Assembly: GCF_042453785.1 (NCBI RefSeq)
Contig: NC_091676.1
Span: 751,501 to 815,500, forward strand
DNA: 64,000 nucleotides
Source of the DNA: Malus domestica
Lineage: Eukaryota; Streptophyta; Magnoliopsida; Rosales; Rosaceae
Direction of reading: 5' to 3'
The position numbers and the translations under genes were made by a program. Shown in pieces: positions 1 through 64,000 of this stretch (the first letter of the stretch is position 1; each line of letters starts with the position of its first letter). The notes beneath the pieces were generated by a model that was given only the letters and a program-made list of their open reading frames with translations, had not been told where the DNA came from and did not search any database.

Positions 1-149
1 TTCTTGAGCTACTACCCCTTTCTGGTGTACCCAAAGAGTCGTTAGTGGTTGCTGTATCAGTTCTTCCTCGATACATTGTTAATGCAAAGCCGAAACTATG
101 CATCAAGGCACTGGTTTCCGATACAAAAACGAAGGGGAAAAAGCAGTAA
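1..149 (+). CDS. Possible 3' end of an unrecognised gene (partial)
   Basis: Reading frame 3 is open from the window edge to a TAA at 147-149, giving about 48 residues that begin LELLPLSGVPKESL and end in a basic tail (KTKGKKQ). The composition looks protein-like and the codon use is not AT-extreme, so this may be the last exon of a gene whose body lies left of the window. I do not recognise the family. No upstream splice acceptor or start can be judged from here, and the fragment is short enough to be open by chance. Confidence 0.3.
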   Translation, partial: LELLPLSGVPKESLVVAVSVLPRYIVNAKPKLCIKALVSDTKTKGKKQ

Positions 150-1519
150 GAAGGATTAAAAAGTTTCATGACATCCAACAATACCCTGCGGGCGGGAGTT
201 GTAAAGTTCTCTGATAGTGATGATAAAAATGGGAGGTCTGTAGCTGATGTTAGATATGTTACAAAATTCGATCCAACCGATTCAGCTGTTTGTTGTACCC
301 TAACAGTCACCCCAGTTTTGTGTTTCGCTTTTCTGTGGCAGGTCTTTCTTTTCTTCGTTCTTCATGTATTTGTTCTTGTTTTCGAGTTTTAAAGGATCCG
401 TCTTAATTCATATTGTTGCAGACATTGGTATTTAGTCATATTGGCTATTCGGTAGAGCTGATGGTGCTTTATTTATGCACTCGAGTTTGAATTTTAAAGT
501 AGAATAACAAACGCATTAATGTTTGAATGACCAGACTCGGCCCATAAAGCTAGAAGTTAACCCACAAATACCACCCGGATTCGTTCTTGTTTTCGAGTTT
601 TAAAAGATCCGTCATAATTCATATTGTTGCAGACATTGGTATTTAGTCACATTGGCTATTCACTAGAGCTGATAATGTTTTATTTATGCACTCGAGTTTG
701 AATTTTAAAGCTAGAATAACAAACGCATTAATGTTTGAACGACCTGACCCGGCCCATAAAGCTAGAAGTTAACTTACAAATACCACCCGCGTACCAATGG
801 GTCCAACAGACCTCGAAACAGATCTTGCTACGACCTTCTTGTCCCCATATCGGTACATGTACTTTGATTTACGAGTTCTTAGGCACACCCTTTACTTACA
901 AACCAGATATTTGGGCAATTGCAATTGAGCTCCATGAAAGAGACGATCTAGAGGCGACGCCGGTGTCGATGGAGTAGGCCGACAGGGTAATTTTCTTCGC
1001 TCATATAGTTCAACATTTTCCATCGAAAAACAAATTTTACACTACTTTTCTCTTAATGCACTGACATTTGAATCGAACAAAACCAAGCGACAACTAAAAA
1101 GAAGACGAAAACATCGGGTACAAATTCATTTCTGTTTTCTTCGATTCAACCAAGACGAATTGGATTATTGAATGACAGGAGGGACTGAAAAGAGATGAAC
1201 GTTCCAAATGCAGCTTATTTGTTCTAATTGTACAAATGTTTTTGGCCTGGTGTCTGCTGTCAAAGATACATTCTTTGTTCTACTCCTCCGTCCAGACGGG
1301 TAAACACTCCATCGTAAATAAAAATTCAGAGCTCATAACAAAGATATATATGCTTTGCGGTTCTAAAACGAAAAGTGGAACTCAAATGACTAGTAAACCA
1401 CCCGAAGACCTAATCGATAACTTAACTACAACAACAGTAAAAGAACTAACAAGATGTGGGGTGAGTGCGGGAAGAAATCCACTAGCCTAAAACAGATGAT
1501 TTTCCTTTTTACAGCAGCA
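150..1519. other. Intergenic, with a 211-bp tandem duplication
   Basis: The stretch holds no gene I can support. It contains the duplication at 372-791. An 80-codon ORF at 735-977 overlaps the second copy and matches no family I know. The 3' end of the GARP gene lies just beyond at 1520, on the other strand. Confidence 0.5.
372..791. repeat. Direct tandem duplication, ~211-bp unit, two copies
   Basis: The block beginning GTTCTTGTTTTCGAGTTTTA at 372 recurs at 583 and continues with only scattered substitutions to about 791 (both copies pass through CATATTGTTGCAGACATTGG and GGCCCATAAAGCTAGAAGTT). The period is 211 bp. Differences such as GGATCC/AGATCC and CGGTAGAGC/CACTAGAGC show it is not a very recent copy. 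Confidence 0.85.
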
Positions 1520-4500
1520 TCAGTTACCGCAGAGAGCAATCGAAAGATTCAGATTAAGATTCCGATTCCCGGAAGAAGAAGCGGAGCAGTCTTTGGAGTT
1601 AGGCCTAGAGTATGACGATGAGATTGCACCACTGAAGTCACTTGAAGAAGCATTACTCTTGTGGGAGGAGGGCTGATGTAACGAGAGTGACAGTGATAGT
1701 TCACATTGGCCAGCTTCATGATGGTCTTCGACGTGTGCTCCTCCTGCCTCTGGTAAGGTGGCAACCTGGAGGGAAGGACAATTAATTAAACACCATGTCA
1801 GTAGGGCACATTTAATTTTCAAAGAAATACAACAATGCTCCATGAATATGAAATATATGATTCAATAAGACGAAGTCTGAACCGGAAGGACTTACATCCG
1901 TCCCTCAAGACGCTAGCTAATATTACAATGTTGTCTTGTGTGTTTTCACCACTCATTTAACGTTGTATTATTAGTCTGAGATGACACTGTAGTATCCCGA
2001 TAAAGTACACTTAAAGTCTCTCTGTAGATAGTCCGAGATGACATTCTGGCACCCCGATAAGGTGCACTTAACTCTCTCTCTGAAAGGGTAGAAGGACGTT
2101 TTAATAATTTGAAATTGCTGATGAAGAGAGGGGGAGGGGGGAGGGGGGAGGGGTCCCGTATTTATACGAATCAGAATTGGACCACAGAATGTAAGAGTTT
2201 TTGCAGGCAAAACCGGAGACTTGAACAACAAATTTTTAGAATGTAGTTCATGTAGACAACAAAGCATGAAGAATAGGTGGACCTTGAAATTAAATAGGGC
2301 AGAATGGAATCATTTATTTGCAATGCCAAACCACTGTATTCCAAATGCTGCGCCCCAACCACTTTTTCAAATAACTCATTAAACAAGGTAGAAAAAAATG
2401 AAGTTGACACAAAAAACTAGAGATTTTTATTGAAGAATTCTGATGCGTTATGTAAATTAGTTAGGTCTAAGAACGGAAAATTATTTTCGCACACTTGTTT
2501 TCTCCTGTGCACGGAAGGAAACAAAGAAGATTTTCAATAAAATAAAGAAGGGGACTAGTCTACTCAACACTTTCGAAGAGTTGAGAACGGTTTAGGCAAA
2601 GAGGTGACGCAACTTGACTTAAAAAATAAAAAAAGCATGCACATTATTCCATCCATGCCGGCATGCCAGGCATGTTTAGAAAGGAATGGGATTCTCACCC
2701 CTTCAAATTTTCTACTGTCCTCTCTTTCCACTTTCTCATCTTTATAAAGAAGTCGACACAGATGTTAATGTAATTTAATCGTAACCGTTCAAATAAGATG
2801 AGAGGAAAGAGGAGAATATCCTATTCCGTCTCGATTTCCTGGGTGAAACCAGAAAAAGCAAATACCAACATTGCACTCAAACTTCTTCAATTAACATAAA
2901 ATACTTAAATGCAGTTGGTAGAGAGAGAGAGAGGGAAGGAGAGAACCTTCAAGAAATCAGATTCTTGCAAAGCAATTTTGAAGGCTGATGGGTGAGGGTT
3001 CTCCTTTATTCCCAATGCCAGCACGTAATCATCAAAAGAGTACGGATTTGACACTGTCTCATATATTCCACCTTTGCTGCATTGCTGCTGCTGCAAACCC
3101 TCTGAGATGTTTGAACCCATCGTCTCGGTTCTAGCTCTGATAAGTCATAGAAAAGAAACAAACAAAAAGAAGGAACATGCATCAAGGAACAAGAAAGCAA
3201 CTTTCAGGGAAAAAAAAAAAGCAAAGACATCATGCAAATGCCTTTTTGTTTGTTTCTGATCACACCATCTTTATTTCGGGATTTTCTAGTATGTTCCGCG
3301 GGATTCTATACATCAGGATTTTTCGCCTCTTGCTCAAGAATTTAGTGACTTCAGATTTAACGGCTGAAAATCCTAATATATAAAATAACAAGGCACTGTA
3401 GAACTTTTGCTTTATTATGACATTTGAATAGGTCTTTACAGTTTACACCCCAAAAGAAACCAAAGAACAACTAAAATAGTGGATATAATAATATATAGCT
3501 GTTCCTGCAGAGTAAAAATTTGTAGCTGGTGCTGCAAGTGCAGGTGTAGCCTAACCTTTTTGAACGGCGGGGATTGCAGATGACCTGGGAATCCGATTCT
3601 CTGGTGGGTTTGGAAGATGGGTAAAAGCTCAAACCATTTACTTCTTCAACACACCCATCATCCTCAGCCTCTTCAAACGAATGCAGTTTTCTTGTTTGCA
3701 CCCTATCTGCCATTTTATAAAATAAATATTAAAAAGAGATATATATATATATATTATTAGCAATAAAACCTAAAGAGAGTAATAAATAGGTTCTTTTGGA
3801 CAAAGTTTCCAGTTTATGCGAACTGCCAATACTAGAAGATCGGAAAGAAGAAATGATCACGTTTTGGTGTGACCTATTTGGGGCATCCACTAAATGTCGA
3901 CTACGAACAATAAATATGTATTGTTAAAGGGGGGAATACATAATAAATGAGGTGATGCTGCAGTTGCAGTTGAGTCCTCATATTTCATAAATTTATGCCA
4001 TCAACGGAGTTCATAACTCTGCAACTCTAGCTCTGGGCAGAACCCATTACTGGCAAACAAATGGACAGTCAAGACTCATACATGAAAATGTTACAAGACG
4101 AAAACTTTTATAAGAAATCGGCCGAAATAAATGAATGGGTATGTGGAAAGATGAAAACTTTGGCAAAAAATCAGCCGAAATAAATTAAGGGTATGAGAAA
4201 AGATGAAAACTTTACAATAAATCGGCAAAAATAAATCGATGGATATTTACCTTGTCTTATAATCGGATCGCCTCTCATGCTTCTATACATCTGATGATTA
4301 AAAGAAGATGGGAACAAATTATCATATAGATAGGATAAAAAGCGTGAAAGCAAATGAAATTTTAACCTATTAGACAAACAAAAGCACTTAAAAAAGCTCG
4401 AGAAAAAAAGCAAAATACCTGGAGATGGCTTTTGACATGAGAAATGGTGAGCCCTTTGACATCCATCAACTGAAGAACAAGTTTTGGAGTAGCTTCTGCT

Positions 4501-4725
4501 AGAGAGAAAAGAAAAAATTATACAAAAAATAATTAAAAAACTTCTAAAGAGCAAACAAAAATAGAAAGTGGGGTTTTGCAGTTACTTACTTTTATGGCCT
4601 CCAAGCCTTTCAATGGCCTGAAGAAAGCAACGATGAAGCTCAGGAGTCCATCTCAAACGAGGCACCTTTGATCTCACATACTGCCTGACGGCGCCGTTTC
4701 TTGCACTGCAACTACTTGTAGTCAT
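1520..4725 (-). CDS. GARP / MYB-SHAQKYF transcription factor with EAR motifs (MOF1-like)
   Basis: Six exons on the minus strand: 4725-4590, 4495-4419, 4290-4251, 3706-3556, 3136-2947 and 1765-1520. All have GT/AG borders and join in frame to about 279 residues. Residues ~23-74 form the single-repeat GARP (G2-like) DNA-binding domain: RWTPELHRCF, then LGGHKKATPKLVLQLM, then the helix containing ISHVKSHLQMYR. This family binds DNA in the nucleus. The C-terminal exon carries ELSLSLSL and ends in LNLNLSIALC, both LxLxL EAR-type motifs, so a transcriptional repressor role is inferred. The architecture matches the plant MYB family proteins called MOF1-like or At2g38300/At1g14600-like. The last intron is long (~1.2 kb). 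A pair of G-boxes lies about 1 kb upstream of the start. The exact orthologue cannot be fixed from here. Confidence 0.9.
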
Positions 4726-5698
4726 TTTTTTCTCCCACCAACCTGGATCTTCCCCAGATCCCTTGATAAACTGCTTACAACCTTCACACCCTCAACCACC
4801 AGAACGAAACGGCGTCGTCCTGGTATTGTTTTCTCCTCTTAAAAAGTTTTAAACCCGTTGAAAGTGTGTGTTGGTCACTGCAGACACTAAGAGGGCATTT
4901 AAAAAAGGACGACTTTAAAGCCTATCTCAGAGAGGAGAGAGAAACAAGAGAGAGAGAGAGAGATCACGAGAAAACGATAAGACGAGCTGAGAAGCTCTGT
5001 AAATTCCTTAAAGAGTCTGATAATACCTATTTGCTATTGCTGCAATTGCTAGTATTTCCCTAGCCTGCCTGCCCTGCCTCACCTGCTAACCGTACTTTTT
5101 ACTATTCTATATTTACCCCTCTCTCTCTCTCCTCCTGCTGCCTGCGCCTTCTGTTTATCTCTTGTACACCTTCCTTGCACCCACTGCCAACGCAAATATT
5201 AATAAATATAATTTGAAAGGAAAAAAGTTATTGAAATTTCAAAAATTTTATTTTACCTTTTTAATAAACGTATTTTTTATCTAAATGTAAAACATTTGGA
5301 ATGAAAATTGAAAATACAAAAAACTCTCTCTCTAATAACGTATCACACTCACTCACGAGCTTCTGAAATTCTGATGGATCTTTTATTTTTTATTTTTTTT
5401 ACCCTTCTTCTCTCTAACTCTTTGCCCCTGTACCAAACCAATAGGGAGGATGCTACAACTGCTTCGCCTTGACCTTTTTCTTTCTCTCTCATGATTTCCA
5501 ATTCCTGGTTCTGAACGTCGTCATGATATCAAAAATCCATGAAGTTATTATTATTTCCATTTTATCGACCCAAATAACAAAAGGAAGAAAATAAATCATT
5601 GTTTATTTGTCTTTCTCTCTAATATTTCTGTCTTTTTATATTCCCCTCGACACTCGACAGTCTCTTTTATTTTCCGAAGTCAAATATGTATAAATCAT

Positions 5699-5714
5699 AC
5701 CACGTGCACGTGGT
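5699..5714. promoter_or_regulatory. 16-bp palindrome containing two adjacent G-boxes
   Basis: The sequence ACCACGTGCACGTGGT is a perfect palindrome made of two directly abutting CACGTG boxes (5701-5706 and 5707-5712). CACGTG is the binding core for plant bZIP and bHLH (for example PIF, ABF) factors. It lies about 975 bp upstream of the GARP gene start, which reads away from it. Function is inferred from the motif only. Confidence 0.45.
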
Positions 5715-6620
5715 AGAAAAACTGAAAAGTATTCAGATTCGGAAAGACGTTTTTGCCCTTATTGTTTGCAAATGCGATGGGATAAAGGATCCTAAGTCCA
5801 GAGTACTGGTGTTGGGGATGAGTTGTTATGTTGTATGCTGTACTTGGCGAGGGCAGGAAGGGCAGAGGGGTGGTTGGTCCTTGCGAAAAACTTCTCCTCG
5901 GGATGGCCATGCTCCCCTAACCCTAACTCAATTACAAATTTTGCATGCTTGGAAAAGGATTCGACGTACCCGTTTCTCTTATATCGTGTGATCATTTTTC
6001 GTTAATATTATTTCTGTTTAATTTTAAATTTTAAATCATTTCTGATGACACGATATACGATTAACGACCATGATCACAGAATTTCTGAAATCTCCAAAAA
6101 AAAGAATAGAATCCTCTTCCTTCCATGATAAAATCCACTTTCCCCAACCCAATAAAACCAATTCTCACATTTGTTAAGCAAATTAAAAAAATTAAAGTCA
6201 AAATTGGCGTATTTCTTTTCCCTAATTATATTACAATCTACTTTGGCATGACACGCTTATCATGATCTAAATAAAGATAAATTTTTGCATTGTTGTCTAA
6301 TTAGAGAAGTTTTGGCCTCCTATAGAATAACATAAAATCGATCGAGAAATGTGTTTTATATATGACGTTGTACGACTTTATCTAATTTTGTTTCCTTCTG
6401 AGTAGCATAACCCTTTGGTACAACATTTATTGGACGTCCTCCTTCCTTTTCTTTTTTCTTTTCAGTACCATGGTATTGGAAGACGAATATGCTTTATGAT
6501 ATGGGCAAGTTGAATCATATGATTGAATGGAAGTAGATGAAAATGCTAGGTCCCCTCTTTTAAATGGGTTGGCATCATTTTAAGACACAGCACAAAATTA
6601 TGTCTTTCTAAAAAATAGGC

Positions 6621-6770
6621 AATGTTAGGAAGATTAAATTTTTTTAAATCAAATGATGTGGTTGTCAATTATTGAATTATTACATAATTGTTAATTAACG
6701 TGTTTATTTTCTATTAATGACATATAATTTAGTTTGCAAATTTAATTTAATATTTTGGTTTACCAAGCAT
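6621..6770. repeat. MITE-like repeat, dispersed family A
   Basis: The internal block (AATCAAATGATGTG, then TTAACGTGTTTATTTTCTATT, then a T-rich right end with GGTTTACCAAGCATT) recurs in related form near 24500, 44030, 54770 and 58116. The ends are imperfect inverted repeats (AATGTTAGGAAGATTAAA and the complement of TTTACCAAGCATT). It is degenerate, so the borders are approximate. Confidence 0.5.
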
Positions 6771-7600
6771 TACGCTAAAAAAAAGTAAAATACTCAGCAT
6801 GGGAATTGGAATGGGATGATGCAATATATTAATAATTTAAAATGCACCAAAGAAAAACAAACGATTAGACGAACCGAGTTTGGTTCATGGTTGGAGGGTT
6901 AATTTCCATTTAAGTTAATTAGTGGTTAAATCGATGGAGAATTATTAAAACAACGCATTTTTAGGGTTCATGGTTGGTTGCTTGAAGGGTATAGTACAAA
7001 GTTACCTAACCCTAACCACTTTTCAATGTGTCTTCATTCAGCTATGAAGCAGCCGGTGCGGTAACGGGAGCGCGGGGATTCGGCTGGATAATTCGCCGGA
7101 ATTCGGCATGGTTCTGGCGCGAAACGCAGCCGTTTGAAACCTTTGGGGCAGAGAGAAACCTTAGAGGAGAGGAAAGCAATACATAATACTATCTACAGAG
7201 GCAGCCATATTCCTTTCGAAACCTCCGTGCTTCGTAGGTCTGCAACTACAGAGGTACACGGTAACAGAGTTACTGAGAGATAAGATATGTAGAATGGTAT
7301 TATACATACACTTCTTTTTACCACTCATTCATTCCTCTCAATTTCTGACGGTCGAGTTAAATAAATTTAAAAAAAATTAAATGATAAAAATTAACAAAAG
7401 CTTGGGTAAGGTAAAAATGAGTGTGCAGATAGCAACCCGCTTTTTATACACTCTATGTATATGTGTGTCTGCTTGATTTAGGTTTTTCTTGCTAAGCTCG
7501 GTCATTAATCCAATTCCCACTGAATCCCATAATTCTGAATTCCATTTGCTTCTCAATCTCTTTAAGTTTGTCTGCATGTTGAGGGACCCTTCCATAGTTC

Positions 7601-7694
<94 letters not shown>
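7601..7694. repeat. Compound microsatellite (AT)n-(AG)n-(AT)n
   Basis: AT repeats at 7601-7614, AG repeats at 7614-7655, and AT repeats again at ~7661-7694. ORFs crossing it on both strands are repeat artefacts. Confidence 0.95.
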
Positions 7695-7696
<2 letters not shown>

Positions 7697-8165
7697 AAAT
7701 AGTCAAAGCCCAGCTCTTTACTATTGAGTTTTCTGTTGTACTATTGCAGCTACTGTCTACTGATGAGGACGCTATGTCGAAATCTAAATACTTTGAAGTC
7801 AACCAGATCATGCCAGGAAGGCAAAAGAAGAATGTAAATACACGCCTAACCCTAGTGAAATCCGCACCGTCCACCTTACTACTGTAACGTTAGAAATACG
7901 GATGTCGATGAAGAATCAAGGGTTGTGATTGCGAGAAAGGACAACACATCGAGTGTGGATGATGAGCTAATATACGTATATGGAATTCAACTGAATCAAA
8001 TCAAATCAAATCAAATCTCGCGCATGGGAGATGGAAAGGGTAGGAGGTCGGTTTTCTAAGGTCAAGCCTCAGTCATACCACAGTGATATTCTCCTCCTAA
8101 TTTCTAGGTGTGCAGCCATAGAGAATTAAGGCCTAAATTTAGGATAAGCATAGTCTAAAATATCC

Positions 8166-8634
8166 ATAATATCCCGATATTTTTATTGAAATTTTCGTGT
8201 TTTTTGACTACCGATATTTTTTTGGACTATCGATATTTCCGATATCATCAATATTTTAGACATTGCTAAGTCACTCATGTATCTTACCATGCAATGTATA
8301 AAGTGTAAAATATTGTACTAATTCATTATATATAAATGATTATGGTGCGTTTAAACTTCTTTCATTAACTACTACATATTTTCTACACTCACAATGTTTG
8401 CCAGCTCGCTATGTAATCAACTTAAATCAGTTATATCTATCATGCAATGCATTTCCTTCCAATTTTTTGTGATAAACTAATAGATAATTGACTAAATAAA
8501 CATCCTGCAAAGTTTCAATAAAAATTTCCAAGTTTTTCTTACAATTTCCATGGTTTTTATTCAATTTTTATCGATATCGATAATATCCGGATATTTCCAT
8601 CGAAATTTCTGTGTTTTTGGACTACCGATATTTA
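8166..8634. repeat. Two direct ~55-bp repeats ~414 bp apart
   Basis: TAATATCC(C/G)GATATTT is followed in both copies by GAAATTT-C-GTGTTTTTxGACTACCGATATTT, at 8166-8220 and 8580-8634. Several further CGATAT motifs lie between them, so this is probably a degenerate repetitive element rather than a gene. Confidence 0.6.
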
Positions 8635-10805
8635 ATACCTTGAGGATAAGGGAACTGTTGTTAGTATTTTAAAATTTTCATTTTACATTCTTTATAAATG
8701 TATTTTTTTTTCTAATTATATAAAATTTGGAGTGCAAAATAAAATTTTTGAAGTGTCAATAACAATTCGCTTATGATAATTATGATTTTAATATACATGT
8801 TTACTTTATTACAATTTTATTATGAATTTTATAGAAATGAGTGTGGTTTTATTTGGTTTGATATTTTGTTAAAATCGAAAATTAGACTAAAATTATTATT
8901 TTGTTTGGTTAGATTTTTGGTTTTTTTTTTTTTTTTGAATTTTGTTCGATTTTTTTTTTTAAAAACAAAATTCTTTGTCTTTTTAAACTAAAATTGAAGA
9001 AATTAATAAGACTTTCAACATAGCCTAAAGTTGAGTTTATCTAACTTTAGATTGACATTACATTAGACTTAATAGTTGACTTAGAATTGGACTTAAAAAA
9101 TGAATACTCAACATAAATAAATGAAAAAATATGATTTTATATCTCATTCAGTTCGGTTTTGTTTGGTTTTTGAATCACCAAAATTGAACCGGACCAATAG
9201 TTTTCAATTTAGTTCGATTTTTTTAGTTTCGGTTTGATATTCATTCGGTTCAGTTTTAATTCAGTATTTTGGTCCTATTTTTTGTTTGACTTTTGAGTTT
9301 TCGAGCCCATCCAAAAATTTAAAGGTATTAATCCTAATTTTTAATCAGAAATTTAGAATTTTCAGAGCCTGAATCTTAGTTGTCAAAGCTTCCACATTTA
9401 TGGCGCTTTAACGTAACTGTAATGAAAATAAGAGAAATTAAATTGAGTAGGAGTTGTAATGAAGAGAAGTCAAAACCGGATTTCTATTGAAAATATTTAC
9501 TTAAATGTTCTAGAATTGGAATAAAAATAACACTAATTCCATAAAGTTGTTTACTAATTCAGCATAATCGGAATATAAATCATTATGATTACTAAAATAC
9601 CCTTGTCCCAAATCAAATATTTTATATACTTTTTTTAATAAAATTTGATATAATATATAATAGTAAGAAAAAAAATTAAATTGCTTCTTTATTTCATAGA
9701 CAAACTAAAATGCTTTTGCTTATTTCTTTTATAAATTTCAGTATTTACTTTAATATTTCATAGACACTAATTTTCTCTCAAGTTGTGCATAATGTGAATA
9801 AGCATGAAAATAAAAAAAGTAAGGAGTTGTGCATAATTAAACTAGGGTTAATGGATTTATAAATGATGGCCTTGGAAATAAAAATGGTAAGTGAGGGCAT
9901 AAAGGGACAAAAGTGTTATTCTGATTGCCTAAGCAATCAGGAATTGGATTATCACCTACATCTAAGGAATCCAAGTCCACAAATATAAGGAATTGAATTC
10001 CAAACTTTGAGTGAGCCCCACTACTTTTTTTATTTCTCAATATTTAATAAACATCATAATACTCTGTAAGCAGAATTCAATTCATATTTTTATTCCAATT
10101 ACAAATACGTAAACACTCCCTTAGAGTTGATATTAATTAGCACGTTTGGATATATAACAAGATATATCCGTATTAACGGATTGCTTCAATTCTGTGTAAT
10201 TAGCAAAGGTGCCTCGTGTTCCTGTTTGACTGTAGACCACAGTTTTATACCCTCTTTAATATCATGACATGCCCTCAATATTTTATAAATATACGCGCCC
10301 TCGTACGTATACGAGACCTATCTCTACCTCGTCATCATTTAATTATAAATTTAACGGAATAATTAACAAATGTATAACGTTATAAATAAATTATAACTCA
10401 GCGTTCAACATTTCAATATTTTAAGAGATAAAATACGAAGTTGAAATTGATTCCAAACTTGAGAGGTAAGAAGAGATATAAACTTATCGATTAACTCATC
10501 AGCCAAGAACATAAGGATTAAACAATTAAATCACAACCCTTTGATCATGTATGCAATATGAATGTAAGAACATAAATAATTGCATCAGTACATACCTGCA
10601 GACATGTACATAGATGAAGAAGACATGAAAATCTGCACAAAACCTTATCCTCTCTGCAAAGCTCGATACTCTCCAGATTATAGGCAACTAGAACGAAATT
10701 CAGAGTGTGTCTTTGCGAGAGCAGGGGCTTGTGGTTTTATATTACAAGTTCCGGATCACCTATAACAATCCTACAAGGAATATGAAACTAAATCCTTGTA
10801 CAATC

Positions 10806-10940
10806 TATTTGGTAAAATATATTTTCATTTCACACTTTAATAAAGTTACAGTTTAGGTGTATATATACAACAAACTAACATAGTATCTTAACCACTAAGC
10901 TAACAGCTAAGAAGATACATTTACAATATTGCCCTTTATA
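10806..10940 (-). repeat. 3' LTR of the copia element (135 bp)
   Basis: It matches 15345-15479 base for base as I read them. In element orientation it starts TATAAAGGGCAATATTG and ends AAAATATATTTTACCAAATA. The gag-pol reading frame runs into it and stops at 10907. Confidence 0.95.
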
Positions 10941-13900
10941 TCCCCCCGCAAACTGAACTTAGGTTGTCGAAGTTGAAGTTTGTCACGAAGGAAGAGGAAA
11001 CGAAGCTTGGACAGAGACTTGGTGCAGATATCGGCTACTTGGTCTTGAGTGCAGACAAAATGGACAGAGATCTGCTTGGCAATGACCTTTTCCCTAATGT
11101 AATGATAGTCGATTTCTACATGCTTTGTCCGAGCATGAAAGACAGGATTTTTTGCTAGAGATATAGCGGAAATATTGTCACACCAAAGATGAGGGGTGGT
11201 AGGTAAGCAGTAGCCAATATCCGATAGTAATTGACAGAGCCAGGTGATTTCAGATGCAGTATTAGCAAGAGAGCGGTACTCTGCTTCGGTGGAAGAGCGA
11301 GCAACAGTCGGTTGCTTCTTAGCATTCCAGCTAATCAAAGAGTTACCAAAATAGACACAGTAACCTCCAGTGGACCGGCGGTCAAGAGCACAGCCAGCCC
11401 AATCAGCGTCCGAGAAGGCAGTGAGAGTAGGAGGAGTGGAACACTTGGAAAACCAGAGACCAATATCAAGAGATCCCTTGAGGTATCTTAGAATACGCTT
11501 TACAGCCTGAAGATGTGAAAGTTTGGGAGTGTGCATATATTGGCATACAAGATTAACTGCAAAACTGAGATCAGGACGAGTCCAGGTGAGATATTGCAGA
11601 GCACCAACCAGGGAACGATACTCAGAAGCATTGTCACAGAAGGGAGAATCATGATCAAGTTTGGAGGTGCTGAGAGGAGTACTGCAAGGTTTAGCGCCAG
11701 TCATGTTGGCATTGGATAACAAATCCAATATGTATTTAGTCTGAGATAGAAAGATACCAGCAGAATATCTTTTGACTTCAAGACCAAGAAAGTAGTGCAG
11801 CGGACCCAAATCCTTGATGGGAAACAGGGAACTCAGTTGCTGAATAACTTGGTTACATGCAGCAGAGTTTGGACCAGTAACTAAAATGTCGTCGACATAA
11901 ACCAGAATGAAAATCATAGCTGAACCCTTTTTGATAAACAAGAAATGGTCGCTGGGAGAGCCAACAAAACCGAGAGAAGTGATAGCACCATGAAGCTTGT
12001 CATACCAAGCCCGCGGAGCTTGTTTTAAACCATACAACGAACGATGCAAGTGACAGACATGAGATGGGTGAGCTGAATCTTCAAATCCAGGAGGTTGCTG
12101 CATAAAAACTGATTCATTGAGTGTCCCATGTAAGAAAGCATTGCTGACATCTAGTTGATTCAAGAACCAATCGAACTGGACCGCAAGAGTGAGGATGAGG
12201 CGAATGGTGACTGGCTTGGCTACCGGACTGAAGGTTTCGGTATAATCTAAACCTTCCTGCTGATTGAAGCCCTTGGCAACGAGCTGAGCTTTGTACCGGT
12301 CTATAGTACCATCGGGCTTACGTTTGATGCGAAAGACCCATTTACAGCCAACAATATTCTGTGAGGGAGACGGGGGAACAAGAGACCAAGTTCCAGTTTT
12401 GATGAGAGCAGTAACCTCTTCTTGCATAGCTTGGGACCAATGAGGATATTTGGAAGCTTGGAGATAGGTGTTAGGGATGTAATCCACTGAGAGATGAGAG
12501 GGAAGAGGGTGCTTAGTAGCAGTGAGAGCTTTGGGTTTGAAAACACCAGATTTGGACCGGGTTTGCATCGGATGGGTGTTAGAAGGTTGAAAAGAAGTGG
12601 AAGGAACGGAATCTGGAACAGGCATTACAGGACTGGAGGGAATAGGTGGGGAAGGGTTATGGGAGAAGGGGGATGGGGAAATGGAAGGGGAACGAGGGAA
12701 AGAGGAGGGAATACTAGAGGAAGAAGAAAGAGGAAAAGTAAAAGTAAGGGTTGATGGAAGAGATGAGGTAGACCTAGGAGGCAGGGATGAGGGTGAAGGT
12801 GGTATGTTGGAGATACGATGGAATGGAAAACTAGATTCATTGAAGATGACATGTCGGGAAATATATACTCGGTGAGTTGCAGGGTCAAGACATCTATAGC
12901 CCTTGTGATTTAAACTGTATCCAAGAAAGACACAGGCTCTGGTTTTAGGATCCAGCTTCGAGGAAGTATAAGGCTTAAGCCAGGGGAAGCAGGCACAACC
13001 AAAAACCTTGAGAAGGTCATAATTCGGAGCTCGATGATATAGAGATTCCCAAGGAGACTGTCTGGATGCAGTAGGCAATCAGTTGATAAGATAGATGGCA
13101 GTGTTGAAAGCCTCCACCCAATAGATATGGGGTACTTTGGAAGCTGTCAAAAGAGTGCGAGCAGTTTCAACCAAGTGACGATGCTTGCGCTCGGCACACC
13201 CATTTTGTTCGGGTGTGTGGGGGCAGGTAAGTTGATGATGAATGCCATGAGTAGCCAAGAATTGAGAGAAACTAGTGCTTAAGTACTCTCATCCGGAATC
13301 AGATCTCAAAGTAATAATTTTGGTACACAGAGAATTTTCAACCAGAGATTTGTATTCCATAAAAGTGGACAGTACATCAGATTTGCATTTCAAAGGATAA
13401 AACCAGGAGTACCTAGTAAAATCATCCACAAAAATGATGTAATACCAAAAACCTTGAGAAGAAGCTTGAGGAGAGGGTCCCCAAACATCCGTGTGGACAA
13501 GTTCTAGAGGTTTGCTAGTTGTACAAGAAGTGGATACAAAAGGAAGCTTGGAGCTTTTAGCCAATGCACAATCTGAGCAGAATGACTTAGTTACATGAGC
13601 TAAAACAGGAATACAAGATTGAGAAGCAAGTTTATGAAGAATCTTGACAGATGGGTGACCCAATCTTTGATGCCAAACATCCGTAGAAGCTTTAGCAGTG
13701 GCGGTGAGAGCTTTATGATTGCCAGTTGCAGATGAGGAAAAATGGAAAGGATAGAACCCTTGCTGAACAGGTCCTTTAAAACGCATCATCCCCGAAGAAA
13801 GATCATTCACAGTGAAGTGAGAGGGATAAAGATGCAATGAACAGTGATTATCAAGTAAAAATTGATTTGCAGATAGAAGGTTATGTTTCAAAGCAGGCAC

Positions 13901-15187
13901 ATAAAGAACTTTATTGAGATTGAAAGCACTAGTAGAAGTATGCAAAGTAGTAGAACCAGAATGAGTGATAGGCAAACCTTTGCCATCACCAATATACACT
14001 TGTTCTGGACCTGTGTATGCTTCAGGATTTTGCAGAGTGGAATAGGAGTTGGTCATGTGGGATGTTGCTCCAGAATCGACAATCCAAGTAGGATTGGATG
14101 AAGAAGCAGTAGCAACCATCGCTGCAGGAGAGGATTTTCCACCATAAGCCAGATTGAGGCGATGAGGACAATCACACGCTTCATGATCAAGTTGATGACA
14201 AATCTGACAGGGATGTTTCTTGGTGTAGGAAGAAAAATTGTTGCGACCTTCACGATTAGAATGTGAATTATTGCCACGATTAGGAAAAGATCTCGGATTG
14301 TTAGAGGATCGGTAATTGCCACGATTGAAAGGACCGCGATTATGAGAGCGATCCACTCCACGACTTGGATGACTGAAGGTAGAAGGAGAATGAGCCACAA
14401 AAGCCTGAGAGTTAAGACTGGATACAGGAAGAGGAAGAATGCCAGCAGATGTGTGAATAGCCTGAAAATAGGACATCTCAGAGATACTTTTCTTGCGATT
14501 GGCTAATTGAATCTCCTTGCTAATAAGCAAGCCATGTAATTCATCAATTGTTGTAGATCCGAGACGAAATTGAATAGCATCAACAAACGAATCATACTCA
14601 GGAGGAAGACCGTGGAGAGTGACAGAGATCAGATCGGAATCTTCAACCGGAGAGCCGGCACTGGCAAGAGCATCAGCAATTGCCTCAATTTGCTGGAGAT
14701 ACTGAGCAGCAGATGAAGTTCCTTTGGAAAGATTACGAAGTCGAGAGCGTAGCTTATGAATATGAGACTGAGAGGCCGTGGCAAGGCGAGATTCCAATTT
14801 CGCCCAAAGATCGCGAGCCGAATTCACACCAACAGTGTAGGGAATGAGGGAATCCAAGAGCGTGGAGTTGAGCCAGATGAGAATATTCTGGTCATTTTCA
14901 TACCAAGAAACATAAGCAGGATTAAGAATGCGATTTCCTGAGGAATCAAGAAGAAATTGAACCGGCGCCGCCATAGATCCATCAATGTGACCAGTCAGAT
15001 TGTATGGGCGAAAAATTGGAGCAAAGAGAGCGCTCTAAGTCAAGTAATTGGTGGTGGTGAGCTTGATTGGCACCATGGATCCAATATTTTGGATTGTGAT
15101 GGAGGTAGAATTTAAAGAATTAGGGTTCGAAGATCCAGTCGGAAGGGGGTGAACTGGAGAGGCCGATTCCGATGAAGGAGATGCCAT
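10907..15187 (-). pseudogene. copia gag-pol polyprotein, interrupted by three in-frame stops
   Basis: One frame of about 1,427 codons runs from MASPSSES at 15187 (an in-frame Met 12 codons upstream is possible) to 10907 inside the 3' LTR. Visible in order: Gag with a CX2CX4HX4C zinc knuckle; protease with DSGATSH; integrase with the HHCC zinc region and the catalytic acidic residues (HTDVWGP, FVDDFTRYSW, TPEQNG); reverse transcriptase with YVDD at 11889-11900; and RNase H (SDADWAG, STEAEYRS). Breaks, with no frameshift: TAG at 15035-15037 where the family has Trp, TGA at 13289-13291 at a conserved Gly in the integrase core, and TGA at 13079-13081 where Arg is expected. This copy cannot make a full polyprotein without readthrough, although it could be moved by products of a sister copy. 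Confidence 0.95.
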
Positions 15188-15344
15188 TGGCAAATAGACG
15201 AGGAAGAATGAGAGCACGAACAAAGATCTTCAACCACGATCTTCAACCACGAGCGAAGAATCGATCAAGAACGCAGAAAGAAGAAGCAGGAGAAAGGAGG
15301 ATCGAAGAACGAGAGTCGTTAGACAGAGAAGGCGATTGATACCA

Positions 15345-15479
15345 TATTTGGTAAAATATATTTTCATTTCACACTTTAATAAAGTTACAGTTTAGGTGTA
15401 TATATACAACAAACTAACATAGTATCTTAACCACTAAGCTAACAGCTAAGAAGATACATTTACAATATTGCCCTTTATA
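15345..15479 (-). repeat. 5' LTR of the copia element (135 bp)
   Basis: Identical partner of 10806-10940. The initiator-tRNA-Met-type primer site (TGGTATCA, minus strand) starts immediately next to it at 15344, with no spacer. Confidence 0.95.
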
Positions 15480-15700
15480 CAATCATGAGTACTAAACTCA
15501 AGTCCCAAACGAGTTATAATCCAAACCAAAACTGGATTACTCTTATAAACAAACTGAGACCTTATCACTTTATACTAATCTGAAATAACTAAACCGTGTG
15601 AATCATACTCACACTCTAACAAATAAAACTTACTCAAAAATATTTAATGAGTCAAGAATCCCTAACTGGCCCACCTGCCTGGGGATGAGAAAATCAAATA

Positions 15701-15848
15701 GGGGTGTGACATCCACACAACCCTTTTTACTTCTCCCAACCCTTTTTTGTTTTCGACAGTCGGATCGGATGAATTGAAGAAGATCAACGGACATAAATTA
15801 ACAGAGAATGTGTGAGAAGTAAAAAAGGGTATGTGGTTAGCACATCCC
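15701..15848. mobile_element. Mutator-type MITE, copy 1 (148 bp)
   Basis: Terminal inverted repeats: GGGGTGTGACATCCACACA at the left, and the complement of TGTGGTTAGCACATCCC at the right, with matching TTTACTTCTC blocks further in. It is flanked by a perfect 9-bp duplication AATCAAATA (15692-15700 and 15849-15857). A 9-bp target duplication is typical of Mutator-like elements. The copy at 57267-57414 has the same length and shares the core TCGGATGAATT and AAGAAGATCAACGGA. Confidence 0.9.
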
Positions 15849-15890
15849 AATCAAATATATGATGTTTCCAACCAAAGGACCAAACTCTCC

Positions 15891-15945
15891 ACATACACGT
15901 ACACGAACACGTACACGAACACATACACGAACACGTACACGAACG
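15891..15945. repeat. 12-bp minisatellite (~4.5 units)
   Basis: Units of the type ACGAACACGTAC repeat head to tail with one or two variants (ACATAC). They encode a spurious Cys/Thr-rich ORF on the minus strand. Confidence 0.9.
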
Positions 15946-17249
15946 TCTATAAGCCCTTAGTTCTTTGTTCATCGACCTTTCTTTGTCTCAACTCTTAACG
16001 TGCATTATGTATGTTCCACAGACTGGAGCATTTCAAATTCCTTTTCAGCAGAGCCCACGGATCTCCAATGTCAAATTAGTCCCATGCGTATCTGTATGAT
16101 AGTTTTTTTTTTGGTTGATTTGTGAATTTTAAGGGGTAGTTTGAAAATTTTGTCATTTTTGTTTCAATTTTTTTAAAAATAATTTTTTTGTTAATTTTTT
16201 TAAAATCTTTAGTTTTTTAAATAAATGAAAACTTTTGAAAACTAAAAGGCTAAAATTATTTTCTTAAGTTTTCAATAACATACTTTTAGTTTTTAGTGTT
16301 TAATTTTTAGTTTTACTAAAAAATAGAACAAATTAATGTAATATGCAGTCTTGGTCTCATGGTTCTAGCTTGCAGACGTGGGTTGAAAAGATTAAACGGT
16401 GAACAGAGACGAGGAAGGGGACAACCGGACAAGTGCGATTATATAAACCTATATATCTTTATATATTTATATATATAATATTGTGTATGGTGTTTGTATA
16501 TGGCAGGGTACAGTAATGATGGAAAGGTCAGAGAGGAAGAAAGGAATGATGAAAATTCCTGCGCAAATGGAATGATGCATACGGTAAAAGCATGTCCAGA
16601 TCCACAGACGACCAAAGCCAATCCAGCCACCAATTATTTCATCATTTTTATTTTTTTTTATTGAAATTCATACATAAATATATCTGTGAATTCTGAAATT
16701 CTTGCAGCAGCGCAACAGTAGCAAAACAAAATTAACTTATTATATTCTCTTTTGGCTGTATTTTCGTATCAATTTGTTTAGCAAGCATGCAGGTAAAAAC
16801 CCAAGACCAGAACCCGGTAAAACTTTCAAGAAGATGGAAAACTTAGGAAAAAGGGATTTGAGAGCAAGACAAAAAGTAAAAAACTGTGAAGTTGGGAGGC
16901 GGCGGCTTCGAGGACGCCGGTATATTTGGCGTGTGCAGGTAAACGTAAATGTGCCTCGGTCATTGTGTAATGTGTGTATATGCATTTGTAACATATGGAT
17001 GTGATATTTTGTATGCATGCATGCGGGCGTGGGTCTATGCCTCCGTAAAAATTATAAAGTGTAACTACATTTTAAGATGGGGGTTATGCTGTTCCGATTT
17101 CGTATGGTTGTTTTGAAATTGTATCGATTTTTTGTCTAGTTGATCCCTCTCATCCTTCACTGAATTGACGATCTTTCTTTTTTAACTGCGAAGCAAATGT
17201 CAAGTTAACTAAGAATGTTTATCTTCTGGTGGAATATGTAATCGTTTGG

Positions 17250-17540
17250 TATGCAGACGGGACGGGAGGAACGGAATGGGATGGGAAGGGACATGACAGG
17301 ACGAGATGGAACGGAGAGGGAGCAAAGATGTCCTCGGATGGAAACAAGGAGGAAGAAGAAGGAGACGGAGATGTTATAATTTTGTGTTCCACAGATGTGG
17401 AACAAGTCGTTCCGGGGGGTGAGGTGGAACGAAAATTCACCCAAAATTTGTCCTGTGAAACAACGCGTTCCACTATTTTTAGGCACATCAAACGTGGAAC
17501 GGAATGCCTTGTCTCCCACTTTATTCCGTCCCTTCCCATG
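17250..17540. repeat. Inverted-repeat element relic
   Basis: The left part (GGAACGGAATGGGATGGGAA) and right part (TTTATTCCGTCCCTTCCCAT) are loosely inverted, and GTGGAAC/GTTCC motifs recur inside. It is GC-richer than its surroundings. The overlapping ORFs on both strands are best explained as the two readings of this repeat. Borders are approximate. Confidence 0.45.
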
Positions 17541-17754
17541 TAACAAAAGGTACCTATAAGAACAGAGTTAAAAACTAAAGAGGAAAAAGAGAGAGAATAT
17601 TGTTTTTTCTGCATCTGGTATTGGTGATTCACTACACTACTAGTAGCAGGTAGGTAAATAGTGTCATACTGTGCTGCTTCTGGCCGCTGTGCCTATGTGA
17701 ATGAGATAATTAATTATGGTAGTTACTTGGGTTTGGTTGGAATTTACTCTCTGT

Positions 17755-17785
17755 GGGTTAGGGTTAGGGTTAGGGTTTGGGTTAG
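17755..17785. repeat. Short interstitial telomere-like repeat
   Basis: About four GGGTTA units (GGGTTAGGGTTAGGGTTAGGG) are followed by a GGTTTGGGTTAG variant. Plant telomeres are TTTAGGG, so this is telomere-like or telobox-like rather than a clear telomeric insertion. Confidence 0.7.
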
Positions 17786-18540
17786 AGTTTTATTTTATTT
17801 AACTTTTTGGTGAATGGGTTAATTAGGGGTTTATTTAATTTAAGAAATTGAATGATGAGTCTCGTCAATCGCCGGGCTAATTGACGCAGTAGACTAATAA
17901 GACTACGTCTACGTCTGGAATCTTGATACGATAGTTGATCTCGATCTGTCCCCTCTTTCTTTCTGCTAGCCTATGACTCCTCTTGTAGCCTTGTTTCTGC
18001 TGCCAAACTCAATCTACCAATGGATATATATTCGATTCTGTTCGATCGTTCCCTACGTACCCTAGCCTAGGAGCTTACCTATTGTTCCATCACCGTAATC
18101 CTTATTCGATCGGGAACGTTTAATCTAACTACTGCAGCAACTACAATTTGCTGCCATGCCAAGTTTTGTATTTTTTGTCAACGCGTTTGTCCATGCATTA
18201 AGAAGGATTTTCGGAATAAGCATAAACCCACGGCAACATTGCGTGTTCGTAATTAGTGTCACGTATTAATTTATCTGTACATAAAATTATATAATTACCA
18301 TAAAACGCCACATGGACATTTAACTACTGTGAAAGTTACCATTGTGCAAACCCATCATTGGTGTTAATTGACATAGAACGATAGAAACATAATATCATGC
18401 TGCAGGAAGTATTTTCACATAGTGGAGTGTAATGTCACATTTCAGAAGAAGCTAGATTATGCTAATACTATACTCTTATTCTATAACTATTTAATTATGT
18501 TTTACTATTAAACTACCATTAGCTAGTTTTTTTTTTTTTG

Positions 18541-18690
18541 AACTTTAACGAAAAATTCATGGTACTGTTCATTTTAACGAAAATTCATATTTTTACACTA
18601 AAAAGTTAATCCTGGTACTATTTATTTTACTATTTATTTTGTCTTTATCGTTAAAACTTAAAGTTTTCAAGTTATTTTCATTAATTTCTT
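18541..18690. repeat. Dispersed ~150-bp repeat, family B copy 1
   Basis: It begins AACTTTAACGAAAA, contains TTTTTACACTAAAAAGTTAA and ATTTATTTTGTCTTTATCGT, and ends near TTTTCATTAATTTCTT. A close copy is at 41689-41840. I associate this sequence with a very common apple/pear repeat, from memory only. Confidence 0.75.
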
Positions 18691-19565
18691 TTTCCTCCCC
18701 GTGGCTAGAGAAAACCAAGAGGTAAAAATCCTAGCCGTCAATCATTGCCTTTGTGTTGGGGTTGGCAGCAATCCTTTTTTATTTCTTCCTCTTTTTTTCT
18801 CTGTTTATTTTTAGTTGCAGTCATTTTCTCTTTATGTCGAAAAAAACGTTCAATTTTTAGTTGTAGTCGCTCTCTTGCTCTGTCGAGGAGAGGCTTAAAT
18901 TTCTAGCTGTGTTTGCACTTTCACTTTGTCGAGGAAAGTTTTCGTGGTTGTGGCCACGGTCTTGGCTTTTCAAATCTTGGATTCTAAACCAGCGCTTGTT
19001 TGTCAACATTGCAAAATTATAAGAGATTGGTGCAGTCTTTTTCTCGTGAGCCTCCACTATAGTTCTCGGACTTGCAATTATGTAGTCCTTGTAACTAGAG
19101 TTTAGGATTTAGGGTCCTCCGCGATTGAAGAAACATATTATATTTTTGATGTGTTTGTAATTTTAGGATTTTGATATTTTTTCAACATGTGTAGTCTTTT
19201 AAGTTGTTCTAAAAAACACTTTTAACATGTCTATCATATATACATTTTTGACTATTTACAATGTTCGCTAAAAAAAATTATAGAACAAATACAGACGAAT
19301 ATATTGAGTGACAATACTTGAGCCAATCGGCCCAGCCTTCACGGTCTAGGGAATGAAGAATGATTGAAGAAAGTATGGTTTCCCACCATCTTGACTATAT
19401 AAAGTAAAGGTATCGAATTGCTAAGTAGAAAGTTTAAATGACAGTGTTCTCAGACTTCATCATTTTGTATTTTTCTTAAAATATTATTATATCGGGGAAA
19501 TGATTATACACTATGTTAAGATATTAGATCCTTCAGCATTTTATGTCAACAGACAATTTTAGACA

Positions 19566-19774
19566 GACAAGGATTGTCTACCTTCTTTGTTTCCGTGGTC
19601 TCATGTTTTGTGTGGTCACGGTTAAGTCATCTCAAAATTTTATTGTTTCTTTATAGAGATAATAAGACAAAAATGAATAGTAATATAAAATGTTGACGTG
19701 ACTTTAACCATGACTACACAAACAAGAGAATATGGAAGGGTACAGAAACAAGGATGGCAGACAATCCTTGTTCA
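19566..19774. mobile_element. Mutator-type MITE with long terminal inverted repeats (209 bp)
   Basis: The left end GACAAGGATTGTCTACC is matched by the complement of GGCAGACAATCCTTGTTCA at the right. The arms stay complementary for roughly 80 bp. The 9-bp sequence TTTTAGACA flanks both sides (19557-19565 and 19775-19783), fitting a Mutator-like target duplication. Confidence 0.8.
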
Positions 19775-21288
19775 TTTTAGACAAGTGCAATCATGGTTGT
19801 TCTGACCTAACGCTCAATTTTTTTAAGAAATATTTTGGACAATATATCGAAACGTGTTATATATAAATTTATAGTTTTAAACCAATTTAGGGTGTGAACG
19901 AAATATATCGAAAGAAACCAGGGTCTAACTTGTTTTACGTTTACCTATGTTTCTTTCTTTCTTTCTTTCTTTCTTTCCAAACGCTAAGTTCGTGTATGTT
20001 AAGCATGGAAGTCAAAGATAGCCGCAATCAAAAGTCATACATATATACCGACCATGAAATACGATAAAGAATACTACCGGCGGGCATCCATGGCATGGAA
20101 TGGAACTGAAAGTTCAAGTTGAAAGTTGAAATCATCTGATTAAATTTGTATACTAACAATATTTATATCATAAAATATCTGGGCGTGTCATTCTTCTGGG
20201 GAATATGTGATGATGAGATAAATTAGTTGGACCCACATCGGTGACCACAACAAAGGCAAAGTCGTGGAGATCATGGGTTGCAATTCCTTCCTTCTGGTCG
20301 TCCATGCAAGCTAGGTTTCAGCTGGTGGCAACTACGGAGGTCAATGTATTAGGTTATAACTTTGACAATTTCTTACCCCGAAAAAAGCAAAAGAGTATTT
20401 TCCTTTGATTGGGGGGATAATTTGCTAACTTTAAGATCACTAAAGTTGCTTCAATCTCATTGTAAAAGGTATTGACTATTAATCAACACCAAACCATGTA
20501 ATTTTCTAAAAGAAAACGATGGCTAACTATATAATAGTTCAACATTCAAATATATATTTATATATGTTAACCTACATATAAACTACAAATAATTTCAAAC
20601 CTCTCGAAAGAGACATTAGAATCAAGGCATGTACATCATCTCTGAGCATCTTTCTAGCCTTTATCTGCTCCACCTACTTCTGGTCCAGGGCATTCTTTGA
20701 TTGATTAAGCATGTCTTATGTGAAATTAGTCCAAATCAAAATGGCTAATTGTTTGCCAAACACTAGGAACTTTTAAATTAATTGTTATATTTTTTAATCA
20801 AGGTTTGTCATTTTGCACAGTGTGATTACTAGTACAATTTAGGGCCAACATTTGTGAGAGAGAGATCTGGATATATATACAGTGGCTGATTGGCTCATTC
20901 AGGATTCGAACTTTGGCAGTTCCAGTGTTAAAGCACAAAACAGAGCACGAACCATACAAAAAAAATTTCAATTTATTCACTAAGGTATTTTATCGAACTC
21001 TTGGTGGCCTTGTTGTTGTCAACCAAACCATGTTACTCACATGTAAACAGATATTGATATATGGCGAAGCAATATGATGAGTGATATCGAGAAATTTGTC
21101 GAGTACTGTAGACAACTTGGTGCCTAGCAGGCATACACCAAAGTATCAAATACTTGATAAACACAAAAAAAAACTTATATCAAACATTTAAAGAGTTCTT
21201 GTACGACCTTCACATATATATTTATCGTGCTCCGGATAATCATGGGACCATCTTGGTCACAATATACATCTGCGTCCCTGTTTATATT

Positions 21289-21296
<8 letters not shown>

Positions 21297-21341
<45 letters not shown>
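21297..21341. repeat. (TA)n microsatellite
   Basis: Uninterrupted TA dinucleotides over about 45 bp. Confidence 0.95.
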
Positions 21342-21343
<2 letters not shown>

Positions 21344-22424
21344 TCTACTATGTTCTAGCTAACAAGTCAAATCAAATGATAATGCACAGACAGCAAATAA
21401 GAGACAAAACAAAGTTTGAAAACAATTTCCAAATTATTGACCAAAAAAAAAAAACAATTTCCAAATCTCATAAACTTTAATTAATTAATGGTGCATTTTT
21501 AGTGTAATTCATGTGAGATATATTTTTACACTAAAAAAAGTAAACACACGTAAAATATAAAAAGTCTGCCGTCCTTATCCTATTTCACTTTATCATCTTC
21601 GTGTGAAGAATTAATAAGGGAATGAACGAGGAATGAAAATATTATCTTTTTTGGGGTCAATGATTAATATTATTACTAGTGTGTTGTAGATATTGATTAC
21701 TAATTTTTTATTCTTCCGATCTGGACTCTGGAAAATGAAGAATGATTGAAGAGAAAGGGTTCCCATCCGATCCCCACCATATTTTGACTTTGCAAGCTCA
21801 ACTGCTCAAGGCATCGAATTAGGTGAAAAGTTTGAATTATTGTGCTGTTTTAATTTGGATTGATAAACTTTTACTTTCTGTGTGTACCCTTTTGGCTATG
21901 GCTAGTGGTCCAGTCGACCAGATCTCCGGACGTTACGAATGATTTCTGAAAAACAAAAGATTGTAGAACCAAAGCTTCTAGATTATTTGTTTTGTGTTAG
22001 GGTTTTTGGCCTCTTATATTTCACGAACAGAGTCGCATTGTAATCACACGCAACGTAAAGATGGAACCTCACAAGGTCTCAATTTTGATTACTGAAACCA
22101 ATTCGTCTTCCTATAAAAAATGATGAAAAATTTATCATGTATCAAGCAATCGGTATTTCATTAGTTCATAAAAGTACAAAACATCAAAAGATGTCGAGAA
22201 AAAGAAAACCTATTGATAAGAATTATGATGAAGTCATTACAAAACATCAAAAGATGTTTGGAAATAGAGAGAAACAAAATTATGATTTGTTTGTTCCTGA
22301 AAATATTTCATCGCCTAGACGTCTAGAGAATGGCGAATTCTAATTTGTTTAAATTCTAAGAATAGACATAAAAATTGTTTGTTTTGAGTTTTGACATAAG
22401 ATATTTTCAAAAGTTATGGATGGA

Positions 22425-22560
22425 GAGATTTTTTTAATGTGTTTGAAACATGAGACGATACATTATATGTTATTTTACAAGTATAGAGAAGTTTTTTATC
22501 TAAGTATTTCTTCACTTGTATAATAAAATATGACATATATGTCTGTATTCCAGACACGCT
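22425..22560. repeat. MITE-like repeat, dispersed family C relic
   Basis: GAGAGATTTTTTTAATGTGTTTG at the left, an inner TTTTACAAGTATAGAGAAG paired with CTTCACTTGTATAATA, and TGTATTCCAGACACGCTG at the right. It resembles the better-preserved element at 43612-43742. Confidence 0.5.
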
Positions 22561-23683
22561 GTAATTATTTTCTTCCTTGTGGACTTTTGAATTGGTTGAC
22601 ATTTGCATTGCATGGCTGCATGCCCGCGACTATTATTATTCCCTTCGATGTTACTTACTACATTATATTTTCTTTGTTAAAAAGGGAGTTTGAAATTTGT
22701 GGTACATTTGTGGGTATAACCGTCGGCGTGTCAGTTCTTTGTACATATCTTCTTTGTGGATTTTTGTAGGTTACCTCTTCAAATTGAGTACCTGCATTAA
22801 CATAGTCGTATATGTTAATAGTAAGTTGGCACCGGCCCATCTGTATGTTATGAACATTGAAGACAGAGAAACCCTTGATTTAATTAGGTTCCCCCGTTCA
22901 GAGAAATGAGATTGGAGCAATGTGATATGAGGATAGAAATTAGATTATATGGGAAGGAAACGACGCTTAATCTAGAAAAGTAATTGGAAAATTGTTAATA
23001 AACTAGTTAAGAGGTTATTTGCTGCTATCATTTTTCATTCTACGTCACATGATAAGCCAAAAAACCGAACGACAACTTTGATCCGAGATGAAATAAAATA
23101 CAAAAATTACAAAATAAATGAATAGATAGAGGTTACGGCACGACATGCAGCACAATCTAAAAGTAAATTAGCTTCCGAGGTCAAGCAATCTCTATTTCAC
23201 TATAGGAATTTGCAAATGAATGGTGGACTAGGCCACTTGATCATTTAGGTTGTTTGTTCAGCATTGACGAGGTCTATAGCGTCAATATGTTAAGTTGTTT
23301 AAAGCTCTCCCTAGGACGGACGAAGAAAGACACGAACCGAACAAGCAAACCATCTTAAGTAAGAAAAGGGGCCGAATCTCTTATGTTGTATGGATCGTGA
23401 ACTCAAATTAGACACCGAAACTAAAACTTACAATGACACACTTATCAAATTGTTCTTTGATCCATTCCAACATCTATTCTACATCAAAGATGCATATGTG
23501 AGTCAAAATTCAAATATAGCAGCTACACATATCATAGTATATGATCAGCATTACGCACATGCGTACAAACAGCTAGATCGATGAGAAGACTAGACTGTCT
23601 TGCCAACAACTTTTGGAATAAGATCTCCATTCCTTTATATCATAATTTTGCTTTGTTGGTTGGACATTACCTTTGATCCTTGT

Positions 23684-23687
23684 TTCT

Positions 23688-23749
<62 letters not shown>
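23684..23749. repeat. Compound microsatellite (TC)n-(CA)n-(TA)n
   Basis: TC repeats to 23709, CA to about 23720, then TA to about 23749. Confidence 0.95.
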
Positions 23750-23753
<4 letters not shown>

Positions 23754-24196
23754 TTATTTATATATGACATGTGCATGGTCAAAATCTAGGGAATATGTGA
23801 TGAATAAAGATGTTGGGCCCACGGGATATTGGAATTAGGTGGTTGAATTTTGAATGTTACAAATGAAACCGCAAATTGATCGTAATTTGCTTTTACTAAA
23901 CATGCGATTGGCTGTTTCCAAGACCTAGAACTATCCTCTCATGCACGTAAGCTGCCATGCAAGGGACATCATCGCTCATCAATAGCTGCCACGTTCAAAA
24001 TGCTTCACTTCCACGCCATCTGTGAATGTCGTCATGGATTTATACACACTTTGCAATCAATTTCCAATTTGGATCATTATTATTTTATTCTCTCAATTCT
24101 ACCAAAGTCCAAATAAAAGTGCGATGTCTAAGGGCCGTTTACTAACTTAAAAAAAATTAATAATGTTAAAGAGACTCTATCCGAAAGATAATACCA

Positions 24197-24622
24197 GGGA
24201 GACTAATGCCATTCATACCATATTTTTTTTTGTACCATATTTTCATATCATCTTAGATGCCATTTAATGTGGATAGCTACATTATTTGAATTAATCAGAT
24301 TTTTAAATTTAGTTCATTATTTAATAAACTAATAATTAAGAAAAACCAATTAATTAAATGATGATTGTGGTATAAGAGTCTTTCTCCTTCCTTTTCTTGG
24401 GTTTTGCAAATTTTTCAAATGATGTGATTGTCCACATCAGATGCTACCTAAGGTGGTATATAAATGTGGTATAAAAATATGGTATGAATAACATTACTCT
24501 TTTTAAATCAAATGATATGCTTATTGATGATTTGATTATACTTATGCGTTGATTAACGTGTTTAATTTTTATTGGTGACATATCATTTGGTTTGCAAATT
24601 TATTTTAAAATTTTGATCTCCC
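24197..24622. mobile_element. Family A MITE split by another insertion
   Basis: The right half (24499-24622) carries the family A core (GATTAACGTGTTTAATTTTT, GACATATCATTTGGTTTGC) and ends GATCTCCC. The matching left end GGGAGA lies at 24197-24202, on the other side of a 291-bp inverted-repeat element. The two pieces join to a plausible whole copy once the inner element is set aside. Confidence 0.55.
24205..24495. mobile_element. Inner MITE with ~65-bp terminal inverted repeats
   Basis: The left arm AATGCCATTCATACCATATT is complementary to the right arm ending ATATGGTATGAATAACATT. Pairing continues through the ATGTGGA / TCCACAT block. ACT lies on both flanks (24202-24204 and 24496-24498), a possible 3-bp target duplication as in PIF/Harbinger elements, though three bases are weak proof. 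Confidence 0.65.
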
Positions 24623-26286
24623 ACACGTTACCTCTCTCAAAATAAGACTCTTTAGGGACTCTCTATCACCTCACAGTTTAACGTTAATTATCATACCAAC
24701 ATTGTAAAACATTGTGCAAAAAAACATGAAATGACAAAAAGTCTATGAAAATCCCACTTTTGAGATAATCTATTTAGCATTTCTCTTAAAACGAAAAACT
24801 ACTATTTTGAGTTTCAAAGTTTTGCCTTTCAATTTATAAAAAATTAAAAATTAAAAAAATAAAAAACTAAAACTAAAAACAAAATATTTATCAAATAAAG
24901 CGAAAAAAAAAAGTTTTGAACTCAAGATACAGGGGGTTGTAAGGCCGAAACCTATCTCCTCTACGGTGGAGGGCTTTCCAAAGGTTCAATGAGGCCAGCC
25001 CAATTGCATCCCAGTTAAGCACAGGCTTCCTAAGACTTCCTTAGTATCCAGTATAACTGAATTTGATCCAAAGTGGAAGAGAATGTGCGCCCAAAAAGCA
25101 AAAAAAAGAGTTGAAGCGTAGAGTTTTACCATGCATTTTCTAACCGATCCAATACAGTAAAAGAGCAAGAACATGCAATTACCGTTTCGGAAAATCAGAA
25201 TACAAATGTCAAGCAATGCGGGACTAAATTTATTTGAATACTATGAAACTGGTTGCACAACTGAGAAAGCGAAAGGACCGAGTCTATAACATTTGTCTCG
25301 GTACAAAAGAGTCCCGAGAAATTTCTCATCAGTTGCGGTAAGAAGCATCAAAACATCCACACCTCACAAATTTATGCTTCCTGTAAAAAATTTAGCCAAG
25401 AGTAAGTAGGCAGACCCAGTATATTGAACTAACGAAAGTAAGACTGAAAAATAAGGCTTCCGGCCATGTGATCATCGGTTGCCGAAAGCAGCAACAGAAA
25501 CTGGGTAAGTGTATTGTTTGAAAGTCTTTACTCTCGACTTTCAATTGTGATCGGGTTACGACTGTGTGCATACTTGCATATTTGAGTGCACAAATGTATG
25601 TACTTAGAAATGATAATACATTCATAAACTACTTTATCTGAAACTTTTCCATGAGCACTTTCTGTTTCTTTTATCCAAAGAGGGAAAGATTGAAATGTAT
25701 CAAGGCGACACGTTTTTATTTGGCTGAATGAATCAAAATGATTGAGATTTTGAAATTTTTGGTTTCCTAGGTTTGGGTGCATAAATATTAGTCGAGATAC
25801 TTGTTTTACTTCGCTGGAAAAACAGAGAGAAGAGGGAGTGTGTGATGCAGGATATACATGAATGTGGGCTGCCAGATATATATGCCAGAAAAATCTCTCT
25901 TCCATGTCCAACTATGAGAACGAGCTAGATAGTTGCTCATCTTCTCGCTTGCATTTGATCGGTAGTTTGAGTTGTGCTCCCCTTTAAAAATCCCACTTAA
26001 ATGGGATTTAGAATGACAAAGAAGCCTCTTGGAGTGCTAGTGAACTTGAAATGCCCCCACATCGTAGAACTATCTGAAATGACCTCGCCCTATATTTCCT
26101 CCCCAATCCTTAAGCAGCCTGCCTATCAGCCCTTTCCTCTGAGGTAAACCAAGGAAGGTGGCAAGGACCAAAAAGGAGGAGAAAACGAAAGGCGTTTTCT
26201 GGTTCCCCCTGAGACGCAGGGTGTGTGACGGCTCTGTTGTCTTGGGGTACAGAAGGTGTACATTCAAAAGTACAGGTTGTATCTCA

Positions 26287-26360
26287 GAGATTATAACTCA
26301 GTTGGTAGAGCATTGGGCTTTTAACCTAATGGTGGCACATTCAAAGTCCCGCTATATGTG
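26287..26360 (+). pseudogene. Degenerate mitochondrial-type tRNA-Lys(UUU)
   Basis: The run AACTCAGTTGGTAGAGCATT followed by GGGCTTTTAACCTAATGGT matches the D-arm and anticodon arm of plant mitochondrial trnK as I recall it, with anticodon TTT at 26320-26322 in a paired stem. The T-arm has an extra base (ATTCAAAGT) and broken pairing, and the acceptor stem (GAGATTA against TATATGT) no longer pairs, so it should not be functional. The best explanation is organelle DNA moved to the nucleus. How much of the flank (~26090-26286) came with it cannot be told here. Confidence 0.65.
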
Positions 26361-27376
26361 ACCAACCCTATGAACTTTCTAATAAATTAGCAAGTAATTC
26401 AAAATTCCTAAGTCACTTGGCGATAGGATATGCTGATATGCTAATAAAACCAATTCTAGAGTCAAAATAATTGTAATATTATCCTTCTATTGAAATCTGC
26501 AAATATTGACCGACAAACAGCCACATACTAACATGACACAAAGAAACTTGGGACTCTTGAATTTTCCATAACATGGCATTCAATTCACTAACCAACTAGA
26601 AGAATTTCACTGCTGAATGCTCCATTGTATAAATTACTTTACCAGACAAGAAGAAAAGCAAAAGGACATCTCACACACAAATAAATCCCGCCGACCAGTT
26701 TATACATATCCTCCCAGATTTGTCTTCAATTGGCTTCTCTAAAATGAAAATACAATTGTACATGTTCATGTGAAAACATAGCTGCTGCATGTTCAGGCTA
26801 TATGTAAGCTTGCTATAGTACAAAGCAAGTGCATTATATACAACCATCAAAAAACGGCACACCAACATAATTCACACTACACTACCAAGACTCCTTAAAG
26901 GATCTAAAAGGAAAATCCACTAACTAGATAAAGATGCCGATTTCAAAGCCGATAATGTTTTTTTCATTCATTAGAGGGTGATCCAAATCATTGATTTTTA
27001 TATGACTGAGCTAACACAATCTTAAAAATTGAACATTGGTTAAATTCCCAAGCTGATACTAGCTGATGTTTAATCCCAAATTTCTACCCCTCCACCCAAA
27101 TCTTTCTTCAAGCTTGAACCCATGAGTGAAGAAATCCTAAATACAAGACCCCATATTTCTCTTAGAAACTACATTGAGTCCAATTCAACACAAACCCTAG
27201 GTTCCATAATCGACCCGAAAAATTCCACAATAGCAGCCCAAAAACACACAATACTGAGCAATTAACAACAAACCCATCAATAAAAGAACCAAAAGTTGAA
27301 ATTAAAATGCCAAAAACAAGAAATAGAAGAAGCAAAACAATGAATTGGTGAATTACCCAATAACGGATGGTGGGTT

Positions 27377-27685
27377 CTAAGCGTTGGCGGTGTTGGGAAT
27401 GAGAGGAATCGGCTGCCCCTTCTTATTTCCCTGCTTCAACTTGGCCTCCTCCTCGCGGATCTTCTGCATCGCGAGCATCCTCTCCATGACGAGCTCGTAC
27501 TCGCACTTCTCGTAGGTGTGGCGTTCGTTCTCGCACTTCCATGGGAGGTAGAACTCCGCCTGCCTGCACTTGTTCAGAGGGATCAGCAAGTGGGCGCACT
27601 GGTCTCTGTACGGAATCGGCACCCGATTCTCCACCATCTCCGCCTGCGTTGCCATCATCTTCTTCGACGTTCCCTCAGCTGCCAT
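27377..27685 (-). CDS. NDUFB7: NADH dehydrogenase 1 beta subcomplex subunit 7 (complex I B18)
   Basis: A single coding exon of 102 codons, the usual length for plant NDUFB7. It is an accessory subunit of mitochondrial respiratory complex I on the intermembrane-space side. The CHCH domain is intact: Cys30-X9-Cys40 (CAHLLIPLNKC) and Cys51-X9-Cys61 (CENERHTYEKC), the twin CX9C pairs oxidised on import by the Mia40 route. The central block AEFYLPWKCENERHTYEKCE is the family signature, and the C-terminus ends IPLIPNTANA as in other plants. The start is the first in-frame ATG before MAAEGTSKKM. The SDR gene starts 738 bp away on the other strand, so the two share an upstream region. Confidence 0.95.
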   Translation of the reverse strand: MAAEGTSKKMMATQAEMVENRVPIPYRDQCAHLLIPLNKCRQAEFYLPWKCENERHTYEKCEYELVMERMLAMQKIREEEAKLKQGNKKGQPIPLIPNTANA

Positions 27686-28423
27686 TGCTTTGAAATATTC
27701 AGCCCCTTTTGGTTCCGGCTGCGCTGTGATGGTGATGGCTTCGGCGGTCCACGACGGCTTTCGGTGTCGGAGTGTTCAAGGTCGTTTCAGAGTTGCGGAT
27801 TTGTATATTAGTTAACCATAATCCACCATAACAAATACCTCTCGTTCTTGCTGGTTTCCGTTCTGTTTTTTTGTTTTTTTTTTCAGTCATTGAAGAGAAA
27901 TCGAGAAGTTTTCTGGTACATTGGGCTGTGAGGCCCAGATCAAGCCCATTGCCAAGAGACAATTTAAGAAAAATTTAGCATCCCCTAAATGTCTCGTTTT
28001 AAATTTCACATGACAAAAAGCTTGTACTGTAAGACAAATTAAGAGAAATTGAAACTTAACACACATCATCAAATTTAAAAGCTTGTACTGTAAGAAATGG
28101 ACAAAAATACCCCTAATCGGATGGATTACTCGACAGAACTACCGATGGGAGGAGCATTGACATTCCTTAAAGTTTGGGGAGGCTCATAACCAAAGTGAAA
28201 ATTCAAACCGAAAAGTGAAATGGTTGTCCCAAAACGAAGAAAGAAAAGTAAAAAAGTAAGCCACCGGACTCTTATGGGTTGGAAGTAGTTGTAAGGAATG
28301 GAAAGTGTGCATGGATTGAATAACCAAAACTTGTAAAGAGCAATGCTCAACTTGTTTAGCTTCTACACCAATCTGAAGTTGCATTATATACCCGTCAAAA
28401 ACTCAATCGAATTGACTGAAAAT
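27686..28423. other. Shared upstream region of NDUFB7 (-) and the SDR gene (+)
   Basis: About 740 bp between two divergent starts. It is GC-rich for the first ~100 bp (NDUFB7 5' leader side) and then AT-rich. No coding sequence is visible. Whether the promoters are truly shared cannot be read from the sequence. Confidence 0.6.
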
Positions 28424-29384
28424 ATGGAGCCATCTATTCCGATGCACGATGAAGACGAAGCGCAGAGGCCGCCTTCAAAGAGGTTGGTTGTAAACCTTCG
28501 CCGAAACTCCTAGTGATTCTATGTTTGTTCGTATATATGTGGTTTTTATGTGCTCTAGTTTGGTTAGGTTGGCGAACAAAGTTGCAGTCGTAACTGGGGG
28601 TGCAAGAGGGATTGGAGCTGCCACAGCCAAGCTACTCGCTCAACACGGAGCGCACGTCGTCGTTGCTGATATACTCGACGAGTTAGGCGCTACACTGGCT
28701 GATTCTATTGGCGGCCGCTACATACACTGTGATGTGTCAAAGGAAGCTGATGTTGAATCAGCTGTCGAGCTTGCACTCAAATGGAAAGGCCGACTTGACA
28801 TCATGATCAACAATGCCGGTGTTCCCGGTCCCCCGGGGAGCATAACCACCCTCGACATGAAGCAGGTGATGCACCTTCTCTCAGTCAATGTTCTCGGGGC
28901 TGTGCATGGAATCAAGTACGCTGCAGCGGCCATGATCAACGGTCGAAGAGGAGGGAGCATCATTTGCACATCGAGCTCGGCCGGTATCATGGGAGGCCTT
29001 GGAGGACATGCCTACACATTGTCAAAGGCGGCCATCAACGGATTGGCAAGAAGTGCCGCGTGCGAGCTGGGAGTGCATGGCATTCGCGTGAACAACATTT
29101 CACCTCACGGGGTTCCTTCGGAGATGCTCGTCGATTCCTACAGATGGCATCTCGGGAAAATGGACATGACAGCAGAAGATGTAGGCAGAATTGTGGGAGA
29201 GAGGGGGAGCTCGTTGCGTGGTAGATGGGCGACTGTGGAGGATGTTGCAGAAGCTGCATTGTTCATGGCCAGCGAAGACGCCGGGTTTATAACCGGACAT
29301 AATCTCGTTCTTGATGGGGGATATACTTCTGCTGTAAGTACCATGAGCTTCATCTACCAGAATAGAGATAAGGATACAGCGTAA
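28424..29384 (+). CDS. Short-chain dehydrogenase/reductase (ABA2/secoisolariciresinol dehydrogenase-like)
   Basis: Two exons: 28424-28482 and 28568-29384 (GT at 28483, AG at 28566-28567), giving about 291 residues starting MEPSIPMHDEDE. The start is in the first exon; a Met at 28521 lies in the intron and is not used. Classical SDR features are present: Rossmann motif TGGARGIG (residues 29-36), Asp54 at the end of beta-2 favouring NAD(H), NNAG (101-104), the catalytic Ser in TSSS (~155), and Tyr169-x3-Lys173 in YTLSK. The family oxidises or reduces secondary alcohols and ketones in the cytosol; plant relatives include xanthoxin, secoisolariciresinol, momilactone and zerumbone enzymes. The substrate cannot be named from sequence. 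The loop after the active site (PHGVPSEM) differs from the common PYGV(A/S)TPL pattern. It converges on eIF3i, whose stop is only ~260 bp away. Confidence 0.9.
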
Positions 29385-29644
29385 TTCGACGACGGATTAT
29401 AAAATTACAAGTCAAATTCTAAATAAAAAGTTATTGGGACAACCAGATGGATGAATGTGATTATATCATCTATAAATCTTCTACAAAACTGTTTTCCTTC
29501 CAACGACAAGCAGTAAACACAGAACATGGTTTGTTGAATCACAATCCCAGAACTACAAAAGTAAATGCTCAACGCGGTCGGTTTGGGAAGGAGAAGTAGC
29601 CTTTCCCGAACCTCCAAGGCGAGAGTTAATATCAAGCTGCAGAT

Positions 29645-31831
29645 CTAAATCTTGATGTTGAAGTAATCAGAATCAAAGTGATGTAGACGTACGTAACCAT
29701 CCTCACCTCCGCTTGAGAAACTGTTAAAAAATAAACAAAAACCCCAAATATTAAGATAACCTCAAAAACGCAACATGAAATTCCTTTTTTTTGCAGGAAA
29801 ATTCCCTCAATTCATACAAGCCGATAATAACAGATCCATCATCAATTGAGAAACAAGGATACCATTATTACCAACTTAAGTAAATAAGATGTGTAATGTT
29901 TATGCATGATTTCATCTCGATTTAAAACTAAATTAGATCTTCTAGCTAAACAAATTGTTCATGTAAAAATATATCGCAATAAGCATGAAAAATGGTATCG
30001 ATCAACATTAGCAAAATCAATATTGCACAGACAAAGGTAATGAGGAATTCTTAAACTATGTAGCAAAAAGTCTCTAATGGTAATCAAATCCAACTCTAGT
30101 TAAGAAGAGTTTGTTCATTATGCATTTACAAATCATGAAACCAACAGAAGTAGTTAAGAGAACGAACTAACTATACCTTTTTCCATCGGGATTAAACGCC
30201 AAAGCATTTATAGGTCCAAAATGTCCTTTAACACCTCCAATCTCTTCTTGAAGAATCTATGTATATCAAAATTAAAAATAAAAATAAAAAATCACTTACT
30301 GAAGAGACAACAACCAAGAACCTTCATGCTAAAGACAAAAAAAGAAGTGTGGTTTACCTTGTCATAGAATTTGGCTTCAAATTTCCCAGAACGATGATCA
30401 GTTGTGGTGACCATTGATGCATCTTGACCACCGCCGAGTACCACCTGGATAGCTCACAAGGAATTTTGTTTTCATATAATAATACTTTTATAATGAACCA
30501 GGAAAATAGTGCATATATACGAGATACAAAGGAATAAGTGTCTTTAGTACGTATCATCATTCACCAAAGTCAAAACTAGCAACTAACACACAAACTATTC
30601 AGTACGTGTATGTGAAGGATAGAAAGCATTTAATCATATTTGTAATAACTCCACTTTTATCTTAGTATGTCAGCAAATTATTGACTCAAAACAAGTTGGG
30701 ATGCAAATGAGACGGGTTTTAGTAAATGAAATACCGAAAAGACAACATTTTGGAAACATGCAAGATAATGGAAAAAAAAATTGAGATTGCAGTTACATAC
30801 ATGATCACAAAGAGGAGACATTGCAACGGCATTGACTGGACGCTCTGTCACGTAGGTCTTGATAAGAGTCAACGTTCTAGTATCCCACAGCTAAAACATA
30901 TGCAACACAAAACTCAGTAAAAATATGAAACCTATATACAACTCTGTTAACAAAGTAGGAAGATTATGAGATGCATTACCTTGGCAGATTTATCTAGCGA
31001 ACCGGTGAGGAAATGGGAACCATCTACAGATTTTGCAAGTGAAGTTATGGTCTTTTTGTGACCCACTTCCGGATCATTCTCCTTAAGTAGCTTACCAGTC
31101 TGCAAGTTAATCGAAAACACTTAGAGCCAATCAAATTAAAGAAAAAGCTTTAAAATTTCCAATGCAAGTATTGAAAAACGTCACGGCGAGCCAATGTACA
31201 ATGTACACTCGCCTCAGAATCCCAAATGCGAATAACTGCGTCTTCTCCAGCGCTTATGATGGTTCTATTCAGAGGGCCCCAAACAGCTCTGTTAATTCTT
31301 CCCTGAGGTCCCTTGAGTATCAGAGCCGATTCCCCAACCTCTGAAAGTTTGAATCCGCCGATTATTCCACATCCAATTTTAGATAAACCCAAAAGCAATA
31401 CAAAAGGAGAGGGAAAATCAAAGAAGCTTACGATCTTCGGGGTCACTGGCGATGCGCTTGACGTGAATCGCCGACGTAACGTCCATGAAGGGGTCGGTGG
31501 TGATGACGGCGAGTTTATCGCCGACGGAGAAGTCGACAGCCCTCGCCGGCGAGTCAAAATTGAAGGTGAAAAGCTGCTGACCGGTCTGAACGTTCCAGAG
31601 CTTGGCGGTCTGATCGGCGCTGCCGGTAATGAGGCGGGCGGAGTCTCTGGACACATCGCAGCACCAGACAGCGCCGTTGTGTCCGCGGTAGGTACCGAGG
31701 CGCTCGCCGTTGTCGGCGAACCAGACGGTGGGGTTGTGGTCCTTGGCGCAGGAGAAGAGGAGGTCGCCGTCCCTGTTGTATTTGAGGAAAGTCAAGGGCC
31801 TTTCGTGCCCTTTCATCAGGATCGGCCTCAT
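29645..31831 (-). CDS. TIF3I1: Eukaryotic translation initiation factor 3 subunit I (eIF3i, WD40)
   Basis: Seven exons: 31831-31432, 31340-31213, 31099-30980, 30890-30801, 30444-30358, 30256-30177 and 29720-29645. They join in frame to about 326 residues, the normal eIF3i length. The protein starts [20 protein letters not shown], the family N-terminus, and contains WD repeats throughout ([50 protein letters not shown]), ending [18 protein letters not shown]. eIF3i is a beta-propeller subunit of the cytosolic eIF3 complex that helps load mRNA on the 40S ribosome; it is also known as TRIP-1. Intron 2 begins GC (GAG|GCGAGT) rather than GT, and the frame requires that site. Exon 1 is GC-rich compared with its neighbourhood. 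Confidence 0.95.
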
Positions 31832-32537
31832 CGTCGGAGTCGGAGAAGGAAGGAATCGACGGAGAATTAGGGTTTCGAAGGAGTAGGGATGGCGAAGGCA
31901 GAGAGGCAGATTCAGACGAGAGTTTTGGAAGAATGATTTAGGTTAACGCCAATTCGGGTTGAGAAAACGGGGCGTGAGTCGGTGGATTTTGGGAATCAGA
32001 AATTTAGGCCCAAGCTTGGCGTTACGAAATATATTTGTATCAAATTATATGCACATAATCATCATTTGTAGTAAAGTGGGCGAGCCTTAGTGCAACGAAA
32101 ATATTATTTTTTTGTGATTAAAATGTCACTGGTTCAAACCGTGGAAACAATCTATTTGCAAAGCAAGGTTAAGATCATGTATGATAGATTTTTCTCTTTG
32201 AGATCGCGTACGATAGACATTAATTCCCGACACTACGATGCTACAAATAAACGCTAACCTTTTAATCCAACGGTCACGTAGTTTTCAAAATTTGGTGATT
32301 TTTGGCAAAACATGATTTTTGAAAGAATACCTCAAATGTAAACGGTTCGGATTGTTGAAATATATTACGAATTGATCACCCACATAAACGTGTGAAAAAT
32401 TTGAGAATAAAAAAGTAGTTTCACGGACCCATTCCCATATAATTGTGGAAATAGCAGCATCTTGGAAACATGTTTCAAATCAAACTTCGATCTATGTATA
32501 CCAATTGGAAAACAATGCCTTGTCGAAGAAGAACATC
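31832..32537. other. Intergenic: eIF3i promoter side and 3' flank of the first NPF gene
   Basis: The first ~150 bp are GC-rich (eIF3i leader and core promoter side). The rest is AT-rich with no ORF worth calling. Confidence 0.6.
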
Positions 32538-35501
32538 TTAGGCGGCAGCAGAAGCCTTCTTCTCTATGTACTTTCGGGAAAACACCATGTACACCACCAA
32601 ATTTAAGAAGCTGAGTCCGGCTAGAAGCCAGTAGAAGTAATCGAGATGGCCCTCGTTCAAGTTATCCGGAATCCATCCGGCCTTCCCGCCCTCGGTTGTG
32701 ATGGATGTTACGATCGTCAGAATCAATGAGCTGAGGTAATTTCCCAATGAATTCGTCAGCAGCGACAAGGCGCTGCACAAACTCCTCATCGCGTCTGGTG
32801 CTTGCTCGTAGTAGAACTCGTGTTGTCCAATGAACGTGAAGACCTCTGCGGCGCCTAACAAAAAGTACTGGGGAATTTGCCAAAGTATACTCAGTGGAAC
32901 AGCAACCTTTTGGTGGATCAAACCGAGCTCCCTGGCAAGCTGCAATCGCTTAATCTCTAACAATGCAGCAGCTGCCATGCATAGAATGGACACGAACAGC
33001 CCAATTCCCATCCGTTGCAGCTGCGAAAAGCCCCTCTCCTTGTGTGTATACCTTTTAGCGATTGGGGTGATTACCCTATCGTAGATGGGGACCCAGATGA
33101 TGACACTTACGAAATCAAAAAATGAGAGAGAGGCCGCAGGAATGGTGACAGAACCCACGGTTCTATCCATTAGCTTCCCTTGTACCACAAATAGTGTTGA
33201 CATTTGGGCAAACACAGCAGAAAACACAATTCCTGTGGCCCAGATAGGAAACATGCGGACCAAAATCTTCAGTTCCTCTACCTGTGTAACGGTACAGAGC
33301 CTCCACGGATCGGAGAAGTTGCCATATGCAATCTCGGTGTTTGTGATCAAAGCAGCTTTATCAAGGCACCTGCAGCAAAGACATGGTAGATTAAAAGCAC
33401 CGTGTATTCCAGAAGCAATGTTTCGTGAAATATGCAACCGAATCCTGGAAAATTAAAGAGAAGAGGACTACCTCAGTTCATTGCTGTGATCCAGTTTACG
33501 GCTCCCTTCAATGGCAGAACTTTTATCTTGTGTTTCATAGAGAACACTGTCCCCGAGCACCTTCACATTCCTTTTACGGAATGCTGCAACCAAAACCTGG
33601 AATATTCTTGTTAGAGGGCTTCCGCCTGGTTTCTGAAATCGGTATAGAGGTGTGCCAATCAATAAACTTGCAATACAAACGCCCATAAGCGCTGTAGGAA
33701 TTCCAAATCCAATACCCCACCCAACATTTTCCTGAATCCACACCAGTAAACTGCTTGCTATAACAGCACCAATGTTTTGAGAAAAGTAAAACCAGTTGAA
33801 ATACGACCCCTTCTTCACTCTTTCCTTGGGATCGGTATCATCAAACTGGTCTGCCCCAAATGGCCATATACAAGGTTTGATCCCACCTGTCCCTAACGCA
33901 ATCAGATATAGTCCAGCAATCAGCACTGCATACTGTGCAGTAGTAGCTGCAGGGCATACGGAACCAACACATTCAGCAGGTTTAAGTGCTGGAACTGATG
34001 CTGAGAGAGTCAGAGTACACATTCCCTACACGAAATCACAATCATTCAACAAGTGAGGAAAATCGATGCATGAACTTTCATGTTTAAAAAAAAAAAAAAC
34101 GAAATCACTTCTAGTATTTACAATTAAGTAGACTGTAGTGAAACCGGCAATTGTCCAATATCTTCCCCAATAGGTATCGGCTAAGATTGCCCCGATGAGG
34201 GGTGTAATGTAGCAAGTTCCTTTCCAATTAGTGATACTCGTTGAAGCAACGACAGTTTCTTCGTGCAGTTTGTCGATGAAATAGTTGACAAGATTGGTCG
34301 AAATCCCATAGAAGGCCAACCGTTCACAAAAGAACGTACCTGCATTGCATATATACACACACTACAACTATTACGAAAAGAACAGATTATCGGACACATG
34401 AGAGCAAATGTCAAAGACAGCATGTCACCGAGAATGAAGGAGCACGCTTTCCACTGTCCGGTATTATTTTTGAGAGCAGGGTTCCCCTTGGAGTCAACTG
34501 AACCATCTCCGGTGTAGAGGCCACCGCCTTCATTCTGGAGACACAACACAAAACATCGTACAGATCATGTCGAACAAAACATGATCTTAAACCGAAGGAA
34601 AAACAAAAGCGGGACAGAGAGAATGTAAGTGATGTAAACTGAGTATGTGTTAGTACAATCCACGCACAACCTTGCAGCAATAGGTATCGTATAGAACAAA
34701 ACACGATCGTAATCCAAAGTGAGTTTTTTTTTTTTTTTTGAAAGATTTGTTATTATTACGGGGACTATTATAATAATTCAGAGGAGTTTCGAATCTGAAA
34801 TGTAAAAATCAAAATTCAGCGCCCGATTCATTAAGATATTGGACAGCATGCTGAAGTGAGTTAACGGGTGTATTCAATTGAGAATTTGAGAAATTTTAAT
34901 GGAGTTTAACTCTAGAGATTCTATGTAAAATTTTGATAATTCTAATTCTAATTAAATATACTTCGAAAGTTATAAACTTTTGTAAAATTCTAAATGAATA
35001 CACCAGATTTCTAAAGATTTTAACAAATTATCTTAAAATCCTAATTGAATACGCATTAAATTTCAAAGAATCACTTAAAATCCTGATTGAATACCTCTTG
35101 ATTCATTAAAAGAATTAAAATCCCATAAAATCTCAATTAATACACTCCATAAATTTGCAGCAAGTCGAAGCTGACCCCTGGAGACTGCCTGGAAGACTTG
35201 GTACAATCACTCAGAAAGCAAAAGTCAACTTATTTGCTTCTATATTTTTTATTTTTAGAAAAACCCAGATTAGTTATACAAATCTATGATTCAACAGCAA
35301 AGATGGCACGAACATGAAATCAGACCACTTCAAGATGCAGAAGAATGTACGGAAATATTGGGGAAATAAAAAAGAAGTAAAAAACAACTCATTCAGATTA
35401 TTGTGCAGTGCTAAGATTTAAGGAGCAGATGGAAAGAGGTAGAGGATTACAACCTGCAAAACATCTTCTAAGAGTGCTGTCTCTTCAGTCTCAGAAGCCA
35501 T
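32538..35501 (-). CDS. NPF8/PTR-type proton-coupled peptide transporter, copy 1
   Basis: Five exons: 35501-35454, 34534-34429, 34339-34122, 34025-33472 and 33369-32538, about 585 residues. This is the POT/NRT1-PTR family, 12-helix membrane proteins; the closest type I recognise is Arabidopsis PTR1/PTR2 (NPF8.1/8.3), which move di- and tripeptides with protons. Family blocks: [70 protein letters not shown], and [18 protein letters not shown] near the C-terminus. Oddity: the helix-1 ExxER motif reads FFCER ([12 protein letters not shown]), so the first Glu is replaced by Phe. Exon sizes match copy 2 almost exactly, which shows tandem duplication. The 5' leader carries TATC, TC and TA repeats. 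Confidence 0.93.
34865..35153. mobile_element. MITE-like element in intron 1 of the first NPF gene
   Basis: The left end GGGTGTATTCAATTGAGAAT is complementary to the right end ATCTCAATTAATACACTCC. The interior repeats CAATTGAATAC-like motifs several times (AATTGAATACGC, GATTGAATACC). No clear target duplication is visible, so the class is undecided. It lies wholly inside the ~0.9-kb first intron. Confidence 0.65.
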
Positions 35502-35512
35502 CTATCTATCTA

Positions 35513-35549
<37 letters not shown>

Positions 35550-35550
35550 T
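35501..35550. repeat. (TATC)n-(TC)n-(TA)n microsatellite
   Basis: It starts at the ATG of NPF copy 1 and extends upstream through TC to TA repeats at 35533-35550. The TA tract could act as its TATA region. Confidence 0.9.
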
Positions 35551-36431
35551 CTCTGTTGTTTCAGAGACTCCAAAAGACGATTAGATAAAAAGAATCAAAC
35601 CTTTATTGGTTCGTCGCGCGAGCAATAATTGATGAAAAGGTGACGTAATTGAAGGTCCCGTAGCCCTGAGTCCATAGACTTCACTGTCATTCGTTTAATT
35701 TGTCGATGACACGCAACAATGGTTAGCCAACACACCCCCATCACCATCAACTCATCAAGTGCAAATTGCACCTCCATTTTCAGATATTCACTTAGTGAGA
35801 TAAGGTTTTTGTTGTTTACATTTTTTATTTTTGCATTGAGTTTTTTTCCAAAAGGATAAAACCGATCATGTGAACAGTTACAACCGTTCTTAAAGATAAA
35901 CATGAACGGCTTTAACTACTCAATTACGCCATTATAAATATGACCGTCAGATCAGAAACCAAAACAACAATTCCATCGATTCCTTTTCATACATCACAGA
36001 GAAATACCACAACCAATTCGCCAAAAATCCAAGTTCGAGTGCAAGAACTTGGGTTTTAGTTTATGACAAATGAGGCAAAAATGCTGTGCATCCAACTCCC
36101 ACCAGGAAACTTCGATAGGGCTGCCCGGCCACATCATCTCTTGTACAGGGTTACCAGTCAAACCACCAAGGAGAAGAAACTCAGAAAGCACGAATGGTTT
36201 AAAAATTGCAGAACTTATGGAAAGAATCATTGTGAATTACACACATTTCTTTATAATCATAAATGACTTTGTTTGAAGGAAAATGCAGAGCTTGTAGTTT
36301 CTATTTACAAAGTACCGGTAACAGGGTGATTTATTCATCGTCATCAAATCAGAAAAGCATTACTAACACTTCTTCAGTTTCTTCCGTTTGCGGTTTTGAG
36401 GGTGAGCCGAAGGCGCCACCGCGAGAAAGCC
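35502..36431. other. Spacer between the tandem NPF genes
   Basis: It contains microsatellites next to copy 1 (TATC, TC and TA repeats, 35501-35550) that sit in its leader or core promoter. The rest is AT-rich 3' flank of copy 2. No gene is seen. Confidence 0.6.
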
Positions 36432-39400
36432 TTAAGAAGCCTTCTTCTTTTTGTACCTCTTGGCACAGACAACGTACACCAACATATTCAAGAGGCTGAG
36501 TCCAGCCAAGAGCCAGAAGAAATAATCCAGATGACCTCCGTTTAAGTTGTCTGTTATCCACCCAGAATTTCCATCCTTTGTTGTTAAGTAAGTTACGAGT
36601 GTTAGAATCAAAGAGCTCAGATAGTTCCCCAATGAATTCGTCAGAAGCGACAATGCACTGCATAGACTCCGCATAGCATCTGGAGATTGGTCGTAGAAGA
36701 ACTCAAGCTGCCCAATGAATGTGAATATCTCCGCAGCACCCAACAAGAAATACTGAGGTATTTGCCAAAGGATACTCATCGGTACAGCTACCTCTTTGTC
36801 AACCAAATCAAGCTCCTTTGCAAGATTCAACCGGTTAATCTCTACCACAGCAGCAGCCGACATGCATAGCACTGAAAGAAAGAGACCAATACCCATCCGT
36901 TGCAGCTCTGAGAAGCCCCTTTCTTTACCAGTAAATCGCCTAGCAATTGGGACAATAAACCTGTCATACACGGGGACCCAGAAAATAACACTGATGACGT
37001 CAAATGTTGAGAGGGAGGCTGGGGGAATGGTGAAAGCACCAATAGATGTGTCCATCATCGTCCCTTGCTCCACAAACATAGTCGACATTTGAGCATAAAC
37101 AGCAGAAAAGACAATTCCAGTAGCCCAGATTGGAAACATGCGGATTAAAATTTTCAACTCCTCCACCTGTGTTACAGTACAAACCCTCCATGGATTGGAG
37201 AAGTCCCCAGTTTTGGTCTCAGTTTCTGATATCACAGCAGCTTTGTCAAGACATCTGCAGCAAAAACAAAGCTCAGATTTTTTGGAACAATTGATACTGT
37301 GGTCGAGTTCTTCGAAAAACATGTAAGTTATACATTCAGAACATTGCACAGTATCAATATTCAATAGTAGGGAATAAGAAAATAACTTCATTATTTTAAC
37401 TAGGACACAAAACCAACCAACTACTTCAAAACAACTAACACAAATTCCATAAAAAGTCCAATTATTCTTCAACTTCAGAGAGAGCTTATACAGAACGCGC
37501 CTCCCACTTCATGACATACTAATCTCTTACAGTAGTTTGGACATCGATAAAAGGTGATCAAACTTTTACGTGTAATATAACATGAAGAATAGCAAAGGAA
37601 CAGACTGTACTAACATAGCACAAAAACAAAAAAAAATCCATTTTCTTTTGTGCAGCAATTCGAAGATTCGTCATTTAAGTTTTCTGCGAAAATGTGTGAT
37701 TCTGTAAAATTCAAATAATTATTCCCAAGGAAATAACACAGTAAGAAGAAACTTACGTCAGTTCATCACTGTGCTCCAGCTTACGACTTCCTCTAATGGC
37801 AGAGACTTTATCTTGTGTTTCATAAAGGAGACTACTGTCTTTAGGGACGTCCAAATTCCACTTACGAAATGATGCAACCAAAACCTGGCACATTCTTGTA
37901 ACAGGGCTTCCCCCTGGTTTCTGAAATCTATATAGGGGTGTGCCTGAAAAGAAACTAAAAATAGCAATGCCCATAAACAATGTAGGTATACCAAATCCTA
38001 AACCCCACCCAGCATTGTCTTGAACCCAGACTATTAGAGAACTCGATATTAGAGCACCGATGTTGATAGAAAAGTAAAACCAGTTGAAGAAGGATCCCTT
38101 CTTTACTCTTTCAATTTTATCTGTATCATCAAACTGGTCTGCCCCAAAGGATGAAACACATGGCTTGATGCCACCAGTTCCCAGAGCAATCAGATAGAGT
38201 CCAAAGAAGAACACTCCATACTGGGCCGGAGAAGCGGAAGGACATACCGAATCCACACATTCTGGAGGCTTCAACGCAGGAATTGATGCAGAGAGAGTCA
38301 AAGTACCCATCCCCTACACCAAATAATTAGTGAACAAATCAGCAAAACTTATATGCTCTAATCCCAAATACATATACATATACATATACGTGTGCATGTA
38401 TATGAATGAAATTCTATAAGCACCCAAAAGATGGGAAGAAAAAACAAAATTGAATTTGTATTTACAATGAAGTAAATGGTGGAGAAAACAGCAATCGTCC
38501 AATATCTCCCCCAATAAGCATCTGCTACAACAGCCCCGATCAGAGGTGTAAGATAGCAAGTGCCTGACCAAGTAGTAACATTCCTTGCCGCAGACACGTT
38601 TCCTTCGTGCAATTTGTGTGTGAGATAAGTAACCAGGTTAGTGGCAATCCCATAGTAGGCCAAACGTTCGCAACATTCGGTACCTGTAACATAACATAAG
38701 CACTACAATCACGTAAACATCTTTGATGCACAAGAGCTATGTATAGTGAAGAACAAAACATCACCTAAAATGAAGGGGCAAGCTCTCCAATTCCCAGTAT
38801 TTCGTTTCAGAACAGGATTCCCCTTAATGTCAACCGAGCCGTCTCCAGTGTACAGCCCGTCACCTTCCTTCTGCAGATGCAACAGAAACACATCATGTGA
38901 ATAGTGTCACGCTTTTCGAAACCTCGTTTAGGATTCCTTCCATAGGAAACACTTCTGTTCATAAGTGTGCTTTTATTAAAAACACACTGCCATCTTTATT
39001 AATTCAAGAGATTCTGTATGCGTTTCACAGGTAAAGTCGTAAGTGCTTCTGGTGGGTCACCTACTCTAAATGCTTCTTAAAAAGCACTTGGAGAAGAACA
39101 AAAACAATCCCAAACCCACTAATGGCAACAGATGATCAGTATTCAAACGTGAACAGAAATCGCAGGGTACCCAATTAACTTCAAATCATACACCTAAGTA
39201 AAATAGCTTCCCCAAAACACCAATTGACTAAAAGTCAAACCCACCTTCCCAATCGAATCTTAGTTTAATATTAAAAATTCAAAATCCCTAACAGCAGCTA
39301 AGCAAATTTTTGAGATCCAAAAATCGAAATCAACACAAAAGATCACAACTTTCAGATGAAAAATTGAAGAGAGAGAGAGAGAGAGGAACCTGAATAAGTC

Positions 39401-39443
39401 CATCTTCCAAAAGCGATCGCTCCTCCTCCTGAAGAGAACCCAT
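36432..39443 (-). CDS. NPF8/PTR-type proton-coupled peptide transporter, copy 2
   Basis: Five exons: 39443-39390, 38870-38765, 38683-38466, 38313-37757 and 37254-36432, about 585 residues starting [16 protein letters not shown]. It is the same NPF8/PTR family and fold as copy 1, with a complete ExxER motif (ECCER in [12 protein letters not shown]), so normal proton coupling is expected. Other family blocks: [86 protein letters not shown]. The C-terminus is basic (KRYKKKKAS). The leader is a (GA)/(TC) tract at the ATG. Copy 2 is likely the ancestral-like member of the pair, judged only from motif conservation. Confidence 0.95.
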
Positions 39444-40136
39444 CTCTCTCTCTCTCTCTCTCCACGACCTCTAATTCCGCCGCTCTGCTTCTTCTGCGAG
39501 TGAAATACAAATGGAAAATCTGTGTTCTGAAGGACAAAGAGGAACAGAGATATTATTATTTTCCGTCTTGGAAGTCGGAAGCGTGGATGGATAACACAAG
39601 TATAAGGGCAAGGTGTCGTGTTTAAGTTTCTTAACGGAAGACAACCTTGGGAGTTGGACTTGCGGACGTCAAATGGCCAGGTTGTTTTAACCGACAAGGG
39701 TAAAGATTAAAGATTTCTTTTCGTTTTCTTTCCTCGACTTGGCCGTAAAATGCTCTTATCTTCGTCTCTCAACTGCTTGTGTGGTAAGTATTTCTTCGTA
39801 AGTGCGCATTTGTCATCGTTCAAGTTTGAAATGAAAATAATTGTGTGAAAAATAAAAATAGATGTGTAGATAGTATTACTTGTTAATTATAAATAATAGC
39901 AAAAGTCACACATGCATGGAATGAAATCCACTAAGGATTTTTGTGTCCGAAGCTCTTGGACTGAGAAATCTGACCTGTTCAAAAGAGAGAGAGAGATTTG
40001 TACCGTTCAAGTTTTTAAATTTTTGTGAAGTAAGCTAGTGAAATGGACTAATAGAGGCAGTAGAATTGATATTGAGAGATCCGGATCCCTCAATTTGCGG
40101 ACTCCGAATTCAAAGATCCGAAGTAGATCTCAATCC

Positions 40137-40151
40137 CACGTGCACGTGTGT
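40137..40151. promoter_or_regulatory. Adjacent G-boxes upstream of NPF copy 2
   Basis: CCCACGTGCACGTGTG contains CACGTG twice in direct succession, the same CACGTGCACGTG core as at 5701-5712. It lies ~700 bp upstream of the NPF copy 2 start. Function is inferred from the motif only. Confidence 0.4.
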
Positions 40152-41688
40152 GATAGAAATATATTGTTTTTATTTTTTTATTTTTTATGACCGTAGTGAT
40201 CTATTTTTAACGAGTTGGAAGTTAAGGAGAGGGTCGTAGTGGAACAAAATGTGGGATAGAGAGGGATTATCTTTGCGAGGAAGAGGAAAAAAACAGCAAA
40301 CTTGTGTTGTGTGTGATTTAGGATGAACTTTTAAAATACCTAAAAGCGTTTTTGATGAAAATATTTTTAGAACCAATCCTTAGTAAAAATGCAAATAAAT
40401 CATGAAAAGCACTTAAAATGCTTCCTTAAAAAAAACACATAATTGATGCTTCTTGCTGAAAGCACTTAAAGTATTTTTTTAGAATTCATAAACATTTTCT
40501 CTAAAAGCGCTTTCAATCATTTTTAAAGCACATCCAAACGAGCATTTACTATACTGCTTAAAACTTTTAATTTGACTTTTTTTTAAGTTTTGGTGATACA
40601 GCTATAATGGTTTTTTTGGTCCATTTTTTAATTGACAAAAAGGCTTATATTAAATAGTAGAGAAGAAGATATTGAAATTTTTATAACACTTTTGGTAAAA
40701 ATGTTTTTAGAATCTTTATCAAATAAAATATTTGTTGGGACCAATCTTTATTAAAAATATAAGTGAACACTTAAAGTACTTTTGGAACAAAAAACTTTTT
40801 CTCCAAAATCATTTTTATGTCATTTTAAAAGAGCTCTTACAAATGAAACCTTTATCAAAAATCGCCTAGTGGTTTGTTTTACAACGAAAAACGTTTTTAA
40901 GTTTTCTATCAAATATACTCGTAAAGCACTTTCGTGAATGGACCATTAGGAGGTATTCTATTACACATTGATGGCAAATTAATTCTCTTTCCTATACAAT
41001 CTCAGTATCTTATGAGGTGATATCGTACTTTTATTTATTCAATTGTATTTAATTTTCTTCCAACTAATAATTTTCTCAAATCATATATTTTGTTTGACAT
41101 TATAAGACCTTTGTCTAATTTTCATAAAATATAAATCACGTGTTTGTACCAGACCTTTGTCAATAATAATATGGTATGAACTCGCAATACACATAAGCCA
41201 AATGTTAGACTTTTAACTTAAAACTGAAAAAGAAATTCTCACTAAATCGTATTACTGAGTAACAATGCCCTCTAAAAATTTCCGCTATGGTCAAACCCAT
41301 ATTAGTATCATGTTTGGGGGAAGGACGAGTTTGGGTCCATGCCTTCCTAAACACTGGGTTGGACATTGTGGGCCCAAATTGTATATATTGTATTTGGGTC
41401 ACCAGAAGTAAATTTGAGCCCGTATAAAAACAACGACATGTATGGTGTTTTCGTCCCATGACACGTGTCAAATATCTATTGGTCAATTAGCATAACCGGT
41501 TTGCCGCGTCCCAATATGCGAAACTGTAGGAGGTGGTCCGAACGCCTGGATGACCGGGTCGCCTGTTTCTGTTCTCCACTTCAAACCGTGAGCTCGAAAC
41601 CTCTTGCTTTCTATGGAGTGTATGATGAGCTCATGCCCTACGTACTTAAACACCCTTTATTATGCATTATAGTTCATAAAATAAAAAG

Positions 41689-41840
41689 AACTTTAACGAA
41701 AAACTGTCGGTACTATTCATTTTAACGAAAAATCATATTTTTACACTAAAAAGTCAATCCTGATATTATTCACTTTACCCTTTATTTTGTCCTTATCATT
41801 AAAACTCAAAGTTTTTAAGTCATTTTCATTAATTTTTCTT
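41689..41840. repeat. Dispersed ~150-bp repeat, family B copy 2
   Basis: AACTTTAACGAAAA, TTTTTACACTAAAAAGTCAA and TTTATTTTGTCCTTATCATT occur in the same order and spacing as at 18541-18690. Confidence 0.75.
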
Positions 41841-42790
41841 AAAATAAAAGCTCAAGAAATTTATTTAGTGAAGAATTTCTCCAACGAAACCATATTCTTA
41901 ATCCATTGAGTCCAACCAAAAGATCAATTTCATTTTTTGAAACTTCTTTTTTTTTTTTTAAGAAAAGTACGATCTTTCATTTATTAAAAAAAGAGCATTA
42001 CAAATACATATATATATAATGGATAACTCGATCCCCAAAAGGTCCTTGCAAACTAGGTCTAAAAACGTTACAATAAAGCATTACTAATTGCAAAACAATG
42101 AATAGACTTCAAGCATTCGTCCGAACTCATCGGGAACTGCAATATTACACAGGTCAATAAAATTATTAAATCTCGTGTTACACGTAGACCATGTGAGAAC
42201 AAAATCTCAAGTCATATATTGAGACAGGGAGTACGAAACCCATGGGTTGATTGCATGACCTAATCACCTCCATAATCACAAAACACCAAGTGAAGTAGAT
42301 CTAGCAAATCAAAAGGTTTCATGCTTCACACATAGATCCAAAAAAGGTAGCACACGAAAACAAAAATTAAAATCAAGCAACTCACCTATAGAGAACAATC
42401 AAGCTAGCAAACGCTCTTAAAGAGAAATCAAAACCAAACTTGAAGATAGTTCATACAAATTATTAGACAGAAAAAAAAAAGTAAAATCATATCACCTCTT
42501 CACATGAGTCGTCTACGACGTAGACAAGAAAAGCAAATAGACAATTCAATGAAGTGGAAAAAAAATCACGGAAAGTTAATGGCAATATTAGGCCATTAGT
42601 TTAGGAAACTATATTATACTCAGATATCATATGTCGTATAATTAGGGACAGACTATTGTAATCGAATTGCCCCCTCCCCAAGAAAAAAAAAAGCCATTCC
42701 TTGTTTTTTTTTCACTTGCTAACCACTCCAAAGGAGACGATTGTAATTAGTCAACTAATTACCTTGGTCATTTGCTTGATTCAGTTTATG

Positions 42791-42906
42791 TCACCATTCG
42801 TTCAAACTTCAACGTCAAATGCATGTTCAAGGTGGACAACTTTGAGTTTCACCATTTGTTCAAACTTCAACCTCAAATGTATATTTAAGGTGGACAACTT
42901 TGAGTT
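42791..42906. repeat. 58-bp tandem duplication
   Basis: TCACCATT(C/T)GTTCAAACTTCAAC to GGTGGACAACTTTGAGTT occurs at 42791-42848 and again at 42849-42906, with a handful of substitutions. Confidence 0.9.
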
Positions 42907-43191
42907 CCATTGGTGAATGGTTTTCAATAAATTTGCTAGCTCCATTCAAACAATATTTTCACATTGATCATTAGTTAGATGTGCACGATAATATTGTTTC
43001 CTTATGTTAAGTCACATATTTGACTCCCTCTCATGATCCAACAACATTGTGGTCACTCACCATTCGATCTTAATCCAACGATAGGTAGTTTAAGAGAACA
43101 GGACTCTGACTATATATATGTTTATGCTCCTACCTAATGTGCTAGTATGAACTGGTAAGCACATACCTGATACATGTACGCGTAATTTTCC

Positions 43192-43306
43192 ATGGAATTA
43201 ATTAGTTCGTTTGCAAGTCTAAAAGTTGTTTTGAAATAAAAGGAATATTTCAATGGAATTAGTTCGTTTGCAAGTCTAAAAGTTGTTTTGAAATAAAAGG
43301 AATATA
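43192..43306. repeat. Tandem duplication, ~57-bp unit
   Basis: ATGGAATTA...TTCGTTTGCAAGTC to GAAATAAAAGGAATAT occurs twice, at 43192-43252 and 43253-43306. The copies differ by a 4-bp TAAT insertion and little else, so it is young. Confidence 0.9.
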
Positions 43307-43471
43307 TGTATGTGTTAATGCAAAATGCCGATGGTTCTGTTTGCGTTCATACGTACCAACTATACTACTCGATATTGACCCGTATTAATTGGAAATTAAA
43401 CTTTAACTTCAAATCTAATAATTCAAATTAATATATTAGAGATGGAAATTGTTATGGAGACCATCTTTTCA

Positions 43472-43587
43472 GATCATATTTTATGAACTACATGATGTGC
43501 CGGTTGATAATTGGACTGTTTTTATAATAATTTACAGAAAGAATCCAATTATCAACCTTCACATTATGTGACTTACAAAATATGATC
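43472..43587. mobile_element. Foldback/MITE element (116 bp)
   Basis: Arms of about 45 bp: GATCATATTTTATGAACTAC at the left, complementary to GTGACTTACAAAATATGATC at the right, and GGTTGATAATTGGA against TCCAATTATCAACC inside. No confident target duplication. Confidence 0.75.
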
Positions 43588-43611
43588 AAACTTTCTAGCA
43601 TCACTTGTTAC

Positions 43612-43742
43612 AGAGATTTTTCAATGTGTCTGGAATATGGGGAGGTACTCAATATATTATTATACAAGTAGAAAGAAATTTTTATTCCAAGTGTTCTTCC
43701 ACTTATATAATACCATATTCCAAACACATTGAAAAATCTCTC
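43612..43742. mobile_element. MITE, family C (131 bp)
   Basis: Ends AGAGATTTTTCAATGTGT and the complement of ACACATTGAAAAATCTCT, continuing through GGAATATGG / CCATATTCC. An inner pair TTATACAAGTAGAAAGAA / TTCTTCCACTTATATAA completes the hairpin. Related copies at ~22425 and ~58297. Confidence 0.8.
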
Positions 43743-44026
43743 TACCAATTAGAGATTTGATTTGGTCAGTTCCCATGGCTTTCTCTTGGAGGGCCATTCT
43801 TGTTTCCCTTTAGCTTTTGCTTTGAACAATTAAAGTTCAACGGTTTACGATGACTTCTAGTCTCGTCGCGACCATTGCACGCAGCACGCACACAGGAACT
43901 GAATTATGCTGCATCCAGAATTTTTGCCTAAAATCGTCGTCGTGGTCAATAAAGTTTTGTATTTTCAATTGTTCTCCTTCCACGTAACGATTCGCCACAA
44001 AAAATTACGTGATTAAAGTTTAAAGG

Positions 44027-44190
44027 TAATATTAAAGAATTAAATTTGTAAATAAAATTTACAAATTAAATGATATGTCTCTAATAGAAATGAGCACGTT
44101 TGTTAACGTTAAATCATAATCTAATCAATTTCTATATCATTTAGTTTACAAAATCATATCTACAAATTTAGTCTTTCTCTTATTAATTTA
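44027..44190. repeat. MITE-like repeat, family A copy (inverted)
   Basis: AATTTACAAATTAAATGATATG on the left and CATTTAGTTTACAAAATCAT on the right are inverted, with the family core GTTTGTTAACGTTAAATCATAAT between. Borders are approximate. Confidence 0.5.
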
Positions 44191-44522
44191 TTACCAAAGG
44201 TTTAAATATTGTTTTTCTTCAAAAAGTTTGAATGTTCCCAAATGTGTAATGCTTTATTGAAGTGGAATGAAATCATCGTTATTGATAAAAAAAAGAGTAA
44301 CTTATTATAATATTATTTCTGTTTGAGATACAATCAAATACAATAGGAAATTATTATTTTTTCTTTTTGTTTATAATTAATCAATCAACTTTTTTCTTTC
44401 AGCTATTTCTAGAAATTTTAAAGGCAGGCAGGACAATAAACAAGCCCCGACTTTCCTTGAATGGTGCTGATCATGAGAATCTGGTAAGATTTATCACAGA
44501 CAGAAGAAACGAGTAAGATATC

Positions 44523-44530
44523 CCTATAAA
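44523..44530 (+). promoter_or_regulatory. Likely TATA box of the GAD gene
   Basis: CTATAAAT lies 180 bp upstream of the GAD start codon, at a sensible distance for a ~150-nt leader. It is the best match to a plant TATA box in that interval. Confidence 0.5.
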
Positions 44531-44710
44531 TACCATATATGGTCTTCAACCCTCCTCTCCAAGCAACCCCAATCTCACGTCTGCAATTCGTATATATACC
44601 CCTCTCCCATCAATCATTTTTTCTTACAATTAGCTAGCCAGTTTAATTGTGTGATATCTGCTCTGCCCTAATTACTTGTCCTTCCTCTCTCTCTGCTGGT
44701 TTGATCCACC

Positions 44711-46702
44711 ATGGGGCTCTCGAAAACATTCTCAGAGTCCGATGTGTCGCTCCACTCCACCACTAGCTATATCCTAACGTCACCGGCTAAGTATGTATCT
44801 CGTTGTTTTGCGTGAATTAATCATGCATGATGCTGCTCCATGGCATCTAAGTTTGAATCACCTTTTCCGTAGTATTGTCAGCAATTATGCATGGTTTGCG
44901 GTAGCTATATATGTATATAATATATTGATATTAATTATGGTTTTGGTGGTGCAGGTACAAGATGCCTGAGAATTCAATGCCAGAGGACATGGCGTTCCAA
45001 ATGATAGACGATGAGCTGAGGTTGGATGCGGACCCAAGGCTGAACTTGGCTTCGTTTGTGACAACATCGATGGAGGATAAGGCTAAAAGGCTTATCATGG
45101 AGTCCCTCGACAAGAACTATGTTGACATGGATGAGTACCCTGCTACCACTGATCTTCAGGTCTCGTGTCTAGACCACCAAAAAATAACAAATAAAAAAAT
45201 AAAAAAGAACAAAGATCTATTACAAAATTTTAAAATATATATCCTTTTTTATTATGTCCAAGGAGGAAGGAAAGATAAAATTTTTGACTCAGAATCAAAC
45301 GCTTAAATTTGTCGAAAAGGAAAGCGTCAAGTACTTAATATATGTCCAACTACTTGTGTCAAAATCCTTTAGGTAGTGTCATTTTTGTTCATTTTTTTTC
45401 TTTTTTTAGTCGAACCTTTAGGTAGCTTTGTGTTTTTATTTTGTTTTATCTATTTTGGTCAAGAACTTGTTGTCTATATACACACGACACCTCACGAGTT
45501 TTTTAGAATAAAAAAAAAGTAATTAAAAATTTGGTCAAAGCGGAATCGATATTAATATAATTTTGTATTCCCTCTCAAGAGTGATCATGACTGATCATGA
45601 TGTGTTAATTACATGTGTTCAGAATCGGTGCGTCAATATGATAGCCCATCTTTTTAATGCACCACTCAAAGACGGCGAGGCTGCGACCGGAACGGGAACA
45701 GTAGGATCATCGGAGGCCATAATGCTGGCGGGCCTTGCATTCAAGAGGAAGTGGCAGAACAAGATGAAGGCTATCGGCAAACCCTATGACAAGCCCAACA
45801 TAGTCACTGGTGCCAATGTTCAGGTACATACGTAATTTATTCTCTTCATGTCACAATCTCTTCTTATTTTGGGGTTTTTCTTCTAAATTTTATAAACCCT
45901 AGTTGTTTTTTTTGTCACTCATAACCCACACCCTAAGTATTTGTAGGTTTGCTGGGAGAAATTTGCAAGGTACTTTGAAGTAGAACTGAAGAAAGTGAAA
46001 GTGAGGGAAGACTATTATGTAATGGACCCCGTCAAGGCTGTGGAGATGGTGGATGAAAACACCATCTGCGTTGCTGCCATCTTGGGATCCACTTACAATG
46101 GCGAATTCGAAGATGTCAAGCTCTTGAACGATCTTTTGATGGAAAAGAACAAGCAAACTGGATGGGACACTCCGATTCATGTTGATGCGGCGAGCGGTGG
46201 GTTCATCGCGCCCTTCTTGTACCCTGATCTTGAATGGGACTTCCGTCTTCCACTGGTGAAGAGCATCAATGCGAGCGGTCATAAGTATGGCCTTGTTTAC
46301 GCCGGAATAGGGTGGATTGTTTGGAGGAGCAAACAGGACTTGCCTGAAGACCTAATCTTCCACATCAATTACCTTGGAGCTGACCAGCCCACCTTCACCC
46401 TCAATTTCTCCAAAGGGTCTAGTCAGGTTCTTGCTCAATATTATCAGCTCATTCGACTTGGTTTTGAGGTGAGACTCTAATTGATTAAAAGTGTAATTTG
46501 TTTGACGTTACAAAATAATTTCAATATTAGGATTGCGCCAATTAACACTTTGTGCTTTTAACGAGGTCAATATGAACAAGTAGTATTGACCTTGATTGGA
46601 AAGAACTTATTTTTATTGACCTTAAGTGTGCCACACTTGGTGTGTGTGTATAAAACTTATTTTATTGACTTCAAATGTGGCACACTTGTTTTATATATAT
46701 AT

Positions 46703-46733
<31 letters not shown>

Positions 46734-47364
46734 CACATATATATATATATTTATATATTTATATGATCTCTTTTTTGGGTTCAAATATACTAATGATCTC
46801 ATGCATATAATTAATGTATATTTCTGCAAATTTGGGCAGGGATATCATGAAATTATGGAAAACTGTCACTACCTTGCGATGGTGGTGAAAGAAGGAGTGG
46901 AAAAAACCGGGCAGTTTAAGATACTGTCAAAGGACATTGGGGTTCCGGTGGTGGCCTTTTCACTAAAGGACAGAATCCGTTACGATGAGTTTAAGGTGTC
47001 GGAGGGTTTGCGTCGGCACCAATTTATTGTGCCTGCATATCACATGCCAGCGGATGCTAAGCATGTGGCCTTGCTCCGTGTTGTCATAAGGGGAGACTTC
47101 TCTCGCACTAGGGCTGAGTACCTTCTGTCCAGCATCAACGCTGTGCTGAAAGAGCTCGATGAGCTGCATCCTGTTGCTGCCATTCAAGAAAACGGTCATC
47201 ATAAACTGTCTCTAAATGGAGTTGCAAATGGAAACGGTGAGTTGCCACCAGCTGCTGCTGTTGAAAATTGTCATCACAAAGTGAGCGCAAATGGAGCTGC
47301 ATATGGAAACGGTGGGACAGACACAGAGAATGGCCAGATGACGGACGGTGCAAAATGCTACTAG
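44711..47364 (+). CDS. GAD: Glutamate decarboxylase, without a recognisable calmodulin-binding tail
   Basis: Five exons: 44711-44790, 44955-45159, 45623-45823, 45947-46468 and 46840-47364, joining in frame to about 510 residues ([16 protein letters not shown]...). The cytosolic PLP enzyme converts glutamate to GABA and CO2, using a proton. The PLP lysine is Lys275 in [10 protein letters not shown], and [31 protein letters not shown] and [11 protein letters not shown] are family blocks. The core ends normally ([10 protein letters not shown]). The usual C-terminal ~30-residue calmodulin domain, with its Trp and Lys cluster, is absent. Instead there are two ~25-residue repeats ([18 protein letters not shown] and [18 protein letters not shown]) and a short end, DGAKCY. 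Calcium/calmodulin activation is therefore doubtful. Another departure is TTSMED in place of the usual TTWMEP near residue 60. Confidence 0.95.
46697..46760. repeat. (TA)n-(CA)n-(TA)n microsatellite in GAD intron 4
   Basis: TATA and ACACAC runs between exons 4 and 5. They create false ORFs rich in Tyr and Ile. Confidence 0.9.
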
Positions 47365-49175
47365 TCGGAGTGACAAACATAACATAAACAATTTAAGTAA
47401 TCCATACTAAGTTGAACTCTTTGTTGTTGGAGATCGAGTTTATTAGATCGGTGGTAGGAGTTTTTGTTTCTTTTGTTTTGGTGTTTTTGTTTCTTGGCAT
47501 TTGATCAAATACTTTCAGCTAGTACTAACTGAGAGCGATGTTAATTTTGAGGGTTAAATATAACCAAGGCAGTTCTAAAATATATACCAAACTTTTGTGG
47601 GCTTTTAGATGCATACCAAGATTTTCTGTTGCATCCACACAATTACTAGAAAGTGTTTGGATTTTAACGAGGAAAATAAACTTGGAATTTGGATAAAAAT
47701 TAGAATTTATAAATTGACATGTAACAATTCCCTTGTTTGAATTCATAAACATAGAAATTTAGAATTTCCGTGTGAAAAAAAAACTTGGAATTTGGTATCT
47801 CTAATTCCCAAGTTAAATTTTATGTAAATAGATGTCATTTCCCAATTCCCATGATTGAGAGTGATAGAATTTTTAACACATGCGCAAAAGAGTTAAAAAC
47901 ACCTAAAATACTTGCAAGAGAAACAAAGTTATTATAGTATCATTGGCTCAAGCAAGGTCATTCTCCACAGGGATTCTTTTAAATAGATTGACGTGAAATC
48001 AATTCCCAACTAATTAATTAAAACAAAGTCTTTATTGAAATAGAAAAAGAAAGAAAATACCTTGAAAGTATAAGTCTTGAAATCTCCAAGCTTTGTCCCA
48101 AATCTTCTCTCCAAAAAAAAATACATGCATTCTCTCCCAAACCCTAGGTCTGCCAAAAGGCTTATTTATACTACTCTAAATAAAATCCTCCTAATAAAAA
48201 GTCTTAGAATAAGACTAGGAAACTAAATAAATTAAAATAAAATAGGAAACATAATCATAAATTGACTTGGTAAATTCGCCTAGAAATCTGCACAACCACG
48301 TTTTGGACCCAAATCAGCTCCAAAACTAGCCAAAATAGCTGGATTTAAAGCTTGGACTATTCTAAACACTTCTCCAGAAGGCCACGACCCATCTGAGGTC
48401 ATCTTGGACTCCAAAAACGCATTTTAAGCCCAGAAACGTCACCTTTAGCAACGCGCACTACTCCTTCATTTAATCACCAGAAAATAACCGCTTGGTAGAA
48501 AAGTCCCAAACTTTGACACGAAGACGACAAGAGACACACGAACGTCTTCCAATTTGAATCACTCCAAAATTCATCCAGTTGATCATGTTTTTCTCCAGAG
48601 AAAGTCGAATGTCCTATGTTGAAAATATAAAGCAAAGTATCAAAATTCTACCAAAATAATTATCAAATTATACTAAGAATAGGGTGAAATATATAATATA
48701 ATATTGACTCATTAGAGAGTTTAAAAATAACAATTCCGTATTCAATTCCATTGTTTTTTTAGGTTAACCAAACAAAAAAATTCACAAATTGTAGAAAATA
48801 AAATTCTGTCATTTCAATTTTCGTCATTTTAAAATTTCTTCATCCAAACATAGAGTAAAGGTAATTGCCAATGCCATGACATATATACTTGGGGTTTCGA
48901 ATATTCCAAGCACTTTTGTTTCAGCAAATTAAGTTCTCAAGCATTTATGTACTTGATTTAAACACAATTCAAAGTTAATAAACATACGGCTTCACAGAGC
49001 AAGGTCATTAGCTTGTTCCCGGTACACGGCATGACACACCAAGTATGATAATATAACCACTTGTATTATAATATTTGGTGTGAGTATGATAATATAACCA
49101 CTTGTATTATAATATTTGGTGTGCCGGAGCATGTTCTTGGTACATAGAAAAATCTCTCAGCTTGTGTGTATGTAC
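47365..49175. other. Intergenic, with a possible nested repeat insertion
   Basis: No gene. 47640-48860 has ends that look loosely inverted (GTGTTTGGATTTTAACGAGG against CATCCAAACATAGAGTA). Inside it, about 47880-48710 has a different texture, with GGTCATTCTCCACAGGGATT, which looks like a separate insertion. At 49036-49123 a ~45-bp unit (AGTATGATAATATAACCACT) is tandemly duplicated. Confidence 0.5.
49036..49123. repeat. Tandem duplication, two copies
   Basis: AGTATGATAATATAACCACT followed by TGTATTATAATATTTGGTGT occurs twice in direct succession with no visible difference. Confidence 0.9.
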
Positions 49176-49386
49176 TAATATCTGATATAATAGAAATATA
49201 GTTAGAAGGGTATTATTGTAATTGGGATATATGGCTATATATAAGGGATTGATAGCTATCATTTTCTTAAGTTCAGTTGTATACAATTTCTCTAATCAAT
49301 CAATACAATCTCTCTTGTTTCTTTCTATCATCTTCATATTCCTCTTCCTCTGTACCAATTCTTCATCTTTTGCAATGTAGTTAATA
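49176..49386 (+). repeat. 5' LTR of the non-autonomous element (211 bp)
   Basis: Starts TAATATCTGATATAA and ends GTAGTTAATA. It contains GCTATATATAAGGGATTG, a likely TATA region, and carries a 6-bp insertion relative to the 3' LTR. Confidence 0.93.
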
Positions 49387-50426
49387 TGGAATCAGAGCCA
49401 CCAGGCTCACACCATGGATTCTGGTGATTACACTTCTTAGTTGTTTTCATTTTTTTCCCAGTTTAGCTTTTCTTCAAATTTTCATTAGATATTTCAATAA
49501 GTTTTTCGGTGGGCATTCTCCTTGCTGTGTTCTTGGACGACGAAGCGAGTGAGGTCTTCAACTTGGGCGTTGTTCTGGGTGCCGCGAGATTCTTGGATTC
49601 CATCGAATGTGGTCATTTTGCGGTGGTGGAAGGGAACAATTAATAAAGAGAGGAATTGGTGTTTCGTCAAAATTTGTCTTTAACCTTGGTTTTGATAAGA
49701 GACAGTGATCATTCCCCTTTGATTCAACCACCAGCGTGAGGCGGCCCCGCTTCTGCTCAGCAGTCTTCTGGGACTTCGCCGCTGATTTCAACGCAGGGGA
49801 AACATTGCGGGTTTAAATTCTCAATGTATCTCGAGTTGTCGTGTTTCTTGGATCAAGACCCATGTTGGTTTTTCACAGGAGTCACCGCTCTGGCGTTCTT
49901 GCCGATCAAATCCATAGGAATGTGATCGGAAAAAGAGAGATTATTCGCCGGACATAATTGGGTTCGTTGAGTTTAGATAAGAAAATCAATGAGTGCCTGA
50001 CCAGACTATCTTCGTGGGTCCTCGAGGGAAGTCGAACTGCGGCGTTTAGAGACAAACCCACCGCCATTTCTCACTCGGGTTTTGCTCAATCTTGGTTTTC
50101 TCAGTGTGTGCGAGCGAGAAAGGAAAGCCATGGTTGTTGCTAGTTGGTAGATTGATTCGCCAAGGTTTCTGGTTTGCTTCCTCTGCATGCTTTGGCTCTA
50201 GATTAAAGTTCTTATCAGGTTCTTGATTTCTGATTTTCACGATGCACATAATCTGTTTGATTAAACGTTTCAGTAAGAAAATGTTCGCTATTTTGTCAAG
50301 ATCAGTGTTTGTCATGGACTTCATTTAGTTTGCTGGATTTTCGAACCATGAACTGTGCAATTTTTATGGTGTCCAATTATGTCTCTCTGCCTCGCTGAAA
50401 TTCTACTGTCTCTTTATCTGGCATCT

Positions 50427-50672
50427 GGGAAGATTTAGGAAGCTATCAGGAGTGTCAATCTCCTTGGTTGATTTGATTTCTTAGAGTGTCATTCTCCTTG
50501 GTTAATTTTGGTATATGGGAAGATTTAGGAAGCTATCAGGATTGTCATTCTCCTTGGTTGATTTGGTTTCTTGACATTTTGGTATATGGGAAGATTTAGG
50601 AAGCTATCAGGAGTGTCATTCTCCTTGGTTGATTTGGTTTCTTGGAGTGTCATTCTCCTTGGTTGATTTGGT
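50427..50672 (+). repeat. Tandem repeats inside the LTR element
   Basis: Units starting GGGAAGATTTAGGAAGCTAT are repeated at ~50427, ~50517 and ~50588, and each includes one or two copies of GTGTCATTCTCCTTGGTTGA. Unit lengths are uneven (about 70-90 bp). They may be amplified leader sequence of the captured gene. Confidence 0.8.
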
Positions 50673-50950
50673 GCCAGTCTCTGTAAAGATTCAGGAGGGG
50701 TAATTTGCATATACAGCGAGTGTGTTATTATGGCTTCTTTGTTCAAAGTCGAAAATCTGTTGGGATTACGGTTTAGCTTCAGCAGTAGTAAAATGCATAG
50801 AGTTACTTGTTGCATTTGTTCCAGCAAGCTTGCTATTAGGTTAATCCAAAGTTGGTGTAGTTAAAAGTGCTACAATGTTGGATCATCAACTTTATTCAAA
50901 GTGGTTTGAATTCGGTTTCGATTTTGCGATTAACTGTGGCTTCTTCAGAC

Positions 50951-51179
50951 ATGTTTGATTGGAACAACGAGGAGCTTGCAAACATAATATGGGGTGCGGC
51001 AGGTGAGAGTGATGATCATATTGTGTTGTATAACGAGGCACGTGCTGATTATTGCAACAAGAAGGAATGGAAACAAGAATCTCACACCATCAAGCCTACC
51101 GAACAAAAGACCCATGGGTCCAAAAATTGACTTGCAGGACAGAAAGTTGGAAAGCAGTTCTAATTTTGACAAGACCTGA
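50951..51179 (+). pseudogene. LNK2: Captured N-terminal fragment of an LNK2-like clock gene
   Basis: An ATG opens MFDWNNEELANIIWG, then SDDHIV, then NKKEW, IKPTEQK, and in the next frame KIDLQDRKLESSSNF. This order matches the start of plant LNK2 (night light-inducible and clock-regulated), a nuclear transcriptional co-activator of the circadian clock, as I remember its N-terminus. An extra A in the run at 51122-51126 shifts the frame, and a stop follows, so it cannot make more than a short peptide. It lies just before the purine tract of the LTR element. Sequence upstream of 50951 in the element may be the gene's leader. The identification rests on memory of one family. Confidence 0.65.
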
Positions 51180-51227
51180 CTAGTTCAAACTTCACTTGGA
51201 TACTCCAAGTTTAGTTTAAGGGGGGAG

Positions 51228-51433
51228 TAATAACTGATATAACAGAAATATAGTTAGAAGGGTATTATTGTAACTGGGATATATGGCTATATATAAGGGA
51301 TTGTATAGCTATCATTTTCTTAAGTTCAGTTGTATACAATTTCTCTAATCAATCAATACAATCTCTCTTGTTTCTCTCTATCATCTTCCTCTTCCTCTGT
51401 ACCAATTCTTCATCTTTTGCAATGTAGTAAATA
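51228..51433 (+). repeat. 3' LTR of the non-autonomous element (206 bp)
   Basis: Starts TAATAACTGATATAA and ends GTAGTAAATA, colinear with the 5' LTR. Confidence 0.93.
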
Positions 51434-51438
51434 TGTAC

Positions 51439-52416
51439 TAGCCATTTAAATTGTTTTAGGAGACCTTTTCTTAAGTGCCTTGGCTATAGTTGTTAAGTGC
51501 CTTGTCATTGATCAGTAATTGTTAGTCTGGACCACACATAGAAACATTATTGAGGAAGCTTTGAAAAGGATCGAAGGCCATACCACTAATCCCCCAAATC
51601 ATAGAAGCTTGTCCACTCAAGGGTCACTCTCATATTTTCCCACTTCTGTATTATGGTAAAAGGCTCTCAAACCCATCTATCTCCATTCCAATAGTCCAAT
51701 GTGAACAGTAATATCCTTATACGCAGTGAAATACATGTTACATTTACCAATATGGATGTACGTAGTCTAATTATAAGTAAACCACTTAGACCTCATGTTC
51801 AATTCTCCGTTGGCGACAAAGGAGGAGAAGATATATGGGGAAAGGGTCTCTCCTCCGGTGATGACTCGGCTACCTATGTTTCATACCTCATGTTGTTACG
51901 TGTTATTGTGATTTTACCTCTTTAATAACGTCTCCCAAAAGTCAGGATGTAGTGTTGTTCACTTGTAAGTGAGAAGTCTTAGGTTCGATTCTCATCAAAG
52001 GCGAATTTGAATGACATTATTGCTACATTTTGAGATTTAGTTCACTCTCCCATATGATATATAATATTATTTGTTAAAAAAAAATAAATAACGCCTCCCA
52101 GAAAATGTCAAACACCTTGTTTTGATAACATCACTTTACACAAGCTTGAAATCCCAAAAAAAATATGATCAGTTGTAATTAATGATTCTTTCCATTGATG
52201 ATTGATGCTCAAAATTCCAAAGCTTGCCTTATGTTTTTGTTTATTTAATTATTTTCAATTTCAGTAAATCACTTTCCAATAATTAGACCAAAATTAGCGA
52301 ACTGAACAGAATGGAAAATTAAGAACCCATCGCATTCTCTCATAGAGGCTATAGCTATGCCCTATATAGAGAGAATACTATATCAAAAATAATTAGGTGA
52401 TAATAATTTATTTGGA
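51439..52416. other. Intergenic, 3' flank of LDH
   Basis: AT-rich, no gene recognised. A short ORF at 51701-51925 has no family signature. Confidence 0.6.
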
Positions 52417-53896
52417 TCATATTCCCAAGTTCAACTGAGCTTGGACCTCCAAAATGGTGTTAGCAGAGTCCCTCAGCCTCTGTGCCTCCTCATCAGTGAG
52501 ATGTATATTGGCCACGCCCAACACCCCGCCCCTCCCAAGCTGCGCAGGCAGGCTCAAGAACACGTCCCCTCCTTCCACTCCGTAGAAGCCCTTGGCGAGT
52601 ACCGACACAGGGTGGATCTTCCTCTGGTCCCTCAGTATGCTCCGAGCCAGGTTGGCGGCGGAGTAGCCAATTGCCCATGAAGTATACCCTTTCAGACTTA
52701 TCACTTCGTAAGCACTCTCCACAACTGCCTTGTGAATGTTTTCTAGTGTCTCTTTCTCATAGGCTATTTGCTGTTTTTCTAGGAAGTTCAACACCGGCAC
52801 TCCCCCTACGCTTATGCTCGACCACAGCGCCACGGAGCTGTCACCGTGCTCCCCAACTATGTAAGCCTACACATATATACCATATTTCAACAGTAAATTA
52901 GTACAAGCACAAAACTATATAACTTATATATATATATAATAAAATAAAAATGCAGCTTTCTTGGCAAAATGAAAGAAAATTTGAACAGTTTTGATTATGA
53001 CTAAAAAAATAAACAGTTTTGATGCTGCATATTCACAAAAAATGATCTTTAAAGTGAATAATTCTGATTATGACATTTGTAAAGTAAAATACTGATCAGA
53101 GATGTGCGAAAACTATCATAGGCTTATATCCTAACTGATTCTAGGATTATGTTTTTCGGAAGTATTAAATTTGAAAAAAAATAAATAAGTTTACGTGTCA
53201 TCTCTATAAACCCTAAAATTGACTCAACATACATATTTAATAGTACAAAATAGTACATGCAATATACCATTTATTTACCTGCACATCTTGGGCGTTAACG
53301 TCAAGATGATCGGCGATGAGGAAGCGGAACCTGGAGGAATCGAGGTTGGTGCCCGACCCGATAACCCGGTTGCTGGGAAGCCCTGATAGCTTCCAGGCCA
53401 CGTAAGTCAAGACATCAACAGGGTTGGACACGATCAGCAAGATGGTGTCCGGTGAGTACTTGACAAGCGGCGGTATGATATTTCGAAACAGAGATACGTT
53501 CCTCTGGAGGAGGTTCAGCCTGGACTCTCCGGGGTTCTGGCGGGCGCCGGCGGTGACAATACACAGGTCGGAGCCGACGGTAACGGCGTAGTCAACGGAG
53601 GCCATGATTTTGGTGCGGGGAAGGAAGGCGGCGGCGTGCTGGAGATCGAGCATCTCGCCGCGGAGCTTGTTGGGGTTGACGTCGACAATGACGAGCTCAT
53701 CGGCGACGTCTTGGGTTAAGATGGTTTGGGCGATGGCCATGCCGACGTTGCCGGCGCCGACGACGGAGATTTTGGTATGGCGCTTGGTGGGGGAAGGTGG
53801 GTCGGCGCGGGAGATGGGCTTGAAGAAGGCTTGGGTTAAGTCCAGGCCTCCCGGACCCAGTGCTGATCCTGAACTGCTCTTGTGCATGGTTGACAT
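52417..53896 (-). CDS. LDH: L-lactate dehydrogenase
   Basis: Two exons, 53896-53279 and 52866-52417, split by a 412-bp GT-AG intron, giving about 355 residues, the normal plant LDH size. The cytosolic NAD enzyme interconverts pyruvate and lactate and serves anaerobic glycolysis. NAD-binding GAGNVG is at residues 47-52. The mobile loop [10 protein letters not shown] keeps Gln120, the LDH-type residue (malate dehydrogenases have Arg here), and Arg126 for catalysis. SNPVD is near 157-161, substrate-binding Arg189 is in LDSSRF, and catalytic His213 is in GEHGDSS. The N-terminal ~40 residues are a plant-type extension. A TATA-like box lies about 80 bp upstream. Nothing is broken. Confidence 0.97.
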
Positions 53897-53974
53897 GTTT
53901 TTTGTGGGTATGTAATTTAGGTTGTGTATTTTGTGGTGTTTGATGATGTTAGAGAAGGAGAGACAGAGGGGGAG

Positions 53975-53981
53975 TTATATA
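53975..53981 (-). promoter_or_regulatory. Likely TATA box of LDH
   Basis: CTATATAAC on the minus strand, about 80 bp upstream of the start codon. Confidence 0.5.
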
Positions 53982-54769
53982 GCGTCGGAGAGAGGGAGGG
54001 GAGGTCGGTGGGATTCGTAAGATTTCCTTCCATTTCAACAGTCAACGCTGTCATCGAAGACTTGGACATGCCTTGGGAAATTGGGAGATTAATGGAGAAT
54101 CTGGACCGGAGAGGGAAGAAGTTTCTCTCTTTCCTTGTCTTGCGATTTACTTCAGAACGTTCAATCCATTAATGGGTCTTCTAGAATCAGAAAACTCAAT
54201 TGATATATAGCAGCCCGCATCTTCAATCTGCATAAAAGTCCAATAGAACTAATGGGCCTTTTACAAGAAATACGGCCCTTTCATCTTCAAAGCTTGCATA
54301 TTGGGAGGAAATTTTAGAGTCGATTTGGAAATGCTATTCTTAAGCTATGTTCATAAGCGTTGTTGTTGATGGAAGAGTGTTGAAATTTCATTAGAAATTT
54401 TTTTTTTTTTTTTTAGAAAAAACACTCGAAAGTACTTTCAGAAGTAGTACTTTATAAAATAAAATAAAAACGCTTTCAAATGCTTTACAATCTATACACA
54501 CTTGATTACATACGAGTGGAAGGATGACTATCAGGGTTTGTGGCTTAGATTATTCAAAGATATAATCACTTTTTATGTCAAATACGTTAGAAATGCTTTT
54601 GATTACATACGAGTGGATTTAGATTTTTTCTAAAAAGATCTTCACTACATGATTTGGATTGTTACTCTATTAAGTTGTGCTACCAATACATGAACATTCA
54701 ACGTGTTATAGTGGCAATGAAACAAAAATATCACAAGACGGTGTGATGACTACATATATAGGAAATGTA

Positions 54770-54960
54770 ATGCTAAGGAAACCAAATGGCAATGTAAGAC
54801 ATATGACGGTGTGATGACGTCATACGGCAATATAAGACATATGATGTGGTTGGTGATGATTGGATTATTACTTAAATTTTAGTTAATGTGTTTATTTCCT
54901 ATTAGTGACACATTACATGACTTGCAATTTTGATATACAAAATTGGTCTAACTAGCAATA
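54770..54960. repeat. MITE-like repeat, family A copy
   Basis: Left end AATGCTAAGGAAACCAAA and right end TTGGTCTAACTAGCAATAC are inverted. The core is TTAATGTGTTTATTTCCTAT, then TAGTGACACATTACATGAC. Borders are approximate. Confidence 0.6.
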
Positions 54961-55337
54961 CACATAGAGGAAATAACTTGTCTGTTCAACTCTGAATTCA
55001 ATCAGATGTGGCCAGGTGTTGTGGGTTTTCACAGATTCCCCGGATGTTATGTTCGAATACCACCTACTCAAAGCATATCTCCCAACAATGCATGTGAAGA
55101 ATCATAAAGCATGAGGCTAGAAAAAAAAATGAAAGAGATCTAAAGCACTCTACAGGTACAAAGGAAAGCAAAAATCTAACTATGTGTCACCTTGCGAAAG
55201 TATCACTCAGTGTGAACACTCTACGCAGTTCGTCCCAAATGATTACATCTTTGAAAACTAAGCCACAAACCCTGATAGTCATCCTTCCACAATCCCACAA
55301 CCACCCCACTACTGCAAAACGCATCATTCTCCTCATG

Positions 55338-55350
55338 CTATATATATACC
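55338..55350 (+). promoter_or_regulatory. Likely TATA box of the LTP-family gene
   Basis: GCTATATATATAC, about 100 bp upstream of the start codon. Confidence 0.45.
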
Positions 55351-55445
55351 CGTTCATTGAGCTAGTTCATCAGGTCAGTGCAAAGAGATATATAATCAAG
55401 CAAACTTGATTAGTAATCTTGCAAATATATACGTTGAGCTTCAAC

Positions 55446-55879
55446 ATGAAAGCCTTCATTGTTTCTGTGTTTTTGTTTCTGCTGGCTACGAACGTTTTCG
55501 TTGAGGAAGTTGTTGCAGCTGGAGAATGTGGAAAGACTCCGATTAGGTCAGCAGCAACAAGCCTGAGCCCTTGCTTGAGTGCGGCCAGAGACGTGAGGGC
55601 CAAGGTTCCCCAACTTTGCTGCACCAAAGTTGGTGCCTTGATTAAGACTACCCCAAAATGCCTTTGCGCTGTTCTGTTGTCACCTTTGGCAAAGCAAGCT
55701 GGTATTAATCCCGCCACTGCCATCACCATTGCAAAGCGATGCAACATCAGGAAACGACCTGCCGGAAAGAAGTGCGGAAGTAAGTAGTTACATAAGTAAT
55801 ATTATTTAGACATACAAAATAAAGGGCAACTGGTGTTGTAAAATTAATTGTTTGATTTGCAGGGTACGTGGTGCCATAA
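55446..55879 (+). CDS. Secreted LTP/2S-albumin family protein (eight-cysteine motif)
   Basis: Two exons, 55446-55779 and 55863-55879, with an 83-bp intron; the second exon encodes only RYVVP and the stop. About 116 residues in total. Residues ~1-25 are a signal peptide (MKAFIVSVFLFLLATNVF, cut near AAG), so the protein is secreted. The mature part has the eight-cysteine pattern C..C..CC..CLC..C..C (GECGKT, LSPCLS, QLCCTK, KCLCAV, KRCNIR, KKCG). It closely resembles the Arabidopsis At5g55410/At5g55450 group of LTP-like proteins, which I recall ending in a similar RY(I/V)VP. These bind lipids and some have defence roles; the ligand here is unknown. Reading on without splicing gives a slightly longer end, KKCGSK. 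Confidence 0.9.
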
Positions 55880-57266
55880 GCCAAAGTCAGAAGAGTCCAG
55901 CCATAGCAATACATGTATAAAGGGGGACCAGAAACATCCAATGTCTTTCAACGTTGAATTAGGGAATAACATGCAACGATGGGTCATTTGATTTGCTGTC
56001 TGCTGTGATCGTTGACTCTTCTGGGCACACTACTATTTTACTTTACTTTTACGTACTATTTAAATGTGGTGTTCTTGTCGTAATATTTCTTAATAGATTA
56101 TGGTCCCTATCCTTACCAGCTAACTCTCTTATTTCTCTGGCTACAACCGAAAAAGATAGTATATAAATAAATAAAAAAACAAAGCTGTCCTATATTTCCA
56201 AAAAAAAAACAAAAAAAACAAAACGAAACTGTCCTAAAACAAGGGAAATAGTGAATAAAAATTGCCCCCCAAAAAAGGGAAAAAAAGTATTTGTACATGA
56301 ATATAGAATGTGAGACAGCAGAGATTTAATAATTTCAAATTTAAAACCAATTCAAATGAATGAAATAAGTTGGATTTTTACCTAGGCGTCTCGGATTTGA
56401 AACTTCCTTTTATTTAAATTATTGTAGTAGTTTTGAACTTTCTCTTTAATAATAATGAAATTTTGAAGGAAAAAAATGAATGAAATAACAGTGTTTTTTA
56501 TGTTAGACTATTTGCACTGAATGAATTATTCACTGCCATTACCAAAACAATGCACAATGATTTCTTATCAGAAACTTTGCGGGTTTGGATATTTTTATCA
56601 AGCTGTGTCTTATGTGCATGTGCATGTGCAGTGTAGAACCCCTGAAGCTTTATATTATTACTTTGAAAACAGCTATAATTTGGGGTCCGGGTCCCATTTT
56701 TATTGAATTTCAAATTGTTTCTCACACAGATAACGGATTGAAGGATTAATGCTAAAACTTCCACTAAACTGTGTTTATAGTGCTGATTACCAGCAGTAAA
56801 TCGATATGAATCCAGCTGTCGATGGGGCTAACTCTCAATTATATATGATTAAAAGCACTAATACGAAGGATCGGCCAATTCTGATCCCCACCGTTGGACT
56901 CGAAGATCAGTGTCTTTTGGCACAAAGCACCACACAATAAGTCTGTACGACACATCAAAGAAACATGCTCTGCCGTCGGATTGTACATCAGTCAACGTCC
57001 ACACGAAATACGATGTAGGTGACTTACATCAGACAAAGCTTGGCCATTCAAATTCCATGATCAAAAGGATACTGGTCCCACGCACCCACCTCTTTGTAAA
57101 ATAAAATTTCCTCCTCGAGTGTGTTTTATCAACACGATTGTTACATCACCATGAATGTGTAAGACAGGAGTATCATTTTCATTATTTGGCGGCTTCACTA
57201 TAGCAATTTACTCTTTAGGAGGTCAGGAAGCTTCACATATGTATTTAAAATTTTTTTTAGCCATAA

Positions 57267-57414
57267 GAGATGTGATATCCACACACTTTTTATTACTTTT
57301 CTCGCATCTTTTTTGTTTTCGGCCGTCAGATCGGATGAATTAAAGAAGATCAACGGATAGAAATTAACAAGGGGTGTGTGAGAAGTAAAAAATGATGTGT
57401 GAATAGCACACCCC
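57267..57414. mobile_element. Mutator-type MITE, copy 2 (148 bp)
   Basis: Ends GAGATGTGATATCCACACAC and the complement of GTGTGAATAGCACACCCC. It is flanked by the perfect 9-bp duplication TAGCCATAA (57258-57266 and 57415-57423). Same length and core (TCGGATGAATT, AAGAAGATCAACGGA) as 15701-15848. Confidence 0.92.
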
Positions 57415-58115
57415 TAGCCATAATTATGTCATTTACGTTATAGAAATCAAACACAAGACGTGTTGTGTGAAATACAAACTTAAAATTCGTCCTCAACCAC
57501 TAAACCCACTCCATAATGGTTTGTACTAGTGTAGTTTACTGACTATATCACAATGTAACGATCCGGTATATAAATCATTCTGATTTATGTCTTTCACCAA
57601 TTATAAGCAAAATTAATCTCATCATCTACCTAAATTATAATATTTGATAACAATGTAATAGTATGACCGGCACATAAAAACATTTCTCATGATTCGCTCC
57701 GTTCGAGTTACCAACCACAAGCATGCCAATAGGTGGACCCAATGCATGCGAACGAGCAAAGAAAATTTACAGGTGGAAAATAAGTGATAAAACCCCACAA
57801 TGGAGAGAAGGTTGTGGAAAAAGTCTCAAAAAGGAGAACGGTTGGGAAGCATAACATTGAAGGGGAAAACAGAAAAGGAAAAGCTGAAATTTGAATTGTG
57901 TCTAACAGTACTAGGGCATATCTATCATCTTTGCCTTGCAATATTTGCTTTTGCATGCAACATCATCACATGAGTACGCTTGCAATTATTTAGTCCCCCA
58001 CATATTTCTTATTAACCAAAGCAAAATTAAAATTAAGACTACATTTCGCGAATCCCAAGAGACACTTTTTTTTCTTTTTAAAATTTTTTTTGTCTAACAT
58101 ATTTGCCGTTGATTG

Positions 58116-58282
58116 AGTATTACTACGTTTAGGTAGACCAAGTTTTTGAATTAAATTTTGTAAATTAAATGATATGAGTTGTTGATGATTAAATAATTAC
58201 TTATTATGAATTAATGTGTTTATTTCCTATTGGTGACACATCATTTAATTTGCACATTTAATTTGAAAATTTGGTCTACCTA
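58116..58282. repeat. MITE-like repeat, family A, best-preserved copy
   Basis: Inverted ends TAGGTAGACCAAGTTTTTGA and TTGAAAATTTGGTCTACCTA, with the core TTAATGTGTTTATTTCCTAT then TGGTGACACATCATTTAATT. This copy defines the family seen at ~6621, ~24197, ~44027 and ~54770. Confidence 0.75.
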
Positions 58283-58296
58283 ATATTATCCAATTT

Positions 58297-58445
58297 TGAG
58301 AGATTTTTCAATGTGACCGAAACACAGGGTGGTACACCGCGTGTTATTATACAAATAGTGGGATATGTATGTTAAAAAGTTAATAACTTAAAAAATAAAA
58401 CTTTCCACCACGTATTATACGTGGTGTACCATCCGTGTTCCAATT
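58297..58445. repeat. MITE-like repeat, family C relative
   Basis: GAGAGATTTTTCAATGTGACCG at the left is followed by GGTGGTACACCGCGTGTTAT, partly complementary to ATACGTGGTGTACCATCCGT at the right. Degenerate at the right end. Confidence 0.5.
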
Positions 58446-58502
58446 ACAATTAAATTTTTTTTCCCAAATTCATATAATCTCTTTTCACTTTTTCCACTCT
58501 CT

Positions 58503-58510
58503 CTATATAT
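58503..58510 (+). promoter_or_regulatory. Likely TATA box of XRI1
   Basis: CTATATAT, 93 bp upstream of the start codon, followed by a (GA)n leader (58573-58601) that runs up to the ATG. Confidence 0.5.
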
Positions 58511-58571
58511 GTCATGGCTTTGCCCATAAAAAGAAACGTATGGGTCTGAGTGAGTGAGTCGTTAAGACTTT

Positions 58572-58572
<1 letters not shown>

Positions 58573-58601
<29 letters not shown>
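58573..58601. repeat. (GA)n microsatellite in the XRI1 leader
   Basis: Uninterrupted GA repeats ending two bases before the start codon. Confidence 0.9.
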
Positions 58602-58602
<1 letters not shown>

Positions 58603-58606
<4 letters not shown>

Positions 58607-60084
58607 GCGAGCTTCATCACTCCATGTCCATGGCTTTCACAAACAGTAGCCTTCACAGCTCTTCCCTAGGTTGGGATTGTCACAGCCACCTTGGAGTCCT
58701 CAACACAGACAGAATGTCTTTAGGTCTCTCCACCTTTTCTTCCTTTGTTTCTCTCCTTTCACTGTTTTTGTCTACATTTATATTTACTTGTCGTTGAATA
58801 TAACACAGTGATATATTTCTAGCTTGCTAGGGTTAATTATAACTTTTGAATAATATGTGCAGCTATGGAAGAGTACATGATGATGAATGTAGCATTTTAC
58901 TCATCGCCTCATGTAGATCAGTCGGATTTCTCGACGGGGTACTTAGAAGACGCTTTGGTTGAATTTAGCGAGCGATCCAAAAGAAGACGCTTGCTCGCGT
59001 ATACCGATGGTGATAACGAGCTCAAAGACTCCTCCACTGCTCTTCTTGCGAAGGTATTGGGTTAGCGTGTTCGAGAGATCTCTCGTTTTGCATGCCTAGT
59101 TTTTTTTTTTATAATCGTAAGAGCTTTTTCATAAATGTTGAGCCAATTTCTGACTTAAATTTTATAAACAGGGGTACTGGAATTCAGACTGGGAAGTGTC
59201 TGAGAATTTTGATTGCATGAGCCAGCTAACTACTTCCAGTTCTGGGCCATCAGGTAATTACGTAATAATTAATTACTTTATTTTAGCTTATCTATAACAG
59301 TTTTAGTTCTTTCTTAATTGTTGTTTTATAGTTAATTAGTATTAAAATGGTTTAAATTTCAGTTCTTCTAGGTGATCCTGTAAGTATAACCACACCAATG
59401 AGCAGACTCGTGTCCGAAGAGATCACAAACGACATAGTCGGCACAAAGATAAACACACCAGAAGAGCCAACAATGTCAGCTCCCGAAGCTTTTGATTCCT
59501 CCTCTTCTTCTTCTAGCAAAGACGCGGCCAACACCAACTCTGATTATTTACCTGCTCCCAAAGAAACTTTTTTAACCAATATTGCTGTTCCAGCTGTAGG
59601 TATGTAAGCATATGAATCTAGTACTATACGTATTTAATAATGTTATATAAACACATAAAATACACACCCTCTAATTGAAGTGGATCCTACCTGGCATACA
59701 GGATTTACTAGTATTAGAGAGTATGATAGCATGTGTGCCTAAATAGCATTACTAAACAAAATTGACGGCATTGTTGACACGTTCTCTAATACAGGTGGTG
59801 GTGGTGATGAGAAGAAAAAAAAGAAGAGGGTGATAACAAGGGTGGTCTATCCATTTGCGTTGGTGAAGCCGGGCGGAGTAGAGGGCGACGTGACCTTGAA
59901 CGACATCAATGAGAGAATCCTAATGCCGCCAACACGGCCAGTACGACACCCAGTTGGGGACTTTGCGTGTCGACCATGCGTGTCTGCCGATGGCCCTGGC
60001 CTTTCTGGCAAAGCTGTGGTGGCCCTTACCAGGATTCAAACCCAGGGCAGAGGCACAATCACTATTATCAGAACCAAAGGTTAA
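58603..60084 (+). CDS. XRI1: XRI1 (X-ray induced transcript 1) homologue
   Basis: Five exons: 58603-58723, 58863-59053, 59172-59253, 59363-59599 and 59795-60084, joining in frame to about 306 residues (MGELHHSMSMAFTNSS...). XRI1 is a plant-specific nuclear protein induced by DNA damage and needed for meiosis and pollen development; in Arabidopsis it interacts with MND1. The family is recognised by the exon 2 block DFSTGYLEDALVEFSERSKR with RRRL, the YWNSDWE segment, and the conserved C-terminus VKPGGVEGDVTLNDINERIL, PPTRPVRHPVGDFACRPC, then GRGTITIIRTKG at the end. A Ser run and a basic GGGGDEKKKKKR linker separate these. No enzymatic domain is expected. A Met at the start of exon 2 (MEEYMMMN) could be an alternative start. 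Confidence 0.93.
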
Positions 60085-61149
60085 ATTAATCATTGTCATC
60101 TAATTAGTGAATGGCCTCGGTGCTAGATATACTTAGCATGCATGAGTTCGATCCATCTTTGATTAATTAGTTAATTAGTTTAAATTAATATGTTCGATCT
60201 CTGTGAATTGTATAGAAAACCCTATATATGTTTCCACAGTCCATGTGTAACATGCATGTGTTATGGGTTTACTTTTACGTACACATAATTAAGAATTGTT
60301 ATTTACTAATTAAGTCTCTGTTAATACTCAAGTTTTTGTGTAGATTACTGAGTAACTGAGGTATTAGATGTGCAACAAGAACGTCATTTCTGAGGTCATA
60401 ATAATTAACATGGTGGAATTAAAGTAGGAAAAGAAAATGCCCAAAAAGAAAGAAAGAGAGAGAAGAGAATACGAACGAAAATGCCTCTTCAAAGATTAAA
60501 GCTTCCAATATATCGTCTGGCACAGAGACCTGCCTATAAGGCAATATATGTTCTCTCTGCTATGCCCCAGTTTTCGCAAGGCGTAAAGACTAAAGTAAAA
60601 GTAGATCAGTTTGGTCATTTGATTTGTTAAAGTGGGGACAATTGGAGGGGTGCATAATATATCCATCAGATCTCATTAGTTATGACTATCAAACAATAAA
60701 AATACTGTACAGATGCAAAACTAGACAACAACGATTAACATTAGTTGCACAAAATAAAACGAGTAAAAGGCATATCAGTAACAATACAAATACTGTACAA
60801 AATAAACAATAAAAATACTGTACAGATGCTTTAACACGCCTCATTAGACATTTGTTTGCCCCATTACGTACTACATCAATATTTCTTCTATTGACGATGA
60901 GATGTAATATAACCTAACCCATTAATAATTTTTCAACATAAGATGGATGGATTTAATCACTAGCACTGCGCACTTCAAAACCTTACGTACATATAATGTT
61001 TGAAACAATGACAGCTTTATCATCTTCCATTTCCCATCGTTTACCTTTAGCTTTACCTTTTTTCATAGCTACCTGCTGCAGACCTTCTTCTCCAAGACTC
61101 CAACTACTACCACTAAAAAGTAAAAATCAAATCATTTTCCAATATGAAC

Positions 61150-61154
<5 letters not shown>

Positions 61155-61180
<26 letters not shown>
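61155..61180. repeat. (TATG)n microsatellite
   Basis: About six TATG units after a short TA run. Confidence 0.9.
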
Positions 61181-61181
<1 letters not shown>

Positions 61182-61591
61182 ACATCGGATCGACCAAGAT
61201 TTCTAAGGCATGGGGATCATGAGGCACCCAGTAGGTTAATTATGTAATTAATTCTAAGCAGTGCGCCAATCATAGAGTATACTGTTCTCTGATTGTTTAG
61301 TGTTTACTAAGGCATACATTCTTCATGTTCTGTGGTGCATGTCTTCTTGAATACATAGGTCAGTAATTAGGTCAATGCCCACAATTCAAAAACATCGCAT
61401 GGATTATCGGACAATATCAAACATGTGGGACCATAAATATGAAAACATGCACCCAAGTGAGAGTTTTATATATACTTTGTTTTAATTAATTGCTCTTATA
61501 TGTGCTGCACTGATGATCGTTCACTACCCTCGAATAACCTTTGACTTTTTGTGATACAAAATTCTAATATAATACGACTTGAGCTCGACAA

Positions 61592-61740
61592 GAGAAACTT
61601 CGATAATACTGTTTGATTAAAGTAATTATGAACATTCATGCAATTCGATAAGACAAATTCTAATATACAACTTTGAAATAAACTTCGATAGCGTTGTTTG
61701 ATTAAAGTAATTATAACATTCATGTAGTTTGATAGGACAA
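61592..61740. repeat. Diverged tandem duplication (~88-bp period)
   Basis: AAACTTCGATAATACTG then TTTGATTAAAGTAATTATGA at ~61592 recurs as AAACTTCGATAGCGTTG then TTTGATTAAAGTAATTATAA at ~61679. Both copies continue through ACATTCATG and GATA(A/G)GACAAA. Confidence 0.75.
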
Positions 61741-62265
61741 AAATATTGGAGCCTCATGTTTTACATAAAATACTTTACAAATAATGTAGTCGGGCACTCT
61801 TTAGTTGTTAACCTAATTTTTCTCGGTTGAGCAGATCACACGAATGCTCAGACTCACAGTAATCACGTTTCCCATAGATGTTGCAGAAGTCCTAGCGGCG
61901 TGTGTATTGTGTAGTAGCTACATACGACGTCCTTGTACAAATTGCTTTGTGCGAGAGTGGCAAAGGAGTGACGAGGATTGGTGTTTTGTCTCGTTAGAAC
62001 AATCATTGTTGTTGGTTTAAGTTGAAGATAGCTTTTCCTACTTTTTTATGCCCAAATTTCTTTGGATTTGCAGAATCTAGGTGAGTTATATATAAAGAAA
62101 AGAAAAAGGGTTATACAAAAATAATATATATATATATATATATATTCCAAAAAGAAAAGTAATTAAAGAAAAAAGAGAAAAATCAAAGAACCATGTAGCA
62201 AAAAAGACCTAAAGGATGAGTAGGGTGGCTCAAAGAGTGAAAGTAAAAGAATTGTATTAATTTAA

Positions 62266-62660
62266 AGATAATACTTGCATCCTCCTCATACAGGGATGCA
62301 CATATCCCCTCATTTGCGAATAACGAGTCTTGAGCATATAAATTTTATAATTAGAATCATTCAATTTCTTATCAGTATTTGAAGATCACTCGTATAAAAA
62401 ATCATTTGAATAAGAAATATCCCTTAATCATCCAAACGTATCAAAATGAGCATTTTACTTGGTACCTACACTGTTGATTTTTTATATACATCTAGTCATG
62501 ATCACTCATTTAAATGATATTTTGTACAAGTGATCTTCAAATAAATATTAACAAATTAAATGATTCTGATTATAAAATTTGTAGGACGAATATACATTAC
62601 TTATATGGGGAGAATGATAAGTTCATTCCTTAAAAGGAGAATACAAGTATTATCCTTCGT
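62266..62660. mobile_element. Long inverted-repeat element (~395 bp)
   Basis: Left end GATAATACTTGCATCCTCCT pairs with the right end AGGAGAATACAAGTATTATC. Further in, AAATTTTATAATTAGAATCA pairs with TGATTCTGATTATAAAATTT, and GAAGATCACT with AGTGATCTTC. The whole block can fold on itself. No clear target duplication. Confidence 0.7.
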
Positions 62661-62797
62661 TTAATATTTTGATATTCGACCTTTCAAATTAAAAAAAAGA
62701 AAAGGGTCAAAAGGTAATATAATAATCTCCACACACTATTTGATGTTCCAAAAAGAAGATAACTTCTCTGTTAAGAACTTGGTTAAAAATGTAGGAA

Positions 62798-63004
62798 ATA
62801 GATCTTCTCCGGATCTCTTCCTTCGAAGCCCCGGGATCAAGTGATCCAGACATTTGAAATTTGATCTAACAGCCAAAAATTATTATAGCTTTTAAAAGTT
62901 TTTACTAACTTCTCTGTTTTTAGCCGTTGAATCAAATTTCAAAGACTCGGATTACTTGATCCTTGGGCTTTTGGAGGGAGAGATCCGGAGATGATCTCTT
63001 TCCA
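62798..63004. mobile_element. MITE with ~85-bp terminal inverted repeats (207 bp)
   Basis: The left arm contains CTTCTCCGGATCTCT, GGATCAAGTGATCC and TTTGAAATTTGAT. The right arm is the complement in reverse order (ATCAAATTTCAAA, GGATTACTTGATCC, GAGATCCGGAGATGA). Flanks AAAAATGTA and AAAACCGTA agree at 7 of 9 bases, a possible decayed 9-bp target duplication. Confidence 0.75.
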
Positions 63005-64000
63005 AAACCGTAAACCCCTCACTAATATCAGGTTTGTGTCATGTGCATGATTTTTCTCTTTCATTGAATGAAAAATCCAACAAAATATAGTAATGATTAG
63101 TGTTGTATTCAATTAGCATCGCTTTAGGGGGATCCAATATTTTTATCGTGATTGATGTTAAAGAGATTATTTGCTTAAATCATATATTGTAAATCATACA
63201 ATGTGACACTTTGATTGAATTTCACCTTTAAACTTTTTTAGTAATCCAATATCAACAGCAACATTATGCGATTTACAAATTATTATCTAAATATATGGTC
63301 TCTCTTACATGTTTCTTTCAAAATTCTCGTTATTTCTTGAATATCTTTTTTAAATTAGCAAAAGAAAATCCCTTGGTATATGTGAGAATATCATCGACCT
63401 TTTCTTTTCCAAATCCCCAATCTTTCTCATTTAAAACATGGATTATATTGCTATGGGGATTAAAAGTATAGATTATAGAGCGATGCTATCTATATAGAAA
63501 TTTTTACTTTCTAAATATTTCTTGTTGATTTATGTCTTTTAATATTTTTTTTAATTCATTTAATCTGACAACAAATAATTGAAGGAACGGCAGAGACCAC
63601 TCAAATTATATTGATATAGTTCACTAAGCCCACGAAGGCCCATTATTAAATGATTGCTTCAGAATCGATATTGGGCCAATAATTAGCCGTGAGGAAATTG
63701 CAAATAACTATATGTGATTGGCTGCTGCAGAGTGCAGCCGCCATGTAAGTGATTGGTCAAAATAAAAGTCAAAAGTCCAAAGCTTGAACTCAGACTAACC
63801 ATTTGCCCCCTTTCCCACTGCAAGACATGGTCAATACTCATTGGTCATTGGTCAAACATCACAGACAAGTTTTCGACCGAAAAACAAAAACATCTATTAG
63901 TAATTAGAGAAAGGAATTAACTCTCGAAAAGTAAGTAAACCACATTTCACATGCGTTCTCATTTATGGCAACGTAACCACTTACATAATGTTATCTCACA

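Follow-up and report, generated by a model that had tools for sequence, protein, structure and literature searches.

The 2258-bp element at 49176-51433 of the window, by which is meant the whole 64-kb stretch of DNA analysed, is probably a non-autonomous Ty1-copia derivative in which 5' pieces of host genes have taken the place of nearly all of gag-pol, these pieces being mRNA-derived via template switching and the element being mobilised in trans. There is good support for a non-autonomous LTR element having captured the 5' coding piece of an LNK2-like gene, and host gene pieces between LTRs, the mark of a gene-capturing LTR element, were observed in both orientations. The element offers a clean example of an LTR element remade out of the starts of host genes, in which the retained Copia pol end marks the part that was replaced.

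The two LTRs lie on the plus strand, with a 5' LTR of 211 bp at 49176..49386 and a 3' LTR of 206 bp at 51228..51433, both having TA...TA ends, and they are flanked by the target site duplication TGTAC at 49171..49175 and 51434..51438. A primer binding site of the initiator-Met type, TGGAATCAGAGCC, abuts the 5' LTR (49387..49399, plus strand) and carries 1 mismatch against TGGTATCAGAGCC, which we take to be the consensus of the initiator-Met primer site, while the purine tract TTTAAGGGGGGAG is located immediately 5' of the 3' LTR (51228). All the features by which an LTR retrotransposon insertion is recognised were found, from the LTR pair and its target duplication to the primer site and the purine tract, and the first-pass annotation, which had described a clean LTR pair with these signals, was right in its structural reading and in its coordinates. 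The region following the primer site (49400..49508, plus strand, limits approximate) would comprise the leader and a probable remnant of the start of the element's own ORF (ATGGATTCTGGTGATTACACTTCTTAG). Across 205 ungapped columns the LTRs differ from each other at 5 sites by substitution, with a further 7 gap columns (K2P 0.0248); if 4e-9 to 1.3e-8 substitutions per site are assumed to accumulate each year, the insertion would date to ~0.95 to 3.1 million years ago, a rough figure given the short LTRs. No second copy of the element was detected within the 64-kb window, where, apart from the element and the repeats within it, a single match of 18 bases was obtained elsewhere (E 0.01); an LTR pattern had 0 matches in viral contigs, and the Rfam scan of the window at gathering scores returned no match. 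As for the surroundings, a perfect 41-bp tandem duplication (49042-49123) lies just left of the element, which itself sits ~1 kb past the 3' end of a minus-strand lactate dehydrogenase-like gene (52417-53974; Ldh_1_N, Ldh_1_C); ORFs that by eye are glutamate decarboxylase-like were observed at 45947-47364, with an imperfect 52-bp repeat (79% alike) near the 3' end, and at 32538-38313 two sets of minus-strand ORFs, neighbouring and alike, resemble, also by eye, the peptide/nitrate transporter family.

The LNK2-like piece begins with an ATG at 50951, which opens the frame MFDWNNEELANIIWGAAGESDDHIVLYNEARADYCNKKEWKQESHTIKPTEQKTHGSKN up to a stop and spans 59 codons of the plus strand (50951..51127), and after one frame break the similarity resumes in another frame, IDLQDRKLESSSNFDKT, at 51126..51176. 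Residues 1-58 of the 59 align with the N-terminus of Arabidopsis thaliana LNK2 at a score of 141, compared with a mean of 26.2 and a maximum of 56 for the shuffles, none of which reached it (0/2000), and the N-terminal block MFDWN-EEL-NIIWG is present in order with HIV, NKKE, EQK and IDL. The continuation IDLQDRKLESSSNFDKT is collinear with the same reference and by itself scores 37, barely over its shuffle maximum of 36 (0/2000). This reference is presumed to represent the A. thaliana LNK2 N-terminus, and no LNK2 record was found in the libraries searched, so that the identification depends on this presumption together with the match itself. The coding piece follows the protein in order and is free of any intron-sized interruption, the C-terminal R1/R2 motifs are absent, and the fragment stops after about 75 codons, with the open frame ending after 59; the LNK2-like stretch is a piece, not a gene. 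It is the R1/R2 motifs that mediate the binding of RVE8 and MYB3 by LNK proteins (PMC10315267, PMC6356500), and the LNK1/LNK2-specific N-terminal tail of ~300 residues, of which the piece spans just the beginning, is required for MYB3 co-repression (PMC6356500, PMC10315267). The first-pass annotation had seen an LTR element with a clock-gene fragment that follows the order of the LNK2 N-terminus, includes the start codon and suffers a frameshift, and on the LNK2-like capture it agrees with the alignment to the presumed reference, the ATG and the single frame break described above; it had overlooked an antisense phytocystatin piece and a remnant of the Copia pol end, the element being really a mosaic made up of several host pieces. 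When the frame-1 ORF of the LNK2-like piece was compared with Pfam, only PF23844 (phage tail sheath) appeared, a match discarded as chance, being below the cut-off (E 0.001, 18.8 bits against 27) and unrelated, and the same ORF had no match in PDB up to E 10. The piece had no confirmed relative among viral contigs and no match among plasmids; a locus on a bacterial MAG contig, met among the genome contigs (35% identity, E 5e-7, candidate stretches only), was read as chance because the match starts with 8 residues that reproduce the query pattern exactly and is weak in the remainder.

The captured phytocystatin 5' coding piece, MTTFDGIQESRGTQNNAQVEDLTRFVVQEHSKENAH, occupies 36 codons of the minus strand at 49509..49616, its ATG being the complement of 49614-49616, and its 5' UTR probably extends towards about 49700. 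The phmmer search of PDB with this antisense ORF (49509-49616) returned plant cystatins, such as 3ima_B (E 1.1e-4), 9va4_B (E 1.1e-4) and 6vlp_A (E 5.9e-4); the top row, the multicystatin 4lzi (E 3.7e-9), is the sum of three individually weak repeats, and the single-domain matches were used instead. All of the 26 PDB rows except 1z5x (E 0.8) were cystatins or cystatin-based binders, where Affimers and Adhirons were classed as the latter on our assumption that they are cystatin scaffolds. The score was reached by 0/5000 shuffles against stretches taken from each of three of these chains, for each of which the ORF was also the best among 1585 window peptides of at least 25 residues. The phytocystatin features that align to the plant cystatins are GI, with its G near the N-terminus, and LTRFVV, a LARFAV-like helix motif, and the piece runs uninterrupted from LTRFVV to KENAH. 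The ORF is short and stops before the QxVxG inhibitory loop, and the Pfam comparison yielded no cystatin match for it.

The remaining internal sequence is less distinct. The degenerate stretch at 49720..49915 on the minus strand (left limit approximate; ATG complement 49913-49915) is tentatively taken as a third captured host piece: its frame contains an in-frame stop and a frame change and sits behind a plausible 5' leader, and the ORF matched neither Pfam families nor PDB, as the two PDB rows obtained (E 1.6-1.7) fall elsewhere in the frame. Another internal ORF showed a sub-threshold Pfam match to TGFb_propeptide (E 0.093), and nothing was found in the PDB scan of plus-strand frame 0, two further frames of the region being represented in the PDB scans by ORFs only. 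The non-coding stretch before the LNK2 ATG (49990..50950, plus strand, left limit approximate) is probably the LNK2 5' leader and/or an intron. It is 41% T from 50180 to 50670, and TTCTTCAG directly precedes the ATG, which judged by composition and motif resembles an intron ending in its acceptor; should the stretch be an intron, the source would have been genomic DNA or unspliced RNA. In addition, a repeat of 71-90 bp (TGGTATATGGGAAGATTTAGGAAGCTATCAGGAG...) occurs three times within the element at 50419-50669, where a two-copy 71-bp array with 98% matches was noted at 50505-50644.

The link with Copia is provided by the short plus-strand stretch at 51186..51226, a remnant of the end of pol that runs into the purine tract. 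Compared with the pol end of the Copia element found in the window at 10806-15479, this stretch scores 46, which was reached by 0/5000 shuffles and by 0/8224 equal-sized slices of the window, the highest slice scoring 40. No family of gag, RT, integrase or RNase H appeared when the internal region was compared with Pfam in all six frames (up to E 1), and the same library, used as a control, recovered RVT_2, gag and other domains in the Copia at 10806-15479. With its gag and pol domains absent, the element is not an autonomous Ty1-copia, and this absence together with the pol-end match indicates a Copia derivative in which host sequence has supplanted the coding region. The simplest history is that a Copia element had its coding sequence swapped for host sequence, beginning shortly past the start and extending to the last pol codons. 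The Copia at 10806-15479 lies on the minus strand and is a recent insertion, having two identical 135-bp LTRs with TA...TA ends and GATTG on both flanks, and its gag and RT domains are distributed over two ORFs separated by a break at 13079-13288. It resembles the element in the TA...TA LTR ends and in the stretch of pol end and purine tract, whereas it differs in possessing gag and pol domains, in its 135-bp LTRs and in lacking significant LTR similarity. The sequence shared with Copia is confined to 51186-51226, as the LTR and leader of the element gave no match to the window Copia beyond 100 shuffles (leader score 36, shuffle maximum 53), and because the LTR and leader are unmatched, this Copia is regarded as a relative and not as an established parent or helper.

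The history that best accounts for this arrangement would have the element keep only the parts needed in cis (the LTRs, primer site, leader and last pol bases with the purine tract), with nearly all of gag-pol exchanged for 5' pieces of an LNK2-like gene in sense, of a phytocystatin gene in antisense and perhaps of a third gene in antisense. These pieces would most likely have come from mRNAs packaged with the RNA of the element, by template switching of reverse transcriptase, and an autonomous Copia relative would then have mobilised the element in trans, leading to the insertion seen here with its 5-bp target duplication. Judged from the reading frames, the LNK2 coding piece without an intron-sized gap and the cystatin piece that continues past the usual intron region favour an mRNA source. 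The antisense pieces stand against it, since they require an extra step beyond plain reverse transcription of mRNA, and so does the sequence preceding the LNK2 ATG, which is T-rich and looks like an intron. Rather unlikely in our estimate is that the same Copia derivative gained its host pieces at the DNA level, for instance as filler when a copy that was broken or extrachromosomal underwent repair, with introns and promoter stretches included; the intron-like stretch with the acceptor-like TTCTTCAG and the mixed orientation of the pieces would fit such a course, and the published captures by similar plant elements consist of exons only (PMC4717578) and speak against it. The cystatin piece bears on the same choice, as phytocystatins with a single intron have it between the LARFAV and QxVxG motifs (PMC5664115). 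The piece continues past that site, which counts against a DNA-level origin. The exact position was presumed from the rice oryzacystatin intron site, which we take to be Ala38/Asn39, the captured piece reaching only three residues past it, and the literature search for the exact cystatin intron site found nothing. Many plant cystatin genes are intronless, 12 of 20 in soybean (PMC5078837) and all but 5 of 25 in Brachypodium (PMC5423411), so that the cystatin piece need not be processed; the argument for mRNA holds only if the parent has that intron, and an intronless parent would make it silent. Among the matches listed in the literature on LNK2 intron structure, LNK2 is unmentioned.

That the LNK2-like and cystatin-like frames arose by chance or are the retrotransposon's own genes is scarcely credible: neither frame has a Pfam match above the cut-off and the second LNK2 stretch alone barely exceeds its shuffles, which would suit this view, whereas 0/2000 and 0/5000 shuffles reach the LNK2 and cystatin scores, and Copia domains are detected in the window's Copia and absent here. 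It is also very unlikely that the element affects its parents, with an LTR-driven RNA carrying the LNK2 5' piece and antisense cystatin that feeds small-RNA silencing or competes with the parent genes, although the first-pass annotation had raised an RNA-level effect on the parent. Sense and antisense pieces are both present, and unique small RNAs are reported on some LTR-captured genes (85/672 in rice and 812/1343 in sorghum; PMC3726574), while the broken LNK2 frame and the divergence of the LTRs speak against such an effect; a clock-gene piece under LTR control would become interesting only once its transcripts or small RNAs had been shown.

Under the preferred history of template switching from mRNA, the order of the pieces may itself be informative. 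The recognisable pieces are all gene starts whose 5' ends point to the middle of the element, with the cystatin (and the third ORF) in antisense on the left and LNK2 in sense on the right, a pattern observed in one element from two firm pieces and one tentative piece. Capture during both minus- and plus-strand synthesis of reverse transcription could produce it, a proposal that we consider unlikely as it stands. In minus-strand synthesis, proceeding from the 3' side, the enzyme would switch from the pol end into LNK2 mRNA and run to its 5' end, giving the sense piece; in plus-strand synthesis, proceeding from the primer-site side, it would switch into cystatin mRNA and then into a second mRNA, running to their 5' ends and giving the antisense pieces. 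If this were true, captures of several genes should display antisense pieces on the 5' side and sense pieces on the 3' side, with the mRNA 5' ends facing the middle, and the same inward-facing arrangement in other elements would turn the vague notion of abnormal template switching into a countable rule. The word 'orientation' does not occur in the available text of PMC3726574.

Gene capture of the kind known from Bs1 and GmaRetroS15 has already been described, and the present element is a new example of it. The LTRs of 206-211 bp fit what we take to be the TRIM range; the total length, given below, exceeds that of gene-carrying TRIMs. LNK2 is unmentioned among the matches listed in the literature on LNK2 and LTR retrotransposons, and the literature search with peptide motifs found nothing. 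In the 30 gene-carrying plant TRIMs of seven subfamilies, exons are carried without introns, and two TRIMs carry exons from more than two genes (PMC4717578), while abnormal template switching has been put forward as one route of capture (PMC13317346). The Arabidopsis TRIM with a cytochrome P450-like piece is likewise non-autonomous and has captured a piece of the host, although a single donor gene is named for it (PMC13317346). Bs1 of maize, also an LTR element with captured host sequence, has transduced pieces from three genes, and differs in forming a chimeric ORF that is transcribed and translated (PMC13317346), whereas the pieces of the present element lie in both orientations and its LNK2 frame is broken. 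The soybean TRIM GmaRetroS15, compared by its description, is similarly small, with 5-bp target duplications and three host-gene pieces that include a 5' UTR, and is distinguished by other donor genes, the gene-carrying TRIMs of that report measuring 1,172-1,449 bp, below the total of 2258 bp observed here (PMC4717578).
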